This document shows, piece after piece, positions 1 through 64,000 of a DNA stretch of 64,000 bases. Every line of letters starts with the position of its first letter. Positions within the stretch are counted from its first letter, which is position 1. This DNA is from Clostridia bacterium (GTDB taxonomy: Bacteria > Bacillota > Clostridia > Oscillospirales > Acutalibacteraceae): contig JAFQKF010000047.1 in assembly GCA_017397105.1 (NCBI GenBank), forward strand, positions 1 to 64,000, read 5' to 3'. The notes under the pieces were generated by a model, which saw nothing but the letters and a program-made list of their open reading frames with translations, was not told the DNA's origin and searched no databases. Made by a program: the position numbers and the translations under genes.

Positions 1-2853
1 GTTTCTCTTGGTGGAGGAGCTTTTAAAAATTGTACATCATTAAAAGAAATATTCATTCCCAAAAGTCTTGAAAATGTAGGTGTGTTTTATTATTACACAG
101 CACACGGTCCGTTTGATGGTTGTGTAAACTTAAATGTAATTGAATTTGAAGACGATATAACTAAGATACCAGATCAATTATTTAATAGTTGTGAAGGCTT
201 ACTTTCGGTTACTATTCCTAATTCGGTTGTGGAAATAGGCGATAGCTCATTTGCTCAGTGTAATAATCTCACGTCTGTTTCAATCCCTGAAAGTGTGGTT
301 ACTATTGCAAATTATGCATTTGCAGAATGTGTTAGCCTCAGCTCAGTGTCATTGCCATCTCATTTGGAGTATTTGGGCAATGCATCATTTTTGAATTGTG
401 CTTCAATTGTAAGGATTGATATTCCTATGCCGATCGAATGTATCAGAGATGATACTTTTTCTGGTTGTTTGTTGCTTGAAAAAATAACACTAACAAACAA
501 TGTTAGAGAAATTAAAAGCTTTGCATTTAGAAATTGCCAATCTTTGGTTGAAATTGAGATTCCTAAAGATGTTACATATATAGCCAAAGAAGCTTTTTAT
601 GGTTGTTCTACATTAACTAAAATTAATATTCACGAAAACATAATTAACATTGGTGAAAGTGCATTTGAAAACTGCACATCACTTCAACAAGTTTCAATGA
701 CAAACAGTGTGACAGAAATTGGCAACACAGCGTTTAAAGGTTGCACAGCATTAACTAATATAGAACTTAGCTCTAAATTAACAACAATCAATGATAGTCT
801 TTTTGCTGATTGCTCGTCACTTGAAGAAATTGTTATTCCAAAAGGTGTAACGAAGATTAACAAAAATGCATTTTTGAATTGTGTTTCTCTTAAGAAAATA
901 ACAATTCCCGTAACGGTTACATCCATTGACAGCACTTCACTTTCGTATCCCGACAGAACAGTTATTTATGGTTGTGTAGGTTCTTATGCAGAAACATATG
1001 CAAATGAATATGGTTTTGAATTTGTTGACATTACAAAGCATATTACCGGCCTGATTCTCAAGGATAATGATGAAGAAAAGATAACAATTGACAGAGGATA
1101 TTATGTAACTCCCGAGTTTGAATATCTTCCGGCTGACACGACCGATGTCATTACTCTTACATCGAACGACACATCAATAGTAACCGTAGACGGAAGCAGG
1201 CTTTACGGTAAAAATAACGGTTCTGCAACCGTTACCGCAACCACCACAGGCGGTCTTGAATATACTTTTGATGTTTATGTTCATACCTTAAACTCTATCT
1301 CCGTTTCAAGTCAGCCAATCAAAACAAGCTATAAACACGGAGAAGAACTTGATTTAACAGGTCTCGGAATAACTGCAAGTTATGGCGACGGTACATCGAA
1401 CACGATTACGGAATATACCGTCAGCGGTTATGATCCCAATGTTTACGGTGCACAGACCGTAACCATTAGTTACAATGACAAGGAAGTAACGTTTACAGTT
1501 GAAGTAATTGATGACCGAACTAAACTTACTTCAATTGCAATAACCACACTTCCGTCTAAAGTTGCATATAACAAGGGTGAATCATTTGACCCAACAGGTA
1601 TGGTTGTTACCGGTTACTATAGCGATGGTACATCTGCTCCTGTTACAGGTTATACAGTTTCTGCCATGAACTCACTTAAAACAGGCACACAAACACTTAC
1701 TGTTACTTATGAAGAGTTTACGGCAACATTTACCGTTACCGTCGGAATGGCAACCGTAACACTTTCCTCTGTGTCCATTAAAACACTCCCGAATAAAGTC
1801 GTTTATATTGTGGGAGAAAGTTTTGATACAAGCGGACTTATTTTAGTTGCAAACTATTCTGATGGCAGCACAAAAGAAGTTTCAAGCGGATATTCCGTTG
1901 GTGGATTCAGTTCATCGTCGGTTGGAACTAAAACTATTACGGTAACTTATGAAGGAAAGTCAACAACATTCAATGTTACCGTAAAAGAAAACGAACCCGT
2001 CGTAAAGGATGTTTACACAATAACATTTAATTCAAATGGCGGTTCAGCAGTTAATCCGATTACTGCAGAAGAAGGTTCACAAATTTCTGCCCCTACCAAC
2101 CCCACAAAAACGGGATATACTTTTGCAGGATGGACAGATGTTAACGGAGAATCAGTTTCTGTTCCGTCAACCATGCCTTCATATAACACAACCCTTTATG
2201 CAAAGTGGGCTGTAAACAGTTATACAGTAACATGGATAGTTGATGATGAAACTACGGAAGAAAATTATAAATTTGGTGCAACAATAAACGAACCCGCAGA
2301 ACCTGCAAAAGAAGGATATAAATTTGTAGACTGGACTCCTGCAATACCCGACACAATGCCTGCGTATGGTTTAACTTTTACTGCAGTGTTTGATGTGCTT
2401 CCAAACGAGCCTGATTTTAATAAGGCTTGCCCCGATTGTGGAGAGAGCTTTAATAATGAGGATGAGTACAACCGTCATGTTTCAGAGCACGGCGGTGATG
2501 AAAATGAAGAAGATTTTGAGTTTGAAATCCGCACACCTTCCATAGCAACCGTCAACTATGGAGATTCGCTTATGCTGCATGCTGATGTTACGGGCACGTT
2601 GCCTGAGGATTTTTATATCGGCTGGTCAACAAATAATGAGCATTTTACTGTTGATATCTCTGGAAAGGGCTCCGTGTGCACAATTTCGCCGGCTTCAAGC
2701 GGTGAAACGGAGTTTACTGCCACTGTTTATGACAAGGACGGCAATGTTGTTTGCTCAGATACGCAGAAGGTTGCCTCCAAAGCGGGCTTCTTCCACAAAA
2801 TAATCGCTTTCTTCAAAGGCTTGTTCGGTCTTACAAAGGATTATGAGTGGTAA
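1..2853 (+). CDS. BspA-type leucine-rich-repeat surface protein, 5' end outside window
   Basis: The frame is open from base 1 and already encodes LRR repeats before the first possible start (GTG at 82), so the gene begins upstream of the window and its signal peptide is not visible. Visible domains in order: about 13 BspA/LRR_5 repeats (to about nt 1000, recurring pattern I-x-x-x-A-F-x-x-C-x-x-L); a BIG2-like Ig domain (about 1050-1290); three Big_3-like Ig modules (about 1290-1990), each with a 'G-x-D-x-T/S-G-L/M' core; two InlB B-type repeats (about 2000-2400, 'GYTFAGW', 'GYKFVDW'); a C2H2-zinc-finger-like segment (2428-2490); a final Ig-like domain; and a short amphipathic tail. LRR/Ig/InlB-repeat proteins of this kind are cell-surface or secreted adhesins; the ligand cannot be told. 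The LRR part looks more AT-rich than the Ig part, which may reflect domain shuffling. No LPXTG motif is present. Confidence 0.85.
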   Translation, partial: VSLGGGAFKNCTSLKEIFIPKSLENVGVFYYYTAHGPFDGCVNLNVIEFEDDITKIPDQLFNSCEGLLSVTIPNSVVEIGDSSFAQCNNLTSVSIPESVVTIANYAFAECVSLSSVSLPSHLEYLGNASFLNCASIVRIDIPMPIECIRDDTFSGCLLLEKITLTNNVREIKSFAFRNCQSLVEIEIPKDVTYIAKEAFYGCSTLTKINIHENIINIGESAFENCTSLQQVSMTNSVTEIGNTAFKGCTALTNIELSSKLTTINDSLFADCSSLEEIVIPKGVTKINKNAFLNCVSLKKITIPVTVTSIDSTSLSYPDRTVIYGCVGSYAETYANEYGFEFVDITKHITGLILKDNDEEKITIDRGYYVTPEFEYLPADTTDVITLTSNDTSIVTVDGSRLYGKNNGSATVTATTTGGLEYTFDVYVHTLNSISVSSQPIKTSYKHGEELDLTGLGITASYGDGTSNTITEYTVSGYDPNVYGAQTVTISYNDKEVTFTVEVIDDRTKLTSIAITTLPSKVAYNKGESFDPTGMVVTGYYSDGTSAPVTGYTVSAMNSLKTGTQTLTVTYEEFTATFTVTVGMATVTLSSVSIKTLPNKVVYIVGESFDTSGLILVANYSDGSTKEVSSGYSVGGFSSSSVGTKTITVTYEGKSTTFNVTVKENEPVVKDVYTITFNSNGGSAVNPITAEEGSQISAPTNPTKTGYTFAGWTDVNGESVSVPSTMPSYNTTLYAKWAVNSYTVTWIVDDETTEENYKFGATINEPAEPAKEGYKFVDWTPAIPDTMPAYGLTFTAVFDVLPNEPDFNKACPDCGESFNNEDEYNRHVSEHGGDENEEDFEFEIRTPSIATVNYGDSLMLHADVTGTLPEDFYIGWSTNNEHFTVDISGKGSVCTISPASSGETEFTATVYDKDGNVVCSDTQKVASKAGFFHKIIAFFKGLFGLTKDYEW

Positions 2854-2887
2854 CTGATTTGATTTTTATCGACGATACTTGTTAATA

Positions 2888-2970
2888 GCGGTGCTTATGC
2901 CTTGCGGCATTTGGGCATAAGCGCCGCGGGGGACAAAACGGCACGGCAGAACAGTTTTGTTTTGCCGTGC
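2888..2970. other. two adjacent hairpins between the LRR genes
   Basis: A 14-bp stem (2888-2901 with 2914-2927, one G:U) is followed by an 8-bp stem (2941-2948 with 2963-2970). Neither has a clean U-tract on either strand, so they are not textbook intrinsic terminators. They could still end or protect the upstream transcript. The rest of the 219-bp gap holds only the promoter of the next gene. Confidence 0.5.
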
Positions 2971-2994
2971 TGAACCTTATTTATGCTGATTTTA

Positions 2995-3023
2995 TTGAAA
3001 ATGGAAATAAAATGTAATATAAT
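2995..3023 (+). promoter_or_regulatory. sigma-A-type promoter for the FIVAR/LRR gene
   Basis: TTGAAA (2995-3000), 17-bp spacer, TATAAT (3018-3023), about 50 bp before the start codon at 3073. Confidence 0.7.
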
Positions 3024-3072
3024 ATTATTTAATAAGCTTTCGCTAATCTTTTTTAACGGATGAGGTGTAGAG

Positions 3073-6000
3073 TTGAAAAAGTTTCTTTCAATATTACTTG
3101 CGGTTTGTGTTATTGCTTTGTCGCTTGTATCCGCAACGGGTGACTTTGCTGTAAGGGCGGGCGCTGCGGATGTTGATTTTAAGTGCGGAGAAAATGTAAC
3201 CTGGTCGCTTGATACCGTGACGGGGGTTTTTACACTTTCCGGTACGGGGGCAACGTATGCGTATGCATATGAAGGTCAGCCCTGGTATTCTTACAGAGAA
3301 TCAATAAAGAAAATAGTTGTAGAAGAGGGCATAACCCAGATAAGTGCCGGAACTCTTGACTGGCTGCAGTATGCAACCGTGATTTCTTTACCGTCCACTC
3401 TGAGAAAATTTGATATAACGTACAGCAGCTTGTACAGGCTTGAAACTGTTGAAATCCCTGAGGATAACTGCTTAACGGATATTAACGAAAACGTTTATAA
3501 GGGCAGTAATCTCTATGCAAGATGGGAAAAGAATACTCCGTTTTATTTTGGAACGGTTTTTTGCTGTTGGAAGGGAACGGTGCCTGCAAATACTGCTCTG
3601 GAGATAAAGGAAGGCACAACTGCCGTGCTTGAAAAAGCATTATATAATTGCTCAGCCGTGACGGATGTAACCGTACCTGACTCGGTGGAATTCATCGGAT
3701 ATCAGGCATTTGACGGAACGGCGTGGTACAATAATTTGCCTGACGGTCCGAATTATGTAGGCAAGGTTTTGCTCACTTGCAAAAATGCGGTTTTGCCTGA
3801 CGGGATGGATTTTAAAGTAAAAGAAGGAACGGTGAGTATAGCTGATTATGCCTTTTACAAGAATAATCTGATCACCTCACTGACGATTCCCGAATCTGTT
3901 GAAATAATAGGAAATCATGCATTCCACCGTTGCGAAAGCTTGAACGAAGTTATATTCGAGGATAACAGCAGACTTGTGCAGATAGGTGATTACGGATTTG
4001 CGAGCTGCTATTCGCTGACATCGATTGAACTGCCGTCAGGTGTTGATACACTTAACTATGCAGTTTTTTCGGGAGCGGCGCTTGAAAGTTTCACAATAAC
4101 GGAAAATATCAAAGAGATTTGCAAATCTGCTTTGGGATCAACGAATCTTACGGAAATTTATATTCCTGCTCATGTCAGAGTTAATGAAAGAGCCTTTGCC
4201 TGCTGCGAACAAATGAAAAGGTTTACCGTTCATCCCGATCATCCTGAGCTGATGTCGGATGAATACGGCGCCGTTTACAGCAAGGATAAAAAAATTCTGT
4301 ATTACGTTCCGAGTAAGCTTGAGCCAAGTGTATATAAGGTTGCAGATACAACCGAGCATATTGCCTATTCTGCGTTTTCATACACGGACGTAGAGCACGT
4401 TGTTTTTAATGACACGCTGAAAACCGTAGAAAAAGGAACGTTTACCGGCGCGGGCTGCAAAAAGCTGGAGCTTGGCAGCGGCCTTGAGGTTTTGCCTGAC
4501 AATTTTATTATGAATACCTCCACGCTGGAATTCCTTGTTATACCGGAGAATGTGAAGCTCCTTGAGTATTGTGCGCTGGGGCATCAGCTTAGAGAGGTTG
4601 TTTTCCTCAGCAAGGACGTTGAGTTCGGAACCCATGCACTTGATGGATTATACGGGTATGAGCCTACCGTGTATTGCTACAAGGATTCAACGGCGCACGT
4701 CTATGCGATTGAAGAAAAATATCCTTACGTTTACATTACCGATAATAATATCGGAGATTACTCTGCAGTAACGTATGCAGTAAACAAAGCAAAATCAATA
4801 AACACAAGCAGATACACTGATTATTGGCTTATGCTTCTTGATGATGCCGTAGATACTGTTGTCTGGAATATTGATGCCTCTTGCCAGAGCGACATTGATG
4901 CATTTGCTCAGGAAATAGAATATATATTCGCAGATATGGGTGTCAAATGGTCGGATTTTTCCGCTGTTGATGCTTTGATTGAAAAAGCGAAAGCTCTTGA
5001 CCGTTCGCTCTATACAGAGGAGTCGCTGAAAAAGCTTGATGATGCAGTTTCTTCTGTTGAGCGGCACTGCGACGTTGCGGACAGCACAATAATCAATACG
5101 TACGTTTATAGAATTGAAGATGCTTTAAATAGTGTTGAGCGCAAATACGGTGATTTTTCTGCAGTAGATGAAGCAATAGAAAAAGCTGAAGGAATAAACC
5201 GCAGTCTTTATACCGAAGAATCTTTGGCTGAGCTGGATGTGGCAATAAATGCGGTGGATAAAAATGCTGTCAACAGCGAAGTTATTGCAGAGTATGCATC
5301 GGCGATTGAGAAAGCGCTTGAAAATCTTAAATACAAGCCTGCTGATTATTCATCACTTGATGAATTGACAAAGTCGGCGCAGGCGATAGACCGCAGCTTG
5401 TATACGGAAGAAAGCCTTACAGAGCTTGATAAAGCAATCAACGCTGTAAGCTATGATTTGACCGTTGACAATCAGTCACAGGTAAACGAATGGAAAGCGG
5501 CGATTGAGGAAGCGCTTGAAAATCTCAAATACAAGCCTGCCGATTATTCATCACTTGAGGAATTGACAAAGTCGGCGCAGGCGATAGACCGCAGCTTGTA
5601 TACGGAAGAAAGTCTTGCAGAGCTTGATAAAGCAATCAACGCCGTAAGCTATGATTTGACCGTTGATAATCAGTCACAGGTAAACGAATGGAAAGCGGCA
5701 ATTGAGGAAGCGCTTGAGAATCTCAAATACAAGCCTGCCGATTATTCATCACTTAAGGAATTGACAAAGTCGGCGCAGGCGATAGACCGCAGCTTGTATA
5801 CGGAAGAAAGTCTTGCAGAGCTTGATAAAGTAATCAACGCCGTAAGCTATGATTTGACAGTTGACAATCAGTCACAGGTAAACGAATGGAAAGCGGCGAT
5901 TGAGGAAGCGCTTGAGAATCTCAAATACAAGCCTGCCGATTTCTCGAAAGTAAACGAGGCGGTAAAAAATGCGCAGTCGATAGACAGACGGTATTTCTCG

Positions 6001-7128
6001 GCTGTTTCCCTTGCAGTGCTTGACAATGCGGTAAACGCCGTTGATTACAGCCTCAATATTACACAGCAGTCAACGGCTGACGGATATGCGAAAAGGATAG
6101 AAGATGCTCTTTTAAGCCTTGAGTATGCAACGGTTGTGCTTCGTCATGATGCTTGCGGCGTTATAGTTTCGGCAACGGCGAAGGAAATAAGTCCCGATAC
6201 CGTGCTTGCGGTTGAAATGGTCGATTCCTCTGAACATGAGGGCACGAATTTCGCCGTGGGCGGCTCAATAAGAAGTTTGCATTTTTATGAGATTAATCTT
6301 GTGCTTGGCAGCCAAACCGTTCAGCCCGGGGGCACGGTGACGGTTAAAATCAAGCTTGCTGACGGTGTTGACCCTGCCAAATGCAAGGTCTATCACGTAA
6401 CAGATGATATTGTTAATCCTCTTGTGAGGTTTGCAAACACCATTGACGGCAACTACGTTGTGTTTGAAACCGATCATTTCAGCGAGTTTGCGGTTATAGA
6501 GGTTGATACCGTGCTTGACGGTATTGAGATTACTCAGCTGCCTGCGAAGGTTCAATACTCAATCGGTGAACAGCTTGACTGTGCAGGATTGAAAGTAAAG
6601 GCGTTGTTCAGCGACGGCACTCAAAAGGAGATTACCGATTACAGTGTGGGCATGGTGAGTTTTAACAGCGTAGGTGTGCATAAGATTACGGTTTATTACA
6701 CCTTCGGTTCAATTACCAAAACTGCAATGTTTGACGTTTCTGTTTCCTCGGACGGATGCAAGGCTGACATAACTCAGAACGGAAAATCCGTTGAGCGTAT
6801 CAATAAGAAGCTTGGTCTGTTTGCGCTTTATACAAGAGCTTCGGTTGAGCTTGACTGTGAAGTTTCCAACGCTGAGGGTTGTACTCTTCGCTGGCAAACC
6901 GATAATCCAAAGGTGTTGGTTGATGAAAACGGCAGGGTAACCCGCAAGGGCTTGTTCGGAGCAAAAAAAGCAAGCGTTACCGTTGAGGTTGTTGACGGCA
7001 AAGGAAACGTTGTGGCAAGGGATACTGTTACCGTGATTTTCTACAAGCTTTCCTTCCAGCTTTCAAGGCTTGCGGAGCAGGCGGTTGCGGTTGTAAACAA
7101 AAGTTTTGAAAATATGATGAGCATATGA
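3073..7128 (+). CDS. exported LRR/FIVAR-repeat surface protein
   Basis: 1351 aa. TTG start at 3073 follows a GATGAGGTG ribosome binding site and gives an N-terminal signal peptide (MKKFLSILLAV..., cleavage likely after an A-x-A near residue 32). Domains: BspA/LRR_5 repeats (about residues 80-530); a run of FIVAR-like three-helix repeats (about 555-1015), marked by '(I/L)DRSLYTEESL' and 'ALENLKYKPAD'; a beta-rich linker; a Big_3 Ig-like domain (about 1155-1230); a second Ig-like domain (about 1235-1325); and a helical, moderately hydrophobic C-terminus. FIVAR and LRR modules occur in surface proteins of gut Firmicutes that bind host or carbohydrate ligands; the target here is unknown. It lacks LPXTG, SLH or dockerin motifs, so the anchoring mode is unclear. 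It has its own promoter and a terminator right after the stop. Three FIVAR units are nearly identical in DNA. Confidence 0.85.
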   Translation: MKKFLSILLAVCVIALSLVSATGDFAVRAGAADVDFKCGENVTWSLDTVTGVFTLSGTGATYAYAYEGQPWYSYRESIKKIVVEEGITQISAGTLDWLQYATVISLPSTLRKFDITYSSLYRLETVEIPEDNCLTDINENVYKGSNLYARWEKNTPFYFGTVFCCWKGTVPANTALEIKEGTTAVLEKALYNCSAVTDVTVPDSVEFIGYQAFDGTAWYNNLPDGPNYVGKVLLTCKNAVLPDGMDFKVKEGTVSIADYAFYKNNLITSLTIPESVEIIGNHAFHRCESLNEVIFEDNSRLVQIGDYGFASCYSLTSIELPSGVDTLNYAVFSGAALESFTITENIKEICKSALGSTNLTEIYIPAHVRVNERAFACCEQMKRFTVHPDHPELMSDEYGAVYSKDKKILYYVPSKLEPSVYKVADTTEHIAYSAFSYTDVEHVVFNDTLKTVEKGTFTGAGCKKLELGSGLEVLPDNFIMNTSTLEFLVIPENVKLLEYCALGHQLREVVFLSKDVEFGTHALDGLYGYEPTVYCYKDSTAHVYAIEEKYPYVYITDNNIGDYSAVTYAVNKAKSINTSRYTDYWLMLLDDAVDTVVWNIDASCQSDIDAFAQEIEYIFADMGVKWSDFSAVDALIEKAKALDRSLYTEESLKKLDDAVSSVERHCDVADSTIINTYVYRIEDALNSVERKYGDFSAVDEAIEKAEGINRSLYTEESLAELDVAINAVDKNAVNSEVIAEYASAIEKALENLKYKPADYSSLDELTKSAQAIDRSLYTEESLTELDKAINAVSYDLTVDNQSQVNEWKAAIEEALENLKYKPADYSSLEELTKSAQAIDRSLYTEESLAELDKAINAVSYDLTVDNQSQVNEWKAAIEEALENLKYKPADYSSLKELTKSAQAIDRSLYTEESLAELDKVINAVSYDLTVDNQSQVNEWKAAIEEALENLKYKPADFSKVNEAVKNAQSIDRRYFSAVSLAVLDNAVNAVDYSLNITQQSTADGYAKRIEDALLSLEYATVVLRHDACGVIVSATAKEISPDTVLAVEMVDSSEHEGTNFAVGGSIRSLHFYEINLVLGSQTVQPGGTVTVKIKLADGVDPAKCKVYHVTDDIVNPLVRFANTIDGNYVVFETDHFSEFAVIEVDTVLDGIEITQLPAKVQYSIGEQLDCAGLKVKALFSDGTQKEITDYSVGMVSFNSVGVHKITVYYTFGSITKTAMFDVSVSSDGCKADITQNGKSVERINKKLGLFALYTRASVELDCEVSNAEGCTLRWQTDNPKVLVDENGRVTRKGLFGAKKASVTVEVVDGKGNVVARDTVTVIFYKLSFQLSRLAEQAVAVVNKSFENMMSI
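5329..5922 (+). repeat. three 198-bp tandem repeats (FIVAR units)
   Basis: Units at 5329-5526, 5527-5724 and 5725-5922, each 66 codons, start AAATACAAGCCT and differ at only a few positions. At protein level the three differ at one D/E/K site, one T/A site and one A/V site. Flanking FIVAR copies are much more divergent, so these three arose by recent in-frame duplication. Confidence 0.9.
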
Positions 7129-7130
7129 AA

Positions 7131-7168
7131 AAAGCGATGCATTACGTGAGGCTGTAATGCATCGCTTT
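7131..7168. terminator. bidirectional intrinsic terminator
   Basis: A 15-bp perfect stem (7131-7145 with 7154-7168, 8-nt loop) lies between the convergent stops at 7128 and 7177. It is flanked by A-rich DNA on the left and a T-run on the right, so it can serve both strands. Confidence 0.85.
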
Positions 7169-7176
7169 TAAGTTGT

Positions 7177-8121
7177 TTAGCTGAATAAGTATAAGTTAAC
7201 AAATGGGGCAACAATAAAAGCTACTGCAAAAATCACGGGCAGGAACATTCCGAATATTGAGCTTGCAACGCTCAAGCCTATATTCTCTGCTGAGGATAAT
7301 ATACCTTCACTCAGTTTTTCAAAGGTGAAAGCAATAAGCTCTTTGAAGTTATCGGGTTTTTTCTCTGTCACTCTTATATGTGTGGTGCCATATTCTTCAC
7401 CTGTTTCTTTGTTATAGATACAGATATAATGGTCGTTTTCAGTCCATCTTCCGTCGCTGTATTCCCATATTGTAATTGTATAGCTGTTGTAAGGTTCGGA
7501 ATAATTGGGTTTTTTTAATGCGTATCTGTCTTCTGAATTAAAACTTGCATCCTTATCAACGGGGAAAAGGATGTATTCTCTCATATCAACGCTTGATTCT
7601 TCCTCTAACTGTAAATAACTTTTATGGAAGTGCGGATTTCCCTCAAACAAATCGTCATAAGTAAAATCAATCTGAACTGTTTCGGGAATAGTAATCACTT
7701 CGCCGTCGTCATCCGTAAAAGACTCAGCATCTGAGAAATAAAGACAATAGGAGTTACCCTGAGAGAAAAGGGATTTGTCACAGAGAAACATAAAGCCTCC
7801 GATAAAGCCATCTAACTCCTTGATTGTCCAGTGTTTTTCACCCTCAATTTCCCATTCATGATAAGTATATTTCTCAATAACCTCTCTTTCGCCGTTTTCA
7901 TTTATGCGGCATAAAGCTATGCTTTTATAGTGAGAACGGTAAACACCGTAAGCTTTTACCATCAGCCAGACGTCATGGTTATAATCGTAACCGAGCATTA
8001 CTGATGGTTCAGGTGATTCTTCAGGCTCCTGTGCATCGGTTGCGCAGGAAAAAACCGAAAGAAGCGAAGCAAGGCAAGCGACACTCAGTAAGATCGCTAC
8101 AGCTTTTTTTAAAGTTTTCAT
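7177..8121 (-). CDS. exported protein, probable lipoprotein, with C-terminal membrane segment (module C)
   Basis: 314 aa. The ATG at 8121 is preferred over an in-frame upstream start because AGGAAG sits just before it and a signal peptide starts there (MKTLKKAVAILL...), ending in a possible weak lipobox, VFSC. The middle is an extracellular beta-rich region without a recognised domain; the last ~40 residues contain a hydrophobic stretch (FGMFLPVIFAVAFIVAP). It is a clear paralog of the protein at 9151-10056: both share an 'E-S-x-x-V-D-(L/M)-(S/R)-E-(H/Y)-I-L' motif, an 'E-K-(T/K)-P-(Q/D)-N-F-x-E-L' motif and the same layout. The small ORF at 8141-8275 ends 20 bp upstream and is probably cotranscribed. 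No function can be assigned. Confidence 0.75.
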   Translation of the reverse strand: MKTLKKAVAILLSVACLASLLSVFSCATDAQEPEESPEPSVMLGYDYNHDVWLMVKAYGVYRSHYKSIALCRINENGEREVIEKYTYHEWEIEGEKHWTIKELDGFIGGFMFLCDKSLFSQGNSYCLYFSDAESFTDDDGEVITIPETVQIDFTYDDLFEGNPHFHKSYLQLEEESSVDMREYILFPVDKDASFNSEDRYALKKPNYSEPYNSYTITIWEYSDGRWTENDHYICIYNKETGEEYGTTHIRVTEKKPDNFKELIAFTFEKLSEGILSSAENIGLSVASSIFGMFLPVIFAVAFIVAPFVNLYLFS

Positions 8122-8140
8122 ATAAGCACTTCCTTTCACT

Positions 8141-8275
8141 TTAGATAAAATAATCAAACCACATACCAGATATATCCAATATAGGTTCAAAAACTGCAGC
8201 TATTATGCCGGCAACCATTCTAAAAGGAGCAAGCAGGGCAAGGATGGGGGATGCAAGAGCTAACAGAATTCCCAT
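8141..8275 (-). CDS. 44-aa hydrophobic small protein (module C)
   Basis: An unannotated-size ORF with a near-perfect ribosome binding site (AAGGAGGT, then AAAAATAA before ATG). The product starts MGILLALASPILALLAPF, is almost entirely hydrophobic, and ends with the polar-aromatic tail GMWFDYFI. It shares the M-G-(I/F) start, the 'LAPF' motif and the W-x-(D/N)-Y-F end with the 47-aa product at 10068-10211, and the 'FE...DIS-M' block with the decayed copy at 9004-9121. It lies directly before a secreted-protein gene, as the other copies do. Conservation between copies, strong ribosome binding site and position argue that it is real. It could be a membrane peptide that assists or is processed with its neighbour, or a toxin-like peptide; nothing decides. 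Confidence 0.7.
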   Translation of the reverse strand: MGILLALASPILALLAPFRMVAGIIAAVFEPILDISGMWFDYFI

Positions 8276-8321
8276 TTATTTTTACCTCCTTATAATGAAA
8301 TAATGTGTGCGGATTAAATGA

Positions 8322-8480
8322 TTAAAAACTTATCGTAATTTCAGAGCTTTCCACAGTCAGTCGGACACTGTTAACATCATAACCGAGCGTTATCGGAGAC
8401 GTGGCGGTTTGTTCGGGTTCCTCTGCATCGGTTGCACAGGAAAAAACTGAAAGAAGCGAACCCGGGCAGGCGACGGTCAT
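8322..8480 (-). pseudogene. remnant of a module-C-type lipoprotein gene
   Basis: A 52-codon frame whose first part (VACPGSLLSVFSCATDAEEPE, then ITLGYD) closely matches residues about 17-50 of the lipoprotein at 7177-8121 (SLLSVFSCATD, LGYD), also at DNA level. It lacks the start of the signal peptide and nearly all of the mature domain; only about 18 unrelated codons follow before TAA. It looks like a tandem copy reduced by internal deletions. It could still be translated (an in-frame ATG at 8480 follows GGAAAG), so a minimal functional peptide is not excluded. Confidence 0.65.
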
Positions 8481-8491
8481 TTCACTTTCCT

Positions 8492-8986
8492 CTAAAAACT
8501 CTCATTTAAAACCAAATGGTATAAGTAAGCAAATAATCCGCCGTTTTTGATTATCATAGCCGGGGAGTAAGAATTAGGGTTTCCGTAAATATCCCGCACT
8601 ACAAGTTTACGAACTTGAAGCGAGGCTTTTCCCGGAAGAATTCCCTTTACTGTTACATCCCACCTTGTGAAATTGGGATTTGACGGTGATGTATATGGTT
8701 GCGAAACATCAACAACTTTTGCTACAGGGTTAATCGCAAAAAGTCCGTATGCTGAAATGTTAATATCTTCAGGTGTTATAATATTATCAGACAAACCACT
8801 CTCATCATAAGCAGATACAATAAATGTTTTTGTTTGTCCAACATATAGCTGAATACTGCTTCCTGCCGAAACTTTCGGTCCGAAAATATCATCTGTATCA
8901 TTTGAAGCAAATGTAAAGAATAGTGATACAGGGCTGAATATCAACAAAAATGCCAACAATAACGATAACAATTTTTTAAACTTCAC
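8492..8986 (-). CDS. small secreted Ig-like protein (module B)
   Basis: 164 aa. GTG at 8986 is chosen: AAAGGAGAT lies 8 nt upstream and the product begins with a signal peptide (KFKKLLSLLLAFLLIF...). The mature part is beta-rich and resembles bacterial Ig-like folds ('GSSIQLYVGQTKTFIVSA', 'VKGILPGKASLQV'). Unlike its module neighbours it has no C-terminal membrane segment and stops at 8492, just before the lipoprotein remnant, so it may be a shortened or replaced module member. It is preceded by a decayed copy of the small hydrophobic ORF. Function unknown; secretion is well supported. Confidence 0.7.
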   Translation of the reverse strand: MKFKKLLSLLLAFLLIFSPVSLFFTFASNDTDDIFGPKVSAGSSIQLYVGQTKTFIVSAYDESGLSDNIITPEDINISAYGLFAINPVAKVVDVSQPYTSPSNPNFTRWDVTVKGILPGKASLQVRKLVVRDIYGNPNSYSPAMIIKNGGLFAYLYHLVLNESF

Positions 8987-9003
8987 AGAAATATCTCCTT
9001 TCA

Positions 9004-9121
9004 TTACCAAACAAAAAAGTTATATCACATTTCCGATATATCGAAAGTCGACTCAAAAAAATGTATAGATTACGAAGGCAACTATCTCTAAAGGGGCAAT
9101 GACAGGAAAAAGAAATCCCAT
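9004..9121 (-). pseudogene. decayed copy of the small hydrophobic protein gene (module B)
   Basis: Ribosome binding site and start (AAGGAGGTGAAAATAA-ATGGGA) are almost identical to those of the copy at 8141-8275. The intact frame runs only 22 codons (MGFLFPVIAPLEIVAFVIYTFF) to a TGA at 9053. Removing one T from the seven-T run just before that stop restores a frame reading ESTFDISEM, then TGA, then YNFFVW and TAA at 9004. This matches the 'FEPILDISGMWFDYFI' end of the 44-aa paralog, with TGA in place of the TGG for Trp. So the copy carries one frameshift, one nonsense change and a small internal deletion. A sequencing slip in the T-run is possible but would not explain the TGA. Confidence 0.65.
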
Positions 9122-9150
9122 TTATTTTCACCTCCTTGTTATATAATAGC

Positions 9151-10056
9151 TCAACCAAGACCCAATAAGGATAAAATTATGCCTACGGGTATAACTAAAC
9201 CTACAAGGAGTGGATAAAAAGCACTACCGAGCATTGATGTGGAATTGCTGAAAAACGCAGCAACGCCTGAACCGATTTCACGGAACGTTGCCCCAAGAAG
9301 CTCCAGGAAATTCTGGGGAGTCTTTTCTAGTACGTTTATTACTATTGTGTCGAAATTTCTGTTGGTATTTTTGGCGTCGTTCATTCTGATTGAGAAGGCG
9401 TCACCGGCTTTTTGATGCTCTAATTTATATTTGCAGTCAGTTTTAACCCATTCGCCGTTTTTATTCTGAACTGTAAAATGCAATGTGTTAAGTCGCTCTT
9501 CAAAGTTTTCTTCATAAATTGTTTTAGATGCAAGCAGAATGTGTTCACTGAGGTCGACTTCCCTGCTTTCTTCTACTGACAGTTCTGATGTTGTAAATAT
9601 CGGGGTGCCGGTGAACAAAACTATGTAATTGAAATGATATTCACGAATAATGTCGGAACCGTCAGTTGAGCCACCGGATTCAACAATATACATACAATAA
9701 TCGGTTTTTTCTTCGAAAATACTCTTATCTACAGGGAAAAAAGCGAAGTTTCTGGAACTGTTGAAGAACTTAATTCCTTCAATCAGAGTGTTGGTTTCAC
9801 TGTTGACGTAACTTTTAATAAGAGTTCTTTCTCCGTTTTTGCCGATTTTCAGAAGATCTGCCTGTTTCAGGGGTTTGTCCATCAGTGAGACGGCTGTTGA
9901 CATTACAAGGCCGGGTACATTGTCACTGGTGTATCCGATGAAGACTCTTTCGGAATCATATATCTTGTGATCGGCATAAACAAAAGTCGAGTAATAGGTA
10001 AATAGGGTGATAATCACTAACAAAAAAGCAATAAATCTTTTAATATGTGTTTTCAT
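9151..10056 (-). CDS. exported protein with C-terminal membrane segment (module A)
   Basis: 301 aa. ATG at 10056 is chosen: TAAGGAG lies 5 nt upstream and a signal peptide follows (MKTHIKRFIAFLLVIITL..., cleavage after VYA). The region upstream in this frame overlaps the small ORF at 10068-10211 and is not coding in this frame. The mature region is beta-rich without a recognised domain; the C-terminus is hydrophobic (YPLLVGLVIPVGIILSLLGLG). It is paralogous to the lipoprotein at 7177-8121 by shared motifs and layout, though without a lipobox Cys. The stop codon of the preceding small ORF is part of this gene's ribosome binding site, so the two are probably translationally coupled. Confidence 0.75.
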   Translation of the reverse strand: MKTHIKRFIAFLLVIITLFTYYSTFVYADHKIYDSERVFIGYTSDNVPGLVMSTAVSLMDKPLKQADLLKIGKNGERTLIKSYVNSETNTLIEGIKFFNSSRNFAFFPVDKSIFEEKTDYCMYIVESGGSTDGSDIIREYHFNYIVLFTGTPIFTTSELSVEESREVDLSEHILLASKTIYEENFEERLNTLHFTVQNKNGEWVKTDCKYKLEHQKAGDAFSIRMNDAKNTNRNFDTIVINVLEKTPQNFLELLGATFREIGSGVAAFFSNSTSMLGSAFYPLLVGLVIPVGIILSLLGLG

Positions 10057-10067
10057 TATGCAACTCC

Positions 10068-10211
10068 TTAAGAAAAATAATTTGCCCATATTTCCATAAT
10101 GTTTGATACAACGTTTGAAGTGGCCTCGAAACCGCCAAAAAGTATAGAGAACGGTGCCAGCAAAATCGTAACAGGAGCCAATAACGGTATCAGAAAGAAA
10201 ATAATTCCCAC
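10068..10211 (-). CDS. 47-aa hydrophobic small protein (module A)
   Basis: GTG start at 10211 follows AAAGGTGGTGAG; a second GTG 9 nt upstream overlaps that ribosome binding site and is less likely. The product starts MGIIFFLIPLLAPVTILLAP, followed by a less hydrophobic segment and the tail IMEIWANYFS. The M-G-I start, the 'LLAPF' motif, a central G..F(E) and the W-x-N/D-Y-F end are shared with the 44-aa protein at 8141-8275. Its TAA is embedded in the ribosome binding site of the next gene. It is the first gene of the minus-strand array, divergent from galT. Probably one transmembrane helix; role unknown. Confidence 0.7.
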   Translation of the reverse strand: MGIIFFLIPLLAPVTILLAPFSILFGGFEATSNVVSNIMEIWANYFS

Positions 10212-10296
10212 ACAACTCACCACCTTTCTTTTGATTTAGCATAAATAAAGACAACTTTTTTTATGTAAAAGTTCACTTAATTTTAAATTTTTAGTC

Positions 10297-10325
10297 TTGA
10301 ACATATTGTAGGAAGGCATTATAAT
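10297..10325 (+). promoter_or_regulatory. promoter of galT
   Basis: TTGAAC (10297-10302), 17-bp spacer, TATAAT (10320-10325), about 70 bp before the galT start. Confidence 0.75.
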
Positions 10326-10395
10326 AAAACTATCAGAATTCAGTAAATAAATTACGTGTGTTTGGTAAATTTTTTATGAAATCGGAGGAAATACA

Positions 10396-11886
10396 ATGAA
10401 TATTTATCAGGCAATAAATGCTCTTTGCGATTACGCTTGCGAGAATAAGCTTATCGAAAAGGCGGACAGAATCTTTTGCATCAATCAGATAATCGACGTT
10501 CTTTCCATGGATGCCTTTGAAGATATAAAGCCTGAGGGTGACGCAGCTCTTGAGGATATACTCAGAGTTATTCTTGACTATGCGTGTGAAAATTCTCTTT
10601 GTGAGGATTCAGTTGTTTTCCGTGATTTGCTTGATACAAAGATTATGGGTATTCTCACTCCCAAGCCCTCCTGCGTAATCAGCAAATTCAATTCTCTCTA
10701 TGCCGAATCACCCGAAGCGGCAACGGATTATTATTACAATCTCAGCCGTAAGACCGATTATATCCGCGAGTACCGCATTAAAAACGATATGAAGTGGGTA
10801 ACCTCAACCGATTACGGAGATATTGATATTACAGTAAACCTTTCAAAGCCCGAAAAAGACCCCAAAGCAATTGCAGCGGCAAAGAATGCAAAGCAAAGCG
10901 GATACCCCAAATGTATGCTCTGCATTGAGAATGAGGGCTATGCAGGCAGGGTTAATCACCCCGCACGTCAGAATCACCGCATAATTCCCATAACGGTAAA
11001 CGGTGAGAATTGGTTTATGCAGTATTCTCCCTACGTTTATTATAATGAGCACTGCATCGTACTCAACGGCAGTCACACTCCTATGAAGATTGACAAAGCC
11101 GCTTTTGATAAGCTCTTCGATTTTGTAAAGCTTTTCCCCCATTACTTTGTAGGCTCCAATGCTGATTTGCCGATTGTAGGCGGTTCAATTCTTGCTCACG
11201 AGCATTTCCAGGGCGGCAGATATACCTTTGCAATGGCTAAGGCGCCCGTTGAAACCGATATAACTTTCAAGGGCTTTGAGGATGTTAAGGCGGGTATTGT
11301 AAAATGGCCTATGTCCGTTATCAGACTCAGCGGCAAGGATACCGCAAGAATCACCGAGCTTGCAGGTAAAATCCTTGAAAAATGGCGCGATTATACCGAT
11401 GAGGAAGCGTTCATAATCAGCAAAACAGATGACGGCGTGCCTCACAATGCCATTACACCCATTGCAAGATGCGTTGACGGTGTGTTTGAACTTGACCTTG
11501 TTCTCAGAAACAATATAACAACCGAGGAATGCCCCGACGGTTATTATCATCCCCATCCCGAGTATCATCATATCAAGAAAGAGAATATCGGTCTTATCGA
11601 GGTTATGGGTCTTGCTGTTCTGCCCTCAAGACTTAAGAGCGAAATGCAGGAGCTTCAGAGAGCGATGCTTGCAGGGGAGGATATCGCCGCAAATGCGCTT
11701 ATTGCAAAGCACGCCGAGTGGGCTGATATGATTAAGTCCAAGTATGAGATTAACGAGCAGAATATAGAAAAGATTATTCAGGATGAAATCGGAATTGTTT
11801 TCTCCGCTATTCTTGAGCAGTGCGGTGTATTCAGCCGTGATGAGCAGGGCAAAAAGCAGTTCCTTCGTTTTGTTGAAAGCGTATAA
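10396..11886 (+). CDS. galT: UDP-glucose--hexose-1-phosphate uridylyltransferase (type 2 GalT)
   Basis: 496 aa, the usual length of the Gram-positive GalT family 2. It exchanges UMP between UDP-glucose and galactose-1-phosphate in the Leloir pathway, in the cytosol. Seen in the sequence: an N-terminal helical region typical of this family, 'NHPARQNHRIIPI' in the centre, and the active-site-like 'ILAHEHFQGG' (about residue 268). ATG at 10396 follows CGGAGGAAA. The gene is monocistronic, with its own promoter and a terminator; galK and galE are not in the window. It reads divergently from the small-ORF/secreted-protein array. Confidence 0.93.
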   Translation: MNIYQAINALCDYACENKLIEKADRIFCINQIIDVLSMDAFEDIKPEGDAALEDILRVILDYACENSLCEDSVVFRDLLDTKIMGILTPKPSCVISKFNSLYAESPEAATDYYYNLSRKTDYIREYRIKNDMKWVTSTDYGDIDITVNLSKPEKDPKAIAAAKNAKQSGYPKCMLCIENEGYAGRVNHPARQNHRIIPITVNGENWFMQYSPYVYYNEHCIVLNGSHTPMKIDKAAFDKLFDFVKLFPHYFVGSNADLPIVGGSILAHEHFQGGRYTFAMAKAPVETDITFKGFEDVKAGIVKWPMSVIRLSGKDTARITELAGKILEKWRDYTDEEAFIISKTDDGVPHNAITPIARCVDGVFELDLVLRNNITTEECPDGYYHPHPEYHHIKKENIGLIEVMGLAVLPSRLKSEMQELQRAMLAGEDIAANALIAKHAEWADMIKSKYEINEQNIEKIIQDEIGIVFSAILEQCGVFSRDEQGKKQFLRFVESV

Positions 11887-11893
11887 AAAAAAT

Positions 11894-11925
11894 ACCGCCC
11901 ACAGATTTTTACATCTGCGGGCGGT
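11894..11925. terminator. bidirectional intrinsic terminator
   Basis: A 13-bp stem with one mismatch (11894-11906 with 11913-11925), with A-runs before and T-runs after it. It separates convergent galT and the aconitase-X genes. Confidence 0.85.
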
Positions 11926-11935
11926 GATTTTTTGA

Positions 11936-12376
11936 TTATTCAACTGTAACTGTGCCGTCTTCGTCAACGGTAATCTTCATTCCGTCCTTAACGTAGTCAA
12001 GGAATTCCTGACCGAGGCAGTCAACTGTTACCATGGGTTCGTCAGCCCATACTGCTGCGAGAACTGCGCCTGCGCAAGCAAGGGAGTCGATATGCTCGGA
12101 GAAGAGCATGCAGGTGGGGTTTCTCTTCATAGCGTTTGCGCAGTAGAGAACCATACCGCCTGTGGTGGAGCCGATGGTCTGAGGAAGGCAGAGAGCTGTT
12201 CCTACCATGGGCTTGTTGTAAAGATCAGCATTGTTCTGATCGCCGCATTTTGCTTCTTTATCGCCGAACTGAAGAGCGTTCTGGAAGGAAGCGAGGGTGT
12301 TGAAACCGCCGTGAGAAACGAGTGCGTTAGCTGTGCATTTGCCTGCAACAACGGGGCGTCCTTTAAACTGTTTCAT
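11936..12376 (-). CDS. aconitase X swivel-domain subunit
   Basis: 146 aa. It matches the AcnX swivel domain (DUF126) family: 'KGRPVVAGKCTANALVSHGGFN' pattern, 'LCLPQTIGSTTGG' and 'AAVWADEPMVTVDCLGQEFLD'. AcnX enzymes are relatives of aconitase; characterised ones dehydrate cis-3-hydroxy-L-proline (bacteria) or mevalonate 5-phosphate (archaea). In many bacteria the swivel and catalytic domains are fused; here they are separate genes with one base between the large-subunit stop and this ATG, so coupled translation and a heterodimer are likely. The substrate cannot be decided from sequence. Confidence 0.85.
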   Translation of the reverse strand: MKQFKGRPVVAGKCTANALVSHGGFNTLASFQNALQFGDKEAKCGDQNNADLYNKPMVGTALCLPQTIGSTTGGMVLYCANAMKRNPTCMLFSEHIDSLACAGAVLAAVWADEPMVTVDCLGQEFLDYVKDGMKITVDEDGTVTVE

Positions 12377-12377
12377 C

Positions 12378-13664
12378 TTACTTTGCCTCCTTTGTGATTA
12401 TGTCAAGAATCTCGTCACTCTTGTAGTAACGGGAAGTTGTGTATGTTCTGAGCTTGTTGGAGTTGGTGATAACGGGCATCTTCTTGCAAAGGGGATTGTT
12501 CATGTACATAAGAGGGCAGATGTAGCTGAGAACAACGCCTGTTGCCTTAAGCTTTGCAGCGTAAGGAGTTTTGTTGAAAGCTTCAACAACAGCGGGAGCT
12601 GCGGTGAAAACGGTGGGAACGGAAACCTTCTTGAGGCCGTTCTTCTTAAGACCTTCAACAACGTTATCGGTCCACTCAATAAGCTGAGCGTGTGAAAGAT
12701 GGGGGCAGCCTACGAAGCAAAGCTTGGGGGTTGCGTTCTTATCTTTCCACATAACGGGGTAGTTAGCCTGAACTCTTTCGAGCTCTGCATCGTCAACAAC
12801 GTAAACCTTAGCGCCTTCTTCAATGAGGCTTTCGCCCATTTCAACAGCTTCGGGAGTAAGGTTTTCAATGTGATAAAGGCCAACAGCGCCGTTTGAAGCG
12901 GTAGCTGCGCCGAAATCCTTAAGGTAAGCCTTGGTATCACCGTCAAGCTCGGTGCCGATCCACTTATCAAGACCCTTGATGAAGGGAACGTCTTCCATTA
13001 CCTTCATGCCGATTGCGGAGCCGAGAATCTGAGCCTCAGGCTTCTTTGTAGTTTTAACTTCAACAATCCAGGTGGCCTTTCTGCCTTCATCGGTAACAAG
13101 ACCGAAATAGGGAACTCTGCCAACGATTGAGCCGAAAAGCTCGATGATGCCGGAGTTTCTGTTGCAGCGGGCGCCGAGAACGGAGTTAGCGTAAACAACA
13201 GCCGAGGATTCAGCCCACGAAAGAACTTCGCCCTTCTTGGGAACGTTGCCTACTTCGTCCATGTAGCAGGTGCAGGTGTAGGACTTGTCATCGATAAGGC
13301 CGAGCTTTGAAAGCTGAGCGTCGTAACTGTTCTGCATGCTGTACATAAACTTGTTGAAAATAAGCTTCTGAAGGAAGTTAGCGGGCACGTTTTTATCGAG
13401 AGGCTTGGGATCAACAGAGAACTTCTGCTGAGAAATAGCGCCGCCTGCGATAAGCTGATCCATAAGATCATAAACGGGCTTCATAACTTTAAGACCGAAG
13501 CTTGTAACAAGGTGACCCATTTTGCTCTCAACGGGAACCATTTTGGTTGCGCCGAAAGCTTCGCCGTAAAGAACGAGGGTTTTCATAACCTTTGCCATGG
13601 CTTCGCCCTTGGAGCCGTTGAGAATATCAAGCTCCTCCTGCGTAAGATTCATTTTGTACTCCAT
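12378..13664 (-). CDS. aconitase X catalytic subunit
   Basis: 428 aa, AcnX catalytic-domain (DUF521) family. Seen: N-terminal 'LTQEELDILNGSKGEAMAKVM', 'MGHLVTSFG', a cysteine-containing 'TCTCYMDEVGNVP' segment, 'NSVLGARCNRNSG', and 'CFVGCPHLS', which carry the cysteines and histidine expected near the Fe-S cluster or metal site. Together with the downstream swivel subunit it should form a hydro-lyase of the aconitase superfamily. Start at 13664 follows AAAGGATGAATTGTT. No proline racemase, hydroxyproline or mevalonate gene lies nearby, so neither known AcnX activity is supported by context; a broader hydroxy-acid dehydratase role is possible. Confidence 0.85.
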   Translation of the reverse strand: MEYKMNLTQEELDILNGSKGEAMAKVMKTLVLYGEAFGATKMVPVESKMGHLVTSFGLKVMKPVYDLMDQLIAGGAISQQKFSVDPKPLDKNVPANFLQKLIFNKFMYSMQNSYDAQLSKLGLIDDKSYTCTCYMDEVGNVPKKGEVLSWAESSAVVYANSVLGARCNRNSGIIELFGSIVGRVPYFGLVTDEGRKATWIVEVKTTKKPEAQILGSAIGMKVMEDVPFIKGLDKWIGTELDGDTKAYLKDFGAATASNGAVGLYHIENLTPEAVEMGESLIEEGAKVYVVDDAELERVQANYPVMWKDKNATPKLCFVGCPHLSHAQLIEWTDNVVEGLKKNGLKKVSVPTVFTAAPAVVEAFNKTPYAAKLKATGVVLSYICPLMYMNNPLCKKMPVITNSNKLRTYTTSRYYKSDEILDIITKEAK

Positions 13665-13701
13665 AACAATTCATCCTTTCAAATTGAAGTGAAAGTGGAA
13701 A

Positions 13702-13730
13702 ACTTTAACTCACACCTGCATTAAAATCAA
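13702..13730 (-). promoter_or_regulatory. likely promoter of the aconitase-X pair
   Basis: On the minus strand: TTGATT (13730-13725), 17-bp spacer, TAAAGT (13707-13702), about 40 bp before the start at 13664. The rest of this 306-bp gap (13665-13970) holds only the divergent promoter described next. Confidence 0.5.
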
Positions 13731-13885
13731 GTGTTGTATGTAAAAATATTGTAACATTATCCGCTATTAAAAATCAATATGTAAATTAATTATTAACAAC
13801 AAAATTTTACGCTTTTTTTGTGAAAAACATCCAAAGTGTCTGTGTAGTGTAAATGGTATATCGAGTATGGAAGATATCTTTTTTC

Positions 13886-13914
13886 TTGACAATATAAATA
13901 AATTGTATTAAAAT
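13886..13914 (+). promoter_or_regulatory. promoter of the metallophosphoesterase/PHP operon
   Basis: TTGACA (13886-13891), 17-bp spacer, TAAAAT (13909-13914), consensus -35 box. Confidence 0.75.
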
Positions 13915-13970
13915 AACTCTATTATATTGGAGGATTTGTGAAATTCGCCATTAATTTTTGGGAGGTAAAG

Positions 13971-15452
13971 ATGAAAAAAATGTTCAAAAAATCCGTAAGC
14001 ATTGTTTTGTGCATTGCTATGGTAATGTGCGCTTGCTGTGCAGGCGTATGGGCTGATGAAGCCGTGGAAACAGGCAAGGAGCCTGTAAGAATTTCCAACG
14101 TTATCAACGGTGATACCGCTTCTTCAAGAGGCTTTTGCTGGTATACAAAGAGCAATACCGCAACCAAGGTTGAGGTTTTCAATGAGCTCGGCGAAGCAGT
14201 GACTGCAACGGTAACTCCCGCTGATGTTTTTGAGTGGGAAGGTATGTTCGTTCACAAGGCTACCGTAAGCGGTCTTGAAGCAGGCAAGGCTTATACCTAC
14301 CGTGTAGGCGACGGCGAGGTATGGAGCGAAACAGGTTCTTTCACCACCGATAATCAGGACGATAAGGTAGACTTTATCGCTATTGCTGACGTTCAGGCAG
14401 GCAATCAGGAGAATTTTGACAAGGGCGCAGCCGTTCTTGCAAAGGCTTTTGAGTATATGCCCGCAGCAGATTTCGTTGCAAATCTCGGTGACTTCACTGA
14501 TGACAGTGACAATGAAGAATGGGATTATTACGATAATTCCTTCGGCGCAATGAACCTCAATTACACCCTCGCTCCCATATCCGGCAACCATGACGGTCTC
14601 GGCGTTGAGAACTGGTTCAACAATATGTTCAATCTTGACACTACCGAAAGTGTTCAGACTTCCGACGGCGTAAACTATTCATTTGATTACGGCAACGTTC
14701 ACGTTGCTGTTCTTAACACAAACGATATTCTTTCAATCTCCATTCCTCAGCTCAACTGGCTTAAGAATGATATGAACGGCACTGATAAGGATTGGAAAAT
14801 CGTTTTCATGCACAAGTCACCCTACAGCCTCGGCAAGGATGCAAAGTGGCCCGATGCTCTTTATCTTCAGGAGTCTCTTACAAGAGTTCTCGATTCATGC
14901 AACGTTGACCTTGTTATGTCCGGTCACGATCATATGTATCTCAGAACAAAGCCTCTCACCGGTAACAAGCTTAACGACAGCGGCGTAACCTACGTTCTTG
15001 CAGGCACCGCAGGCGCAAAGAGATATGAAATCAGAAGCTTCCTTGCTGATTACTTCCTTGATACCGATTTCATCGGCGCTCTTACCGTTCAGAAGGACGG
15101 CTACGGCAACTATTGGAACGGAACTGACTGGAACAGCACTAAGGAAACCAACATCGGCGGATGCTTCAACACAGTAAGCATTGACGGCGGAACACTTACC
15201 CTTAAGTCGTATATTCTTGGCGATGAAACTCAGGAAGCAACTCAGATTGATGAGTACACCGTTACAAAGACAACCGGTCAGAACAAGGCAACCTTCTCGG
15301 GTGATAATACCACAAGCGAAACGGAATACAATCTTGGCATAGTTCCCTCATTCTTCGGCCTTGCAGCTTATACTTTTACAAGCTGGCTTCCCAGATTCCT
15401 TGCGATGGTTCCCGAGCTTCTCTACGTTTTCATTACAGAAGATACATTCTAA
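13971..15452 (+). CDS. exported purple-acid-phosphatase-like metallophosphoesterase
   Basis: 493 aa from ATG at 13971, which follows GGGAGGTAAAG and opens a signal peptide (MKKMFKKSVSIVLCIAM...). An in-frame GTG at 13938 also has a GGAGG, but starting there would put 11 non-hydrophobic residues before the signal. Domains: an Ig/FnIII-like N-terminal domain (about residues 35-115) as in purple acid phosphatases, then a calcineurin-like phosphoesterase fold with metal-binding motifs 'ADVQ', 'GDFTDD', 'GNHDG' and 'GHDH'. It probably hydrolyses phosphate esters outside the cell, perhaps for phosphate or nucleotide scavenging. The C-terminus ends in an aromatic, hydrophobic ~30-residue tail. It is followed 44 bp later by an exported PHP-domain protein, likely in the same operon. 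Confidence 0.85.
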   Translation: MKKMFKKSVSIVLCIAMVMCACCAGVWADEAVETGKEPVRISNVINGDTASSRGFCWYTKSNTATKVEVFNELGEAVTATVTPADVFEWEGMFVHKATVSGLEAGKAYTYRVGDGEVWSETGSFTTDNQDDKVDFIAIADVQAGNQENFDKGAAVLAKAFEYMPAADFVANLGDFTDDSDNEEWDYYDNSFGAMNLNYTLAPISGNHDGLGVENWFNNMFNLDTTESVQTSDGVNYSFDYGNVHVAVLNTNDILSISIPQLNWLKNDMNGTDKDWKIVFMHKSPYSLGKDAKWPDALYLQESLTRVLDSCNVDLVMSGHDHMYLRTKPLTGNKLNDSGVTYVLAGTAGAKRYEIRSFLADYFLDTDFIGALTVQKDGYGNYWNGTDWNSTKETNIGGCFNTVSIDGGTLTLKSYILGDETQEATQIDEYTVTKTTGQNKATFSGDNTTSETEYNLGIVPSFFGLAAYTFTSWLPRFLAMVPELLYVFITEDTF

Positions 15453-15496
15453 TAAAAAGTTTGTTTATCGAAAGCAATTAAACAGGAGGTAAGGTT

Positions 15497-17041
15497 ATGA
15501 AAAAATTCAAAAAAGCAGTTGCTCTTATTTGCGCTGCCTTAATGCTTACGTCAGCGGTTTGCGTCGGCGCGGCGGATGCGGATGCTTCGCTTGATACGGG
15601 CATCGATTACACAATCAGCAACCCCTATAAAGACGTTGACTGGCTTAACTATAAGCAGTATAAAGCGGACCTTCACAGCCACACTACCGCAAGTGACGGT
15701 TCGGACACTCTCAAGGATATGACCGAAGCACACTATGCTGCAGGATTTGATATTGTTGCAGTCAGTGATCACGGTGTTACCGATTACGGATGGATTGAGC
15801 AGAACTACACCCCTGCATTGCGTTTCTTCATCAAGGCTTTCAAGGATGGCAGAGGTCAGTATATCGAAGACCTTGATTACAGCGGCACCGCTGCAAACGG
15901 TAATACTTATAAGTATGAAGAAACCAAAAACGGCGATTATTACACTCAGTACGATGCAAACGGCAACGCAGGTCAGGCAATGATGCGCGTTCCTTTTGCA
16001 AATGAGCATAATCCCACTTCCATCAATAACGCTCATGTAAACTCCTGGTTTGTTGACTGGGGTGACGGAAGACTCGGCGGCACAAGCGACTATATCACTC
16101 CCATCAAGACTATTGACGAAATGGGCGGCGGTCTTACCGTAATCAATCATCCCGGTGAATATACAAATGCCCGTGATGAAATCTATGCAGCGGATGCTTA
16201 TAATATTGAAGATATTGCCTACAATTACAAAATCAACAAGTTTGCAGGCCTTCTTACAGATTATGAAAGCTGCATCGGCGTTGATATGAACAGCAAGGGC
16301 GACGGCAGAACCCGTTTTGACAGAAAGCTCTGGGATATTCTCCTTCAGAGAGTTGTTCCTACCGGCAGAAACGTTCTCGGTATCGCTACCAGCGATGCTC
16401 ACAGCACAGGCGTTGTTTACACAGGTTATACCATGATGTGCATGGAATCCAATACTGTTGATAATCTTTACAACTGTATGAAGAACGGTGAATTCTTTGC
16501 AGCAAGCAAGAATCTCGGCAACTATGAAGAGCTTAAAGAAATCGCTGATTTCCTTACAAAAGAAACCGATCCCGAAAAGAAGGCAATGGGCGAAGAACTC
16601 ACAAAGATTTACAAGAATATTGAAGTTCAGAATGCAAACGGCGAAGATGGCGACGGATACGAAGCCCCCGCAGACGTTGACGCTCCTACCGTTAATGCTG
16701 TTATCGTCTCTGATGAGCTTGATACCATTACTCTTGTAACCTCCGCTGATGCATTGAACATCAGATGGATTGCGGACGGTGAATGCATCGCCACAGGCAA
16801 CACTATTGACCTTGACGATTACAGCGATTCTATCGGCAGCTATGTCCGTGCTGAAATCTTCGGCAAGGGCGGCATCGTTTACACCCAGCCGTTCACCCTT
16901 GAGTATGACGGAGCTCCCGAGGCTCAGGATAACAGCTATATCGACCTTTGGTTCCTTGCAAGCTTTATTCCCGATAATATCGTAAGACTTGTTGGTATGT
17001 TCCCCTTCTTCCAGCAGCTTCTTGACCTTATCGGCGGCTGA
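15497..17041 (+). CDS. exported PHP-domain putative phosphoesterase
   Basis: 514 aa. ATG at 15497 after AGGAGGTAAGG; signal peptide with cleavage near VGAA. The PHP metal-binding motifs are present in order: 'ADLHSHTTASDGS' (H-x-H), 'VSDHG', 'INHPGEY' and 'TSDAHS', so a metal-dependent phosphoesterase is likely. A linker and a small beta-domain (about residues 395-475) follow, ending in a hydrophobic tail similar in kind to that of the upstream protein. PHP enzymes are usually cytosolic; an exported one beside an exported purple acid phosphatase suggests joint breakdown of an extracellular phosphorylated compound. The substrate is unknown. Confidence 0.82.
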   Translation: MKKFKKAVALICAALMLTSAVCVGAADADASLDTGIDYTISNPYKDVDWLNYKQYKADLHSHTTASDGSDTLKDMTEAHYAAGFDIVAVSDHGVTDYGWIEQNYTPALRFFIKAFKDGRGQYIEDLDYSGTAANGNTYKYEETKNGDYYTQYDANGNAGQAMMRVPFANEHNPTSINNAHVNSWFVDWGDGRLGGTSDYITPIKTIDEMGGGLTVINHPGEYTNARDEIYAADAYNIEDIAYNYKINKFAGLLTDYESCIGVDMNSKGDGRTRFDRKLWDILLQRVVPTGRNVLGIATSDAHSTGVVYTGYTMMCMESNTVDNLYNCMKNGEFFAASKNLGNYEELKEIADFLTKETDPEKKAMGEELTKIYKNIEVQNANGEDGDGYEAPADVDAPTVNAVIVSDELDTITLVTSADALNIRWIADGECIATGNTIDLDDYSDSIGSYVRAEIFGKGGIVYTQPFTLEYDGAPEAQDNSYIDLWFLASFIPDNIVRLVGMFPFFQQLLDLIGG

Positions 17042-17056
17042 TAAGATTTAAATTTT

Positions 17057-17087
17057 AAGCGGCAGTCATTTTAAATGATTGCCGCTT
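17057..17087 (+). terminator. intrinsic terminator of the phosphoesterase operon
   Basis: A 15-bp arm pair (17057-17071 with 17073-17087, one G:U) with the innermost pairs forming the loop, followed by TTTTATAT. Confidence 0.85.
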
Positions 17088-17105
17088 TTTATATGTGATA
17101 TGAAA

Positions 17106-17135
17106 CAAGCCTCAACCTGAAACGGTTGAGGCTTG
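17106..17135. terminator. hairpin at the 3' end of the GH2 gene
   Basis: A perfect 12-bp stem (17106-17117 with 17124-17135, loop TGAAAC) lies just after the GH2 stop at 17142. The U-tract is good on the plus strand (TTTTTT) and weak on the minus strand, so it may work mainly as a second stop for the plus-strand operon. Confidence 0.65.
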
Positions 17136-17141
17136 TGTTTT

Positions 17142-18860
17142 TTAATCTTCAATAGCTGCTTTTTGCTTCTGGATTTTGCTAAGACGCTCAAGGTCAAATT
17201 TTACCGCACGGGAGAAAGAATAAATTCCGTTCCTTTCCTGGAAAACGTCGGTAAGCTGAGTGTAGCAATAAGCGCAAATTCTTTTGTTGCTGAGAAGGGC
17301 ACTGCAAAGTCCGTCAAAACGTTTGTAGAATTCTTCAATGTCTTCGGGAGTTTTGCCGTAACCCCAGCTTGCGCTGTTGTCGTTGTCAATATTCCACCAA
17401 GCTCCGCCAAATTCCGAAACAAAATAGGGCTGACCCTCATACTTCTCAATTTTCGGGAAGTTTACGTAAACTTCCTTTTCATTGCCGTTGAGAAGAGGCT
17501 CAAATGCGGCGGTGAATTTTTCAACGTCCTGTTCGTAATTGTGAACATCGTAAATATCGGTTTTTGCGTGAATGTATCCGCTTGTGTCGATTATGGGCCT
17601 TGTCTGGTCAACAGCTCTTGTAACCGTATAAACGGTGGTGAGGATATCTGCAAGTCTTCCGGTATCGTGAGTTTCGTTGAAGGGACACCAGCCGATTATT
17701 GCAGGGCTGTTGTAATCTCTATCAACCGCTTCAAGCCATTCGGGGAGCATGGTGAGAAGAGCGTCCGCTCTTGAAATATCAAGACCCCAGTTGGGATACT
17801 CGCCCCAGATTATATAGCCGAGTTTATCTGCCCAGTAAATTGTTCCGGGCTCGAAAACCTTCATATGAAGTCTTGCGCCGTTGAAGCCTGCCGCCATGGA
17901 AAGCTCTATATCCTTGCGCAGAGCATCGTCTGACGGGGCGGTGATTATTGAATCGGGATAAAAGCCCTGGTCAAGCACAAGGCGCTGGAAAACGGATTTG
18001 CCGTTGATTTTAACCGCATAACCGTCAATTTCAACCTTTCTCATGCCGAAGTAGCTGGTAAAGCTGTCATCGCCTGCCGTGATTTTTAAATCGTAAAGAG
18101 CGGGCTTGCCGGGCTCCCAGAGGATGGGAGAGGGGATATCCAGTGAGGTCTGCACCTGCCTGCCGGTTATTTTTGCACTTGCCTGCGCAACGGCTTTACC
18201 GTCAAAGAAAGCTTCAGCTTTGAATTCCTTTGCACCCTCTTTGTTCAAAAGAGCGCTGATATGAAGCTTTTCATTGTCAACGTCGGGGGTGAGCTTTAAT
18301 TTTTCAACGAAACAGTCGGGAACAAACTCAAGCCAGACGGTCTGCCATATACCGGTTGTTCTTGTGTAATCACAGCCGTGGTTGTAATACTCTTCACTCT
18401 GCTTGCCTCTGGCCTGAAGAGGGGAGGCGATGTCATCGTAAGCGTTAAGCACTACGGTGTTTTCACCCTCGGTAATCTTATCGGTAATGTCGAAGTAAAA
18501 CGGGGTGTAGCCGCCCTTGTGAGAGCCGATTTTTGTGCCGTTAATCCATACGGTTGCCATCCAGTCAACTGCGCCGAAATGGATAAGCACTCTGCCGGCG
18601 AGATTCTCTTTTGTAAGAGTGAACGTGCGCTTGTACCACACGCTTTTCATAAAATCAACGTACTCTATACCCGAAAGCTTTGATTCGGGGGCGAAAGGCA
18701 CAAGGATTTCGGAGTTGAGTTTTTCTCTCTCGTAGAACTTGCGCTCCATGCCTGAGTTGCCGTGATCAATTTCAAATTCCCATTTACCGTTGAGATTTTG
18801 CCAGCCTTTGCGTACAAGCCTTGGGCGGGGATATTCGGGGCGAGGAATATTGTTCATCAT
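17142..18860 (-). CDS. glycoside hydrolase family 2 (beta-glucuronidase/beta-galactosidase type)
   Basis: 572 aa. Sugar-binding jelly-roll domain (about 1-185), Ig-like domain (about 185-275), TIM barrel to the C-terminus. The general acid/base is E396 in 'CPFNETHD' and the nucleophile E483 in 'FVSEFGG'. No signal peptide, so it should act on imported oligosaccharides in the cytosol. At about 570 residues it is the short GH2 form nearer to beta-glucuronidases than to LacZ, but specificity is open. Start: ATG at 18860, with a second ATG directly after; AAAGGA lies 11 nt upstream. The M20 peptidase gene ends 24 bp upstream, so the two may be cotranscribed. Confidence 0.88.
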   Translation of the reverse strand: MMNNIPRPEYPRPRLVRKGWQNLNGKWEFEIDHGNSGMERKFYEREKLNSEILVPFAPESKLSGIEYVDFMKSVWYKRTFTLTKENLAGRVLIHFGAVDWMATVWINGTKIGSHKGGYTPFYFDITDKITEGENTVVLNAYDDIASPLQARGKQSEEYYNHGCDYTRTTGIWQTVWLEFVPDCFVEKLKLTPDVDNEKLHISALLNKEGAKEFKAEAFFDGKAVAQASAKITGRQVQTSLDIPSPILWEPGKPALYDLKITAGDDSFTSYFGMRKVEIDGYAVKINGKSVFQRLVLDQGFYPDSIITAPSDDALRKDIELSMAAGFNGARLHMKVFEPGTIYWADKLGYIIWGEYPNWGLDISRADALLTMLPEWLEAVDRDYNSPAIIGWCPFNETHDTGRLADILTTVYTVTRAVDQTRPIIDTSGYIHAKTDIYDVHNYEQDVEKFTAAFEPLLNGNEKEVYVNFPKIEKYEGQPYFVSEFGGAWWNIDNDNSASWGYGKTPEDIEEFYKRFDGLCSALLSNKRICAYCYTQLTDVFQERNGIYSFSRAVKFDLERLSKIQKQKAAIED

Positions 18861-18884
18861 AAGCCGTGAATCCTTTCGTAAAAA

Positions 18885-20336
18885 TTATGAATGATTCTTG
18901 ACGTAGTGCTTATAGAATTTTACGCTTTCTGCAAGTGCGGAGGTATTAATGTTTTCATTAGCGGCGTGCATGGCTTTAAGCTGCTGCTGTGAAAGCCTGA
19001 TGGGGCAGATACGCAGGCAGTTGTCACTTACCTCTTCGTAATATCTGCAGTCCGTGCCGCCGAACATAAAGTAGGGTGTGGGTATGGCGTCGGGATAGCA
19101 CTTGTTAGCGCAGTCAACCATATATTTGAATTCGTCGCCGTTGATATCAACAATGCCTGAAGCATCTCTTGAATAAATAACCTCAACCTCAAGGTCGTAT
19201 TTAGCGGCGATTTTTTTGATGATTTCAACAGACTGCTCGGAATTCTGATGAATTGAGGGGCGGATGTTGCAGATTACGTAAGCCTGGTCGGGGATTACGT
19301 TGGGAGTCTGCGAGCCTTCGCACATGGTGAAAGCAAAGGTGGTTGAAAGGAAGGCTTCGCCGAAGGATGAAAGAGCGGGAAGCACCTTGATAACAACGGG
19401 CTTGAAAAGCCAGAGATTGCCGAGTACAAGGCGAAGAGGGAATGAAAGATGGGGGGCGATTGTTGTAAACATCGCTTTGACGGGACCGCCGAGCTTTTTG
19501 TCAAACGGACGCTTGGTTTCCATTTCGTTTACAAAAGCTGCAAGTCTTGCAACGGGAGTGTTTTTGGGAGGTGTGGAGGAGTGACCGCCGTTTCCTTTTG
19601 CGGTGATTTTGATATCCGCATAGCCTTTTTCAACTATACCTATAGCGGAAATATAGCCTTTAAGGCCGGGGAAAGCATCTGCAAGCACAGCACCGCCCTC
19701 GTCCATAACGGCAACCAATCTTTTGCCCTGGCTCTTGAGGTATTCAACCGTCTTGATAGCGCCGCCGCCTGAGATTTCTTCATTTACGGAGCTTGCAAGG
19801 TAGATATCCCTCTCAGGCTCGTAGCCTTCTTTTATAAGCTCTTCAATAGCCTGGAATTCAGCCATAACGGTGCACTTGCAGTCCATTGCGCCTCTGCCGT
19901 GGATTATGCCGTTTTCAATATCGCCGGAGAAGGGGTCGTGCTCCCATTCTTTTTCTGTTGCGGTAACAACGTCCTGATGACCCATGAGGAGCAGACCGTC
20001 ACGCTCGGGATGAGCACTCTTCCAACGGTAAAGGAGGTTGCCGTCAATGTCAACTCTCTCCATTTTTTCGTGAACAAGAGGGAACATTTCCTTCATTTTG
20101 TCCTGAAGAATGCGGAACTGAGTAAGATCGTCCTGACCTCTCAGAGAGATAGTTGGAACCTTGATCATTTCGGAAAGCTTGGAAGCATATTCTGCTTCTT
20201 CCTGCTTGGTGTAGCTGATTTCACTTTTGTTGGTGTTGGGCTTTGCCTTGATTGCCGCCGCACGGATTACAGCAACAAGAAGCAGGGCGACCACGGCAGC
20301 TACAACGGCGCCGAGAATGTAAAGGAAGATTTGCAT
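18885..20336 (-). CDS. membrane-anchored M20 family metallopeptidase
   Basis: 483 aa. One N-terminal transmembrane helix (about residues 3-28), then the M20 fold: 'MGHQDVV' (first metal His), 'GRGAMDCK' (bridging Asp), 'SSVNEEISGGG' (catalytic and metal Glu), and a late 'FGGTDCRYY' region. It resembles carboxypeptidase S/ArgE-type enzymes that remove amino acids or acyl groups from small peptides. The dimerisation domain ('GNGGHSSTPP') is present at about 250. Start ATG follows AAAGGCGGTAAAAACC. Together with the M28 peptidase just upstream it suggests peptide processing at the membrane, but no binding partner is evident. Confidence 0.88.
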   Translation of the reverse strand: MQIFLYILGAVVAAVVALLLVAVIRAAAIKAKPNTNKSEISYTKQEEAEYASKLSEMIKVPTISLRGQDDLTQFRILQDKMKEMFPLVHEKMERVDIDGNLLYRWKSAHPERDGLLLMGHQDVVTATEKEWEHDPFSGDIENGIIHGRGAMDCKCTVMAEFQAIEELIKEGYEPERDIYLASSVNEEISGGGAIKTVEYLKSQGKRLVAVMDEGGAVLADAFPGLKGYISAIGIVEKGYADIKITAKGNGGHSSTPPKNTPVARLAAFVNEMETKRPFDKKLGGPVKAMFTTIAPHLSFPLRLVLGNLWLFKPVVIKVLPALSSFGEAFLSTTFAFTMCEGSQTPNVIPDQAYVICNIRPSIHQNSEQSVEIIKKIAAKYDLEVEVIYSRDASGIVDINGDEFKYMVDCANKCYPDAIPTPYFMFGGTDCRYYEEVSDNCLRICPIRLSQQQLKAMHAANENINTSALAESVKFYKHYVKNHS

Positions 20337-20469
20337 GGTTTTTACCGCCTTTCGGTTTATTGTCGGCTGAAAGGATCAACCGTATTTTATAACAAAAAAA
20401 TGATATCATAACCGCCCGACAAAATCAATCGGTTTTATACTTTATTTAATTATAATAACAATAAAGAAT

Positions 20470-20499
20470 CCCTGCCCGAATCCTGAAATCCGGGCAGGG
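20470..20499 (-). terminator. intrinsic terminator of the exported-protein gene
   Basis: A 9-bp G/C-rich stem (20470-20478 with 20491-20499) just past the stop at 20516; the minus-strand tail is ATTCTTTATTG, a modest U-tract. Confidence 0.6.
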
Positions 20500-20515
20500 T
20501 GTAGGTTTGATTCAG

Positions 20516-21364
20516 TTAAATAAAAGAAAGAAAGAGGGGAAACAACCACGAGATGTCAAACAGTGTAAAGGGCTTTTTGAAGAGCTCTTCGCCTTTGTTA
20601 AACGAAATTGTGATGGGATCACCGTTGAAAAAACTGTCAATTTCCTGACCATCAGATATGAATACCACGCCGACAAATTCATCGCCGTCAAAATATGCTT
20701 TTGTTGTTGACAGGATAAGTTTTACGGTTTCTTCATCCATGCCCGAGGAATAAAGGAGCTCAATAAGCTCTTCTTCGGTCATGTCATTAATATCCGTGCC
20801 TTCTTCAAGCGTTATTTCTCCGGAAGCCACCATGTCTTCAACAGCTTTTTTGAGGTTGACTGTATAGGTTTCGCAATAAAGCTCACCGTAGCCTTCCACG
20901 TTTTCTGTTGATGTGGATTCAAGGTTAAGGAAAGGAAGAGAACTATCCGCACTGTCGGACGAAGCTGCTGAGGAGGATAAAACGTAGCCAAGTGCAAAAT
21001 ATGCCGAGGCGTCATATAATTTGCTGAGATCTATCCGGCACAGCAGGGTGGGGATGTAAAGCGTGGTGTTTTCAGGAGTCGAAATAAAGTGAAAGGTGAA
21101 GACTGAAACTTTTCCTTTCAGAGCCAGTGCAGCCGTGTCTGTATCTCCGATTGCCTTTACGGCAATCTCTACGTCCTTAACGGGAATGTCGCCGAGCTCT
21201 AAGGTTTCCTTTAGGTATTCGTCGGTAACTGAAAGATAAATCAATTCAGCGTTGCTGAGATTGTCAACAAATTTTTCCAATTTTGTCTGCTCTGCGCTTG
21301 CCGCAACGGAGAAAATTCCGAGCGAAAGGCACAGGGTCAGAAGAATGCTGATGAGCTTTTTCAT
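20516..21364 (-). CDS. exported protein of unknown function
   Basis: 282 aa. Clear signal peptide (MKKLISILLTLCLSLG..., cleavage at ASA-E) after AGGGGTGAG. The mature part has a helical start, a central beta-rich region, a Ser-rich patch (about 132-143, SSSAASSDSADSS) and an acidic helical segment ('MTEEELIELLYSSGMDEE'). The last residues are hydrophobic and aromatic (FTLFDISWLFPLFLSFI), ending at the stop. I recognise no family. It lies between the M28 and M20 peptidase genes on the same strand; a link with them is only positional. Confidence 0.75.
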   Translation of the reverse strand: MKKLISILLTLCLSLGIFSVAASAEQTKLEKFVDNLSNAELIYLSVTDEYLKETLELGDIPVKDVEIAVKAIGDTDTAALALKGKVSVFTFHFISTPENTTLYIPTLLCRIDLSKLYDASAYFALGYVLSSSAASSDSADSSLPFLNLESTSTENVEGYGELYCETYTVNLKKAVEDMVASGEITLEEGTDINDMTEEELIELLYSSGMDEETVKLILSTTKAYFDGDEFVGVVFISDGQEIDSFFNGDPITISFNKGEELFKKPFTLFDISWLFPLFLSFI

Positions 21365-21404
21365 GATTTCTCACCCCTTATGAAAATAAAAACCGAGCGA
21401 AGAT

Positions 21405-22646
21405 TTACTGCTTGGCACCGCCGTCAAACTTCTCAAGAACTCTTACGCTTATTGCATAGCAATCTGCAAGGCCCTGCTTGTTCATATTGTCGTAAGTGTC
21501 ACGTCTGGTGTGGTAATAATCCTCAAGCTTGTGGTTGAGGCCTGTGATGCCTGCTGCTCTGAAGCCTGCCTGAGCAAATGCTGCTGAGTCGGTAGCGCCG
21601 CCGAGAGGGGGAACCATACCCTTTGTGCACTTGATGTTAAGGTCAGCAGCTGCTTCCATAAAGAGGTCTGCAACGTCAGCGTCAGCCTTTACGGTGCCGT
21701 TAAGGTCGCGGTAGTTTGCCATGAGATACTTGGGATCGTGGATTGTATCGTAAGCATAGATGAAGGTGGGAACGTCCTGGAAATCGTTCTTATGAGCCTC
21801 GCACCATGCCTTTGCACCTCTGAGACCTGCCTCTTCGGAGCCTGTAAGGATAACGCCTACTTCGGTGTTTTCAAGCTCAACGCCTGCATCCTTAAGAGCC
21901 TTGAGAACGGCAATACCCATATAGCAGCCGGAAAGGTTATCGTTTGCACCGTCAACGGGGCGCTTGTAGTTTACCATGAAGTAAAGACCGATGAAGAAGG
22001 GAACAAACAAAAGACCCCAGAGAGCTGCTTTAACGAGGGGGTCTGATGTGTCTGCAACGCCGAAAGCGATGCCGTTCTTAACTATGTAAATGATAGAAAT
22101 TACAAGGTAGAAGATTGCGCCTACGCCTGCAAGGATTGCGTGGCCTTCAAAGCCAACGCCGCCGAGGGCATAGTTTACGGGCCATTCCCATGCAACGTCG
22201 GGGTGACCGTTGAAGATGATTCTTCTTTTAACTTCGCCTGTGCACTTCTTGATGGCAGTTACGTTGTGGCCTGTTTTCTCAGGGAAAAGAGGGTCGATAA
22301 GCTTTTTGTAAACGCCGAACTGTGCGAGAACAAGGAAAAGACCTGCGGCAATGAGAAGAATGCTTGCGAGGGGGAAGAAGAAGAAAAGAACAACAGCGGC
22401 AAGAACGAAGGTTATTGTGAAATAAATCCAGCCGTAGAATGAACGGGGATTTTCCTTGAAGGATTCAACAGATACGTTTTCGCAGCCGCACTCTTTTTTG
22501 AGCACGTCAGCCATGTAACGGCAAGCCTGTTCTTCACCCTTTGAACCGGGTTCGCGTTTTTCGAATGTTTTGCAGATGTGGGTGATTTCTTTAATCATAT
22601 AATCTGCATATTCATCCTTTTTTGCAATGAGTTTTTTGAAATCCAT
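21405..22646 (-). CDS. M28 family aminopeptidase-like protein with transmembrane insert
   Basis: 413 aa from ATG at 22646; GGGAGGAG lies just upstream, and the upstream in-frame TTG would run through that site. M28 zinc-peptidase motifs: 'FNGHPDV' (first His), 'VDGANDNLSG' (bridging Asp), 'TGSEEAGLRGA' (catalytic Glu), 'YDTIHD' and a late 'NHKLEDYYHTRRDT'. Unusually, a pair of membrane helices (about residues 75-115) precedes the first metal motif, and two more (about 172-192 and 207-228) lie within the peptidase domain. It is therefore a polytopic membrane M28 enzyme, with the side of its active site unclear. Peptide trimming or lipoprotein/signal-peptide turnover are possible roles. Confidence 0.85.
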   Translation of the reverse strand: MDFKKLIAKKDEYADYMIKEITHICKTFEKREPGSKGEEQACRYMADVLKKECGCENVSVESFKENPRSFYGWIYFTITFVLAAVVLFFFFPLASILLIAAGLFLVLAQFGVYKKLIDPLFPEKTGHNVTAIKKCTGEVKRRIIFNGHPDVAWEWPVNYALGGVGFEGHAILAGVGAIFYLVISIIYIVKNGIAFGVADTSDPLVKAALWGLLFVPFFIGLYFMVNYKRPVDGANDNLSGCYMGIAVLKALKDAGVELENTEVGVILTGSEEAGLRGAKAWCEAHKNDFQDVPTFIYAYDTIHDPKYLMANYRDLNGTVKADADVADLFMEAAADLNIKCTKGMVPPLGGATDSAAFAQAGFRAAGITGLNHKLEDYYHTRRDTYDNMNKQGLADCYAISVRVLEKFDGGAKQ

Positions 22647-22679
22647 AAGAACTCCTCCCAATAAAATATTTCACCATAT

Positions 22680-22708
22680 ATTATGGTATAATTTTCAAAC
22701 AAAGTCAA
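22680..22708 (-). promoter_or_regulatory. promoter of the M28 peptidase gene
   Basis: Minus strand: TTGACT (22708-22703), 17-bp spacer, CATAAT (22685-22680), about 35 bp before the ATG at 22646. Confidence 0.6.
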
Positions 22709-22814
22709 CAATTTGGTGTACTTTTTTATTGTTTTTTGATATGATTTTCGGGCAAAGCGAACAGAAAAAATGAAAGTGTTAGGGCTATGTTCACATAAAA
22801 TAAGAAATTTTTTC

Positions 22815-22843
22815 TTGACATACGGATTATGCAGTGCTATACT
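22815..22843 (+). promoter_or_regulatory. promoter of the aro operon
   Basis: TTGACA (22815-22820), 17-bp spacer, TATACT (22838-22843). Transcription should begin near 22850, leaving a leader of about 200 nt before aroB. Confidence 0.8.
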
Positions 22844-22886
22844 TTAATACAATAAATCAACAAATCGTTTTATGGAAGTATTTTTT

Positions 22887-22943
22887 ATGAATAACATTTT
22901 TGCAACAGCATACTTTTACTTTTACTTTTGCTCAGAAAAATAG
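22887..22943 (+). CDS. aromatic leader peptide (Tyr/Phe attenuator)
   Basis: An 18-codon ORF, MNNIFATAYFYFYFCSEK, ending in TAG, with GGAAG 8 nt before its ATG. Codons 9-14 (22911-22928) read Tyr-Phe-Tyr-Phe-Tyr-Phe; one more Phe is at codon 5. It sits between the aro promoter and a terminator hairpin, directly ahead of a chorismate/phenylalanine operon. Seven of 18 codons are aromatic. Its job would be to sense charged tRNA-Tyr and tRNA-Phe: a ribosome stalled at these codons leaves the antiterminator segment at 22950-22961 free, while one that reaches the stop codon covers it. This reading is inference from known attenuators such as the pheA leader; the ORF and its codons are seen directly. 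Confidence 0.85.
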   Translation: MNNIFATAYFYFYFCSEK

Positions 22944-22949
22944 AGTAAG

Positions 22950-23026
22950 GGTTTTTTGCTGTATGTAAAAGCATTGTTTCATCGATTTAATGCGCCGCAG
23001 TAAAAAACTGCGGCGCTTTTAATTTT
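22950..23026 (+). promoter_or_regulatory. attenuator: antiterminator segment and terminator hairpin
   Basis: Terminator: GCGCCGCAG (22992-23000), 7-nt loop, CTGCGGCGC (23008-23016), then TTTTAATTTT, a perfect 9-bp G/C stem with U-tract before aroB. Antiterminator: GGTTTTTTGCTG (22950-22961) can pair over 12 consecutive positions (two G:U) with CAGTAAAAAACT (22998-23009), which takes the top of the terminator stem and its whole loop. An earlier competitor helix pairs ACAGCA in the leader ORF (22905-22910) with TGCTGT (22957-22962). The 12-bp antiterminator segment begins 6 nt after the leader stop codon, the spacing needed for a terminating ribosome to mask it. Confidence 0.8.
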
Positions 23027-23047
23027 CAACAGGCGGGTGTGTATAAA

Positions 23048-24100
23048 ATGAAAACCGTTAACGTAAAGGCATCGAGAGAATATAACGTATGCATCGAAAG
23101 AGGAATCCTCAAAGATGCGGGTGAAATGATATCGGCAGTGCACAAGCCCTGCAAGGCAATGCTTATAAGCGATACTAATGTTGCACCGCTTTACGCGAAA
23201 ACGGTCACGGATTCCCTTTGTGCTTCGGGCTTTGAAACGGTCAGCTTCATCATTGAAGCAGGGGAGGAATCCAAAAATGCCGTAAACCTTGCTTTGATAT
23301 GGGAAGCACTTGCGGAGAATTCTCTTACAAGAAGTGATATAATAATTGCTCTCGGCGGCGGAGTTGTAGGTGACCTTTCGGGCTTTGCGGCGGCTACGTA
23401 TCTCAGAGGAATTGAGTATATCCAGATTCCCACAACTCTGCTTGCAATGGTTGATTCTTCCGTTGGCGGCAAAACAGCGGTGGATTTAAAAGCTGGCAAA
23501 AATCTTGCAGGTGCATTTTATCAGCCCTCACTTGTTATCTGCGACCCTGAAGCGTTGAAAACTCTTTCTGCACAGACTTTTTCCGACGGTATGGCGGAGG
23601 TTATAAAGTACGGCTTTATCAACCGCCCCGAATTGCTCAGCTTGCTTGAAAGTGATTTTGATATTGCGGACGTTATTGAAATATGTGTTGAAGACAAAAG
23701 GGATATAGTTTCGCTTGATGAAAAAGACCGCGGTCTGCGTCAGCTTCTCAACCTCGGTCATACGGTGGGTCACGGTATTGAGCGCTGCTCAGGCTATTCA
23801 ATAACTCACGGAAGCGCCGTGGCGGCAGGAATGGTGATTATAACCCGTGCGGCAATCAAAGCAGGGATATGCGACAACGGTGTTCTCGAAGTGCTGATAA
23901 AGCTGCTTGAAAAGTTCAGCCTGCCTACGTCGTGTGATTTCACGGCGCAGGAAATCTGCAACGCGGCATTTAATGATAAAAAGAGAAAGGGTAACAGCAT
24001 TACGCTTGTAATTCCCGAAAAGCTGGGTGAAAGCGGGCTTGTACCCTATGACGTGGATAAGCTTTTGGATTTTATTTCTGGAGCGTGGAAAAATGACTAA
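23048..24100 (+). CDS. aroB: 3-dehydroquinate synthase
   Basis: 350 aa. Second step of the shikimate pathway: DAHP to 3-dehydroquinate, NAD- and metal-dependent, cytosolic. Seen: 'EAGEESKN', the NAD-binding 'LGGGVVGDLSGFAAATYLRG', 'PTTLLAMVDSSVGGKTAVD', and the metal ligands E (in 'DGMAEVIKYG') and H ('LNLGHTVGHGIE'). ATG at 23048 is preferred over GTG 9 nt upstream because AGGCGGGTG is too close to that GTG. First structural gene of the operon, just behind the attenuator; its end overlaps aroA by 8 nt. Confidence 0.93.
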   Translation: MKTVNVKASREYNVCIERGILKDAGEMISAVHKPCKAMLISDTNVAPLYAKTVTDSLCASGFETVSFIIEAGEESKNAVNLALIWEALAENSLTRSDIIIALGGGVVGDLSGFAAATYLRGIEYIQIPTTLLAMVDSSVGGKTAVDLKAGKNLAGAFYQPSLVICDPEALKTLSAQTFSDGMAEVIKYGFINRPELLSLLESDFDIADVIEICVEDKRDIVSLDEKDRGLRQLLNLGHTVGHGIERCSGYSITHGSAVAAGMVIITRAAIKAGICDNGVLEVLIKLLEKFSLPTSCDFTAQEICNAAFNDKKRKGNSITLVIPEKLGESGLVPYDVDKLLDFISGAWKND

Positions 24101-25337
24101 AGTTCTCAACTCGCCGTCACTCGGCGGAAGAATAAGGGCCATACCGTCAAAGTCAGAGGCTCACCGTCAGCTTATATGTGCGGCGCTGAGTAAATCTCCC
24201 GTTGAGATTGTCTGCCCTCAGACGAGTATGGATATTGAAGCTACGGCAAGATGTCTTTCGGCAATGGGTGCAGAAATTGAATACATAAACGGTGTTTACA
24301 AAGTTACTCCTATTACTCAGCCTGCGGAAAAAGCCGTGCTCGACTGCGGCGAATCGGGTTCGACTCTCAGATTCCTGCTTCCGGTTGTGTGCGCATTGGG
24401 TATTGAAGCGGATTTTATCATGAGGGGCAGACTTTCCCAAAGACCCATGACTGCTCTCACAGATGAGCTTAGTGCCCATTCGGTGAAGATATGGCAGGAG
24501 GGTGAGCATCTTTATACAAAAGGAAAAGCGCAGGGAGAAAATTGGAAAATAGATGCAGGCATTTCTTCACAGTACGTAAGCGGCTTGTTATTTATGCTCA
24601 GCATAATCGGCGGCACACTTGAGCTTACGGGCAATGTGGAAAGTGCGGCCTATATTGAGATGACCGTTAAAGCTCTCAGGGATTTTTCGGCGGATATAGA
24701 GAATAACGGCAGAGTTTATACTGTTAAAAACAGTGCTCTTTGCCGTGCCGACGGCAGAATTGTAACCGGCGGCGACTGGTCAAACGCAGCGTTCTTTATT
24801 GTTGCAGGTGCAATCGGTAAAAACCCCGTAACGGTTGACGGGCTTGAGCTTTCGTCGGTTCAGGGTGACAAGGGGATTGTGAATATTCTTGAAAGCTTCG
24901 GAGCAAGAATTGAAGCTCAGGGCAGAGAGGTTACCGCTTATCCTTCGCAGCTTGTTGCCGCTGACGTTGATGCCGCTCAGGTGCCCGACCTCGTGCCGGT
25001 TGTTGCGGTTGCGGCAAGTGTCGCAAAAGGTACAACCCGTATTTACGGTGCATCCCGCCTGAGACTCAAAGAAAGTGACAGACTTGAAACTGTTTGCAAT
25101 ATGCTCACGGCTTTCGGTGCAAAGGTTGAAATAACAGAAGACGGACTTCTTATTAACGGTGTTGACCGTCTTACGGGCGGCACGGCAGATTCTGCAGGCG
25201 ATCACAGAATAGCAATGAGCGCCGCGGTTGCTTCAACAGTGTGTGAAGGCGCTGTTGAAATAACGGGAGCGCAGGCGGTAAGCAAATCCTATCCTGCATT
25301 CTGGGAGGATTTTGAAAAACTGAGTGAAGGAGCATAA
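24093..25337 (+). CDS. aroA: 3-phosphoshikimate 1-carboxyvinyltransferase (EPSP synthase)
   Basis: 414 aa. Adds enolpyruvate from PEP to shikimate 3-phosphate. Start ATG at 24093 lies inside the end of aroB (8-nt overlap, coupled translation); the product then starts MTKVLNSPSLGG. Motifs: 'PSKSEAHRQLICAALS' (shikimate-phosphate binding), 'DCGESGSTLRFLLPV' (the equivalent of the usual LGNAGT loop), and 'RLRLKESDRL'. The loop reads 'CGESGSTLR' rather than the GNAGTAMR of class I enzymes, so this is a class II-like form, a group often less sensitive to glyphosate. That sensitivity is family knowledge, not shown here. Confidence 0.93.
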   Translation: MTKVLNSPSLGGRIRAIPSKSEAHRQLICAALSKSPVEIVCPQTSMDIEATARCLSAMGAEIEYINGVYKVTPITQPAEKAVLDCGESGSTLRFLLPVVCALGIEADFIMRGRLSQRPMTALTDELSAHSVKIWQEGEHLYTKGKAQGENWKIDAGISSQYVSGLLFMLSIIGGTLELTGNVESAAYIEMTVKALRDFSADIENNGRVYTVKNSALCRADGRIVTGGDWSNAAFFIVAGAIGKNPVTVDGLELSSVQGDKGIVNILESFGARIEAQGREVTAYPSQLVAADVDAAQVPDLVPVVAVAASVAKGTTRIYGASRLRLKESDRLETVCNMLTAFGAKVEITEDGLLINGVDRLTGGTADSAGDHRIAMSAAVASTVCEGAVEITGAQAVSKSYPAFWEDFEKLSEGA

Positions 25338-25339
25338 CG

Positions 25340-26422
25340 ATGCTTTATCCTTACGGAAATAATTTAAAATTATATATAGAAGGCGGTTCTCACGATGAGA
25401 AAATCGAGATGTTTCTCGACGGATTTCCTGCCGGCTTTCAGATTGATGCCGACGAGCTTTTGAGCTTTATGCAAAGGCGTGCGCCCGGCAGGAATGAATT
25501 CTCAACCTCAAGAAAAGAGGGTGACGTGCCTGAGTTTTTAACGGGTGTTGAAAACTCGGTTACGCAGGGCGGCAGAATTCATGCTGTAATCCGCAACAGC
25601 AATCAGCATTCCTCGGATTATTCTCAGGTTAAGGATATTCCGAGACCCTCTCATGCGGATTTTGCCGCTATCAGCAAATACGGAGCGGACGTTGACCTGA
25701 GGGGCGGCGGTCATTACTCCGGCAGGCTTACTGCAATGCTCTGCGTAGCAGGCGGTCTGTGTATCCAGTATCTTAAGAAAAAAGGAATTGAAATCTGTGC
25801 TCACGTTTACAGCATAGCAGACGTTAAGGATGCTCCTTTTGATGCGGTAAATCCCGATTTTTCCGCTCTTTCAGGTAAAGAATACCCCGTTACGGATGAT
25901 GAAGCTTGCGAGCGCATGAAGGCGAAGATTGCCAAAGCTAAAAGCGAGGGCGATTCTGTAGGCGGAATTATTGAATGTGCGGTTACAGGGCTTGAAGCAG
26001 GCATGGGCGAGCATATGTTTGCAGGCGTTGAAGCACGCATTGCATCGGTGCTTTTTGCAGTGCCTGCGGTAAAGGGTGTTGAATTCGGCGCAGGCTTTGC
26101 AAGTGCAGGGCTCAGAGGGTCCGAGAATAACGACCCGTTTGTAACGGACGGTAAGAAAGTGAGAACTCTCACCAATAACTGCGGCGGAATTTTAGGCGGA
26201 ATGACCAATTCAATGCCTGTTGTTGTGCGCGCGGCATTCAAACCCACACCGTCGATAGCAAAGGAGCAGCAGAGCGTTTCGCTCTCCAAAATGGAAAACG
26301 TAACGTTCAGCATTAAGGGCAGGCATGACCCGTGTATAGTTTTCCGTGCCGTACCCGTTGTTGAAGCGGTTGTCGCTTTGGCTGTTTGTGATATTCTCTC
26401 AGACGGAGGAGATTTAAGATGA
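25340..26422 (+). CDS. aroC: chorismate synthase
   Basis: 360 aa. Converts EPSP to chorismate using reduced FMN. It starts at ATG 25340 just after the aroA stop, with GAAGGAG ahead. Family motifs: 'GSHDEKIEMFLDGFPAGFQID' near the N-terminus, 'RRAPGRNEFSTSRKEGD', 'RPSHADF' and 'DLRGGGHYSGRLTA'. The last four bases overlap the pheA start (ATGA), so translation is coupled. Confidence 0.93.
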   Translation: MLYPYGNNLKLYIEGGSHDEKIEMFLDGFPAGFQIDADELLSFMQRRAPGRNEFSTSRKEGDVPEFLTGVENSVTQGGRIHAVIRNSNQHSSDYSQVKDIPRPSHADFAAISKYGADVDLRGGGHYSGRLTAMLCVAGGLCIQYLKKKGIEICAHVYSIADVKDAPFDAVNPDFSALSGKEYPVTDDEACERMKAKIAKAKSEGDSVGGIIECAVTGLEAGMGEHMFAGVEARIASVLFAVPAVKGVEFGAGFASAGLRGSENNDPFVTDGKKVRTLTNNCGGILGGMTNSMPVVVRAAFKPTPSIAKEQQSVSLSKMENVTFSIKGRHDPCIVFRAVPVVEAVVALAVCDILSDGGDLR

Positions 26423-27579
26423 ATAATGAAAATCTTTCAATAGAAGAACTCAGAGGAAAAATAGATGCAATAGATACCGAGCTTGTAAAGCTCTTTGCAG
26501 AAAGAATGGAGGTTTCCTCAGGCGTTGCAGAGTACAAGCGTCAGAGGGGATTGCCCGTGCTTGATGCAGGCAGGGAGCGCTCGTTGCTTGCCAAGGTTTC
26601 CGAAATGGCAGGCGAGGATTTCTCAAGCTACGTAAGGGCGCTTTATTCCACCATTTTTTCCCTTTCCCGTTCGTATCAGCAAAAGCTTATCAGCGGCACA
26701 ACGGAAAGCGTTGTAAGAATTGATGAAGCAATAAAAAATACAAATCCTCTTTTCCCACCCTCGGCGGTAGTTGCCTGCCAGGGAATAGAGGGGGCATATT
26801 CTCAGATTGCGGCTCAGAAGATGTTTGAGCTTCCCGATATTCAGTATTATACAAGCTTCGGCGAGGTTTTTGATGCCATTGAATCCGGCAAGTGCCGCTA
26901 CGGAGTTCTTCCGCTTGAAAACAGCACCGCAGGCTCCGTCACAAAAATCTATGACCTTATGAATAAACACCAGTTTTACATTGTAAAATCATGGAGACTT
27001 AAGATTGACCACAACCTTCTTGCCAAGCCCGGTGTTAAGCTTGAGGAGATACGTGAGGTTTATTCGCACGAGCAGGCGATAAATCAGTGCGCCGCATTCC
27101 TGCGTGAGAATCCTCAGATAAAGGTTGTTGAGTGCGCAAACACCGCTATGGCGGCCCGTTTTGCAGCATCGAGCGACCGAAAAGACGTTGCGGCACTTTC
27201 TTCAAGAGACTGTGCGGAAACCTACGGTCTTAACAATCTTGTTCCCAACGTGCAGGATAACGCAAATAATTACACACGCTTTATCTGTATTTCAAGAGAC
27301 CTTGAGATTTACCCGGGAGCGGATAAGACTTCGATTATGACGGTTGCTCCCAATAAACCGGGTGCTCTGTATTCGCTGCTTTCACTTTTTTATGCGGAGG
27401 GTGTAAACCTCACAAAGCTGGAATCAAGGCCCATCCCTGAGCGTGATTTTGAATTTCTGTTCTATTTTGATATAGACGTTTCCGTTTATTCACCCAAGCT
27501 TGCCGCAGTTATAGGCGAGCTCGAAAAACAGAGTGACAGATTCAGATATCTCGGCAGCTACAGCGAGCGTATCGGATAG
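26419..27579 (+). CDS. pheA: bifunctional chorismate mutase / prephenate dehydratase (P-protein)
   Basis: 386 aa. Chorismate mutase AroQ-type helical domain (residues 1-90, 'LRGKIDAIDTELVKLFAERM'), prephenate dehydratase domain (about 110-290, 'GIEGAYSQIAA', 'PLENSTAGSV', 'NNYTRFICIS' with the TRF motif), and a C-terminal ACT domain (about 300-380) carrying 'GALYSLL' and 'ESRPI', the phenylalanine-binding signature. It makes phenylpyruvate from chorismate and should be feedback-inhibited by Phe. This is the one gene that commits the operon to Phe, which fits the Phe/Tyr leader peptide. Joined to aroC by ATGA overlap. Confidence 0.93.
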   Translation: MNNENLSIEELRGKIDAIDTELVKLFAERMEVSSGVAEYKRQRGLPVLDAGRERSLLAKVSEMAGEDFSSYVRALYSTIFSLSRSYQQKLISGTTESVVRIDEAIKNTNPLFPPSAVVACQGIEGAYSQIAAQKMFELPDIQYYTSFGEVFDAIESGKCRYGVLPLENSTAGSVTKIYDLMNKHQFYIVKSWRLKIDHNLLAKPGVKLEEIREVYSHEQAINQCAAFLRENPQIKVVECANTAMAARFAASSDRKDVAALSSRDCAETYGLNNLVPNVQDNANNYTRFICISRDLEIYPGADKTSIMTVAPNKPGALYSLLSLFYAEGVNLTKLESRPIPERDFEFLFYFDIDVSVYSPKLAAVIGELEKQSDRFRYLGSYSERIG

Positions 27580-27591
27580 GGAGGAATAAAC

Positions 27592-28860
27592 TTGAAGAAT
27601 CAGAAGGATCTGAAGGTTGCATTGCTTGGCAGAAAGCTTTCTCACAGCTTTTCACCGCAGATTCACGCCTTACTTGCGGATTATGAATACCGTCTTCAGG
27701 AGCTTGAGCCCGAAGTGGTCGGCGGGTTTTTGCAAAAAGGCGAATTTGATGCCCTCAACGTAACCATTCCTTATAAGAAAACAGTTATGCCGTACCTTGC
27801 CGAAATATCTGAGCAGGCAAGAAAAATCGGCTCTGTAAATACAATTACCCGTACCGAAAACGGACTTCGCGGCGACAATACCGATTATTACGGATTTTCC
27901 TTTATGCTCAGACGCTCAGGTATTGAAGTTGAGGGTAAAAAGGTGCTTGTGCTCGGCTCGGGCGGGGCGTCAGTTACGGTAAAAGCCGTGCTTGCGGATT
28001 TGAATGCAGGTCAGATTATAACTGTTTCAAGAAGCGGTGAGAATAACTATGATAATATTTCCGCTCATTACGATGCCGAGGTTATAGTCAACACAACTCC
28101 CGTAGGAATGTACCCCGAAAACGGTAAAGCGGCGGTTTGCCTTGATGATTTCAAGGCTTGTGAGGGTGTTCTGGATCTCATATATAACCCTGCAAGAACA
28201 AAGCTTCTTTGCGATGCGAAAAGGCTCGGCATAAAATATGCAAACGGTCTTTCGATGCTTGTTGCGCAGGCGAAGCTTGCGAGTGAGCTTTTTATGGGCT
28301 GCGCAATTCCCGATGAAGAAATCGACCGTGTACTTGGCATAATGGAGGCACAAAGCGAAAATATAGTTCTTGTCGGAATGCCCGGCAGCGGAAAATCCAC
28401 CGCAGGCAGAGCTCTTGCGAAAAAGCTCGGCAGAGAATTTGTTGATACCGATTCAATGGTTGAAGCTGTATCGGGTATCACGATTCCTGAGATTTTTGAA
28501 AAATACGGCGAAGATGAATTTCGGAAAAGAGAGCATTTTGCGGCGTGCGAAGCGGGCAAAAGAAGCTCACTCGTTATTGCTACGGGCGGCGGAATAATAA
28601 AGAGGGAAGAGAATTATATACCGCTCAGCCAGAATTCCAAAATCGTTTTTCTTGACAGGGATATAAATACTCTGCCCGTTGACGGCAGACCTCTTTCTCA
28701 GGCGAATCCGCTTGAAAAGCTTTATGAAGAGCGCCTTCCTCTCTATATTAAATTCAGCGATGCAAAGGCGCAGTGTGAGCCTGAGGTTGAAAAAACCGTT
28801 CAGAATATTTTGGATGCCCTTGAGGCGGAAGGGAGAAAATATGAAACTGCTTGTGATTAA
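27592..28860 (+). CDS. aroE-aroK: shikimate dehydrogenase-shikimate kinase fusion
   Basis: 422 aa, one continuous frame from TTG at 27592 (GGGAGGAATAAAC upstream). Residues about 1-250 are shikimate dehydrogenase: 'SHSFSPQIH' (shikimate binding), 'NVTIPYKK' (catalytic Lys), '[16 protein letters not shown]' (NADP loop). Residues about 257-415 are shikimate kinase: Walker A '[17 protein letters not shown]', 'DTDSMVE', 'FRKREHFA', 'IATGGGI' and 'DGRPLS'. All key residues of both halves are visible, so both steps (dehydroshikimate to shikimate to shikimate 3-phosphate) are probably done by one polypeptide. AroE and AroK are separate proteins in most bacteria. The gene overlaps aroQ by 20 nt. Confidence 0.92.
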
Positions 28861-29266
28861 CGGACCTAATCTCAATATGCTCGGCCTCAGAGAGCCTGAG
28901 CTTTACGGAAAAAACGATTATGCCGCACTGTGCGAGCTTATAAAAAAGGCGTGTGAGGGGATTGAATATGAAATTTATCAGTCCAACCACGAGGGAGATA
29001 TAGTTGATAAAATTCAGCAGTCCTACGGTAAGGTGGATGCGATAGTTATAAATCCCGCCGCTTATACTCACACCAGCGTTGCAATTCTTGATGCTCTCAA
29101 GGCGGTTTCAATCCCGACGGTTGAGGTGCATCTTACGGATATTTCACAGCGTGAGGAATTCAGAAAGCATTCTTTCGTTTCCCTTTACGCTGAAAAAACA
29201 ATAGCAGGCCACGGATTTGACGGCTACCGTGAAGCAATTGAATATTTAAAAGAAAAGTATAACTGA
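28841..29266 (+). CDS. aroQ: 3-dehydroquinate dehydratase, type II
   Basis: 141 aa from ATG 28841, inside the end of aroE-aroK; GGGAG precedes it. Type II signature: '[19 protein letters not shown]' with the catalytic Tyr, '[12 protein letters not shown]', '[13 protein letters not shown]', '[15 protein letters not shown]' and 'GHGFDGY'. Dehydrates 3-dehydroquinate to 3-dehydroshikimate; acts as a dodecamer in known members. Confidence 0.93.
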
Positions 29267-29285
29267 TATAAACAAGGAGGAAATT

Positions 29286-30323
29286 ATGATGTCAATGGAT
29301 TTCAAAAGAAAGCTTCCCATCCCTATGGAAGTAAAGGAAAAGTACCCCGTATCATTTGCGGCATCACAGAGAAAAGCTCATATAGATAAAGAAGTTCAGG
29401 ATATTTTTGAGGGAACAAGCAAAAAAATGCTCCTTGTTATAGGCCCTTGCTCTGCGGACAGAGAAGATGCGGTAATGGAATACTGCGAAAAGCTCAAAGC
29501 TGTGCAGGATAAGGTTGAGGATAAGCTTGTAATCGTGCCCAGAATTTATACAAACAAGCCCAGAACAACGGGCGACGGCTACAAGGGAATGCTTCATCAG
29601 CCCGACCCCAACGAAAAGCCCGACCCGTTCAAGGGAATTCTTGCAATCCGTCATCTTCATACCCGCGTGCTCACCGAGCTTGGTATGTCAACAGCTGACG
29701 AAATGCTTTACCCCGATAATCACAGATATCTTTCCGACCTTATGTCATACGTAGCCGTCGGTGCACGTTCAAGCGAAAATCAGGAGCACAGGCTTGTTTC
29801 AAGCGGTGTTTCCGTACCCGTAGGTATGAAGAATCCCACCGCAGGCGACCTTTCGGTTATGATGAATTCAATTACCGCCGCTCAGCACGGCCACTCCTTC
29901 ATTTACAGAGGATGGGACGTTGAAACTACAGGTAACCCTCTTGCTCATGCAATTCTCAGAGGCTACGTTGACGAAACGGGCAAGAGCCATCCCAACTATC
30001 ATTATGAGGATCTGGAGCAGCTTTGCGAAATGTACGCAAAAACAAACCTTTCAAATCCTGCCGTTATCGTAGATGCAAACCACGCGAACTCAGGCAAAAA
30101 GTATGCCGAGCAGCCCAGAATCTGCAAGGAAGTGCTTCATTCCTGCCGCCACAATAGCGATATTGCAAAAATCGTAAAGGGCTTCATGATCGAAAGCTAT
30201 CTTGTTGACGGTGCGCAGAAGCTTGGCTCTTGCGAGCCTGTTTACGGTCAGTCGATCACCGACCCCTGCCTCGGCTGGGAAAAGACTGAAAAGCTTATCC
30301 TCGATATCGCCGAGTTAATCTGA
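29286..30323 (+). CDS. aroF: 3-deoxy-7-phosphoheptulonate synthase (DAHP synthase), AroG/F type
   Basis: 345 aa, class I-alpha. Entry step of the pathway: PEP plus erythrose 4-phosphate. Motifs: 'LVIGPCSADREDA', 'PRIYTNKPRTTGDGYKGM', 'GARSSENQEHR', 'GMKNPTAGDL' and 'DANHANSGKK'. Start after AAGGAGGAAATT; two ATGs are adjacent. It is the last gene of the aro operon, so the first enzyme of the pathway is under the same attenuator as the rest. Feedback specificity (Phe or Tyr) cannot be read with confidence. Confidence 0.92.
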   Translation: MMSMDFKRKLPIPMEVKEKYPVSFAASQRKAHIDKEVQDIFEGTSKKMLLVIGPCSADREDAVMEYCEKLKAVQDKVEDKLVIVPRIYTNKPRTTGDGYKGMLHQPDPNEKPDPFKGILAIRHLHTRVLTELGMSTADEMLYPDNHRYLSDLMSYVAVGARSSENQEHRLVSSGVSVPVGMKNPTAGDLSVMMNSITAAQHGHSFIYRGWDVETTGNPLAHAILRGYVDETGKSHPNYHYEDLEQLCEMYAKTNLSNPAVIVDANHANSGKKYAEQPRICKEVLHSCRHNSDIAKIVKGFMIESYLVDGAQKLGSCEPVYGQSITDPCLGWEKTEKLILDIAELI

Positions 30324-30336
30324 CATTTATAACATA

Positions 30337-30374
30337 ACACGGAAAAACCGCTTCTGATGCGTGATTTTCCGTGT
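30337..30374 (+). terminator. terminator of the aro operon
   Basis: A 10-bp stem (30337-30346 with 30365-30374) followed by TTTTG. Confidence 0.8.
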
Positions 30375-30452
30375 TTTTGTTTGTTTTAGGTGTAGCAATC
30401 GCAGTGAATATATGTTAAAATAAAAAACAGATTTATTTGCAGAGGGTAAGTT

Positions 30453-31043
30453 ATGAAGATAATGGACAGAGAAAAGCTTAAATACTACGCAAGGATGGCG
30501 GCGGAGAGTTACGTTGACGACCCCGTTCATTCTTATGCAACCAAATCGGTTGAGAGAAGAAAAAAGTTTGTTTATCATTTTATGATGGAAAGACTTGCCA
30601 CTTCAAACAGAGAGGATATCATATATTTTGACGAGCAGGAGCGTGGGCTTTGCGTCTGGCGTGATGCTCACAATGAATATACAATGTTCGATTTTCTCAA
30701 GTGTCCCAACTGGGTTTTTCTTGCCTATTATTGGTGGCACACCGCCAAAACTCTTAAAGCATACAGTCACCTTGATTCCAAGGTGTTTGAAAAGAACACT
30801 CTCATAATTTCGCCTGTTTTTGTTGATAAAAAGCATCAGGGGCAGGGGATTGCAACAAAGCTTATTCAGCGTGGGATTGATGAGCTTGTGCCTCAGGGAT
30901 ATAAGCTCGGGCTCGAAACTCAGAATCCCGACAACGTAGGCTTTTATGAAAAGCTCGGTTTTAAAACTGTTAAATTCGATTATTGGAAGAGCGAAAAAAT
31001 CCATAACTATTATATGGTTTATGACGGCTCAAAGGAGAAATGA
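30453..31043 (+). CDS. GNAT family N-acetyltransferase
   Basis: 196 aa. GNAT fold with the acetyl-CoA-binding 'VFVDKKHQGQGIATKLIQRGI' region (Q/R-x-x-G-x-A pattern) and a C-terminal 'NPDNVGFYEKLGFKTV'. The N-terminal part ('AAESYVDDPVHSYA') resembles acetyltransferases of small substrates, but the substrate is not evident. The stop overlaps the sdaAB start (ATGA), so it is the first gene of the serine dehydratase operon. Whether the three act together is unknown. Confidence 0.85.
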   Translation: MKIMDREKLKYYARMAAESYVDDPVHSYATKSVERRKKFVYHFMMERLATSNREDIIYFDEQERGLCVWRDAHNEYTMFDFLKCPNWVFLAYYWWHTAKTLKAYSHLDSKVFEKNTLIISPVFVDKKHQGQGIATKLIQRGIDELVPQGYKLGLETQNPDNVGFYEKLGFKTVKFDYWKSEKIHNYYMVYDGSKEK

Positions 31044-31714
31044 AAATGGCTTTTATAAGTGTGTTTGACGTTATCGGTCCCAATATGGTAGGCCCCTCCA
31101 GCTCGCATACCGCAGGTGCTGCAACTATCGGTCTGCTTGCACGCAAGATGATAGGCGAGCAGATTAAAAAAGTTAACTTTGTTCTTTACGGCTCTTTTGC
31201 AAAAACCTACAAGGGTCACGGTACTGACAGAGCTCTGCTCGGCGGAATTCTCGGCTTTTCCACGGATGACGTGCGCATCAGGGATTCTTTTGAGCTTGCA
31301 AAGTGGGAGAATATTGAGTATTCCTACGAATGCAACGAAACCGAGGAGGACGTTTATCCCAATACCGTTGATGTTGAAATGGAGAGTGTCAGCGGAAGAA
31401 AGCTTGTTGTAAGGGGAGAATCCATAGGCGGCGGCAAGGTAAGGCTTACCAGAATCAATTCGGTAAAGGTTCATTTTACAGGCGAATACCACGCTCTGAT
31501 TGTAAAATACCGTGACGTACCCGGCGTTGTTGCGAGCGTGACAACGGTGCTGAGTAATTATGACGTAAACATTGCTTACCTCAGGGTTTTCAGAGAGTCC
31601 AAGGGCGGTATTGCGTATACAATAGTTGAATCGGATGAAGAGATTACCGCCGATGCCGTTGAGGAAATGAAGAAAAACTCGGTAATTGAAGATATTATGG
31701 TTGTAAGGAGATAA
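31040..31714 (+). CDS. sdaAB: L-serine dehydratase, iron-sulfur-dependent, beta subunit
   Basis: 224 aa. N-terminal 'ISVFDVIGPNMVGPSSSHTAGA' is the family signature; an ACT domain occupies about residues 148-222 ('RDVPGVVASVTTVLSNYDVNIAY'). With the alpha subunit 4 bp downstream it deaminates L-serine to pyruvate and ammonia, using an oxygen-labile 4Fe-4S cluster; the split form is typical of anaerobic Firmicutes. Confidence 0.93.
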   Translation: MKMAFISVFDVIGPNMVGPSSSHTAGAATIGLLARKMIGEQIKKVNFVLYGSFAKTYKGHGTDRALLGGILGFSTDDVRIRDSFELAKWENIEYSYECNETEEDVYPNTVDVEMESVSGRKLVVRGESIGGGKVRLTRINSVKVHFTGEYHALIVKYRDVPGVVASVTTVLSNYDVNIAYLRVFRESKGGIAYTIVESDEEITADAVEEMKKNSVIEDIMVVRR

Positions 31715-31718
31715 GTTT

Positions 31719-32597
31719 ATGGATTTTACAAATGCCTGTGAGCTTATAGAACTTTGCGAAAAGAGCGGTAAATCCGTTGCTGATATCATGAGAGAGCGTG
31801 AAATAGTGCAGGGCGAAACCGATGCCGTAACCGTTGAGGAAAAAATGAAAAAAGCGCTTGAGATAATGCGGGATTCTGCTCACACTCCCATTAAGAGCGC
31901 TCTGCGTTCAACCGGCGGACTTATCGGCGGAGAAGCGGCAAAGCTCAATGCACACAGAATGGCAGGTAAGTCTATCTGCTCGGGTGTGCTCTCCAAAGCT
32001 CTTATATATTCTCAGGCTGTGCCTGAAATGAATGCTTCAATGGGTGTAATCGTTGCCGCTCCTACTGCCGGCTCGGCAGGTGTTCTGCCCGCAGTGCTTT
32101 TTGCTCTTGAGGAAGAATTTGAGCTGAGCGACGAAACCGTGATTGACGGCCTGTTTACCGCAGGCGCGGTAGGATATCTGCTTATGCGCAATGCCTCTGT
32201 TGCAGGGGCACAGGCAGGCTGTCAGGCGGAGGTTGGTTCAGCTTCTGCTATGGCTGCAGCTGCCGCAGTTGCCATGATGGGCGGCGGAGTCAAAGAATGC
32301 CTTGATGCGGCATCCGTGTCTCTGAGCAATCTGCTCGGTCTTGTATGCGACCCTATTGCAGGTCTTGTTGAAGCTCCGTGCCAGAGCAGGAATGCAATCG
32401 GTGCCGCCAATGCGCTCACAAGTGCCGAGATGGCGCTCAGCGGAATCAAAGCGGTAATTCCGTTTGATGAAATGGCGCAGTCGATGTATACCGTGGGCTG
32501 TAAGCTTCCCAATGAATTAAGGGAAACTGCACTCGGCGGTTGTGCAGCAACACCTACGGGCTGTGCACTCAAATGTAAAATTTTCTGTGAAGGATAA
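31719..32597 (+). CDS. sdaAA: L-serine dehydratase, iron-sulfur-dependent, alpha subunit
   Basis: 292 aa. Family motifs: 'MNASMGVIVAAPTAGSAGVLPA', 'EVGSASAMAAAA', and the cluster-binding cysteines in 'GLVCDPIAGLVEAPCQSRNAIGA', plus the late 'GGCAATPTGCAL'. It carries the catalytic cluster, pairs with sdaAB upstream, and is followed by a strong terminator. Confidence 0.93.
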   Translation: MDFTNACELIELCEKSGKSVADIMREREIVQGETDAVTVEEKMKKALEIMRDSAHTPIKSALRSTGGLIGGEAAKLNAHRMAGKSICSGVLSKALIYSQAVPEMNASMGVIVAAPTAGSAGVLPAVLFALEEEFELSDETVIDGLFTAGAVGYLLMRNASVAGAQAGCQAEVGSASAMAAAAAVAMMGGGVKECLDAASVSLSNLLGLVCDPIAGLVEAPCQSRNAIGAANALTSAEMALSGIKAVIPFDEMAQSMYTVGCKLPNELRETALGGCAATPTGCALKCKIFCEG

Positions 32598-32602
32598 AAG
32601 AG

Positions 32603-32630
32603 AAAGACCTGCGGTATTCCGCAGGTCTTT
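32603..32630. terminator. bidirectional intrinsic terminator
   Basis: A perfect 12-bp stem (32603-32614 with 32619-32630, loop TATT) between the convergent sdaAA and isomerase-like genes; the stem itself carries A and T ends. Confidence 0.85.
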
Positions 32631-32637
32631 TAAAGTT

Positions 32638-33504
32638 TTATATCATTTCAAGGATTTTTCTGAGATTTTCAAGTCCTGTAGAGATTCCCTCAACAGGGTC
32701 CTCCATTCCCTCAAACTCAATGCTTACGTAGCCGTCATAGCCGCTGGATTTGAGGATTGAAAGGCACTGCATAACGGGAATGTCGCCGTGGCAGAGAATA
32801 GCACCTCTGAGATAGTTACCGCCTCTGCTTTTGAAAAATCCGTTACCGGGATTCAAGCCGTTGCCGCTCTTGATGTGGAAATCCTTTACGTGAACGTGCT
32901 TTGCATAGTTTGCAACTCTGCCTACCGCTACGGGTGAGGGATCATCCGCACAGGCGAAGTTGCCTATATCTACAAGCAGACCGAAATTCTCGTGAGCAAC
33001 CGCATTCACAAGCTTTTCAACTCTCATGCTCTCCTGGCAGAAGAAACCGTGATTTTCAACGGTGGTTGCAATTCCCTTGGTTGCGGCATATTCCGTTACC
33101 GCTCTGCAGCCTTGTGCAAGAACGGGGAGTGCCTGGTCAAAGCCCTTGTATGCCTTTTCGGCTGTTTTGTAGCCGCCCGTTGCATCGTGGCGCATTACTT
33201 TTACACCAAGGATTTCTGCAATATCAACCTTGCGCTTGAGTCTTTCGATTTCATCCTCAAGACTTTCGGCATTAAGGAAATCCGCTCCGATAGTATAGCT
33301 TGCTATCGGAAGTCCGATTCTTTCGCTTTCAGCTTTTATGCGTCTTGCGAAATCCGCTTCGCTTTCACCCTCAGGGGGCTGCAAATCGGTAAATTCAATG
33401 GCATCAAAGCCCATGTCCTTTGCAAGCTGCATAACGGTAAGCTGATCGTATTTGCCGCTTGAAAGGAGCTTTGAATAGCTGTAACTGCTTACACAGGTTT
33501 TCAT
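32638..33504 (-). CDS. sugar phosphate isomerase/epimerase-like TIM-barrel protein
   Basis: 288 aa. Xylose-isomerase-like TIM barrel (AP endonuclease 2 family): 'GFDAIEFTDLQPP', 'VMRHDATGG', 'GIATTVENHGFF' (metal Glu), 'GLLVDIGNFACAD', 'HVHVKDFH' and 'YDGYVSIEFEG' (second metal Glu). Members isomerise or epimerise keto-sugars, inosose or similar compounds with a divalent metal. It follows another member of the same superfamily by 15 bp on the same strand, with GAGGAGG before the ATG. The two are likely one operon, facing away from a Gfo/Idh oxidoreductase, an arrangement common in sugar or inositol catabolism. Confidence 0.85.
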   Translation of the reverse strand: MKTCVSSYSYSKLLSSGKYDQLTVMQLAKDMGFDAIEFTDLQPPEGESEADFARRIKAESERIGLPIASYTIGADFLNAESLEDEIERLKRKVDIAEILGVKVMRHDATGGYKTAEKAYKGFDQALPVLAQGCRAVTEYAATKGIATTVENHGFFCQESMRVEKLVNAVAHENFGLLVDIGNFACADDPSPVAVGRVANYAKHVHVKDFHIKSGNGLNPGNGFFKSRGGNYLRGAILCHGDIPVMQCLSILKSSGYDGYVSIEFEGMEDPVEGISTGLENLRKILEMI

Positions 33505-33519
33505 CTGTTTTCAGCCTCC

Positions 33520-34362
33520 TCAGCAACCGTGAGATTTGAGGAATTCAACGGCGCTTCTGATATCTCTTTCGGGATTATCGCCGACCTCGCGTTCAATTGT
33601 AAGGAAGCCCTTGAAGCCGATTTCCTCAAGTGCGTTGAGGTATTCAGCCCACGGAACCTGACCTTCGCCGAGGGGAACTTCGAGGTAAGAGGGACCGGTA
33701 ACGATAGGATCCTTGGTAAGACCGTAAACGATTTCCGGATCCTTATAGAAGAGCTGCTTACCGTCCTTGGCGTGGGTGTGAACTATGTAATCCTTAAGGT
33801 TGTGAACAGCCTGAACGGGGTCGTCGCCGCATACCATAACAAGGTTGGCGGGGTCAAGGTTTACTGCAACGCCTGTGGAATGAAGACCGTCAAGGAATTC
33901 CTTGAGAACAGCGGAGGTTTCGGGGCCGGTTTCGATTGCGAAATGAGCCTCCACGCTGTCAGCATATTCGGCAAGCTCTGCGCAGGCTTCCTGCATGATT
34001 TTGTATCTGTCATGGTTGGGGTCGGAGGGAACAACGCCGATGTGAGTTGTAACAACGTCTGTTCCGAGCTCTTTTGCGAGGTCAAGGATTCTCTTGGATT
34101 TTTCAATTCTCCAGGGGTTTTCGTCGGGACGGATAAAGCCGCCGCCGAGGTCGCCGCAAAGAGCGGAGATTACAAGACCGTTATCTGCAACAAGGTTTCT
34201 GAAATCAGCCTTGCTCTGAGCGGTCATGTTTTCGGGAGCCATCTCGCCGCTTGTAGCGTAAACCTGAATACCGTTAGCACCTACTGCCGCCGCTTTCTTA
34301 ACTGCGGTAGCGATATCGGTACGGAAACTGTTAATTATAACACCAATAGGAAATCTGCCCAT
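33520..34362 (-). CDS. sugar phosphate isomerase/epimerase-like TIM-barrel protein
   Basis: 280 aa. Same superfamily as its downstream neighbour but quite different in sequence: 'GANGIQVYATSGEMAPE', 'VVTTHIGVVPSDP', 'HFAIETGPE' (metal Glu), 'AVNLDPANLVMV', 'IVHTHAKDG' and 'FKGFLTIEREVG' (second metal Glu). AAAGGAG precedes the ATG at 34362. First gene of a two-gene minus-strand operon, divergent from the oxidoreductase at 34506. Substrate unknown. Confidence 0.85.
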   Translation of the reverse strand: MGRFPIGVIINSFRTDIATAVKKAAAVGANGIQVYATSGEMAPENMTAQSKADFRNLVADNGLVISALCGDLGGGFIRPDENPWRIEKSKRILDLAKELGTDVVTTHIGVVPSDPNHDRYKIMQEACAELAEYADSVEAHFAIETGPETSAVLKEFLDGLHSTGVAVNLDPANLVMVCGDDPVQAVHNLKDYIVHTHAKDGKQLFYKDPEIVYGLTKDPIVTGPSYLEVPLGEGQVPWAEYLNALEEIGFKGFLTIEREVGDNPERDIRSAVEFLKSHGC

Positions 34363-34444
34363 AAAAATAACTCCTTTGCAAAGTATTTCGATTACAATGA
34401 TAACAAAAAAATATACTTAATTCAATATTTTTTTAAAACTTTAC

Positions 34445-34472
34445 TTTACTTTTTTTGCAGGTATGGTATATT
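34445..34472 (+). promoter_or_regulatory. possible promoter of the oxidoreductase gene
   Basis: TTTACT (34445-34450), 16-bp spacer, TATATT (34467-34472), with an extended -10 (ATGG directly before it). It is the best candidate in the 143-bp divergent gap. Confidence 0.45.
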
Positions 34473-34505
34473 TATAAAGTAAGTATTTTAACGGAGGTTA
34501 TAAAT

Positions 34506-35576
34506 ATGTCAAAAGACGTTAAAATTGCAATTATCGGTTGCGGTACCATTGCAAATTCCGCTCACATCCCTGCCTATCTTAAGGCCCCCGGGGTAGAAAT
34601 CAAATATTTCTGCGATATCATCCCCGAAAGAGCGGATGCGGCTGTTGAAAAGTACGGATGCGGCACAGCGGTTTACGATTATCACGAAATTCTCAACGAC
34701 CCTGAGCTTGACGCAGTTTCCGTATGTACTCACAATGATTTCCATTCAATCATTTCGATTGATTTTATGAGAGCAGGCAAGGACGTTCTTTGCGAAAAGC
34801 CTGCCGCTCGCATTCTCAGCGAAGCGCTTGAGATGCAGAGGGTTGCTCACGAAACGGGCGCAATCCTCAATATCGGCGTTTGCAACCGTTTTGGTACTCA
34901 GGTAAATCAGGTTAAAAAGATGATTGATGACGGTGAACTCGGCGAGGTTTACCACGTATACGCAAGCTTCAGGGCATACCGCTCCATTCCCGGAATCGGC
35001 GGCGATTTCACAAGAAAAGCTTCCGCAGGCGGCGGCGCTCTTATTGACTGGGGTGTTCATTATATTGACCTTATTCTTTACTGCTGCGGCGAGCCCAAGC
35101 CCATTACCGCTTCGGGCGAAGCGTTCTGCAAGCTCGGCAAGAACATAAAGGATTATGTTTACACAAGTATGTGGGCTGAGGAAACCAAGGAAGAAGACGG
35201 TGTTTATGACGTTGATGACAGTGTTGTAGGTCTTGTAAGAACTGACGGACCCGTTATCAGCTTCAACGGAGCATGGGCGCAGAACATCAACCAGAAAGAA
35301 ACATATATCGACTTTATCGGCACCAAGGGCGGTATCAGGCTTCAGTATTGCGGTGATTTCGTATATTACGGAGTCAAGAACGGAATGCTTACCGAAACGG
35401 CAACTTCTTACAGAAAGAACAATTTCTATGAGGAAGAAGTTCTCTCCTTTGTTGACTGCATAAAAAACCGCACTCACAACCAGGCATATATTGATTACGC
35501 TGTTGAAACTTCAAGAATCCTTCAGGCAATCTATGATTCTTCGGAGCAACACAGAGAAATCGTTATTGAAAGATAA
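34506..35576 (+). CDS. Gfo/Idh/MocA family oxidoreductase
   Basis: 356 aa from ATG at 34506 (GGAGGTTATAAAT upstream). NAD(P)-binding Rossmann 'IAIIGCGTIANSAHIPAY', then 'HNDFHSIISIDFMRAGKDVLCEKPAA' with the catalytic EKP Lys, and the C-terminal alpha/beta domain with 'GGGALIDWGVHYIDLI' (catalytic Asp/His). It oxidises or reduces a sugar, cyclitol or related hydroxyl. The divergent TIM-barrel isomerases and the downstream nagB suggest a role in sugar or amino-sugar catabolism; the exact substrate is open. Confidence 0.9.
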   Translation: MSKDVKIAIIGCGTIANSAHIPAYLKAPGVEIKYFCDIIPERADAAVEKYGCGTAVYDYHEILNDPELDAVSVCTHNDFHSIISIDFMRAGKDVLCEKPAARILSEALEMQRVAHETGAILNIGVCNRFGTQVNQVKKMIDDGELGEVYHVYASFRAYRSIPGIGGDFTRKASAGGGALIDWGVHYIDLILYCCGEPKPITASGEAFCKLGKNIKDYVYTSMWAEETKEEDGVYDVDDSVVGLVRTDGPVISFNGAWAQNINQKETYIDFIGTKGGIRLQYCGDFVYYGVKNGMLTETATSYRKNNFYEEEVLSFVDCIKNRTHNQAYIDYAVETSRILQAIYDSSEQHREIVIER

Positions 35577-35596
35577 ATTTTTGGAGGTATTTTAAA

Positions 35597-36316
35597 ATGG
35601 ATGTAAGAATTTTTAAGACAGAAGAAGAAATCGGCGCAGCAGCAGGTAAAATGTTCTGCGATTTTGTAAATTCAAAGCCTGACTGTGTTCTCGGCTTTGC
35701 AACAGGTGCAACTCCCGTTCCCACTTACAGCTACATGGCTGACCAGTGCGACAAGGGTAACGTAACCTTCAAGGACGTTAAGACCTTCAACCTTGACGAA
35801 TACTGCGACCTTCCCAAGGAGCACAAGAACAGCTTCTATATGTTTATGTATGACAACCTTTTCTCAAAGGTAGACCTCAAGCCCGAAAACATTGATTTCC
35901 TTGACGGTAATACAGACCCCGAAGCAGAGAGCGCAAGATATGCAGCATCCATCGAAGCAAAGGGCGGTATTGATATTCAGCTTCTCGGTATCGGCAGAAA
36001 CGGCCACATCGCATTCAATGAGCCCGCTGATGAATTCTCAGGCGAAGCTTACAAAATCAAGCTTACCGACAGCACCATCGAAGCAAACTCCATTTATTTT
36101 GACGATATCGCTATGCCCCGTTATGCAATGACTATGGGCATCGGCTCAATCATGAAGGCAAAGAAAATAATCTTCATTGCTACCGGTGCTTCCAAGGCTC
36201 AGGCAGTTCACGATATGATCAAGGGCGAAGTTACTCCCAAGTGCCCCGCATCAATTCTTCAGAATCATGCCGACGTTACCGTTTTCCTTGATGAAGCAGC
36301 AGCTTCCATGCTTTAA
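35597..36316 (+). CDS. nagB: glucosamine-6-phosphate deaminase
   Basis: 239 aa. 'LGFATGATPVPTYSYM', 'TFNLDEYC' (catalytic Asp), 'GIGRNGHIAFNEPADEF' (catalytic His/Glu) and a 'ATGASKAQAV' phosphate loop. It converts glucosamine 6-phosphate to fructose 6-phosphate and ammonia. GGAGG precedes the ATG; it lies 20 bp behind the oxidoreductase, so the two are likely cotranscribed. nagA is not in the window. Confidence 0.92.
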   Translation: MDVRIFKTEEEIGAAAGKMFCDFVNSKPDCVLGFATGATPVPTYSYMADQCDKGNVTFKDVKTFNLDEYCDLPKEHKNSFYMFMYDNLFSKVDLKPENIDFLDGNTDPEAESARYAASIEAKGGIDIQLLGIGRNGHIAFNEPADEFSGEAYKIKLTDSTIEANSIYFDDIAMPRYAMTMGIGSIMKAKKIIFIATGASKAQAVHDMIKGEVTPKCPASILQNHADVTVFLDEAAASML

Positions 36317-36331
36317 TTTATAATAAAGAAT

Positions 36332-36367
36332 AAATCCCTTCGTTGTTTTTGCGGCGAAGGGATTTTT
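36332..36367 (+). terminator. intrinsic terminator after nagB
   Basis: An 11-bp stem (36332-36342 with 36355-36365) ending in TTTTT; it separates nagB from the alpha-mannosidase gene. Confidence 0.85.
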
Positions 36368-36382
36368 GACAGGAGAGAGAAT

Positions 36383-39300
36383 ATGGCACATTTTGACATA
36401 CCTTTTGTTGACAGAAACTCTGAGCGCAAGATGCTCCCTCAGCGAGTCAGGCAGATAATTGACCATGTTTCCCACCGCATTTTTACTGACAGTGAGTGCG
36501 CAGGAGATTTCCTTATGCGTGACGGCCAGTCTGATATTTCAAAAATAAACGAGGGCGAATGGAAGCCCTTCGGTAAGAATGATTACTGGGGCTACCGTGA
36601 GCAGTATTGCTGGTTCAGGCAGACCGTTACCGTGCCTGAAAGATTTGCAGGCAAAAACGTTGTTTATTCCGTTACACCCAGACCCGATTCAGGCTGGAAT
36701 ACCAGAGGCGAGCAGTTTATTGTTTACGTTGACGGTAAAATGGTGCAGGGTATTGACCTCAACCATGATTATATCCGCCTTGTTGAAAACGCAAAGGGCG
36801 GCGAAACCTTTGAAATTGCGCTGAGTGCTTACTGTGATGATCATGAATACCGCGGTCCCGTTCAGCTGAGAGCTTCTCTCAAAACAATTGACGATGAGGT
36901 CAGCGGACTTTACTATGATTTGCTTGTTGCGTGGGATGCCGCTCATTTCCACGAGAGTGACGATCTTGACAGAATAGATTCAATGAAGCTTCTCAACGAG
37001 GCAGTTTCGATGCTCGATATGAACACAAGCGATGATGAATATTTCCATCAGACCGTAAAGCAGGTAAGAGAGTTTGTTGCTGAGAAGATTTACGGCGCTG
37101 ACAGCGGTGTGGTATCTTCCGCAATCGGTCACACTCATATTGACACTGCATGGCTTTGGAGAATCCGTCAGACAAGGGATAAGGCGGGCCGTTCATTTGC
37201 AACGGTTGTAAACCTTATGAAAGAATTCCCTGAGTATAAATTTATGTCCCCTCAGGCTCAGCTTTACGATTACGTCAAGCAGGATTATCCCGAGCTTTAC
37301 AACGAAATCAAGGAGATGGTAAAGCAGGGCAGATGGGAAGCCGAGGGCAGTATGTGGGTTGAGTCCGATACCAACGTTGTTTCAGGCGAATCCCTTGTGC
37401 GTCAGTTCCTTGTAGGCAAGCGTTTCTTCAGGGATGAATTCGGCGCAGATAATAAAATCATGTGGCTTCCCGACGTTTTCGGCTACAGTGCGGCGCTTCC
37501 TCAGATTATGAAGCTTGCCGATATCAACTACTTTATGACAACAAAAATTTCGTGGAATGAATATAACCGTTTCCCCTTTGACACGTTTATGTGGAAGGGC
37601 ATTGACGGCACTAAGATTCTTTCTCATTTCAGCCCCTCAAAGAGCTGTGAGGATGAAAGATATCAGACCACGTATAACACAAATCTCAACCCTTGCAACG
37701 TAATAGGCGGCTGGAAGCGTTACAGCAATAAGGACCTTAACAGGAATTATCTCTGCTCCTTCGGCCACGGTGACGGCGGCGGCGGACCCACCAGAGGAAT
37801 GCTTGAAAACGGCATGAGAATGGCAAAGGGCGTGCCCGGCTGCCCCAACGTAAAGATGGAGTTTGCAAGAGATTTCTTTGACCGTCTTGCGCAGGAGGTA
37901 AAGGGAAGTGACCGTTTACCCGAGTGGGCAGGTGAACTTTACCTTGAATTCCACAGAGGAACACTTACCGCTCAGGCAAGGAACAAGAAGTATAACCGCA
38001 AGAGTGAGTTGCTCTATCACGATGCAGAAACTCTTTGCGAAATTGCGAATATCCTCAAGGGTAAAAAATATCCCTCAAACGAAATTCTTGAAGCTTGGAA
38101 GATAATTCTTCTCAACCAGTTCCACGATATCATTCCCGGCTCGTCAATTGCCGCTGTTTACGAGGATTCCAAGGAGCAGTATGAGCAAATCGGCAAAGAC
38201 GGCAGAGAGATAGTTGCAGGTGCTCTCAAAGTGCTTGCAGACGGTATCAATACCGAAGCTGATTCGCTCGTTGTATTCAACACTCTCGGCTTTGCAAGGG
38301 ATGACGTTGTTATTACCGATATGCCCGCAAAGGCTGATTTTGCCATTGTTGATGAGCAAGGTAATGCCTGCGCCTGGCAGAAGACCTATGACGGTAAGCT
38401 TGCTTTCTTTGCAAAGAACGTTCCCTCAAAGGGCTTCAAGGCGTTCAGAATTACTGACGGCGCCGCTCTGAATGCTCCTGCGGTAACTGCGATTAACAGC
38501 TTTGAGAATGATTTCTACAAGGTTGATTTTGATGACGATATGAACATCACTTCTCTTTATCATAAAGAGAGCGGCAGATGCGTTGCTCCCGAGGGCGAGC
38601 TTCTCAACAGACTTATCGCTTATGAGGACAGACCTCATAACCACGAAGCCTGGGATATCAAGTGCTATTACGGCGAAAAGTTCTGGAACGTTGATAAGGT
38701 TGACAGTAAGGAAATCGTTGAAAGCGGCGCAGTGCGCACCGTATTCAAGGTTGAACGCACTTTCAATCTTTCAAAAATTACACAGTACTTTATTTTCTAT
38801 CCCCACACTGCAAGAATTGACGTTGCCTATGACGTTGACTGGAAAGAAAAGCGCATAGCCCTTAAGGCAGATTATCCCGTTGATGTAAATACCGTTAAGG
38901 CAACCTTTGATATTCAGTTCGGTAACATTGAGCGCAATGCTCACAATAATACCACCTGGGATTACGCTCAGTTTGAGGTTTGCGGCCATAAGTGGGCAGA
39001 CCTTTCAGATAACAGCTTCGGCTTCTCCGTGCTCAACGATTGTAAGTACGGCTGGACCGTAAAGGACGGACACATCAAGCCCACTCTTCTCAGAAGTGCA
39101 ACCGCTCCCAACCATCTTCAGGACAGAGAGCGTCACACCTTTACCTACGCTCTTTATCCCCATTCGGGTGCTGTCAGCTCAAGTTCGGTTGTTGAAGAGG
39201 GCTATTCACTCAACGTTCCTCTTTACTGCGTATTTACTGAGGCTCATAAGGGCGAACTCGGCTCAGAATTCTCACTTGTAAGCGTTGATAAGAGCAACGT

Positions 39301-39532
39301 TATTATTGAAACCGTTAAAAAGGCTGAGGACAGTAACGCCCTCATCGTCCGTCTTTATGAAACATGGAACAGAAGAACTCCCTGCCGTGTTGATTTCGGC
39401 AAGGATATTGCGCAGGCTTACGAGTGCAACCTCCTTGAAGAAAAGGACGTTCCCGTTGACGTTGATAACAACGGTATTAATCTTACCTTCAAACCCTTTG
39501 AAATCAAGACTCTGAAGCTTATCCTTAAATAA
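36383..39532 (+). CDS. alpha-mannosidase, glycoside hydrolase family 38
   Basis: 1049 aa. N-terminal jelly-roll-like domain (about 1-235); catalytic barrel beginning with 'IGHTHIDTAWLWRIRQT' (zinc ligands H252 and D254); nucleophile D364 in 'WLPDVFGYSAALPQ'; helical bundle with 'LLNQFHDIIPGSS'; C-terminal beta domains. No signal peptide, so it acts in the cytosol on imported mannosides or N-glycan fragments. ATG at 36383 follows ACAGGAGAGAG right behind the nagB terminator. The glycerate kinase gene starts one base after its stop. Confidence 0.93.
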   Translation: MAHFDIPFVDRNSERKMLPQRVRQIIDHVSHRIFTDSECAGDFLMRDGQSDISKINEGEWKPFGKNDYWGYREQYCWFRQTVTVPERFAGKNVVYSVTPRPDSGWNTRGEQFIVYVDGKMVQGIDLNHDYIRLVENAKGGETFEIALSAYCDDHEYRGPVQLRASLKTIDDEVSGLYYDLLVAWDAAHFHESDDLDRIDSMKLLNEAVSMLDMNTSDDEYFHQTVKQVREFVAEKIYGADSGVVSSAIGHTHIDTAWLWRIRQTRDKAGRSFATVVNLMKEFPEYKFMSPQAQLYDYVKQDYPELYNEIKEMVKQGRWEAEGSMWVESDTNVVSGESLVRQFLVGKRFFRDEFGADNKIMWLPDVFGYSAALPQIMKLADINYFMTTKISWNEYNRFPFDTFMWKGIDGTKILSHFSPSKSCEDERYQTTYNTNLNPCNVIGGWKRYSNKDLNRNYLCSFGHGDGGGGPTRGMLENGMRMAKGVPGCPNVKMEFARDFFDRLAQEVKGSDRLPEWAGELYLEFHRGTLTAQARNKKYNRKSELLYHDAETLCEIANILKGKKYPSNEILEAWKIILLNQFHDIIPGSSIAAVYEDSKEQYEQIGKDGREIVAGALKVLADGINTEADSLVVFNTLGFARDDVVITDMPAKADFAIVDEQGNACAWQKTYDGKLAFFAKNVPSKGFKAFRITDGAALNAPAVTAINSFENDFYKVDFDDDMNITSLYHKESGRCVAPEGELLNRLIAYEDRPHNHEAWDIKCYYGEKFWNVDKVDSKEIVESGAVRTVFKVERTFNLSKITQYFIFYPHTARIDVAYDVDWKEKRIALKADYPVDVNTVKATFDIQFGNIERNAHNNTTWDYAQFEVCGHKWADLSDNSFGFSVLNDCKYGWTVKDGHIKPTLLRSATAPNHLQDRERHTFTYALYPHSGAVSSSSVVEEGYSLNVPLYCVFTEAHKGELGSEFSLVSVDKSNVIIETVKKAEDSNALIVRLYETWNRRTPCRVDFGKDIAQAYECNLLEEKDVPVDVDNNGINLTFKPFEIKTLKLILK

Positions 39533-39533
39533 T

Positions 39534-40625
39534 ATGAAAGTTATAATTATTCCCGATAGTTTCAAAGGAACACTTTCAGCTTCAACTGTTGCACAAACAC
39601 TCGGGCAGGCGGTTATGGCCGCTTGTCCCGGGTGCGAAATAAAACTTCTGCCCGTTGCGGACGGCGGCGAAGGTACGCTTGAGTGTTTCCGAAGCTTTAT
39701 GGGCGGTGAAACGGTTGAAAAGGAAGTTACGGGTCCCAATTTTCAGCAGGTAAATGCGAGACTTTTACTTTGCGGTGAAACCGCTGTGGTTGAAACGGCG
39801 CAGGCGGCAGGTCTGCCTCTTGCAAATCCCAAGGATGCCAAAAGCACCACCACCTACGGAGTAGGCGAGCTAATCTGTGAAGCAAAAAAGCTCGGTGCAA
39901 AGCGTATAATACTCGGTATCGGCGGCAGTGCTACCAATGATTGCGGCTGCGGCGCAGCGGCTGCAACGGGTGTGCGTTTCTTCAATGCGCAGGGTGAAAG
40001 CTTTGTGCCCGTGGGTAAAACGCTTTCGCTTGTTGAAAAAATTGATTTTACCGAAAAAACTGATATCACTGTTTTATGTGACGTTAAAAATCCGCTTTAC
40101 GGCAGGGACGGAGCGGCGTATGTTTTTGCGCCTCAGAAGGGTGCCGATGAGGCAGACGTAGCCTTGCTTGATGACGGTATGCGCCGTTTTTCGCAAGTGC
40201 TCAGCCGTTACGGTAAAGACGTTGCCGAAGTGCAGGGTGCAGGTGCCGCAGGCGGAATGGGCGCAGGTATGCTTGCGTTTTTCGGGGCAACCCTTAAAAG
40301 CGGAATTGATACCGTGCTTGAAATGTCCGATTTCAAGGGAGCGGTTTGCGATGCCGACGTTGTTATCACGGGCGAGGGATGTCTTGATTCCCAAAGCTTT
40401 TCGGGTAAGGTTATCGACGGAGTTGTGAGCGCAAGCTGCGGTAAACCCGTTATAGCCGTTGTCGGAATATCGAGGCTTGAAAATCCCCGTGAATTCTCGC
40501 TTCACAAGGTGTTCGAAACAAATGAAGCGCATCTTGATTTTGAAATTATAAAGGGCAGGGCGCTTGAGGATCTGAAGCTGTGTGCAGAAAAGGTTGCGCA
40601 GTATCTGCACGAACACTTTTATTGA
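39534..40625 (+). CDS. glxK: glycerate kinase (GlxK/GarK type)
   Basis: 363 aa. 'IIPDSFKGTLSAS', 'LLPVADGGEGTLE', 'AQAAGLPL', 'LGIGGSATNDCGCGAAAATG', and late 'ITGEGCLDSQSFSGKV' are the family signatures. It phosphorylates D-glycerate, giving 2-phosphoglycerate in this family, and feeds sugar-acid or serine breakdown into glycolysis. It is nearly contiguous with the alpha-mannosidase gene; no obvious own ribosome binding site other than within that gene's end, so coupling is likely. Confidence 0.92.
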   Translation: MKVIIIPDSFKGTLSASTVAQTLGQAVMAACPGCEIKLLPVADGGEGTLECFRSFMGGETVEKEVTGPNFQQVNARLLLCGETAVVETAQAAGLPLANPKDAKSTTTYGVGELICEAKKLGAKRIILGIGGSATNDCGCGAAAATGVRFFNAQGESFVPVGKTLSLVEKIDFTEKTDITVLCDVKNPLYGRDGAAYVFAPQKGADEADVALLDDGMRRFSQVLSRYGKDVAEVQGAGAAGGMGAGMLAFFGATLKSGIDTVLEMSDFKGAVCDADVVITGEGCLDSQSFSGKVIDGVVSASCGKPVIAVVGISRLENPREFSLHKVFETNEAHLDFEIIKGRALEDLKLCAEKVAQYLHEHFY

Positions 40626-40650
40626 CAGTGGTTTTTTGATGTGGTAAAAT
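40622..40650 (+). promoter_or_regulatory. promoter of thyA-dfr
   Basis: TTGACA (40622-40627, overlapping the glycerate kinase stop), 17-bp spacer, TAAAAT (40645-40650) with TGTGG just before it (extended -10). Confidence 0.75.
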
Positions 40651-40683
40651 ACTTTAAAATATTCGTAACAGGATGTGTTGATT

Positions 40684-41514
40684 ATGAGCTATGCCGATAA
40701 GGTTTTTATAGAGAACTGCAAGGATATTCTTCAGAACGGTTTCTGGGATACCGACTGTGCTGTAAGACCCCGTTGGGAGGACGGTACTCCCGCTCATACA
40801 GTTAAAAAATTCTGTTTGGTAAACCGTTATGATTTGCGCAAGGAGTTTCCTGCGCTCACTCTCAGAAAGACCTTTATAAAGAGCGCCGTTGACGAATTGC
40901 TGTGGATATGGCAGAAAAAGTCGAACAACGTAAACGATCTCAGGGGTGCTATCTGGGATTCCTGGGCTGATGAAAGCGGCTCAATCGGTAAGGCTTACGG
41001 CTATCAGCTTGGAGTAAAGCATCATTATAAAGAGGGCGATTTTGATCAGGTTGACCGTGTGCTTTACGATCTGAAGCATAATCCTGCAAGCCGACGAATC
41101 ATAACCAATATTTACGTTCATCAGGATTTGAATGAAATGAATCTTTATCCCTGTGCATACAGCATGACCTTCAACGTTTCGGGCAACACGCTCAACGGAA
41201 TTCTCAATCAGCGTTCTCAGGATATGCTGGCGGCAAACAGCTGGAATATCTGCCAGTATTCCGTGCTTCTTCATATGTTTGCGCAGGTAAGCGGTCTTGA
41301 GGTGGGCGAGCTTGTTCACGTTATAGCTGATGCCCATATTTATGACCGTCACGTGCCTATCATCAAGGAGCTCATAGAGCGTGAGCCTTATGATGCACCC
41401 AAGTTTGAAATGGATAAGAGCATAACCGATTTCTATTCTTTTACAAGGGACAGTTTTGCGCTTACCGATTATAAATTCCACGGATTTGATACTAAAATCC
41501 CCGTTGCAATCTGA
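40684..41514 (+). CDS. thyA: thymidylate synthase
   Basis: 276 aa from ATG at 40684; AGGATG is well spaced for it, while the upstream in-frame GTG at 40675 is too close. dUMP to dTMP with methylene-tetrahydrofolate. 'YPCAYSMTFNV' carries the catalytic Cys (the usual His after it is Ala), 'LNQRSQDM' the phosphate-binding Arg and Asp, 'NSWNICQYS' the conserved Asn, and 'DAHIYDRHV' the substrate-binding His/Tyr. It forms an operon with dihydrofolate reductase, which regenerates its cofactor. Confidence 0.93.
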   Translation: MSYADKVFIENCKDILQNGFWDTDCAVRPRWEDGTPAHTVKKFCLVNRYDLRKEFPALTLRKTFIKSAVDELLWIWQKKSNNVNDLRGAIWDSWADESGSIGKAYGYQLGVKHHYKEGDFDQVDRVLYDLKHNPASRRIITNIYVHQDLNEMNLYPCAYSMTFNVSGNTLNGILNQRSQDMLAANSWNICQYSVLLHMFAQVSGLEVGELVHVIADAHIYDRHVPIIKELIEREPYDAPKFEMDKSITDFYSFTRDSFALTDYKFHGFDTKIPVAI

Positions 41515-41523
41515 GGAGGAACT

Positions 41524-42024
41524 ATGAAAGCTATTGTTTGCGTTGATAAAAACTGGGGTATCGGAAGCAATAATGATTTGCTTTATCATATTCCTGCCGA
41601 TATGAAGTTTTTTAAGGAGCACACCATGGGCAACGTGGTGGTAATGGGCCTTGCTACCCTGCTTTCACTTCCCGGTCAGAAGGCTCTTCCCGGCAGAACA
41701 AACGTTGTTTTGTGTGACGATCTTTCATGGTCTGCGCCCGATGTAACTGTTTGCCACAGTATACCCGAGTTGCTTGAAACGCTTAAGCAGTTTGATACGG
41801 ACAGTATCTACATCTGCGGCGGAGCATCGGTTTATGCCCAGCTTATTCCTTACTGCGATACAGCTTACGTTACCAAGGTGGATGCAGGCGACAAGGCGGC
41901 GGAAAAGTTTTTCCCCAATCTTGATAATGAAAGCTCGTGGTCACTTGCTGAGGAAAGCGAAACCATGGAGCACAAGGAGCTTCAATTCAGATTTACCACC
42001 TACAAGAATTCCAATCCTATGTAA
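41524..42024 (+). CDS. folA: dihydrofolate reductase
   Basis: 166 aa. 'VDKNWGIGSNNDLLYHIPADMKFFKEHT' contains the catalytic Asp; 'PGRTNVVL' and 'ICGGASVYAQLI' (glycine pair) bind NADPH. Odd: the usual 'MGR(K/R/H)T' cofactor motif reads 'MGLAT', losing the Arg and the basic residue that contact the 2'-phosphate of NADPH. The enzyme may use another way to bind NADPH or accept NADH. GAGGAGGAACT precedes the ATG; thyA ends 9 bp upstream. Confidence 0.92.
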   Translation: MKAIVCVDKNWGIGSNNDLLYHIPADMKFFKEHTMGNVVVMGLATLLSLPGQKALPGRTNVVLCDDLSWSAPDVTVCHSIPELLETLKQFDTDSIYICGGASVYAQLIPYCDTAYVTKVDAGDKAAEKFFPNLDNESSWSLAEESETMEHKELQFRFTTYKNSNPM

Positions 42025-42031
42025 ACGAATG

Positions 42032-42057
42032 CGGCGTTGTGAAAACAGCGCCGTTTT
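42032..42057 (+). terminator. intrinsic terminator after dihydrofolate reductase
   Basis: A 9-bp stem with one wobble (42032-42040 with 42045-42053, loop GAAA), followed by TTTTT. Confidence 0.8.
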
Positions 42058-42081
42058 TAAATAAACGTAAAGGGGTGCTTT

Positions 42082-42792
42082 ATGAAAACTCTCAGGCAGA
42101 TAATTGATGAAAGTAATTATATTGTGTTTTTCGGAGGTGCGGGAGTTTCCACGGAAAGCGGAATTCCCGATTTCAGGAGTGTTGACGGTCTGTATTCCAT
42201 GAAGTACGATTATCCCCCCGAAACTATTCTGAGCCATACCTTTTTTATGGAGAATACGAAGGAATTCTACCGCTTCTACAGGGATAAAATGCTTTGCCCG
42301 TCAGCCGGACCCAATGCGGCTCATCTCGCTCTTGCCCGACTTGAGGCGGAGGGAAAGCTCAAAGCGGTAGTTACGCAGAATATAGATAATCTTCATCAGC
42401 TTGCAGGCAGTAAAAGCGTTTACGAGCTTCACGGCAGTGTGTGGCGCAATTATTGCATGAAGTGCGGAAAATTTCATGACCTTGATTTTATAATCAATTC
42501 AACGGGTGTTCCGAGGTGCGAATGCTCAGGAGTTGTAAAGCCCGACGTTGTGCTTTATGAAGAGGGGCTTGACGGTAAGACTGTGCAGGGTGCGTGCGAG
42601 CACATAATGAAAGCAGATACCCTTATCGTGGCCGGCACAAGCCTTACCGTATACCCTGCTGCGAGTTTTGTGCGTTATTTTTCAGGTAAGAACCTTGTTC
42701 TTATAAACCGTGACCCTACTCCCATGGATGATATGGCAACCTTTATCACGCATGAAAACGTAGGCAAGGTTTTAAATGAAATTTATAAATGA
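42082..42792 (+). CDS. cobB: NAD-dependent protein deacylase, Sir2 family
   Basis: 236 aa. 'GAGVSTESGIPDFRS' (NAD binding), 'TQNIDNLHQLAG', catalytic His in 'ELHGS', zinc cysteines 'CMKC' and 'CEC', then 'KPDVVLYEEGL' and 'GTSLTVYPA'. It removes acetyl or other acyl groups from lysines. The absence of the Y/R pair of class III sirtuins was not checked in detail, so acyl preference is open. Starts after AAAGGGGTGCTTT; single gene between two terminators. Confidence 0.92.
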   Translation: MKTLRQIIDESNYIVFFGGAGVSTESGIPDFRSVDGLYSMKYDYPPETILSHTFFMENTKEFYRFYRDKMLCPSAGPNAAHLALARLEAEGKLKAVVTQNIDNLHQLAGSKSVYELHGSVWRNYCMKCGKFHDLDFIINSTGVPRCECSGVVKPDVVLYEEGLDGKTVQGACEHIMKADTLIVAGTSLTVYPAASFVRYFSGKNLVLINRDPTPMDDMATFITHENVGKVLNEIYK

Positions 42793-42793
42793 A

Positions 42794-42820
42794 AAAATCC
42801 CTCCGGTCAGGAGGGATTTT
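42794..42820. terminator. bidirectional intrinsic terminator
   Basis: A perfect 11-bp stem (42794-42804 with 42810-42820, loop GGTCA) between the convergent sirtuin and ComEA-like genes, with A- and T-runs in its arms. Confidence 0.9.
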
Positions 42821-42823
42821 TAT

Positions 42824-43234
42824 TTACACAGTAATCCTGTCAATGTTTTCTTCAACTGTTTTACGGCTTATTCCGCTTACGTTTTCGAGGTCAAATACAG
42901 AATAAAATCTGCCGTTTTCTTTGCGGTATTCTATAATCGCCTTTGCCTTGGATTCGCCTATACCGCTTAAGGTGCACAGTGTTTCAGCGTCAGCCGTGTT
43001 GATATTTACAAGTGAATAATCCTTGGACGGATATTCGGCATCAACGTCATATTCGCTGAATACTTCGGCAAGAGCGGATGTCGGCGAGCTTGAGGTGATA
43101 AGGTAGGGCTGATTTGTGGTCGGAGAGTTTGAAGCGTATAAATCAGGTGAACTGAAATCTGCATAAGCGAACAACGCTCCGAGGATAATCAACGCCGTTG
43201 CAATTAAAATGAGTTCGTGCCTGCCTTTGCTCAT
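42824..43234 (-). CDS. ComEA-like helix-hairpin-helix protein
   Basis: 136 aa from ATG at 43234, two bases after the preceding stop (coupled; no strong ribosome binding site of its own). One N-terminal membrane helix (about residues 8-25), a Ser/Thr/Pro-rich linker, then the ComEA HhH pair 'NINTADAETLCTLSGIGESKAKAIIEYRKENG' region. ComEA binds incoming DNA outside the membrane in competent bacteria; no other competence gene is here, so DNA binding at the cell surface is as far as the sequence goes. Confidence 0.85.
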   Translation of the reverse strand: MSKGRHELILIATALIILGALFAYADFSSPDLYASNSPTTNQPYLITSSSPTSALAEVFSEYDVDAEYPSKDYSLVNINTADAETLCTLSGIGESKAKAIIEYRKENGRFYSVFDLENVSGISRKTVEENIDRITV

Positions 43235-43236
43235 TA

Positions 43237-43581
43237 TCAGAAGTTTACGCCGTTCCAGCCCCAATGGCTGATTTCTTCGTACTTAACGTAAATACATGCA
43301 GGCTCGATGGAAAGCTCTTCGCTGATTATTTTTGTTATTTCTGCGGTGAGGGCATCGTATGCGCTGTCACTTGCCGAGCCGAAAAGGCTTACCGTAACGT
43401 ATGCAAGGGGCTTTTCGTTGCTTCCCTTGAAGTACATATCCATGTTTTCGTTGAACGAGAGCATGAGCCAGCTTTCGGTTTTGCCGGGGATAAGTGAAAT
43501 TGCTTTGCCGAGCTTGGTTTTGATTGAGGTCTGAGCTTCTTTGGAGATGCTTGTGCTTACGGTAGTGTTGATATAAGGCAT
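43237..43581 (-). CDS. MIF-like tautomerase
   Basis: 114 aa. 'MPYINTTVS' leaves the catalytic Pro1 after Met removal; 'AYVTVSLFG' and the C-terminal 'GWNGVNF' match the MIF (macrophage migration inhibitory factor) subfamily, whose length is also about 115 residues. Known members tautomerise phenylpyruvate and related keto acids; a physiological substrate in bacteria is mostly unknown. It sits between the DUF5696-like lipoprotein and the ComEA-like gene in an apparent operon. Confidence 0.85.
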   Translation of the reverse strand: MPYINTTVSTSISKEAQTSIKTKLGKAISLIPGKTESWLMLSFNENMDMYFKGSNEKPLAYVTVSLFGSASDSAYDALTAEITKIISEELSIEPACIYVKYEEISHWGWNGVNF

Positions 43582-43595
43582 AGTTAAAACTCCTT

Positions 43596-45839
43596 TCAGT
43601 TAACTCTTATAAAATCTCGTGCGTTTACGATAACGCCCTTTGTGTCAAAATCCTTGTCGGTATAATTGACGTAGATAAGTGCACCGTTATCATATTCGGT
43701 AAGGAAAACACCGTCACTTACCTGCAAATGGTCTACGATTCTTGCGTCTCTCAGGTCACCGAGAGCATCGTTTGCCTTGGTGTAAAAATCAGCGGCTGAG
43801 TTAATCCATGAATCGTAATAGAAATCTGAATTCTCTTCAGAGGAGATTTTTTCATAGCACCATTCGTATCCGGGGCACGCGCCGTATTCTATATGGCGCA
43901 GCATTGCCTCCTGAGGGTCATGGTAAAGATTGAGCGGTTTGCCCGAATAATCAATGCTTGAATGAAGGATAAGCTGCACAAAAGGAACCGCCATATATGA
44001 ACCGCTTTCGGAAACTGACGTTTCAAGAGGAAGGTCAACTATAACGTCAACGTTCTTTATAGCGTAAAAGTTGCCGTAAACTGTCATGGTGGGCTTGTTT
44101 GTGGTAAGGGGAGTAATCGCCTGTGAAACGATATCTGCGGTCTGAGCGGTGTTGAATGGCTTCAGGCCGTAGGTTGAGTATAAGGTTGTGCCTACGTCGT
44201 TGAGGCAGAAGCCTGAGAAAGAGTAATAACGGGTGTTCTTAAGTAAATTTTTAACCGTTTTGTCAAGCCCCGAGGGGGAACGGAGGGTTCTGGAATAAAC
44301 CTCGTTGCCGATGTATTTGGACAGGCTGTTGCTGAAATCGGCTTTAAGGCGGTTTCCGTGCAGGTCAACGGCGTTTTCGCTTGAAGAAAATCCCGACGAG
44401 GAAGAAAGCAGGTTAACGTCAAGGAAAAGCTGCATATTCTGCGAATCGACGTAGGAATAAAGCTCCCGGAGTCCGTTTTCAGAGCCGAGCCTTCTGAGAA
44501 TATCCGTAGAGGAATCGATTTCTTTTTGATTTGTTCCGCCGTCAAAAATACCGCAGTAGCGGACATTTACACCGTTTATACCCTTGTTTTTCATATGGGT
44601 GAGCATATCAAGTGCCTGTTCAAAATCGGTAAGGATTCTGAGGAAGCCCGTGTTAGCCGTTGTGTTTGAATATGCGGCGCCGACTACAGTGAGATTCATG
44701 GGAAGATATCCGCCGGATTCAACGGTTCTTGTTGAAAGCACACGGTTTCTTATGAGCTGCTCTCTGCAGGCAGAGGCAAGGCCTGAATACGTAGCGTTTC
44801 CGCCTGAAAGGAAACGGTAGCAAATCTCTATTCCGTCCTCGGAAGAATAGCTTTCGTCCGAAACATAGAGCTTTTCATCCTCGTATTCGTAAGGTGTAAC
44901 GGAGAACTGAGCGTTTACAATATTATACTCGCTGGAGTTGGTTGCCTTGTCAGCATTGATGCAGGCAAGGGCATCGCCTTTTGTGATCAGAGCCACAAAA
45001 GCGGAAGAGGCGTGTTTCATGCCGAAAGCGGGGATGCAGGCGCTGTGCTCATGCTCGTGACCGCTTGCGGCGTCGTTGCCGTAAACCGCAAAGGAGAGAG
45101 GCTCAAAGGAGTCGTCATAAACGGCGGTTTTGATTATTGCACCGCAGCCGTCAGGCACAAGTACGAAGTCATCCTCTTCTGACTGATTGAAAGCGCCGAA
45201 ATAATTAAGAACGTCAAGGTTAATGATTTTTGCATCTGCGTTTCCTGAAAGGTTTTCGTATGAGCATTTTAAATTCATGCTGCCGTCTTCAAGGGTGACT
45301 GCCATTTTTACGCAAAAGGCAATGTCGCTTTTTTCAAAGCTCCGCTTAGATGCAGTGGCGGCATCGGGGAAAAGATTGTAAGTAAAAACAACTCCGTTTT
45401 CAGTCAACTCATATTTTGCGGCTGAAAAAGCAAGGGAATTGTCCTGCGAGTTGAGCTTGTAAATATCTGTATTTGCAAGCACGTCAAGGCTTACCATGTT
45501 TGCTGCGCTCTGCATTGAAGCTGAATCGATATCGGCAGAAAGGAGAGGGAGAGCGCTCCAGCACTGGTTTCCTGCAGTATCAAGAATTGAAAACGAGCAG
45601 CTTTCAGGGTCAACGTAAAGCTGAATAAGCCCCGATTGAGCAGCCTTTACGCTCAGTGCATTCTCTGTTTTGCTGTAATGCAGTACGGGGTCAATTTCGG
45701 CAGGGGTAATTGTGTTGAGGGTTGATACTGATTGCTTTGAACGCGAGCCTGTGCATGAACAGGCGCAAAGCAACACAAGACTTGCCGCAAGAACAGCAGC
45801 AAGCCTTATCAGATATGGATGTTTGTGTTTTTTAATCAT
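43596..45839 (-). CDS. DUF5696-like lipoprotein with glycosidase-like barrel
   Basis: 747 aa. Lipoprotein signal (LAAVLAASLVLLCACSC; several Cys, so the modified one is uncertain). An N-terminal beta-sandwich (about 40-370) is followed by a TIM-barrel-like region ('GINGVNVRYCGIFDGG', 'LFLDVNLLSSSSG', 'FSGFCLNDVGTTLYSTYG', 'VDVIVDLPLE') reminiscent of DUF5696 and distant alpha-galactosidase-type barrels. A carbohydrate-active surface role is plausible, but catalytic residues cannot be fixed. It is third in an operon after a response regulator and a histidine kinase, so it may be a target or sensor partner of that system. Confidence 0.75.
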   Translation of the reverse strand: MIKKHKHPYLIRLAAVLAASLVLLCACSCTGSRSKQSVSTLNTITPAEIDPVLHYSKTENALSVKAAQSGLIQLYVDPESCSFSILDTAGNQCWSALPLLSADIDSASMQSAANMVSLDVLANTDIYKLNSQDNSLAFSAAKYELTENGVVFTYNLFPDAATASKRSFEKSDIAFCVKMAVTLEDGSMNLKCSYENLSGNADAKIINLDVLNYFGAFNQSEEDDFVLVPDGCGAIIKTAVYDDSFEPLSFAVYGNDAASGHEHEHSACIPAFGMKHASSAFVALITKGDALACINADKATNSSEYNIVNAQFSVTPYEYEDEKLYVSDESYSSEDGIEICYRFLSGGNATYSGLASACREQLIRNRVLSTRTVESGGYLPMNLTVVGAAYSNTTANTGFLRILTDFEQALDMLTHMKNKGINGVNVRYCGIFDGGTNQKEIDSSTDILRRLGSENGLRELYSYVDSQNMQLFLDVNLLSSSSGFSSSENAVDLHGNRLKADFSNSLSKYIGNEVYSRTLRSPSGLDKTVKNLLKNTRYYSFSGFCLNDVGTTLYSTYGLKPFNTAQTADIVSQAITPLTTNKPTMTVYGNFYAIKNVDVIVDLPLETSVSESGSYMAVPFVQLILHSSIDYSGKPLNLYHDPQEAMLRHIEYGACPGYEWCYEKISSEENSDFYYDSWINSAADFYTKANDALGDLRDARIVDHLQVSDGVFLTEYDNGALIYVNYTDKDFDTKGVIVNARDFIRVN

Positions 45840-45849
45840 AGCCTGTTCC

Positions 45850-47352
45850 TTAGTCTTTCTCTTTTAAAACTTCAAACCAGAAGGTAACGCCACCGTCTGA
45901 GTTGGTTGCCCCATAGGGCATACCGTGAAGCTCCATGATAGCTTTTACAATGGATAATCCGAGCCCGAAACGGCTTTCGCTTCTGCTGTGAGCGTGGTCT
46001 GCTCTGTAAAAACTGTCCCAAAGCTGGTCAAAATCTTCCTTAGCAATATGCTTACCTGTGTTGTAAACGCTTATACGCCAGCGGTTGCCGCAATCTTTGC
46101 AATTTATTATGATTCTGTTAGGCGAGGCGCAGTGAAAAACAGCGTTTGAAATATAGTTTTTGAGAACGATTTCAATTTTATCCTGCTGTGCGTAACAGTT
46201 AAGATTCTCGGGTATATCGGAAATTACGTTGATTGAATGGTTTGAAAACAGCAGCGAAAAATGGTTGAGCATATCGCTGATTTGCTGAGAAAGGGAGTAA
46301 TTAGTCGGGTTTAGTGACTGCGTTTTACTTTCGAGCATTGATAAGTTAAGAAGTTCAACAACAAGGCTGTTCATCTTTTTGCTTTCTTCAAGTATGATAT
46401 CGCAGTATTCGTTGATAACCTCGGGGTCACTGCTGATGCCGGCGGAAAGACCCTCAGCATAGCCTGAAATTATGGCGATGGGTGTTTTTAATTCATGGGA
46501 AACGTTGTTGATAAAGCGCTTTCTTGCGTTATCAAGAGCAAGTCTGTGCTCAATATCTTTTTCAAGCTGAATGTTTTTTTCCTGCAAATCAACAAGCGTT
46601 GAATCGAGAGTGGAGGAGAGCATATTTATACTTTCGCCAAGCTCGCCTATTTCGTCGTTGCCGTAGGGTCTGCAACGCCTGCCGAATTTAAGCGCCGCCA
46701 TGTCTTTGGTAACGTCGTTCATTTCAACAAGAGGCTTTGTAAACCTTGCAACGTAGAAATAAACTATTATAAGAGTCAACAAAACGATGAAAAGGCATAT
46801 GAAGGTAAAAACGCTCGTTGCCACCTCAACCGTACTGTCAATTGTAGCGGCAGGGGAAAAGATATGCAGGGTTTCGCCTGTGGATATCTGCTTTGAATAA
46901 ACAAGATATTCGGCGCTGGTGGCTATTTTTCTGCGTTTTTCATACGAGCCTTCAATGTCAAAATCGTAAGAGATGACCGGCTGAGTGTTGGCAAATTCCG
47001 ATTCGTTTGAATTGGAGGAAGGGAAATGATTACTGCTCTGGGGCGATGAACCCTCTGCCGAGCGGTATGAAAGAGAACCGTCAGGGTTTATCAGCTCCAG
47101 AGTAACGTTGTTGTTTACAGAGAGTGAATAAAGTTCAAAATAATAAGTAACGCTGTTTGGGGTAAGACGGTCAATATTCTCGGATATTTCAACAAGCGAG
47201 CGTGCGGTGCGGACAACAAGAACGTTGTAAAGCACGGGCTCGGCGGCAAGCACTATAACGAGAAAACAAACCGTAAGAATTGCAACAATGGAAGCAAAAA
47301 GCCGAACACGGATTCTGCTCAGCCTGAATTTTGCTTTTCCTTTCTGTTTCAA
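45850..47352 (-). CDS. sensor histidine kinase
   Basis: 500 aa. Two membrane helices (about 17-39 and 180-202) flank an extracellular sensor domain of about 140 residues; then HAMP (about 203-255), HisKA with phospho-accepting H286 in 'NNVSHELKTPIA', and HATPase with 'VLKNYISNAVFHC' (N box) and 'RFGLGLSIVKAIMELHG' (G box). It phosphorylates the response regulator whose gene overlaps its start by 4 nt. The signal is unknown. Confidence 0.92.
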   Translation of the reverse strand: MKQKGKAKFRLSRIRVRLFASIVAILTVCFLVIVLAAEPVLYNVLVVRTARSLVEISENIDRLTPNSVTYYFELYSLSVNNNVTLELINPDGSLSYRSAEGSSPQSSNHFPSSNSNESEFANTQPVISYDFDIEGSYEKRRKIATSAEYLVYSKQISTGETLHIFSPAATIDSTVEVATSVFTFICLFIVLLTLIIVYFYVARFTKPLVEMNDVTKDMAALKFGRRCRPYGNDEIGELGESINMLSSTLDSTLVDLQEKNIQLEKDIEHRLALDNARKRFINNVSHELKTPIAIISGYAEGLSAGISSDPEVINEYCDIILEESKKMNSLVVELLNLSMLESKTQSLNPTNYSLSQQISDMLNHFSLLFSNHSINVISDIPENLNCYAQQDKIEIVLKNYISNAVFHCASPNRIIINCKDCGNRWRISVYNTGKHIAKEDFDQLWDSFYRADHAHSRSESRFGLGLSIVKAIMELHGMPYGATNSDGGVTFWFEVLKEKD

Positions 47353-48041
47353 TTCTTGTTCACCTCGATTTTATATCCGATTCCGTAAATCGTTTTAAGA
47401 TGAGCTTCTCCCCAGTTGCCAAGCTTGGTTCTCAGCCTTGCAACGTGCGAGTCAACCGTTCTCGGGTCACCGACAAAATCAATGCCCCAGATATCGTCGA
47501 GCAGCTGCTCTCTGGAATATGTTCTTCCGGGATTCGAGGAGAGCTTGAGAAGGATGTTGTATTCTTTGATGGTAAGGTCGGTTTTAGCTCCGTCAAGGGT
47601 GACTTCATGGGCAGGAATGTTGATTGACAGGGTGCCGATTGTAACGATTTCCTGCTTACCGGCGGAGACTTCTCGGCTTTCCGAGCGCTTAAGCAGAGCC
47701 TCAATTCTTTTAACAAGCACAGAAGGGCTGAAGGGCTTTGTAACGTAATCGTCACCGCCGGCTTCAAAACCGTTGAGCTCATCAAATTCCTGGCTTCTTG
47801 CCGTAAGGAAAAGCACGGGGATGTCGGAAACTCTGCGGATTCGTCTGCAAACCTCCCAGCCGTCAAGCTCAGGCATCATGATGTCAAGCACGGCAAGGTC
47901 AATGTCATTGCAGGAGTTGAAAATCTGAATGGCTTTTTCTCCGTTATCAGCTTCTACGGTTTCGTAGCCGCTTTTTTTCAGGAAATCGCAAACAAGCCTT
48001 CTGATGAGGGCTTCGTCATCCGCTATAAGAATCTTTTTCAT
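47349..48041 (-). CDS. OmpR/PhoB-type response regulator
   Basis: 230 aa. Receiver domain with 'IADDEALIRR', phospho-acceptor D53 in 'LAVLDIMMPELDGW', and K102 in 'YVTKPF'; winged-helix DNA-binding domain (about 130-228, 'LTIKEYNILLKLSSNPGRTYSREQLLDDIWG', 'RTVDSHVARLRTKL'). First gene of an operon continuing with its kinase and a lipoprotein. ATG after AGGTGGTGCGAAC. Confidence 0.93.
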   Translation of the reverse strand: MKKILIADDEALIRRLVCDFLKKSGYETVEADNGEKAIQIFNSCNDIDLAVLDIMMPELDGWEVCRRIRRVSDIPVLFLTARSQEFDELNGFEAGGDDYVTKPFSPSVLVKRIEALLKRSESREVSAGKQEIVTIGTLSINIPAHEVTLDGAKTDLTIKEYNILLKLSSNPGRTYSREQLLDDIWGIDFVGDPRTVDSHVARLRTKLGNWGEAHLKTIYGIGYKIEVNKN

Positions 48042-48083
48042 TTTGTTCGCACCACCTGTAAAAATTAAGCCATTAATACTGGT

Positions 48084-48113
48084 ATTTTACCATAATTAAT
48101 GTTGATAAATCAA
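48084..48113 (-). promoter_or_regulatory. possible promoter of the two-component operon
   Basis: Minus strand: TTGATT (48113-48108), 18-bp spacer ending ATGG, TAAAAT (48089-48084), an extended -10 pattern. Confidence 0.5.
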
Positions 48114-48172
48114 GTATATAAGGTAAGTAATATGAAAACTTGGTAAAAATATTAAGAAAAAATTAAAAAAAG

Positions 48173-48201
48173 CTTGTTTTTGAGAAACAACTATTTTATA
48201 A
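48173..48201 (+). promoter_or_regulatory. promoter of the Nudix gene
   Basis: TTGTTT (48173-48178), 17-bp spacer, TATAAT (48196-48201), 50 bp before the start. Confidence 0.65.
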
Positions 48202-48251
48202 TAGAAAAGTATTTATCTTGGGCGTATGCCCTTCTGAAAGGCGGAATGTTG

Positions 48252-48986
48252 ATGCTCGGCAAATATGTCAGAGTCAGGGTTACCAACCCCATCCATTCCC
48301 TGAACAGACAGTTTGGATTCACTTATCAGCTCAATTTCGGAGTCATTGAAGGTAAAAAGAGATATGATTCCAACGCATCGGGCGCTTACATTATGGGTAT
48401 CAACCATCTTGTAAGAACCTTTGACGGCAGAGTAATCGGCGTAATCAAGCGTGCGGACGGCTCCGCACCCGTTTATGTTGTTGCTCCCAAAAACATGAAG
48501 TTCATTTCCTATCAGATTGAAGATGCGCTTGCTTTTGCCGAAAAGGGCAGGGATTATAAGCTTGAGTGTCTTTATGAACGTTCATGCGGTGCGGTAGTTT
48601 ACAGAATTATCAATTCTGAGCTGAGGTTTCTTCTGATTAAAAACAGAAGAAGCGCACACTGGGGATTTCCCAAAGGTCATGTTGAAAAAGGCGAAACCTC
48701 TGAGGAAACCGCAAAAAGAGAGGTGCTTGAGGAAACGGGAATACATATCCAGATTATTCCTCAGTTTGCTTCAAAATCCGAATACACTATTCAGGGTAAG
48801 GTAGAAAAATCGGTAATAATTTATCTTGCAAAAACCCGTGATACGCAAACAATTATCCAAAGAGAAGAAATTGAAGATTACATCTGGCTTAACTATGACA
48901 GAGCAATGGAAATGCTCCGCTTTGTCAATGACAGAAACATTCTTCGCAATGCAAATGAGTTTATTAAGAATCAGAAGCTTGTGTGA
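48252..48986 (+). CDS. Nudix hydrolase with N-terminal extension
   Basis: 244 aa from ATG at 48252; AAAGGCGG is 7 nt upstream, whereas the ATG at 48246 is too close and more upstream starts lie in the promoter. The N-terminal ~105 residues ('YVRVRVTNPIHSLNRQFGFTY...') form a small beta domain also known from inorganic pyrophosphatase/Nudix-type relatives in Clostridia but of unknown role. The Nudix box follows at about residues 140-162: 'GFPKGHVEKGETSEETAKRE' then 'VLEETGI'. Substrate could be a dinucleoside polyphosphate or other NDP-X. Followed by a small membrane protein gene. Confidence 0.88.
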   Translation: MLGKYVRVRVTNPIHSLNRQFGFTYQLNFGVIEGKKRYDSNASGAYIMGINHLVRTFDGRVIGVIKRADGSAPVYVVAPKNMKFISYQIEDALAFAEKGRDYKLECLYERSCGAVVYRIINSELRFLLIKNRRSAHWGFPKGHVEKGETSEETAKREVLEETGIHIQIIPQFASKSEYTIQGKVEKSVIIYLAKTRDTQTIIQREEIEDYIWLNYDRAMEMLRFVNDRNILRNANEFIKNQKLV

Positions 48987-49007
48987 GCTTTTAGGAGGTA
49001 AGGAAAA

Positions 49008-49511
49008 ATGACTGAAATGCTCGCAGATTATTTTGTTGAGCTTTTTAACGGTAAATTACCGTCAGAGGTTATAGTTTTCTTTATCTCTATGCTTCCTGTG
49101 GTAGAGCTTAGAGGCGGAATGATAGCGGCAAAGCTGCTGGACGTTGAGCTTGTAAGGGCTTTCATAATCTGCTATATCGGCAACCTGATTCCCATTCCTT
49201 TTATCCTGCTTTTTATAAGGAAGATATTTGCTTTTTTGCGTGATAAAAAAGGTTTTTCAAAAATTATAAGAAAGCTTGAGGAAAGCTCAAGGGATAAGGG
49301 CAAAAAAGCCCTCAGATGGAAAGGCTTCGGCTTGCTTTTATTCGTAGCAATTCCTCTTCCCGGCACGGGCGGATGGACGGGCGCTCTTGTAGCGGCGCTT
49401 ATGGATATGCGCATGAAGATTTCTTTGCCGCTTATAGCTTTGGGCGTGCTTATAGCAAATCTTATCATGACTGCTTTTTCTTACGGTCTGCTGGATTTTA
49501 TCGGTTTATAA
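49008..49511 (+). CDS. COG2426 small multidrug-export-like membrane protein
   Basis: 167 aa, about four membrane helices. 'MLPVVELRGGMIAAKLL', 'GNLIPIPFILLFIRKI' and 'IPLPGTGGWTGALVAALM' are hallmarks of the COG2426 / 'putative small multi-drug export protein' family. Transport activity is annotated by family name only and is poorly established. GGAGGTAAGGAAAA precedes the ATG; cotranscribed with the Nudix gene and followed by a terminator. Confidence 0.88.
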   Translation: MTEMLADYFVELFNGKLPSEVIVFFISMLPVVELRGGMIAAKLLDVELVRAFIICYIGNLIPIPFILLFIRKIFAFLRDKKGFSKIIRKLEESSRDKGKKALRWKGFGLLLFVAIPLPGTGGWTGALVAALMDMRMKISLPLIALGVLIANLIMTAFSYGLLDFIGL

Positions 49512-49522
49512 AAAAGTTGAAG

Positions 49523-49553
49523 CGGAGAAACGCCTTTTGTTTCTCCGTTTTTT
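49523..49553 (+). terminator. intrinsic terminator
   Basis: A 9-bp stem (49523-49531 with 49539-49547) followed by TTTTTT. Confidence 0.85.
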
Positions 49554-49563
49554 ATTTATTATG

Positions 49564-49592
49564 TTGAAACTGAAAAGCTGATGTGGTAAAAT
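49564..49592 (+). promoter_or_regulatory. promoter of the TIM-barrel/rlmA pair
   Basis: TTGAAA (49564-49569), 17-bp spacer, TAAAAT (49587-49592), with the same TGATGTGG before the -10 as the thyA promoter. Confidence 0.7.
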
Positions 49593-49619
49593 TTATTAAA
49601 AATAAAAGGCGGTGTCGGT

Positions 49620-50498
49620 ATGAAGCTTGTAACTCAGACGGATGTTGTGGCAACCAGATTTTCTGATGAAATTGCAGTCAGAAAGATTTGTGAGGCGGAT
49701 TTTGACGGAATTGATTATTCATTGTTTGCAATGAAGCACGATGATAATATTCTCAACTCTTCCGCATATTTAACCCACGTCAGGAATCTGCGTAAAATTG
49801 CCGACGGTTACGGCAAAACCTTTGAGCAGAGCCATGCGCCGTTTCCGTCTTACAGGGTTAATAACGTTGATAATTATAACGAAAAAACCTTTGACCGTAT
49901 AAAGCGTTCTCTTGAAATTTCGGCGGAGCTTGGGGTCAAAATCTGCGTCGTTCATCCCAGTGCCATAGGTGAGGGTCAGTTTGAGTTCAATATTGATTTT
50001 TACAATAAACTTGCGCCTTTTGCAAAGGAATACGGCGTAAAGATTGCGCTGGAGAATATGTGGGGCTCGGCAACTGTTGACGGTAAGAGGAAAATCGTTC
50101 CCAATATATGCAGCGTTGCAGAGGATTTCAATCGCTATGTTGATGCGCTTGACCCTGAGATTTTTACAGCCTGCCTTGATTTGGGTCATTGCGGTCTTGT
50201 AGGCGATGATGCGGCAAATATGCTCAGAGAGATGGGTAACAAGCGTGTAACCGCTCTGCATATACACGATAATGATTTTGAGCACGACTCTCATACAATT
50301 CCCTATCTTTGTGATATGGATTGGGATTCAATCCTCAGAGCGCTCGGTGAGATTGATTATAAGGGCAACTTTACTTATGAGGCGGACCGTTTCCTTGATG
50401 AATTCCCGCTTGAGCTCATAAGCACGGTTTATGATTTTATGGCTAAAATCGGCCGTTATATGATAAGTGGAATTGAAAAGTACAGGGTGAAAGAGTGA
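49620..50498 (+). CDS. sugar phosphate isomerase/epimerase-like TIM-barrel protein
   Basis: 292 aa, xylose-isomerase-like barrel: 'ADFDGIDYSLFAM', 'FEQSHAPFPSYR', 'VKICVVHPSA', 'GVKIALENMWG' (metal Glu), 'TACLDLGHCGL', 'ALHIHDND' and 'GNFTYEADRF' (second Glu). Third member of this superfamily in the window and not closely similar to the other two. Overlaps the rlmA start by ATGA. Substrate unknown. Confidence 0.85.
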   Translation: MKLVTQTDVVATRFSDEIAVRKICEADFDGIDYSLFAMKHDDNILNSSAYLTHVRNLRKIADGYGKTFEQSHAPFPSYRVNNVDNYNEKTFDRIKRSLEISAELGVKICVVHPSAIGEGQFEFNIDFYNKLAPFAKEYGVKIALENMWGSATVDGKRKIVPNICSVAEDFNRYVDALDPEIFTACLDLGHCGLVGDDAANMLREMGNKRVTALHIHDNDFEHDSHTIPYLCDMDWDSILRALGEIDYKGNFTYEADRFLDEFPLELISTVYDFMAKIGRYMISGIEKYRVKE

Positions 50499-51319
50499 TG
50501 TCGGTTTTTGTTTGTCCCGTATGTTCAAAGCCGCTTGATAAAGACGGTTCTTCGCTCAGGTGTGAAAACAGGCACTGTTACGATATTGCAAAGCAGGGTT
50601 ACGTAAACCTGCTTATGTCGCAGAAATCCTCTGCAAAGCGCCATGGGGATGATAAGCTTATGGTTGCCTCACGCAGGGATTTCCTTGATAAAGGGTATTA
50701 TCTTTGCCTGAGAGATGCGTTGTGCGATACGGCGGTGCGTTTTGTAAAGGAAAAGGTAACTGCGCTCGATGCAGGCTGCGGAGAGGGCTGGTACACTTAT
50801 GCCATAGCGCAAGCACTTGAAGAGAACGGTGCACAAGTCAGAATGGCAGGGATTGATATTTCAAAGCAGGCTCTTATTTATGCCGCAAAAAGGAGCAAAA
50901 AAATCGAGCTTGCGGCGGCAGGTGTTTTTAATCTGCCTCTTGCCGGAAGCTCGTGTGATATGGTGTTCAACGTTTTTGCTCCCTGTGCACCTGAAGAGTT
51001 TTCAAGAGTGCTCAGCGATGACGGTGTGCTCATAAGGGCTGTGCCGCTTGAGAATCATTTGCTTGCGTTCAAAGAGCATATATATGATAACGTTTACCCC
51101 AATAAGGTTGAAGACTTTGAGGTAAACGGATTCAGACTTCTTGAAAAGCAGGAAATACGCAAAACTCTTACGCTTGATAACAATGAAGATATAATGAATC
51201 TTTTCAGAATGACTCCGTATTATTACAAAACAAGCACAGCCGACCAGGCTAAGGTTGCCGCACTTGCACGGCTTGAAACTCAGCTTGAATTCGGTGTGCT
51301 TGTATACAGTAAGATTTAA
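50495..51319 (+). CDS. rlmA: 23S rRNA (guanine-N1)-methyltransferase RlmA family
   Basis: 274 aa. N-terminal zinc-binding motif 'CPVCSKPLDKDGSSLRCENRH' (C-x2-C ... C-x3-H), typical of RlmA, followed by 'DIAKQGYVNLL', 'GDDKLMVASRRDFLDKGYY', and a class I SAM-binding motif 'ALDAGCGEGWYT'. The target in this family is a guanine of 23S rRNA helix 35 (G745 or G748 by subtype); the subtype is not decided. Stops three bases from the convergent DUF1667 gene. Confidence 0.9.
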   Translation: MMSVFVCPVCSKPLDKDGSSLRCENRHCYDIAKQGYVNLLMSQKSSAKRHGDDKLMVASRRDFLDKGYYLCLRDALCDTAVRFVKEKVTALDAGCGEGWYTYAIAQALEENGAQVRMAGIDISKQALIYAAKRSKKIELAAAGVFNLPLAGSSCDMVFNVFAPCAPEEFSRVLSDDGVLIRAVPLENHLLAFKEHIYDNVYPNKVEDFEVNGFRLLEKQEIRKTLTLDNNEDIMNLFRMTPYYYKTSTADQAKVAALARLETQLEFGVLVYSKI

Positions 51320-51322
51320 TCG

Positions 51323-51685
51323 TTATGCCTCGGGGCAGTGGTTGGTTGCAATTATATCAACTCCTGTGCCGAGGATGTTTTTTATAAGGATATCTCCGAG
51401 CTTTACGGGAGCCTTGGCGGTGATTTTTGCAATCTCCGTTGCGCAGTCAAGCAGCTTTTCTTTAGGAATATTACCTGCCGATTTGCAGGGCACAACGGGG
51501 AGAATTCCGCCCGATACCTTTACGGTTGAGGTAAAGCTTCTTACGGGATTTGTGCACTCTGTTTTGGCGTAATCAATACCTCTTTTGCAGGTGTTGCCCG
51601 TAACGGATAAAACCTCACCCGAATCGGATAATTCAACGCTTAACGCGCAGCCCATAGGGCACGCAACGCAAACTATATTTTTCAC
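51323..51685 (-). CDS. DUF1667 protein
   Basis: 120 aa. N-terminal 'CVACPMGCALSV' and 'VTGNTCKRGIDYA' cysteines, then 'ECTNPVRSFTSTVKV' and a C-terminal domain: the DUF1667 family, which travels with anaerobic glycerol-3-phosphate dehydrogenase-like flavoproteins. The cysteines suggest an Fe-S or metal site. It is the last gene of a three-gene operon, and probably a small electron-transfer or assembly subunit of the two flavoproteins upstream. Confidence 0.88.
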   Translation of the reverse strand: MKNIVCVACPMGCALSVELSDSGEVLSVTGNTCKRGIDYAKTECTNPVRSFTSTVKVSGGILPVVPCKSAGNIPKEKLLDCATEIAKITAKAPVKLGDILIKNILGTGVDIIATNHCPEA

Positions 51686-51690
51686 AGTGA

Positions 51691-52944
51691 TTACACCTCC
51701 ACGGATATTTCGATAGTGTCGCCTTCACTCATTGTGCAAAGAGTTTCGTTTTTAACCGTCACGCTTTCCATTTCGCCGGGAGCGAGGCGGATTTTTTTGC
51801 GCCTTAGGATTTCGTTGCCTGCGCATTTTACAACTACGCTTGCGTTTTTGAAAACGTCACCCACTCTGAAGTAGAGCTTGACGTCTTCGCCGCAGTTTAG
51901 GTTTACTCTTTGCGGTACGATATAACGCACCGCACCCCGTCCCTTGGTAACGGCATATTTTTCGTTTGCAATCTTGCCCTGCGCATACTTTGCCGCACCT
52001 TCTCCTGCGGTGTAGCTTTCCAGGGTTACGTAATCCACAAGGTCATGCACGTGAAGCACGTTTCCGCAGGCAAAAACGCCTGCCTGAGTAGTCTGCCTGG
52101 ATTCGTTTACTATTGCGCCGCCGGTTACGGGGTCGATTTCAATTCCTGCAGCTCTCGTAAGCTCGTTTTCGGGGATAAGACCTACGGAAAGCAGCAACGT
52201 ATCACACTCAATGAATTGCTCTGATTCTTTAATGGGTCGGCGGTTTTCGTCAACCTTTGCAATAGTAACACCTTCAAGACGTTCTGAGCCGTGGATTCTT
52301 GTTACCGTGCAGCTCAGGTGCAGAGGAATATTGAAATCGTCAAGGCACTGAACGATGTTTCTTGTAAGACCGCTTGAATAGGGCATAAGCTCGCAGACGC
52401 ATTTAACTTCTGCCCCTTCAAGGGTCATTCTTCTCGCCATTATAAGACCGATATCGCCTGAACCGAGAATTACTACCTTTTTGCCCGGCATATATCCGTC
52501 AATATTCACGAATTTCTGCGCTGTGCCTGCAGACATAATGCCTGAGCATCTTGTGCCTGCGGTGTTGAGTGCTCCTCTGGGGCGCTCTCTGCATCCCATG
52601 GCGAGTATAACCGCTTTTGCCTTGATTTCAAGCAGACCGTCGGTGCTGTTAACGGCAGTGACCGTGTTGTCACCCGATATGTCGAGCACCATAGTGTCGG
52701 TTTTATATTCAATTGAGAGAGTGTTGATTTTTTCAATGAATCTGTCAGCGTATTCGGGGCCTGAAAGCTCCTCACCGAAATAGTGAAGCCCGAAGCCTGT
52801 GTGGATACATTGCTCGAGGATGCCGCCGAGTGTTTCAGCGCGTTCGAGTATAAGAATACTGTCCGTGCCGCATTCTTTTGCTTTTATGGCTGCAGCCATG
52901 CCTGCAGGGCCGCCGCCCACAACAACTATATCATAGTTCAACAT
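51691..52944 (-). CDS. FAD/NAD(P)-dependent oxidoreductase
   Basis: 417 aa from ATG at 52944 (GAGGTGGCAGTT upstream). FAD loop 'VVVGGGPAGMAAAIKAKECG', central 'VILAMGCRERPRGA', second dinucleotide site 'VVILGSGDIGLIMARRMTLEG', and 'GVFACGNVLHVHDLVD'. In clostridial three-gene sets this protein partners the GlpA-like enzyme and DUF1667 and passes electrons to or from NAD(P). The C-terminal ~90 residues form an extra small beta domain. Confidence 0.88.
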   Translation of the reverse strand: MLNYDIVVVGGGPAGMAAAIKAKECGTDSILILERAETLGGILEQCIHTGFGLHYFGEELSGPEYADRFIEKINTLSIEYKTDTMVLDISGDNTVTAVNSTDGLLEIKAKAVILAMGCRERPRGALNTAGTRCSGIMSAGTAQKFVNIDGYMPGKKVVILGSGDIGLIMARRMTLEGAEVKCVCELMPYSSGLTRNIVQCLDDFNIPLHLSCTVTRIHGSERLEGVTIAKVDENRRPIKESEQFIECDTLLLSVGLIPENELTRAAGIEIDPVTGGAIVNESRQTTQAGVFACGNVLHVHDLVDYVTLESYTAGEGAAKYAQGKIANEKYAVTKGRGAVRYIVPQRVNLNCGEDVKLYFRVGDVFKNASVVVKCAGNEILRRKKIRLAPGEMESVTVKNETLCTMSEGDTIEISVEV

Positions 52945-52954
52945 AACTGCCACC

Positions 52955-54388
52955 TCACTTTGTTTTGCCGACAAGCAGCCTTGAGCCGCCGCCGAATTTT
53001 GTTACTTCATCAAGCGGAATGCCGTGTTCCTCGGCGATAAGCTGAGCAACCTTTGAGCCGCAGAATCCGCCCTGGCAGCGTCCCATACCCGCTCTTGTTC
53101 TGCGTTTAACGGAATCAACGTCCGTTGCAGGGATAGGGGAGTGAATTGCATCAAGGATTTCGCCCTGAGTAACAGTTTCGCATCGGCATACTATTGTGCC
53201 GTAGCGCTTGTCTTTTTCAATAAGAGCTTTTCTTTCCTCATTTGTCATATTGCGGAAATGAACGGGAGCTTTCCTTGTCGGGATGAAATCTTCCTTTTTC
53301 TCAACGTTGCCGAGAATGTCGAGCATAATCTTTTCAACGTATTCCGCAATTGCAGGGGAGGCGGAAAGGCCGGGAGATTCAATTCCTGCCACGTTTATGA
53401 AAGCAGGATTCTTTTTACTTGCGCCTATAATGAAATCGCCTGTTGCAGGGTGCGATCTCAGACCTGCAAAGGACGTGATAACGTTGCGGGTGTTTACGCA
53501 AGGGACTGAAAGCTTTGCCGCCTCAAGCACGGAATCAAGCACGTCCGAGTTAGTGGAAACATCGTCGTAGGAATCAACGTCAATGCTGCTCGGTCCGAGA
53601 AGAAGATTGCCGTCAACCGTGGGGGTGACAAGAATGCCCTTGCCCATGTCGCTCGGGCACTGGAAAATTACGGTGTTGGCAAGAGAGCCCATGGTTTTGT
53701 CAAGGAGCATATATTCGCCCTTGCGTGATATGATTCTGATTGAATCGTCGCCAATCATTTCGGCTATTTTACCGCTGTAAATTCCTGCGCAGTTGATTAC
53801 GTATTTTGCGTTGATATTCTTTTCACCTGCGGATACGGTAAACACTGAGCCGTTGTAATCGATTTTATCCACCTTGAAATTGCGTTCAAATTTAACGCCG
53901 TTGATAACTGCGGTTTCAGCGGCGGCAACGGTGAGCTCATAGGGGCAAACTATGCCTGCGGTTTTTGCAAGCAGAGCGCAGCAGGCAACCTCGTTGATTT
54001 GAGGCTCGATTTCGCGCAGACGGTCCTGCTCAATTATTTCCATTTCTTCAACGCCGTTTTCAATGCCTCGGGCATAAAGCTCTTCAACGGTTTTTCTTTG
54101 CTCGGGAGAAAATGCAACCACAAGAGAGCCCGTCAGCTTGAAAGGCACGTGAAGCCTTTTGCAAAGCTCAGGCATTTTTGCAGTGCCTTCAACGTTGAGC
54201 TTGGCTTTCAGTGAACCGGGCTTGGCATCAAAACCTGCGTGAACGATTGCGCTGTTTGCTTTTGACGTGCCTACAGCTACGTCGTTACCTTTTTCAATAA
54301 GAACTGTTTTGAGATTATATTGGCTCAACTGCATTGAAATAAGCGAGCCGACAACGCCTGCGCCGATAACGGCAATGTCATAAATCAT
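52955..54388 (-). CDS. GlpA-like FAD-dependent dehydrogenase with BFD-type [2Fe-2S] domain
   Basis: 477 aa from ATG at 54388 (GGAGGGGTATAT upstream). N-terminal FAD loop 'IAVIGAGVVGSLISMQLSQY'; DAO-type fold with 'GTSKANSAIVHAGFD'; C-terminal BFD-like domain with cluster cysteines in 'VCRCETVTQGEI' and 'GMGRCQGGFCG'. Relatives oxidise glycerol 3-phosphate or 2-hydroxyglutarate-type substrates anaerobically. With the next two genes it forms the usual three-part set; no glpK or glpF lies here, so glycerol 3-phosphate is probable, not proven. Confidence 0.88.
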   Translation of the reverse strand: MIYDIAVIGAGVVGSLISMQLSQYNLKTVLIEKGNDVAVGTSKANSAIVHAGFDAKPGSLKAKLNVEGTAKMPELCKRLHVPFKLTGSLVVAFSPEQRKTVEELYARGIENGVEEMEIIEQDRLREIEPQINEVACCALLAKTAGIVCPYELTVAAAETAVINGVKFERNFKVDKIDYNGSVFTVSAGEKNINAKYVINCAGIYSGKIAEMIGDDSIRIISRKGEYMLLDKTMGSLANTVIFQCPSDMGKGILVTPTVDGNLLLGPSSIDVDSYDDVSTNSDVLDSVLEAAKLSVPCVNTRNVITSFAGLRSHPATGDFIIGASKKNPAFINVAGIESPGLSASPAIAEYVEKIMLDILGNVEKKEDFIPTRKAPVHFRNMTNEERKALIEKDKRYGTIVCRCETVTQGEILDAIHSPIPATDVDSVKRRTRAGMGRCQGGFCGSKVAQLIAEEHGIPLDEVTKFGGGSRLLVGKTK

Positions 54389-54424
54389 ATATACCCCTCC
54401 GAGAATATACATTTTATTATAATG

Positions 54425-54453
54425 ATTTTATCATATATTTGTGTTTATATCAA
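54425..54453 (-). promoter_or_regulatory. promoter of the GlpA-like operon
   Basis: Minus strand: TTGATA (54453-54448), 17-bp spacer, TAAAAT (54430-54425), about 37 bp before the ATG. Confidence 0.65.
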
Positions 54454-54511
54454 CGATTTCAATAAAAACTTTCTTGACTGTTGAAAAAAATACTGAAATT
54501 GTGACAAAAAA

Positions 54512-54543
54512 AGAGAACATCAAAATAAAATTTGGTGTTCTCT
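54512..54543 (-). terminator. terminator downstream of the zinc dehydrogenase gene
   Basis: A 13-bp stem with one G:U (54512-54524 with 54531-54543), followed on the minus strand by a seven-T run. It lies 136 bp after the dehydrogenase stop; the AT-rich DNA in between shows nothing else. Confidence 0.8.
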
Positions 54544-54678
54544 GATTATTACAAAAATATTTTGCGATACTTTGAACTTAATTAAAAATATTTATTGATT
54601 AATCTTGAAAAAACTTAAACAATTCATAAAAAGCATGAAATAAAAATATTTTTCGTAAAAAGTCAAAATATCAGTAAA

Positions 54679-55941
54679 TTATTCGATTGTTTTCGAGTTT
54701 TCCAAAAGATATTTTTCTGCTTTTGCGTTCCAAAGACCTTTTGTTTCGGAAACGAGGCGTGCGAGCTCAGCGAAGAAGGGATCGTTTTTGCCGAGTTCTT
54801 CAAAATCTGCAATTGCGGTAAGGGGCATTGAAATGCCGGTGTAGATGAGCTTTTTGCCGCCGGGAATGTGGGGCAGGTTGAGTGTTGTATCCTTAACACA
54901 GTCAAGTCCGCCGATGTGAGTAACGAGGATTGACGGAGTAAGGAGACCTTCTTTAATCATTTCAATGCTTTCAATCATATCGTCGGTGTTACCGCCTGAG
55001 GTGCCTACAATATGTGTTGAAGCGTAATGAACGTTGTAGAAATTAAAGGGAGCGCTGAACTGAGGGTTGGTGGGGCCTGCAAAGAAATTAAGGCAACCGT
55101 CCTGACCGAGAAGCTTATCACCGGATTCGATAACTGAAGCAACGGGAGCGAAAACGAAAACGTCGTCAAAATCTCCGCCTGCGAGTTCTTTAAGATAATC
55201 CTCGCTGTTTTCGATATCACGGGTGTTGACGTATTTAAGGTCAATTCCGTTTTTGGCGGCTTCTTCAACAGGGAGAATTTCTGCCGCTCTGTCAAGCCTT
55301 GCGGAGTCAATATCCGTAACAATAAGAGTTGCGGGCTTGCGGTTGCAATGGATGATATAATCGATAGCGGCAAGCCCCATGGGTCCTACGCCTGCAAGGA
55401 TTGCCATTCTGCCGCCTTCCTTAATGCCCATTGTGTGCTCATAGCTGCCTCTTTTGGTGTGATAGTTTGCGTGGAAAGCGCCGATAACGCAGGAGAGGGG
55501 CTCGGTGAGAGAGCCGCAGAACCAACTGTCGTCATTGTAATCAAGCAGGCAGTTCATCAGCATAACCTCTTCGGGGAGGATGATGTAGGTAGCGTCGCCG
55601 CCTACGTACTGATAGGAATATCCGGGAGCGTCAAGTGAGCCTTTGTAGTTGAGTGCGGGCTGAATTACAAATTTATCGCCTGCGTGGTATTTATCAGCCC
55701 ATTTTGCGCCGACTTTTACAAGCTCACCGCAGAGCTCGTGACCGATGATAATGGGCTTTTCAGCAACGTCATCGTGAACTCTCTTATGGTCTGCGCCCTG
55801 AACGGCGGCTTTGTATGAGGACATGCAAAGACTGTCGCATACAACCTTTGCAAGAATTTCTGTTTCTTTGATTTCGGGAAGCTCAAAAGTTTCCATTCTC
55901 AAGTCGTTTTTTCCGTAGAGTCTTACTGCGGTTGTTTTCAT
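54679..55941 (-). CDS. zinc-dependent dehydrogenase, L-sorbose-1-phosphate reductase-like
   Basis: 420 aa from ATG at 55941 (GGAGGTATCTTTTT upstream). Medium-chain dehydrogenase: 'DSLCMSSYKAA', 'IIIGHELCGELVKVG' (zinc His/Glu), 'GVGPMGLAAIDYI' (NAD loop) and 'TDIDSARLDRA'. The length and the insertion 'NYKGSLDAPGYSYQYVGGD' recall the SorE/L-sorbose-1-phosphate reductase group, larger than simple alcohol dehydrogenases. It should act on a sugar or polyol (phosphate). Divergent from an Lrp/AsnC-type regulator 204 bp away, which may control it. Confidence 0.87.
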   Translation of the reverse strand: MKTTAVRLYGKNDLRMETFELPEIKETEILAKVVCDSLCMSSYKAAVQGADHKRVHDDVAEKPIIIGHELCGELVKVGAKWADKYHAGDKFVIQPALNYKGSLDAPGYSYQYVGGDATYIILPEEVMLMNCLLDYNDDSWFCGSLTEPLSCVIGAFHANYHTKRGSYEHTMGIKEGGRMAILAGVGPMGLAAIDYIIHCNRKPATLIVTDIDSARLDRAAEILPVEEAAKNGIDLKYVNTRDIENSEDYLKELAGGDFDDVFVFAPVASVIESGDKLLGQDGCLNFFAGPTNPQFSAPFNFYNVHYASTHIVGTSGGNTDDMIESIEMIKEGLLTPSILVTHIGGLDCVKDTTLNLPHIPGGKKLIYTGISMPLTAIADFEELGKNDPFFAELARLVSETKGLWNAKAEKYLLENSKTIE

Positions 55942-56145
55942 AAAAAGATACCTCCAACTTCTTATCTGCATAATTCTATCATTTTGTTAAGCGTTTTTCA
56001 ATTGTTAAAGCAAATACTGCATAAAAAAATATTTTTTTCGCCCGTTTTTGATAATTAACAGAAAAATTTTGCTTTTATATCTTGACTATTCGTAAAATTT
56101 TGGTAACATAAAGTATAGTATCGGTAAAAGAACGGAGGTGGAAAC

Positions 56146-56595
56146 GTGGACAGTATAGACGTTAAAATCGTAGAGTGCCTTAAAGAGAATGCAAGAGAGA
56201 ATGCTTCCGTAATCGGCAGCAAAGTAAATATGTCCGTTTCCGCCGTGATTGAGCGAATCAAAAAGCTTGAAGCGGCAGGGGTTATAAAGCAATACACCCT
56301 TGTGCTTGATAATGAAAAACTCGGTCTTAACGTGTGTGCATACCTTGCGGTGGAAACCGAGAATTCAAAATATAACGCTTCTTTTGAGGATTATATGAAG
56401 CGCCATCCTTACGTTACCGCCTGCGACTACGTGGCGAGTGATTTTGAGTATCTTGTAAAAATTTACGCTCAGGATTTAAAAGCGCTTGAAAAAATGCTCA
56501 ACGATATAAAAGCCCTCGGCGGTGTGGGCAGAGTAAAAACTCTTACCGTGCTTTCAAACGTCAAGGATTCTTATTCAACCGATATAATTTTATAA
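56146..56595 (+). CDS. Lrp/AsnC family transcriptional regulator
   Basis: 149 aa from GTG at 56146, with CGGAGGTGGAAAC ahead. N-terminal AsnC-type HTH ('DVKIVECLKENARENASVIGSKVNMSVSAV'), C-terminal RAM ligand-binding domain ('VCAYLAVETEN', 'VTACDYVASDFEYLVKIYA'). It probably senses an amino acid or related metabolite and may regulate the divergent dehydrogenase gene or itself. Confidence 0.9.
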   Translation: MDSIDVKIVECLKENARENASVIGSKVNMSVSAVIERIKKLEAAGVIKQYTLVLDNEKLGLNVCAYLAVETENSKYNASFEDYMKRHPYVTACDYVASDFEYLVKIYAQDLKALEKMLNDIKALGGVGRVKTLTVLSNVKDSYSTDIIL

Positions 56596-56605
56596 TGTAA
56601 AAATC

Positions 56606-56634
56606 AAGGGTTGCCAAGCGGCAACCCTTATTTT

Positions 56635-56636
<2 letters not shown>
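56606..56636. terminator. bidirectional intrinsic terminator
   Basis: A perfect 10-bp stem (56606-56615 with 56620-56629, loop AAGC) with T-runs on both strands; it ends the regulator gene and the convergent GH51 operon. Confidence 0.9.
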
Positions 56637-58149
<1,513 letters not shown>

Positions 58150-59493
58150 TTATAAGTATTTTATAAGTGACTGTGCAGCTTTAAGGTCGGGATATATACC
58201 GCAGGCTGTAAGTGAATAGAGCATTGCACCGTATGCTGCTTCCTCTTTGTGGGCCGGTATCAGCAGGGGCATACCGAACATCTCTGATATAATTTTTTGC
58301 AAAGCGTGATTCTTACGCAGACCGTTGCCTGAGCCAACCACGCAGGAGTGAGCTTTGTCAGGGCAGGGGGAGTACATATTGTAAAGCTCGCCTGAAATTG
58401 CATCCAGCACGCCGTAAATGAGATGACCGGGGGTGAAATTATCGAGCCCGATATTTTTTACGTGACCTCTGAGCGTCGGATTTTCTCTTGTACCTACAAA
58501 AGCGGTGCTTACGTCAAGCGGATTTGCAGGCGACTGATTGGTGTTTAAGTATTCATCAATGAACGAATACGCATTTTCAAGATTACCGCCACAGAGGTTG
58601 GCGGTCTGCCTGATGAATGATTCAAGCGCCGCAAAAGCTCTGCCGCCACAGAGGGCGGAGCCTACTCTGATAAACTCTTTTTCATGGCAGGGACGAAGCT
58701 CTGTTGATTCAACCTCAGCGGTATTCCTCGTCATGAAAGACATCTGACTGCCTGTGCCGATATTTACGAGCACGGAGGAGTCTGTATCTCTGACGGAGCC
58801 GATAAAGCTTGCCTGATTATCGCCTATTGCTATGCATACGGGTATTTCTTTATAATTGCCGAGAATGCGTGCATCTGCCGCAATTTCAGGGAAAACGCAG
58901 CAGTCAAGCCCTGCACGGGTGATTGCAGCCGAATCAAATTGCAGCTTGTCGGCATCAAAAAGACCGAAGCTTGCGGCGTCTGAGGTGTGCATTACGGGAG
59001 TGCTTCTGCCCGTAAGCTTCATTGCAACGTAATCGTGAACGGTGCAGATTTTTGCCGTACCCTGAGGAACACAACCCTTTTGCGAATGAACAAAATAAGT
59101 TGAGCAGCCGAAGCCTGATGCCATCTTGTAACCCGTGATTTTGCTGAGCTTTTCAGCGTAGGTTATGCCGCTTTCACACTCTTCGTCAGCGCTGGCATCC
59201 TGCCACGTATATAACGGACTTAAGGGATTGCCGAGTGAGTCAAGGTAAATCACGCCGTGCATCTGCCCCGTGATTCCGATTGAACATACGGGAGAATATT
59301 TTTCAATCAGTTTATTAAGAGCGGAAACACAGATTTCAAGGATTTTCAGGGGATTCTGGCACCTCTCGAAAGAGGCGCCGTTTATCTCGCAGTTATTCTG
59401 TACGGTGACTGATTCGAGCAATTCGCCCGTATTTACATCAGCTGCCGCCGCGCAGATAGTGGTTGTTCCTATATCAAGACCTATTGCGTTCAT
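58150..59493 (-). CDS. FGGY-family carbohydrate kinase (sedoheptulokinase-like)
   Basis: 447 aa. 'GLDIGTTTICAAAAD' (phosphate loop), 'SIGITGQMHGVIYLD', 'IAIGDNQASFIGS' (catalytic Asp), 'LVNIGTGSQMSF' and a late 'VVGSGNGLRKN'. The 'GQMHG' and 'GDNQAS' patterns recall sedoheptulokinase and xylulokinase-type members. It should phosphorylate a ketose or polyol. Within an operon between a glycyl radical enzyme and an arabinofuranosidase, it likely handles a sugar made or used by one of them. It is not an obvious ribulokinase (AraB), which is longer. Confidence 0.87.
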   Translation of the reverse strand: MNAIGLDIGTTTICAAAADVNTGELLESVTVQNNCEINGASFERCQNPLKILEICVSALNKLIEKYSPVCSIGITGQMHGVIYLDSLGNPLSPLYTWQDASADEECESGITYAEKLSKITGYKMASGFGCSTYFVHSQKGCVPQGTAKICTVHDYVAMKLTGRSTPVMHTSDAASFGLFDADKLQFDSAAITRAGLDCCVFPEIAADARILGNYKEIPVCIAIGDNQASFIGSVRDTDSSVLVNIGTGSQMSFMTRNTAEVESTELRPCHEKEFIRVGSALCGGRAFAALESFIRQTANLCGGNLENAYSFIDEYLNTNQSPANPLDVSTAFVGTRENPTLRGHVKNIGLDNFTPGHLIYGVLDAISGELYNMYSPCPDKAHSCVVGSGNGLRKNHALQKIISEMFGMPLLIPAHKEEAAYGAMLYSLTACGIYPDLKAAQSLIKYL

Positions 59494-59505
59494 ATTATCC
59501 CTCGC

Positions 59506-61875
59506 TTATATTGTTGTGGATTCAAGGTCAAGGCGCAGAATGATATCCTGCTGAATGTCGGGGGATAAATCGAGAAAGTTAACGAAAGTGCCGTGGATTC
59601 TCATAATGTAAACTCCGCTGGGAGCGTATTTCTGAGGATCGGCAAGAACCTTTCTGAGAGTGTCGGGGGTGGTGACGTTTACGTAAAGATAGAAGGGGGC
59701 AACGCCCTCGTTTTGTTCGTTGAAGAAAAGGGGCTTCATAACTCTGTTGGAGAAATCCTCGCCCTTGCCCTCAAGGTCGGGGGATTTGAAGAATTTAGGG
59801 TCAATTCCCATATGGGATGCATAACCGCCGCCGAATTTTTCGAAGGGAAGCTTCATGTTGGAAAGCATACGCATACCGAGACCTGAGGATGCTTCTCCGT
59901 GGAGCGGGTCAACACCGTAGTTGAGCTGGGTGCGTGCTTTTCTTCCGTCGGGTGTAGCGCCAACCCAGTAGCCGTAAAGCAGATGAGTGGAGGGTGTGCT
60001 CCAGTCGGCGCGGAAATTATTGCCGAGGTAGTTCTTCTGAGAATTTACAATATCTGAAATCCTTGATGCGATTTCCGCCGCTTCAAGGTCAACCTCTTCA
60101 ATGTTGTTTCCGAATTTGGGGCAGGCGATGAGCCACTCGTGAAGCTCCTTATCGTTTTCAAAATCGTTTCTGAGAGCTTCAATAAGTCTGTCGGCATCCT
60201 CGGGGCGCTCTTTTACAAGACGGTCAATGGCAATGAATGAATCCGCAATAACGGAAAGTCCGTGAATGAGGCAGCCGCTTCCGTTATAAGGAGAGCCCTG
60301 TGCGTCTGTATCACGGCAGTCGATGCCGCTGTCTTTACCGCCCATGAATACCGAAAGGAAGGGGACGGGAAGATTCCAGAGAGCCTTTGAAGCGCCGTTA
60401 CCTGCATCAGCCATTTCTTTGGCGAAGAACTCGGCGTTTTTGTAGAAATACTCACGGATGTTTTTGAGGATGTCAAGAGAATCCGTGCTTTCAACCTGAG
60501 TGCCTATTTCTTTGCCTGTAATAAGCGATTTGCCGCTGTTGAGGGTGAGCTCAAGGATTTTGGGCAGGTTGAACCAGCTGTTGGTGGTGTTGCCTGTATC
60601 CTTACCCATAATGAGGGGCTCCTGGCATCCTGCTACGGAGCAGTCGGCAAGGTCCTCTTCCGCAACGTTTCTTGCACGGAGAATTTCAAAAATGGAATCG
60701 TCATTGAAGAATGACGGAGTAAGTACACCGGGAGTGAAAAGGAATCTGCCAAGGCTTCTGTAAAGCTCTGCAGGAGTGTTTTTGTGAAGCTTTACGGAGA
60801 GGATGGGCTGGGGCAGGTTCATGTCATAATACGCATCGGCAAGAGCGTATGAGGAAAGGTTGGTAAGGTCGTTGGAGTCACAGTCCCTGCCGCCGATGAG
60901 AAGACTCTGGGAGATTGCCCAGCTTCTGTCGGCAACGTTGAAGAAAACAAGGAAGTGCTTGAAAAGAGCTGCGGCTTCATCTCGGCTTTCTCCGCTCATT
61001 GCACGGTAGGGCTCAAAGATTCTGTCAGCATTACCGACGGAAAAAGCAAAGGGATTGGGAGCCTGCTCAAGGCACATCATCTGCCAGCAGATGATAAAGC
61101 TCTGAATTGCTTCATGGAGCGATTCGGCAGGATTCTCAGGCACCTTGCGAAGGGTGTCTGCCATATAGCTGAGCTGAGCGGCTCTCTGAGCGTCGGCGGA
61201 TTTTGCCTGCTCCTCGCATATATCTGCATATCTGTTTGCAAGGATGATTGCTGCATCAAGAGTTATGGCGAATGCCTTGTAATTATCAGCCTTTTTTGCA
61301 TCAGTGCAGGCGGATGCTTTTTCATCAAGTTCGTTCTTGATTGCTTTGATTCCGTATTTGAGCACGGGGCGGAAATCGGGAATAAGATGGCCCGTTACCT
61401 GCTCGATAAAGAAAGCAACCTCGCTTGTGTAATCGTTGTATTTATCATAAACGGCGCAGAGGTCTGAAACGTAAGCACCGTTCTGAGTTTTTTCACGCAG
61501 AGTGTTTATGCGCTCGGCGGTGAATTCTTCGTTGGGTTCAATATCGTCAAAAACAGCGGTAGGGTCACAGTAGCCCGAGAAGGTTTCTACCTCAAATGCA
61601 GGGTTGATAAGTGCGTAGCTTTTTGCAAAAGCGTCACGCTGAGTGCCTGCAAAAATGTTTTTATCGCTTACGCTCAGGGGAAGATTTTCCGCAATGGCTT
61701 TAAGCTCAAGTGCGGCGCTCATTTCCTTGGAAAGCCCTTTGTTCTTTTCAGCCTGAGCAACAGCGGTTTCTCTTGCTAAAAACCAGCCGTCCAGTCTTTT
61801 GATGGCACGTTCTTCTTTAAAAAGCTCCTTTGCCATTAAGGTTACGGTTTCGTGATTGCAATTTACAAAAATCAT
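59506..61875 (-). CDS. glycyl radical enzyme of undefined subfamily (pyruvate formate-lyase-like)
   Basis: 789 aa, the usual size of the family. Active-site loop 'DCSVAGCQEP' places the thiyl Cys at C417 with E419 two residues on, the G-C-x-E arrangement of dehydratase- and lyase-type members rather than the Cys-Cys pair of pyruvate formate-lyase. The C-terminal loop is 'MRIHGTFVNFLDLSP', with G762 where the radical glycine belongs; known members read R-V-(S/A)-G-Y-(S/A). Arg and Gly are kept but the rest differs. The matching activase gene is 13 bp upstream. Neighbours (sugar kinase, arabinofuranosidase) suggest a sugar or polyol substrate; no microcompartment shell genes are present. Start ATG after AGGAGTGAGTATTT. 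Confidence 0.88.
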   Translation of the reverse strand: MIFVNCNHETVTLMAKELFKEERAIKRLDGWFLARETAVAQAEKNKGLSKEMSAALELKAIAENLPLSVSDKNIFAGTQRDAFAKSYALINPAFEVETFSGYCDPTAVFDDIEPNEEFTAERINTLREKTQNGAYVSDLCAVYDKYNDYTSEVAFFIEQVTGHLIPDFRPVLKYGIKAIKNELDEKASACTDAKKADNYKAFAITLDAAIILANRYADICEEQAKSADAQRAAQLSYMADTLRKVPENPAESLHEAIQSFIICWQMMCLEQAPNPFAFSVGNADRIFEPYRAMSGESRDEAAALFKHFLVFFNVADRSWAISQSLLIGGRDCDSNDLTNLSSYALADAYYDMNLPQPILSVKLHKNTPAELYRSLGRFLFTPGVLTPSFFNDDSIFEILRARNVAEEDLADCSVAGCQEPLIMGKDTGNTTNSWFNLPKILELTLNSGKSLITGKEIGTQVESTDSLDILKNIREYFYKNAEFFAKEMADAGNGASKALWNLPVPFLSVFMGGKDSGIDCRDTDAQGSPYNGSGCLIHGLSVIADSFIAIDRLVKERPEDADRLIEALRNDFENDKELHEWLIACPKFGNNIEEVDLEAAEIASRISDIVNSQKNYLGNNFRADWSTPSTHLLYGYWVGATPDGRKARTQLNYGVDPLHGEASSGLGMRMLSNMKLPFEKFGGGYASHMGIDPKFFKSPDLEGKGEDFSNRVMKPLFFNEQNEGVAPFYLYVNVTTPDTLRKVLADPQKYAPSGVYIMRIHGTFVNFLDLSPDIQQDIILRLDLESTTI

Positions 61876-61888
61876 AAATACTCACTCC

Positions 61889-62752
61889 TTATGTATGAAT
61901 GGTGATAAGCGAATTCTCTTTAAATATGCGTTCAAAGTCTTTCACCGTTTCGGGCAAAACCTTTGCATCTTGCGTCATGGTGTACTGCATTGAGCAGCGT
62001 TTGTATTTATCCTTGCCGAATTCGTGATAGCGTAAGAACTCGTAGCGGCAGGAATCTGTGCCGATTTCCCTGAAGAGCTTTGCAAACTCATGCGCATCCT
62101 CTTCGCTTGCGTTAAATCCGTTTATAAGCGGAATTCTTATAAGCAGCTGATTTCTCTGCTTTGCGGCAAGGGAAATGTTTTTGATAATATTCTCATTTCC
62201 TGCACCGCAGACCTTCTTGTGCGTTTCGCAGTTGTAATGCTTGCAGTCGGTGATAAGAAAATCCGTAAGAGGGAAAAGCTCCGGCAGTCTGTCATGCGTT
62301 GCGTTGCATTCAAGGGCTGTGTGGATTGAAGCGGATTTCAGCTTTTGGAGCAATTCCTTAAGAGCGGTAAACTGCAAGGTAGGCTCGCCGCCTGTGAGGG
62401 TAACTCCGCCGCCGTCAAAAAACATCATTGAGCAGCTTTTGCAGTAGCTGACTATTGAATCCACGTCTTCTTCGACAAAGCTTTTTTTGATTCCGCTTGC
62501 AGGTATAGAGGTGCATATTTCGTTGCAGCCCTCGCATTTCTTTCGGTCAATCATACCGCTTTCGACTGCACCGTTGGGGCAAAAGCTGCCGTCGGTTTTG
62601 TCGCTCGTCATTAGCACGCCTTCAATCGGCATTCCCTCTGGATTAGCACACCACGGACATATGAGGTTACAGCCCTGCAGATGGTAAACAAGTCTGTTGC
62701 CCGGTCCGTCCTGCGAAAAATTAAAGCCTTTTTGGAAATATTTAAGTTTCAT
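61889..62752 (-). CDS. glycyl-radical enzyme activating enzyme (radical SAM)
   Basis: 287 aa. Radical SAM cluster motif C28-x3-C32-x2-C35 in 'GCNLICPWCANPEG', and 'TLTGGEPTLQ' for SAM binding. Between them lies a reduced ferredoxin-like insert: C58, C73, C76, C80, C104 and C107, fewer than the eight cysteines of activases with two extra 4Fe-4S clusters. It generates the glycyl radical on the enzyme encoded directly downstream. It starts 18 bp after the LCP gene. Confidence 0.92.
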   Translation of the reverse strand: MKLKYFQKGFNFSQDGPGNRLVYHLQGCNLICPWCANPEGMPIEGVLMTSDKTDGSFCPNGAVESGMIDRKKCEGCNEICTSIPASGIKKSFVEEDVDSIVSYCKSCSMMFFDGGGVTLTGGEPTLQFTALKELLQKLKSASIHTALECNATHDRLPELFPLTDFLITDCKHYNCETHKKVCGAGNENIIKNISLAAKQRNQLLIRIPLINGFNASEEDAHEFAKLFREIGTDSCRYEFLRYHEFGKDKYKRCSMQYTMTQDAKVLPETVKDFERIFKENSLITIHT

Positions 62753-62770
62753 AAAATCAACCTGTGAGGA

Positions 62771-64000
62771 TTATTCCTCTGTTTCAATTTTGCTTGTATA
62801 AATAAAATCGTAAAGATACTGTGCGTTTGCTTCGATATCAAGTTCTACAACCGATGCACCGTTTTTATTTGCACTCCACGAAAGGTCATCGGTAGGGATT
62901 CTTGCCGATTCTATATCATAGAATATCGCCGCAGGCGCCGCGCGGAAACTCAGAAGAGCGATTTCAAAAGCGGACATATTGGTTTCAATCATCGGCAAAA
63001 CGTCAAAAACTGCGCCGATAAGAGCGGAAATCCCTGCCTGCTTGGTCTGGTTGATGATAGCGGTTATTACCTTTCGCTGGCGCAGGGTGCGCATATGGTC
63101 TGAATCAAGCTTTCTGATTCTGCAATATACAAGAGCCTTTGCACCGTCAAGGTGAACGCTTTCACCGCTTTCCACTGTGTGGCGGGTGGTACGGTTTATG
63201 AATTTTGCTTCTTTCTGAGTAACCTCAACGTCAACTCCGCCGAGAGCATCTATGATGTTGGTAAACATTTCAAAATCGACAAGGATGTAATCGTCGATGT
63301 TCACTCCGAAGTTGTATTCAATTGTATCAACAACAAGCTGAGGTCCACCTCTTGAGCAGGCTGCATTAAGCTTGGCGTATTTGTAATCGGGTATGGAAAC
63401 CCAGCTGTCACGCATAAAAGATGAAAGCTTGATTTTTGAATGGACTGCGTCAAGGGAAACAAGAATCATTGAGTCCGAGCGCAGAGAGCCTTCCTCGGTT
63501 TTGCCGTCAACACCTATAAGCAGAACGTTTTTTACAAGCGGATTTGATGCGAGGGCGGAGGAGCTGACGTAGCTGTTTGATTTAAGGTCTGTTTTTGTAT
63601 AACCCGAAATCATTGCCGCTCCGGAAACAAATACAAACACCGCCGCAAGGATTATTGCAACTGCGCTGAGAAATGTTTTTAACGGCCTGAAACAGCCCTT
63701 GTTTTTCTTGCTTTTGGCCGGTGCGGAGGAGTAAACGTCCTCATAAACAGGCTCTGTCTGTTTTTTTGTTTTCTTTGTGTTGCCTCTGTACGGTGCGTAG
63801 GTTTCCTGCTCGACGGCAGGCTTCTGATAGTTGAAATAAGCTTCGCCGCCGCTTTTTTTATTAAAGCCAACTGCACGAGGGTCGGCAGAATAATCCTTTG
63901 CGCTGTCGTCCGGATTTATAATGGGAATCTCAACCTTGTTTGCAGAGGATTGCTTGTTTTTATCTTTGTTTTTTGAAAAATAAATGTCATCCATGGTCAT
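62771..64000 (-). CDS. LytR-CpsA-Psr (LCP) family protein, possibly 5'-incomplete
   Basis: 409 codons to the window edge. The frame begins ATG-ACC-ATG at the last bases, so the start may be here (either ATG) or outside; no ribosome binding site can be seen. A cytoplasmic, Lys- and Pro-rich N-terminus of about 100 residues, one membrane helix (about 108-132), then the LCP domain: 'KNVLLIGVDG', 'RSDSMILVSLDAVHSKIKLSSFMRDSWVSIP' with the phosphate-binding Arg/Asp, 'LNAACSRGG', and 'CRIRKLDSDHMRTLRQRKV'. LCP enzymes attach teichoic acids or capsular polymers to peptidoglycan. Its position ahead of a glycyl radical enzyme operon is not explained. Confidence 0.88.
   Translation of the reverse strand: MTMDDIYFSKNKDKNKQSSANKVEIPIINPDDSAKDYSADPRAVGFNKKSGGEAYFNYQKPAVEQETYAPYRGNTKKTKKQTEPVYEDVYSSAPAKSKKNKGCFRPLKTFLSAVAIILAAVFVFVSGAAMISGYTKTDLKSNSYVSSSALASNPLVKNVLLIGVDGKTEEGSLRSDSMILVSLDAVHSKIKLSSFMRDSWVSIPDYKYAKLNAACSRGGPQLVVDTIEYNFGVNIDDYILVDFEMFTNIIDALGGVDVEVTQKEAKFINRTTRHTVESGESVHLDGAKALVYCRIRKLDSDHMRTLRQRKVITAIINQTKQAGISALIGAVFDVLPMIETNMSAFEIALLSFRAAPAAIFYDIESARIPTDDLSWSANKNGASVVELDIEANAQYLYDFIYTSKIETEE

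Follow-up and report, generated by a model that had tools for sequence, protein, structure and literature searches.

Predicted ribosome-mediated attenuation of a shikimate-phenylalanine operon by a Tyr/Phe leader peptide, and related aromatic leaders in an order of Clostridia

The 64-kb stretch of DNA analyzed here (the window) carries on its plus strand a row of seven genes for the shikimate-to-phenylalanine pathway, preceded by a leader with a short aromatic-rich open reading frame (ORF) and an intrinsic terminator (Table 1). The original prediction had placed seven genes including DAHP synthase (DAHPS) behind this leader, and NCBIfam and Pfam profiles confirm their identities. The operon contains pheA and lacks tyrA. 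Its first gene, aroB, may start at ATG 23048 rather than at the GTG further upstream. Terminator-like sites between 23000 and 30600 number 12, versus 9.5 in shuffled sequences, and the plus strand accounts for three of them, each with just 3-4 G-C pairs. An acetyltransferase-like gene lies about 130 bases downstream of the DAHPS gene.

Table 1. Leader and operon features, in window coordinates
Feature	Position	Strand	Basis or remark
Promoter TTGACA-17 nt-TATACT, extended -10 TG	22815-22843	+	11 of 12 consensus matches
Shine-Dalgarno-like GGAAG for the leader ORF	22874-22878	+	8 nt before ATG 22887
Leader peptide ORF, MNNIFATAYFYFYFCSEK and stop, 18 codons, ATG 22887 to TAG 22941-22943	22887-22943	+	Homologous leaders in relatives
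Segment 1 (protector), leader-coding strand; pairs with 22942-22962, including segment 2, when no ribosome is present	22905-22922	+	Predicted fold
Regulatory codons TAC TTT TAC TTT TAC TTT (Tyr-Phe, three times)	22911-22928	+	Single occurrence in the window
Segment 2, antiterminator strand, GGUUUUUUGCUG / GGTTTTTTGCTG, 6 nt past the stop	22950-22961	+	Pairing, energies
Intrinsic terminator: 10-bp stem 22992-23016, then U-tract 23017-23026 (TTTTAATTTT)	22992-23026	+	Fold; covariation
Segment 3, CAGUAAAAAACU: upper terminator 5' arm, loop, first 3 nt of 3' arm	22998-23009	+	Pairing with segment 2
aroB, 3-dehydroquinate synthase	23048-24100	+	TIGR01357; predicted start, ORF readable from GTG 23039
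aroA, EPSP synthase	24093-25337	+	TIGR01356; likely ATG 24093 inside ORF 24027-25337, start inferred from translation
aroC, chorismate synthase	25340-26422	+	NF003793/TIGR00033
pheA, chorismate mutase-prephenate dehydratase with ACT domain	26419-27579	+	PF01817, PF00800, PF01842
aroE-aroK fusion, shikimate dehydrogenase and shikimate kinase	27592-28860	+	Below whole-protein cut-offs of the single-domain models
aroQ, type II 3-dehydroquinate dehydratase	28841-29266	+	TIGR01088; predicted start
DAHP synthase, type I alpha (aroFGH family)	29286-30323	+	TIGR00034

Direct inspection of the sequence located the promoter, the 18-codon ORF, its six Tyr/Phe codons and the 12-position antiterminator pairing where they had been predicted. 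The pairing of segment 2 with segment 3 consists of 10 Watson-Crick and 2 G-U pairs. For the terminator before aroB, presence and U-tract were borne out, but the stem has 10 pairs and not the 9 originally given. The leader ORF is predicted to be translatable, on account of the GGAAG that resembles a ribosome-binding site upstream of it, and a Shine-Dalgarno-like AGAGG or GGGAG is found at a comparable place in most aligned relatives. An alternative in-frame ATG (22872) would extend the ORF to 23 codons, but it overlaps the GGAAG, and as judged from the sequence the 18-codon version is the leader ORF that fits this putative site.

A run of six consecutive TAY/TTY codons was found once on the two strands of the window, versus 0.04 expected. 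The contiguous pairing of segments 2 and 3, which reaches 13 when extended by one base, was equalled in 2 of 2000 mononucleotide shuffles of the spacer, the antiterminator duplex energy in 4 of 200 dinucleotide shuffles, and the fold of the whole leader (z = -5.7) in none of 200. In the leader region, neither the promoter pattern (2 found versus 2.8 expected) nor the number of terminators (1 versus 0.8) exceeds chance when taken alone.

The predicted folds suggest a classical attenuation cycle. With both tRNAs ample, a ribosome would reach the stop codon and overlap the start of segment 2, and the terminator would end transcription. With either tRNA short, the ribosome would stall in the Tyr/Phe codons, hold segment 1 and free segment 2, which would pair with segment 3 before the 3' arm of the terminator is made, and polymerase would read on through aroB to the DAHPS gene. 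Without a ribosome, segment 1 would hold segment 2 and the terminator would form. We infer translation of the ORF, stalling, the geometry of the footprint, kinetic antitermination and the resulting read-through from this arrangement.

Folding was computed with the leading edge of the ribosome assumed to lie 13 nt past the A-site codon. Antiterminator and protector helix are mutually exclusive in the predicted folds. With the ribosome at the first Tyr, the third Tyr or the last Phe codon, segment 2 is fully free, and when the RNA extends to 23009 the antiterminator has a probability of 0.95-0.98. A ribosome at the stop codon masks only 22950-22954 (5 nt of segment 2) under the assumed footprint and leaves this probability at 0.55; without a ribosome it is 0.01. 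Once the full terminator is transcribed, equilibrium folding yields the terminator in every ribosome state, so that antitermination would have to be kinetic, governed by the order in which the helices form. Antitermination in classical attenuators depends on order of formation as well.

Similar leaders are present in other genomes of the genus. Searching 45 of them for the codon pattern, with the reversed pattern as control, gave matches in 14 and 8 genomes, respectively, so that bare codon runs are weak evidence. In 12 of the 14 forward matches, the window's included, the run is part of a leader, followed by a terminator and with an antiterminator match of 13-14 bases. The two others (L033, L044) were rejected, as their runs do not lie in a leader with terminator and antiterminator. 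Comparison with relatives had been proposed as a check on the original prediction: 11 other genus leaders with the exact pattern keep the 13-14 base antiterminator, and the more distant L045 and L046 keep the aromatic run, with contiguous antiterminators of 11 and 8 bases, respectively. Covariation of a stem had been proposed as a further check, and is found in the terminator helix: among 15 aligned leaders, 7 of 11 pairs are changed on both sides, which none of 500 shuffles reached, and slid versions of the helix covary far worse than the true register.

The peptides of the genus share the motif (V)F(T/S)AAYFYFYFIK. In 13 other genomes the leader stands before DAHPS-Ibeta-tyrA-aroB operons, which mostly continue with aroA-aroC-pheA-aroEK-aroQ. 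The run codons of the 11 other aligned leaders with a full run vary at third positions only; among variant leaders, one (G014) lacks a Tyr-Phe pair and one (G020) has a Tyr-to-Cys change. Among named relatives by DAHPS similarity, most are metagenome-assembled genomes labelled Clostridia bacterium or Oscillospiraceae bacterium, and many come from the guts of ruminants. In L045 (2686-3780; L046 is alike by BLAST), the gene after the leader encodes the ferredoxin-like regulatory domain of DAHP synthase (PF18152) fused to prephenate dehydrogenase. The fusion has no catalytic DAHPS domain, and the last gene of the L045 operon encodes a type I alpha DAHPS; judging by gene content, this could be an intermediate towards the arrangement in the window.

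A covariance model built from 15 leaders and run on the 45 genus genomes gave matches at E-values up to 0.1 in 29 genomes, many of the weak ones partial, and full-length matches below 1e-8 in 15. These matches lie in the window, at 13 further aro operons and, in G018, at a transporter gene. Twelve of the 13 had gone into building the model, and G020 was new. The model found no match in 16 of the 45 genomes. No leader was seen at DAHPS-aroB operons without pheA and tyrA in G026 and G025 (L141, L142), nor at L138 and L139. The match in G018 is a Tyr-rich leader, MLNKSFANAYYYYVYCFK (L160:1519-1575), before a sodium:solute symporter gene (1678-3159), which suggests that this symporter is a tyrosine transporter.

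RNAalifold recovered only the terminator from the 15-leader alignment, and the antiterminator was therefore tested by pairing energies with swapped and shuffled partners. Over 34 distinct leaders, native partners pair with a mean of -19.2 versus -13.7 for swapped ones (Wilcoxon p 2.3e-10, optimistic because the rows are related sequences); the native partner ranks first in 7 and among the top three in 18. The test is weak for pheA-first operons, with a native mean of -14.0 versus -11.3 for shuffled partners over 12 units, of which 4 had no more than 10 of 200 shuffles as good, and these leaders were for that reason kept out of the proof. Measured from the first base of the final aromatic codon, the start of segment 2 lies 10-32 nt downstream in 42 of the 46 leaders that are of DAHPS type, from the genus or from the window's own genome, which is roughly where a stalled ribosome would be expected to leave it free. 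The same spacing is seen in 4 of 12 pheA-first leaders.

The survey was extended to 197 genomes of the order, with the DAHPS-Ibeta protein of a genus member as query. Matches were obtained in 127 genomes, and none in the window's own genome. An aromatic-rich ORF and an intrinsic terminator lie just upstream at 28 of the best 30 loci and at 34 of a further 40 genes (L246-L285, taken down the list with skips). These first 70 genes, 62 of them with a leader, lean towards the query, and the proportion should not be read as an unbiased rate for the whole order. Later sets, whose selection partly favoured second copies, split operons and families lacking leaders, had them in 9 of 20 (L286-L304), 8 of 20 and 10 of 10 cases. 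Counting each gene once, 88 of 119 DAHPS-Ibeta genes have a leader and 31 have none, including genes of DAHPS-pheA (L292, L301) and DAHPS-tyrA (L295) type. As a control, leader and terminator were found before 3 of 62 other genes in such loci, with the ORF limit relaxed slightly, from 45 to 60 codons. The genomes of the order with a leader include G044 (L326).

An earlier set, which included loci chosen by codon pattern and used stricter thresholds, gave leaders at 31 of the 103 aro genes that had 120 nt or more of upstream sequence, versus 10 of 383 other genes (by gene, 16 of 17 for DAHPS-Ibeta, 10 of 25 for pheA and 0 of 28 for DAHPS-Ialpha). Four of the ten precede the first gene of aromatic operons that the references left unnamed (L083, L088, L103, L119). 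All leader counts quoted are those of the automated detector, which gave false hits (extra short ORFs in L045 and L082, and probably L288) and missed L246 and L063, where leaders are visible by eye, and L273, found with a longer ORF limit. At L266 it picked both a short and a longer, family-like ORF, and the longer was used.

Two more types of leader were noted. A second conserved aromatic family, resembling MNLALMNASKYFFSFSVAFYFGYAYFAMEKLLVR, stands before pheA-first aromatic operons (L076:3873-4061, L057, L082, L096, L097, and L063 by eye) and has its antiterminator strand at the end of the coding region. A third type (RFFYFxNADCLCAE and kin) lies upstream of the first gene in L083, L088, L103 and L119, which in L083 is a class I/II aminotransferase gene. 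The antiterminator test was not significant for this third type.

These data bear on the idea that the terminator does no more than close off a short transcript from upstream, or attenuates constitutively, and that the peptide is incidental in AT-rich DNA. The window's leader is indeed AT-rich, and its promoter-like and terminator-like sites are no commoner than in shuffles. However, leaders persist in loci with a GC content of about 0.62 (L206, L211, L212), they are enriched over other genes, the terminator covaries and the antiterminator is coordinated with it, which together make an incidental peptide extremely unlikely.

Control by a T-box, another known riboswitch or a protein was also considered. 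The original prediction had reported no T-box motif in the window, and the Rfam scan agrees: at gathering thresholds the 64 kb contain no match to any family, T-box (RF00230) and Phe_leader included, which refutes known RNA families at these thresholds for the window's leader. T-boxes are common in the genus (matches in 45 of 45 genomes, in 44 of them over the cut-off), but of the 10 matches in the window's genome, 4 over the cut-off, none is on the operon's contig (C31) or on that of tyrA (C18). Rfam matches were likewise absent from L138, L139, L141, L142 and 11 order loci. We regard this explanation, together with an unknown protein that binds the leader, as barely credible.

The prediction had also contrasted the leader with Gram-positive aromatic genes as usually described, under T-box or protein control. 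That contrast depends on the lineage: within this order, one family has T-boxes in front of the operon. Among 11 scanned leaderless loci, 9 have a T-box there, all DAHPS-aroB-aroC-pheA-aroA-aroEK and none with a detectable leader peptide: eight are in that family, f13, and one (in G038) in f3 (L289, L297, L298, L300, L316, L318, L320, L322, L324). The two without a T-box are lone DAHPS genes (L286, L287). Families would thus differ in which of the two RNA sensors controls this kind of operon.

Tyrosine and phenylalanine sensing appear to be partly split in the window's genome, because tyrA has a Tyr-only leader of its own outside the operon. The gene, a prephenate dehydrogenase by Pfam, lies on another contig (C18:41082-41888), and the covariance model matches directly before it (40909-41063, E-value 1.2e-4, 37 bits; unrelated matches reach 33 bits). 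The leader reads MKTFVITAEYYYGAAYYCRVCSAAL, with a run of five Tyr codons and no Phe; a terminator follows the ORF, and its loop pairs with the ORF end, an antiterminator equalled in 19 of 200 shuffles. With a model score little above unrelated matches, position and anatomy are what argue for this candidate leader. This refines the original suggestion that one leader would sense both amino acids.

Leader codon content appears to follow the product of the operon. We grouped 90 leaders (73 after collapsing like patterns) by the presence of tyrA, pheA or both in the operon and set aside one leader with neither. The truncated loci L230, L246, L288 and L295, the transporter leader L160 and leaders from two later sets (8 of 20 and 10 of 10) were left out of these statistics; L075, L137, L143 and L144 were assigned to 'both' by hand, and L272 and L274 counted as tyrA-only because the operon call broke after aroB. 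The median Tyr fraction, Y/(Y+F), is 0.83 for operons that have only tyrA of the two genes (n = 9), 0.43 for those that have both (n = 44) and 0.29 for those that have only pheA (n = 19); the group differences have p-values of 2e-4, 1e-4 and 6e-3, which are optimistic for related rows. The window's leader, at 0.43, is in the pheA-only group. In nine genomes both leaders were found, and that of the tyrA branch is Tyr-richer than that of the pheA branch in all nine (the window's own, G145, G227, G188, G195, G214, G092, G118 and G162; three families, f1, f20 and f14, with six of the nine in f14 and four of those in one genus). In G046, a Tyr-rich leader precedes DAHPS-tyrA (L247) and none was found at the other operon (L290). 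Phe-only leaders precede three DAHPS-pheA operons, all from a single genus. Exceptions are Tyr-skewed leaders on joint operons (L255, five Tyr and no Phe; L282, four and one) and Tyr-rich leaders on pheA-only operons (L083, L304, one of those in L296, L325).

Trp codons were seen beside Phe and mostly Tyr codons in five leaders (L280, L274, L269, L275, L278; for example TRFTSFGYPRFFWAWDF, FSYGWARF and SFIFWFSS), which perhaps sense all three aromatic amino acids.

Codon content also weighs on an arrest-peptide explanation, in which a nascent-peptide stalling sequence or a small effector acts instead of the charging of the cognate tRNA. Within the genus, conservation extends to parts of the peptide beyond the aromatic run (VFTAA..IK), as an arrest peptide would have it. 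Across the order, however, the peptides diverge while the aromatic content stays, and Tyr and Phe follow the product, when an arrest peptide would be expected to keep its residues and not to exchange Phe for Tyr where tyrA has split off. We consider this mode of action very unlikely.

Together, conservation in relatives, the covarying terminator, antiterminator pairing that is better than with swapped partners, codon content that tracks the product and the anatomy of the leader support the attenuator reading of the original prediction. With a probability of roughly nine in ten, we take the window's leader to be a ribosome-mediated transcription attenuator, responsive to the charging of tRNA-Tyr and tRNA-Phe, that controls the expression of the entire seven-gene operon.

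Leader-peptide attenuation is commonly presented as Proteobacterial and T-boxes as Gram-positive, with E. coli pheA and pheST (pheM) as leader-peptide attenuators (Rfam Phe_leader); the branched-chain leader of Listeria is a Gram-positive case. The E. coli pheA and pheST systems share with the window's leader a short aromatic-rich peptide, overlapping antiterminator and terminator, and the starvation logic proposed for it. In contrast to them, the window's leader has no Rfam match, its Tyr and Phe codons alternate, and its operon is the whole shikimate-phenylalanine set, in Clostridia.

The nearest published case that we found is the uORFC-13-1 motif upstream of aroF in Acholeplasma, a predicted Phe-containing upstream ORF adjoining a terminator before a DAHP synthase gene, with a U run coding for at least one Phe and 24 unique representatives in Acholeplasma and unassigned environmental sequences (PMC8632094). 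It resembles the window-type leaders in having a Phe-containing ORF and a terminator before DAHP synthase but, as described there, differs from them in having neither Tyr/Phe alternation nor a link to operon content (PMC8632094). Other Firmicutes attenuators that replace T-boxes or repressors are the His leader peptides of a few species in Bacillus, Peptostreptococcaceae and Erysipelotrichales, which differ in serving histidine genes (PMC2965389, PMC9413887). Listeria and Staphylococcus have Gram-positive leader-peptide attenuation too, but for branched-chain amino acids (PMC5864092, PMC5794164). The Leu/Phe leader of Lactococcus lactis (RF01743) is likewise a candidate leader RNA in a Firmicute but had no match in the Rfam scan of the window (PMC2864571). 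PMC1262725 cites a 2003 study of how aromatic genes are regulated in low-GC Gram-positives. Full-text searches of an open-access library turned up no description of shikimate operons in Clostridia attenuated through Tyr/Phe leaders, a result that does not by itself prove novelty. The mechanism is classical, and leader-peptide attenuation is already known in Firmicutes.

More broadly, it is probable that in much of this order the aromatic pathway is under leader-peptide attenuators whose codons have been rewritten to match operon content: Tyr and Phe for joint operons, Tyr-rich or Tyr-only where tyrA has split off, Phe-only for some DAHPS-pheA operons, and Phe, Tyr and Trp for some shikimate operons, with one family using T-boxes in that place. 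If this is true, the order would show, as a natural experiment, how regulatory specificity is rewritten as operons split, and it offers a ready set of natural codon swaps for asking what a leader senses. In many families of gut Clostridia the trunk of aromatic biosynthesis appears to be governed by ribosome sensing, including leaders for Tyr and Phe together and for Tyr alone; this amounts to a prediction of how the supply of aromatic amino acids is controlled in uncultured gut bacteria.
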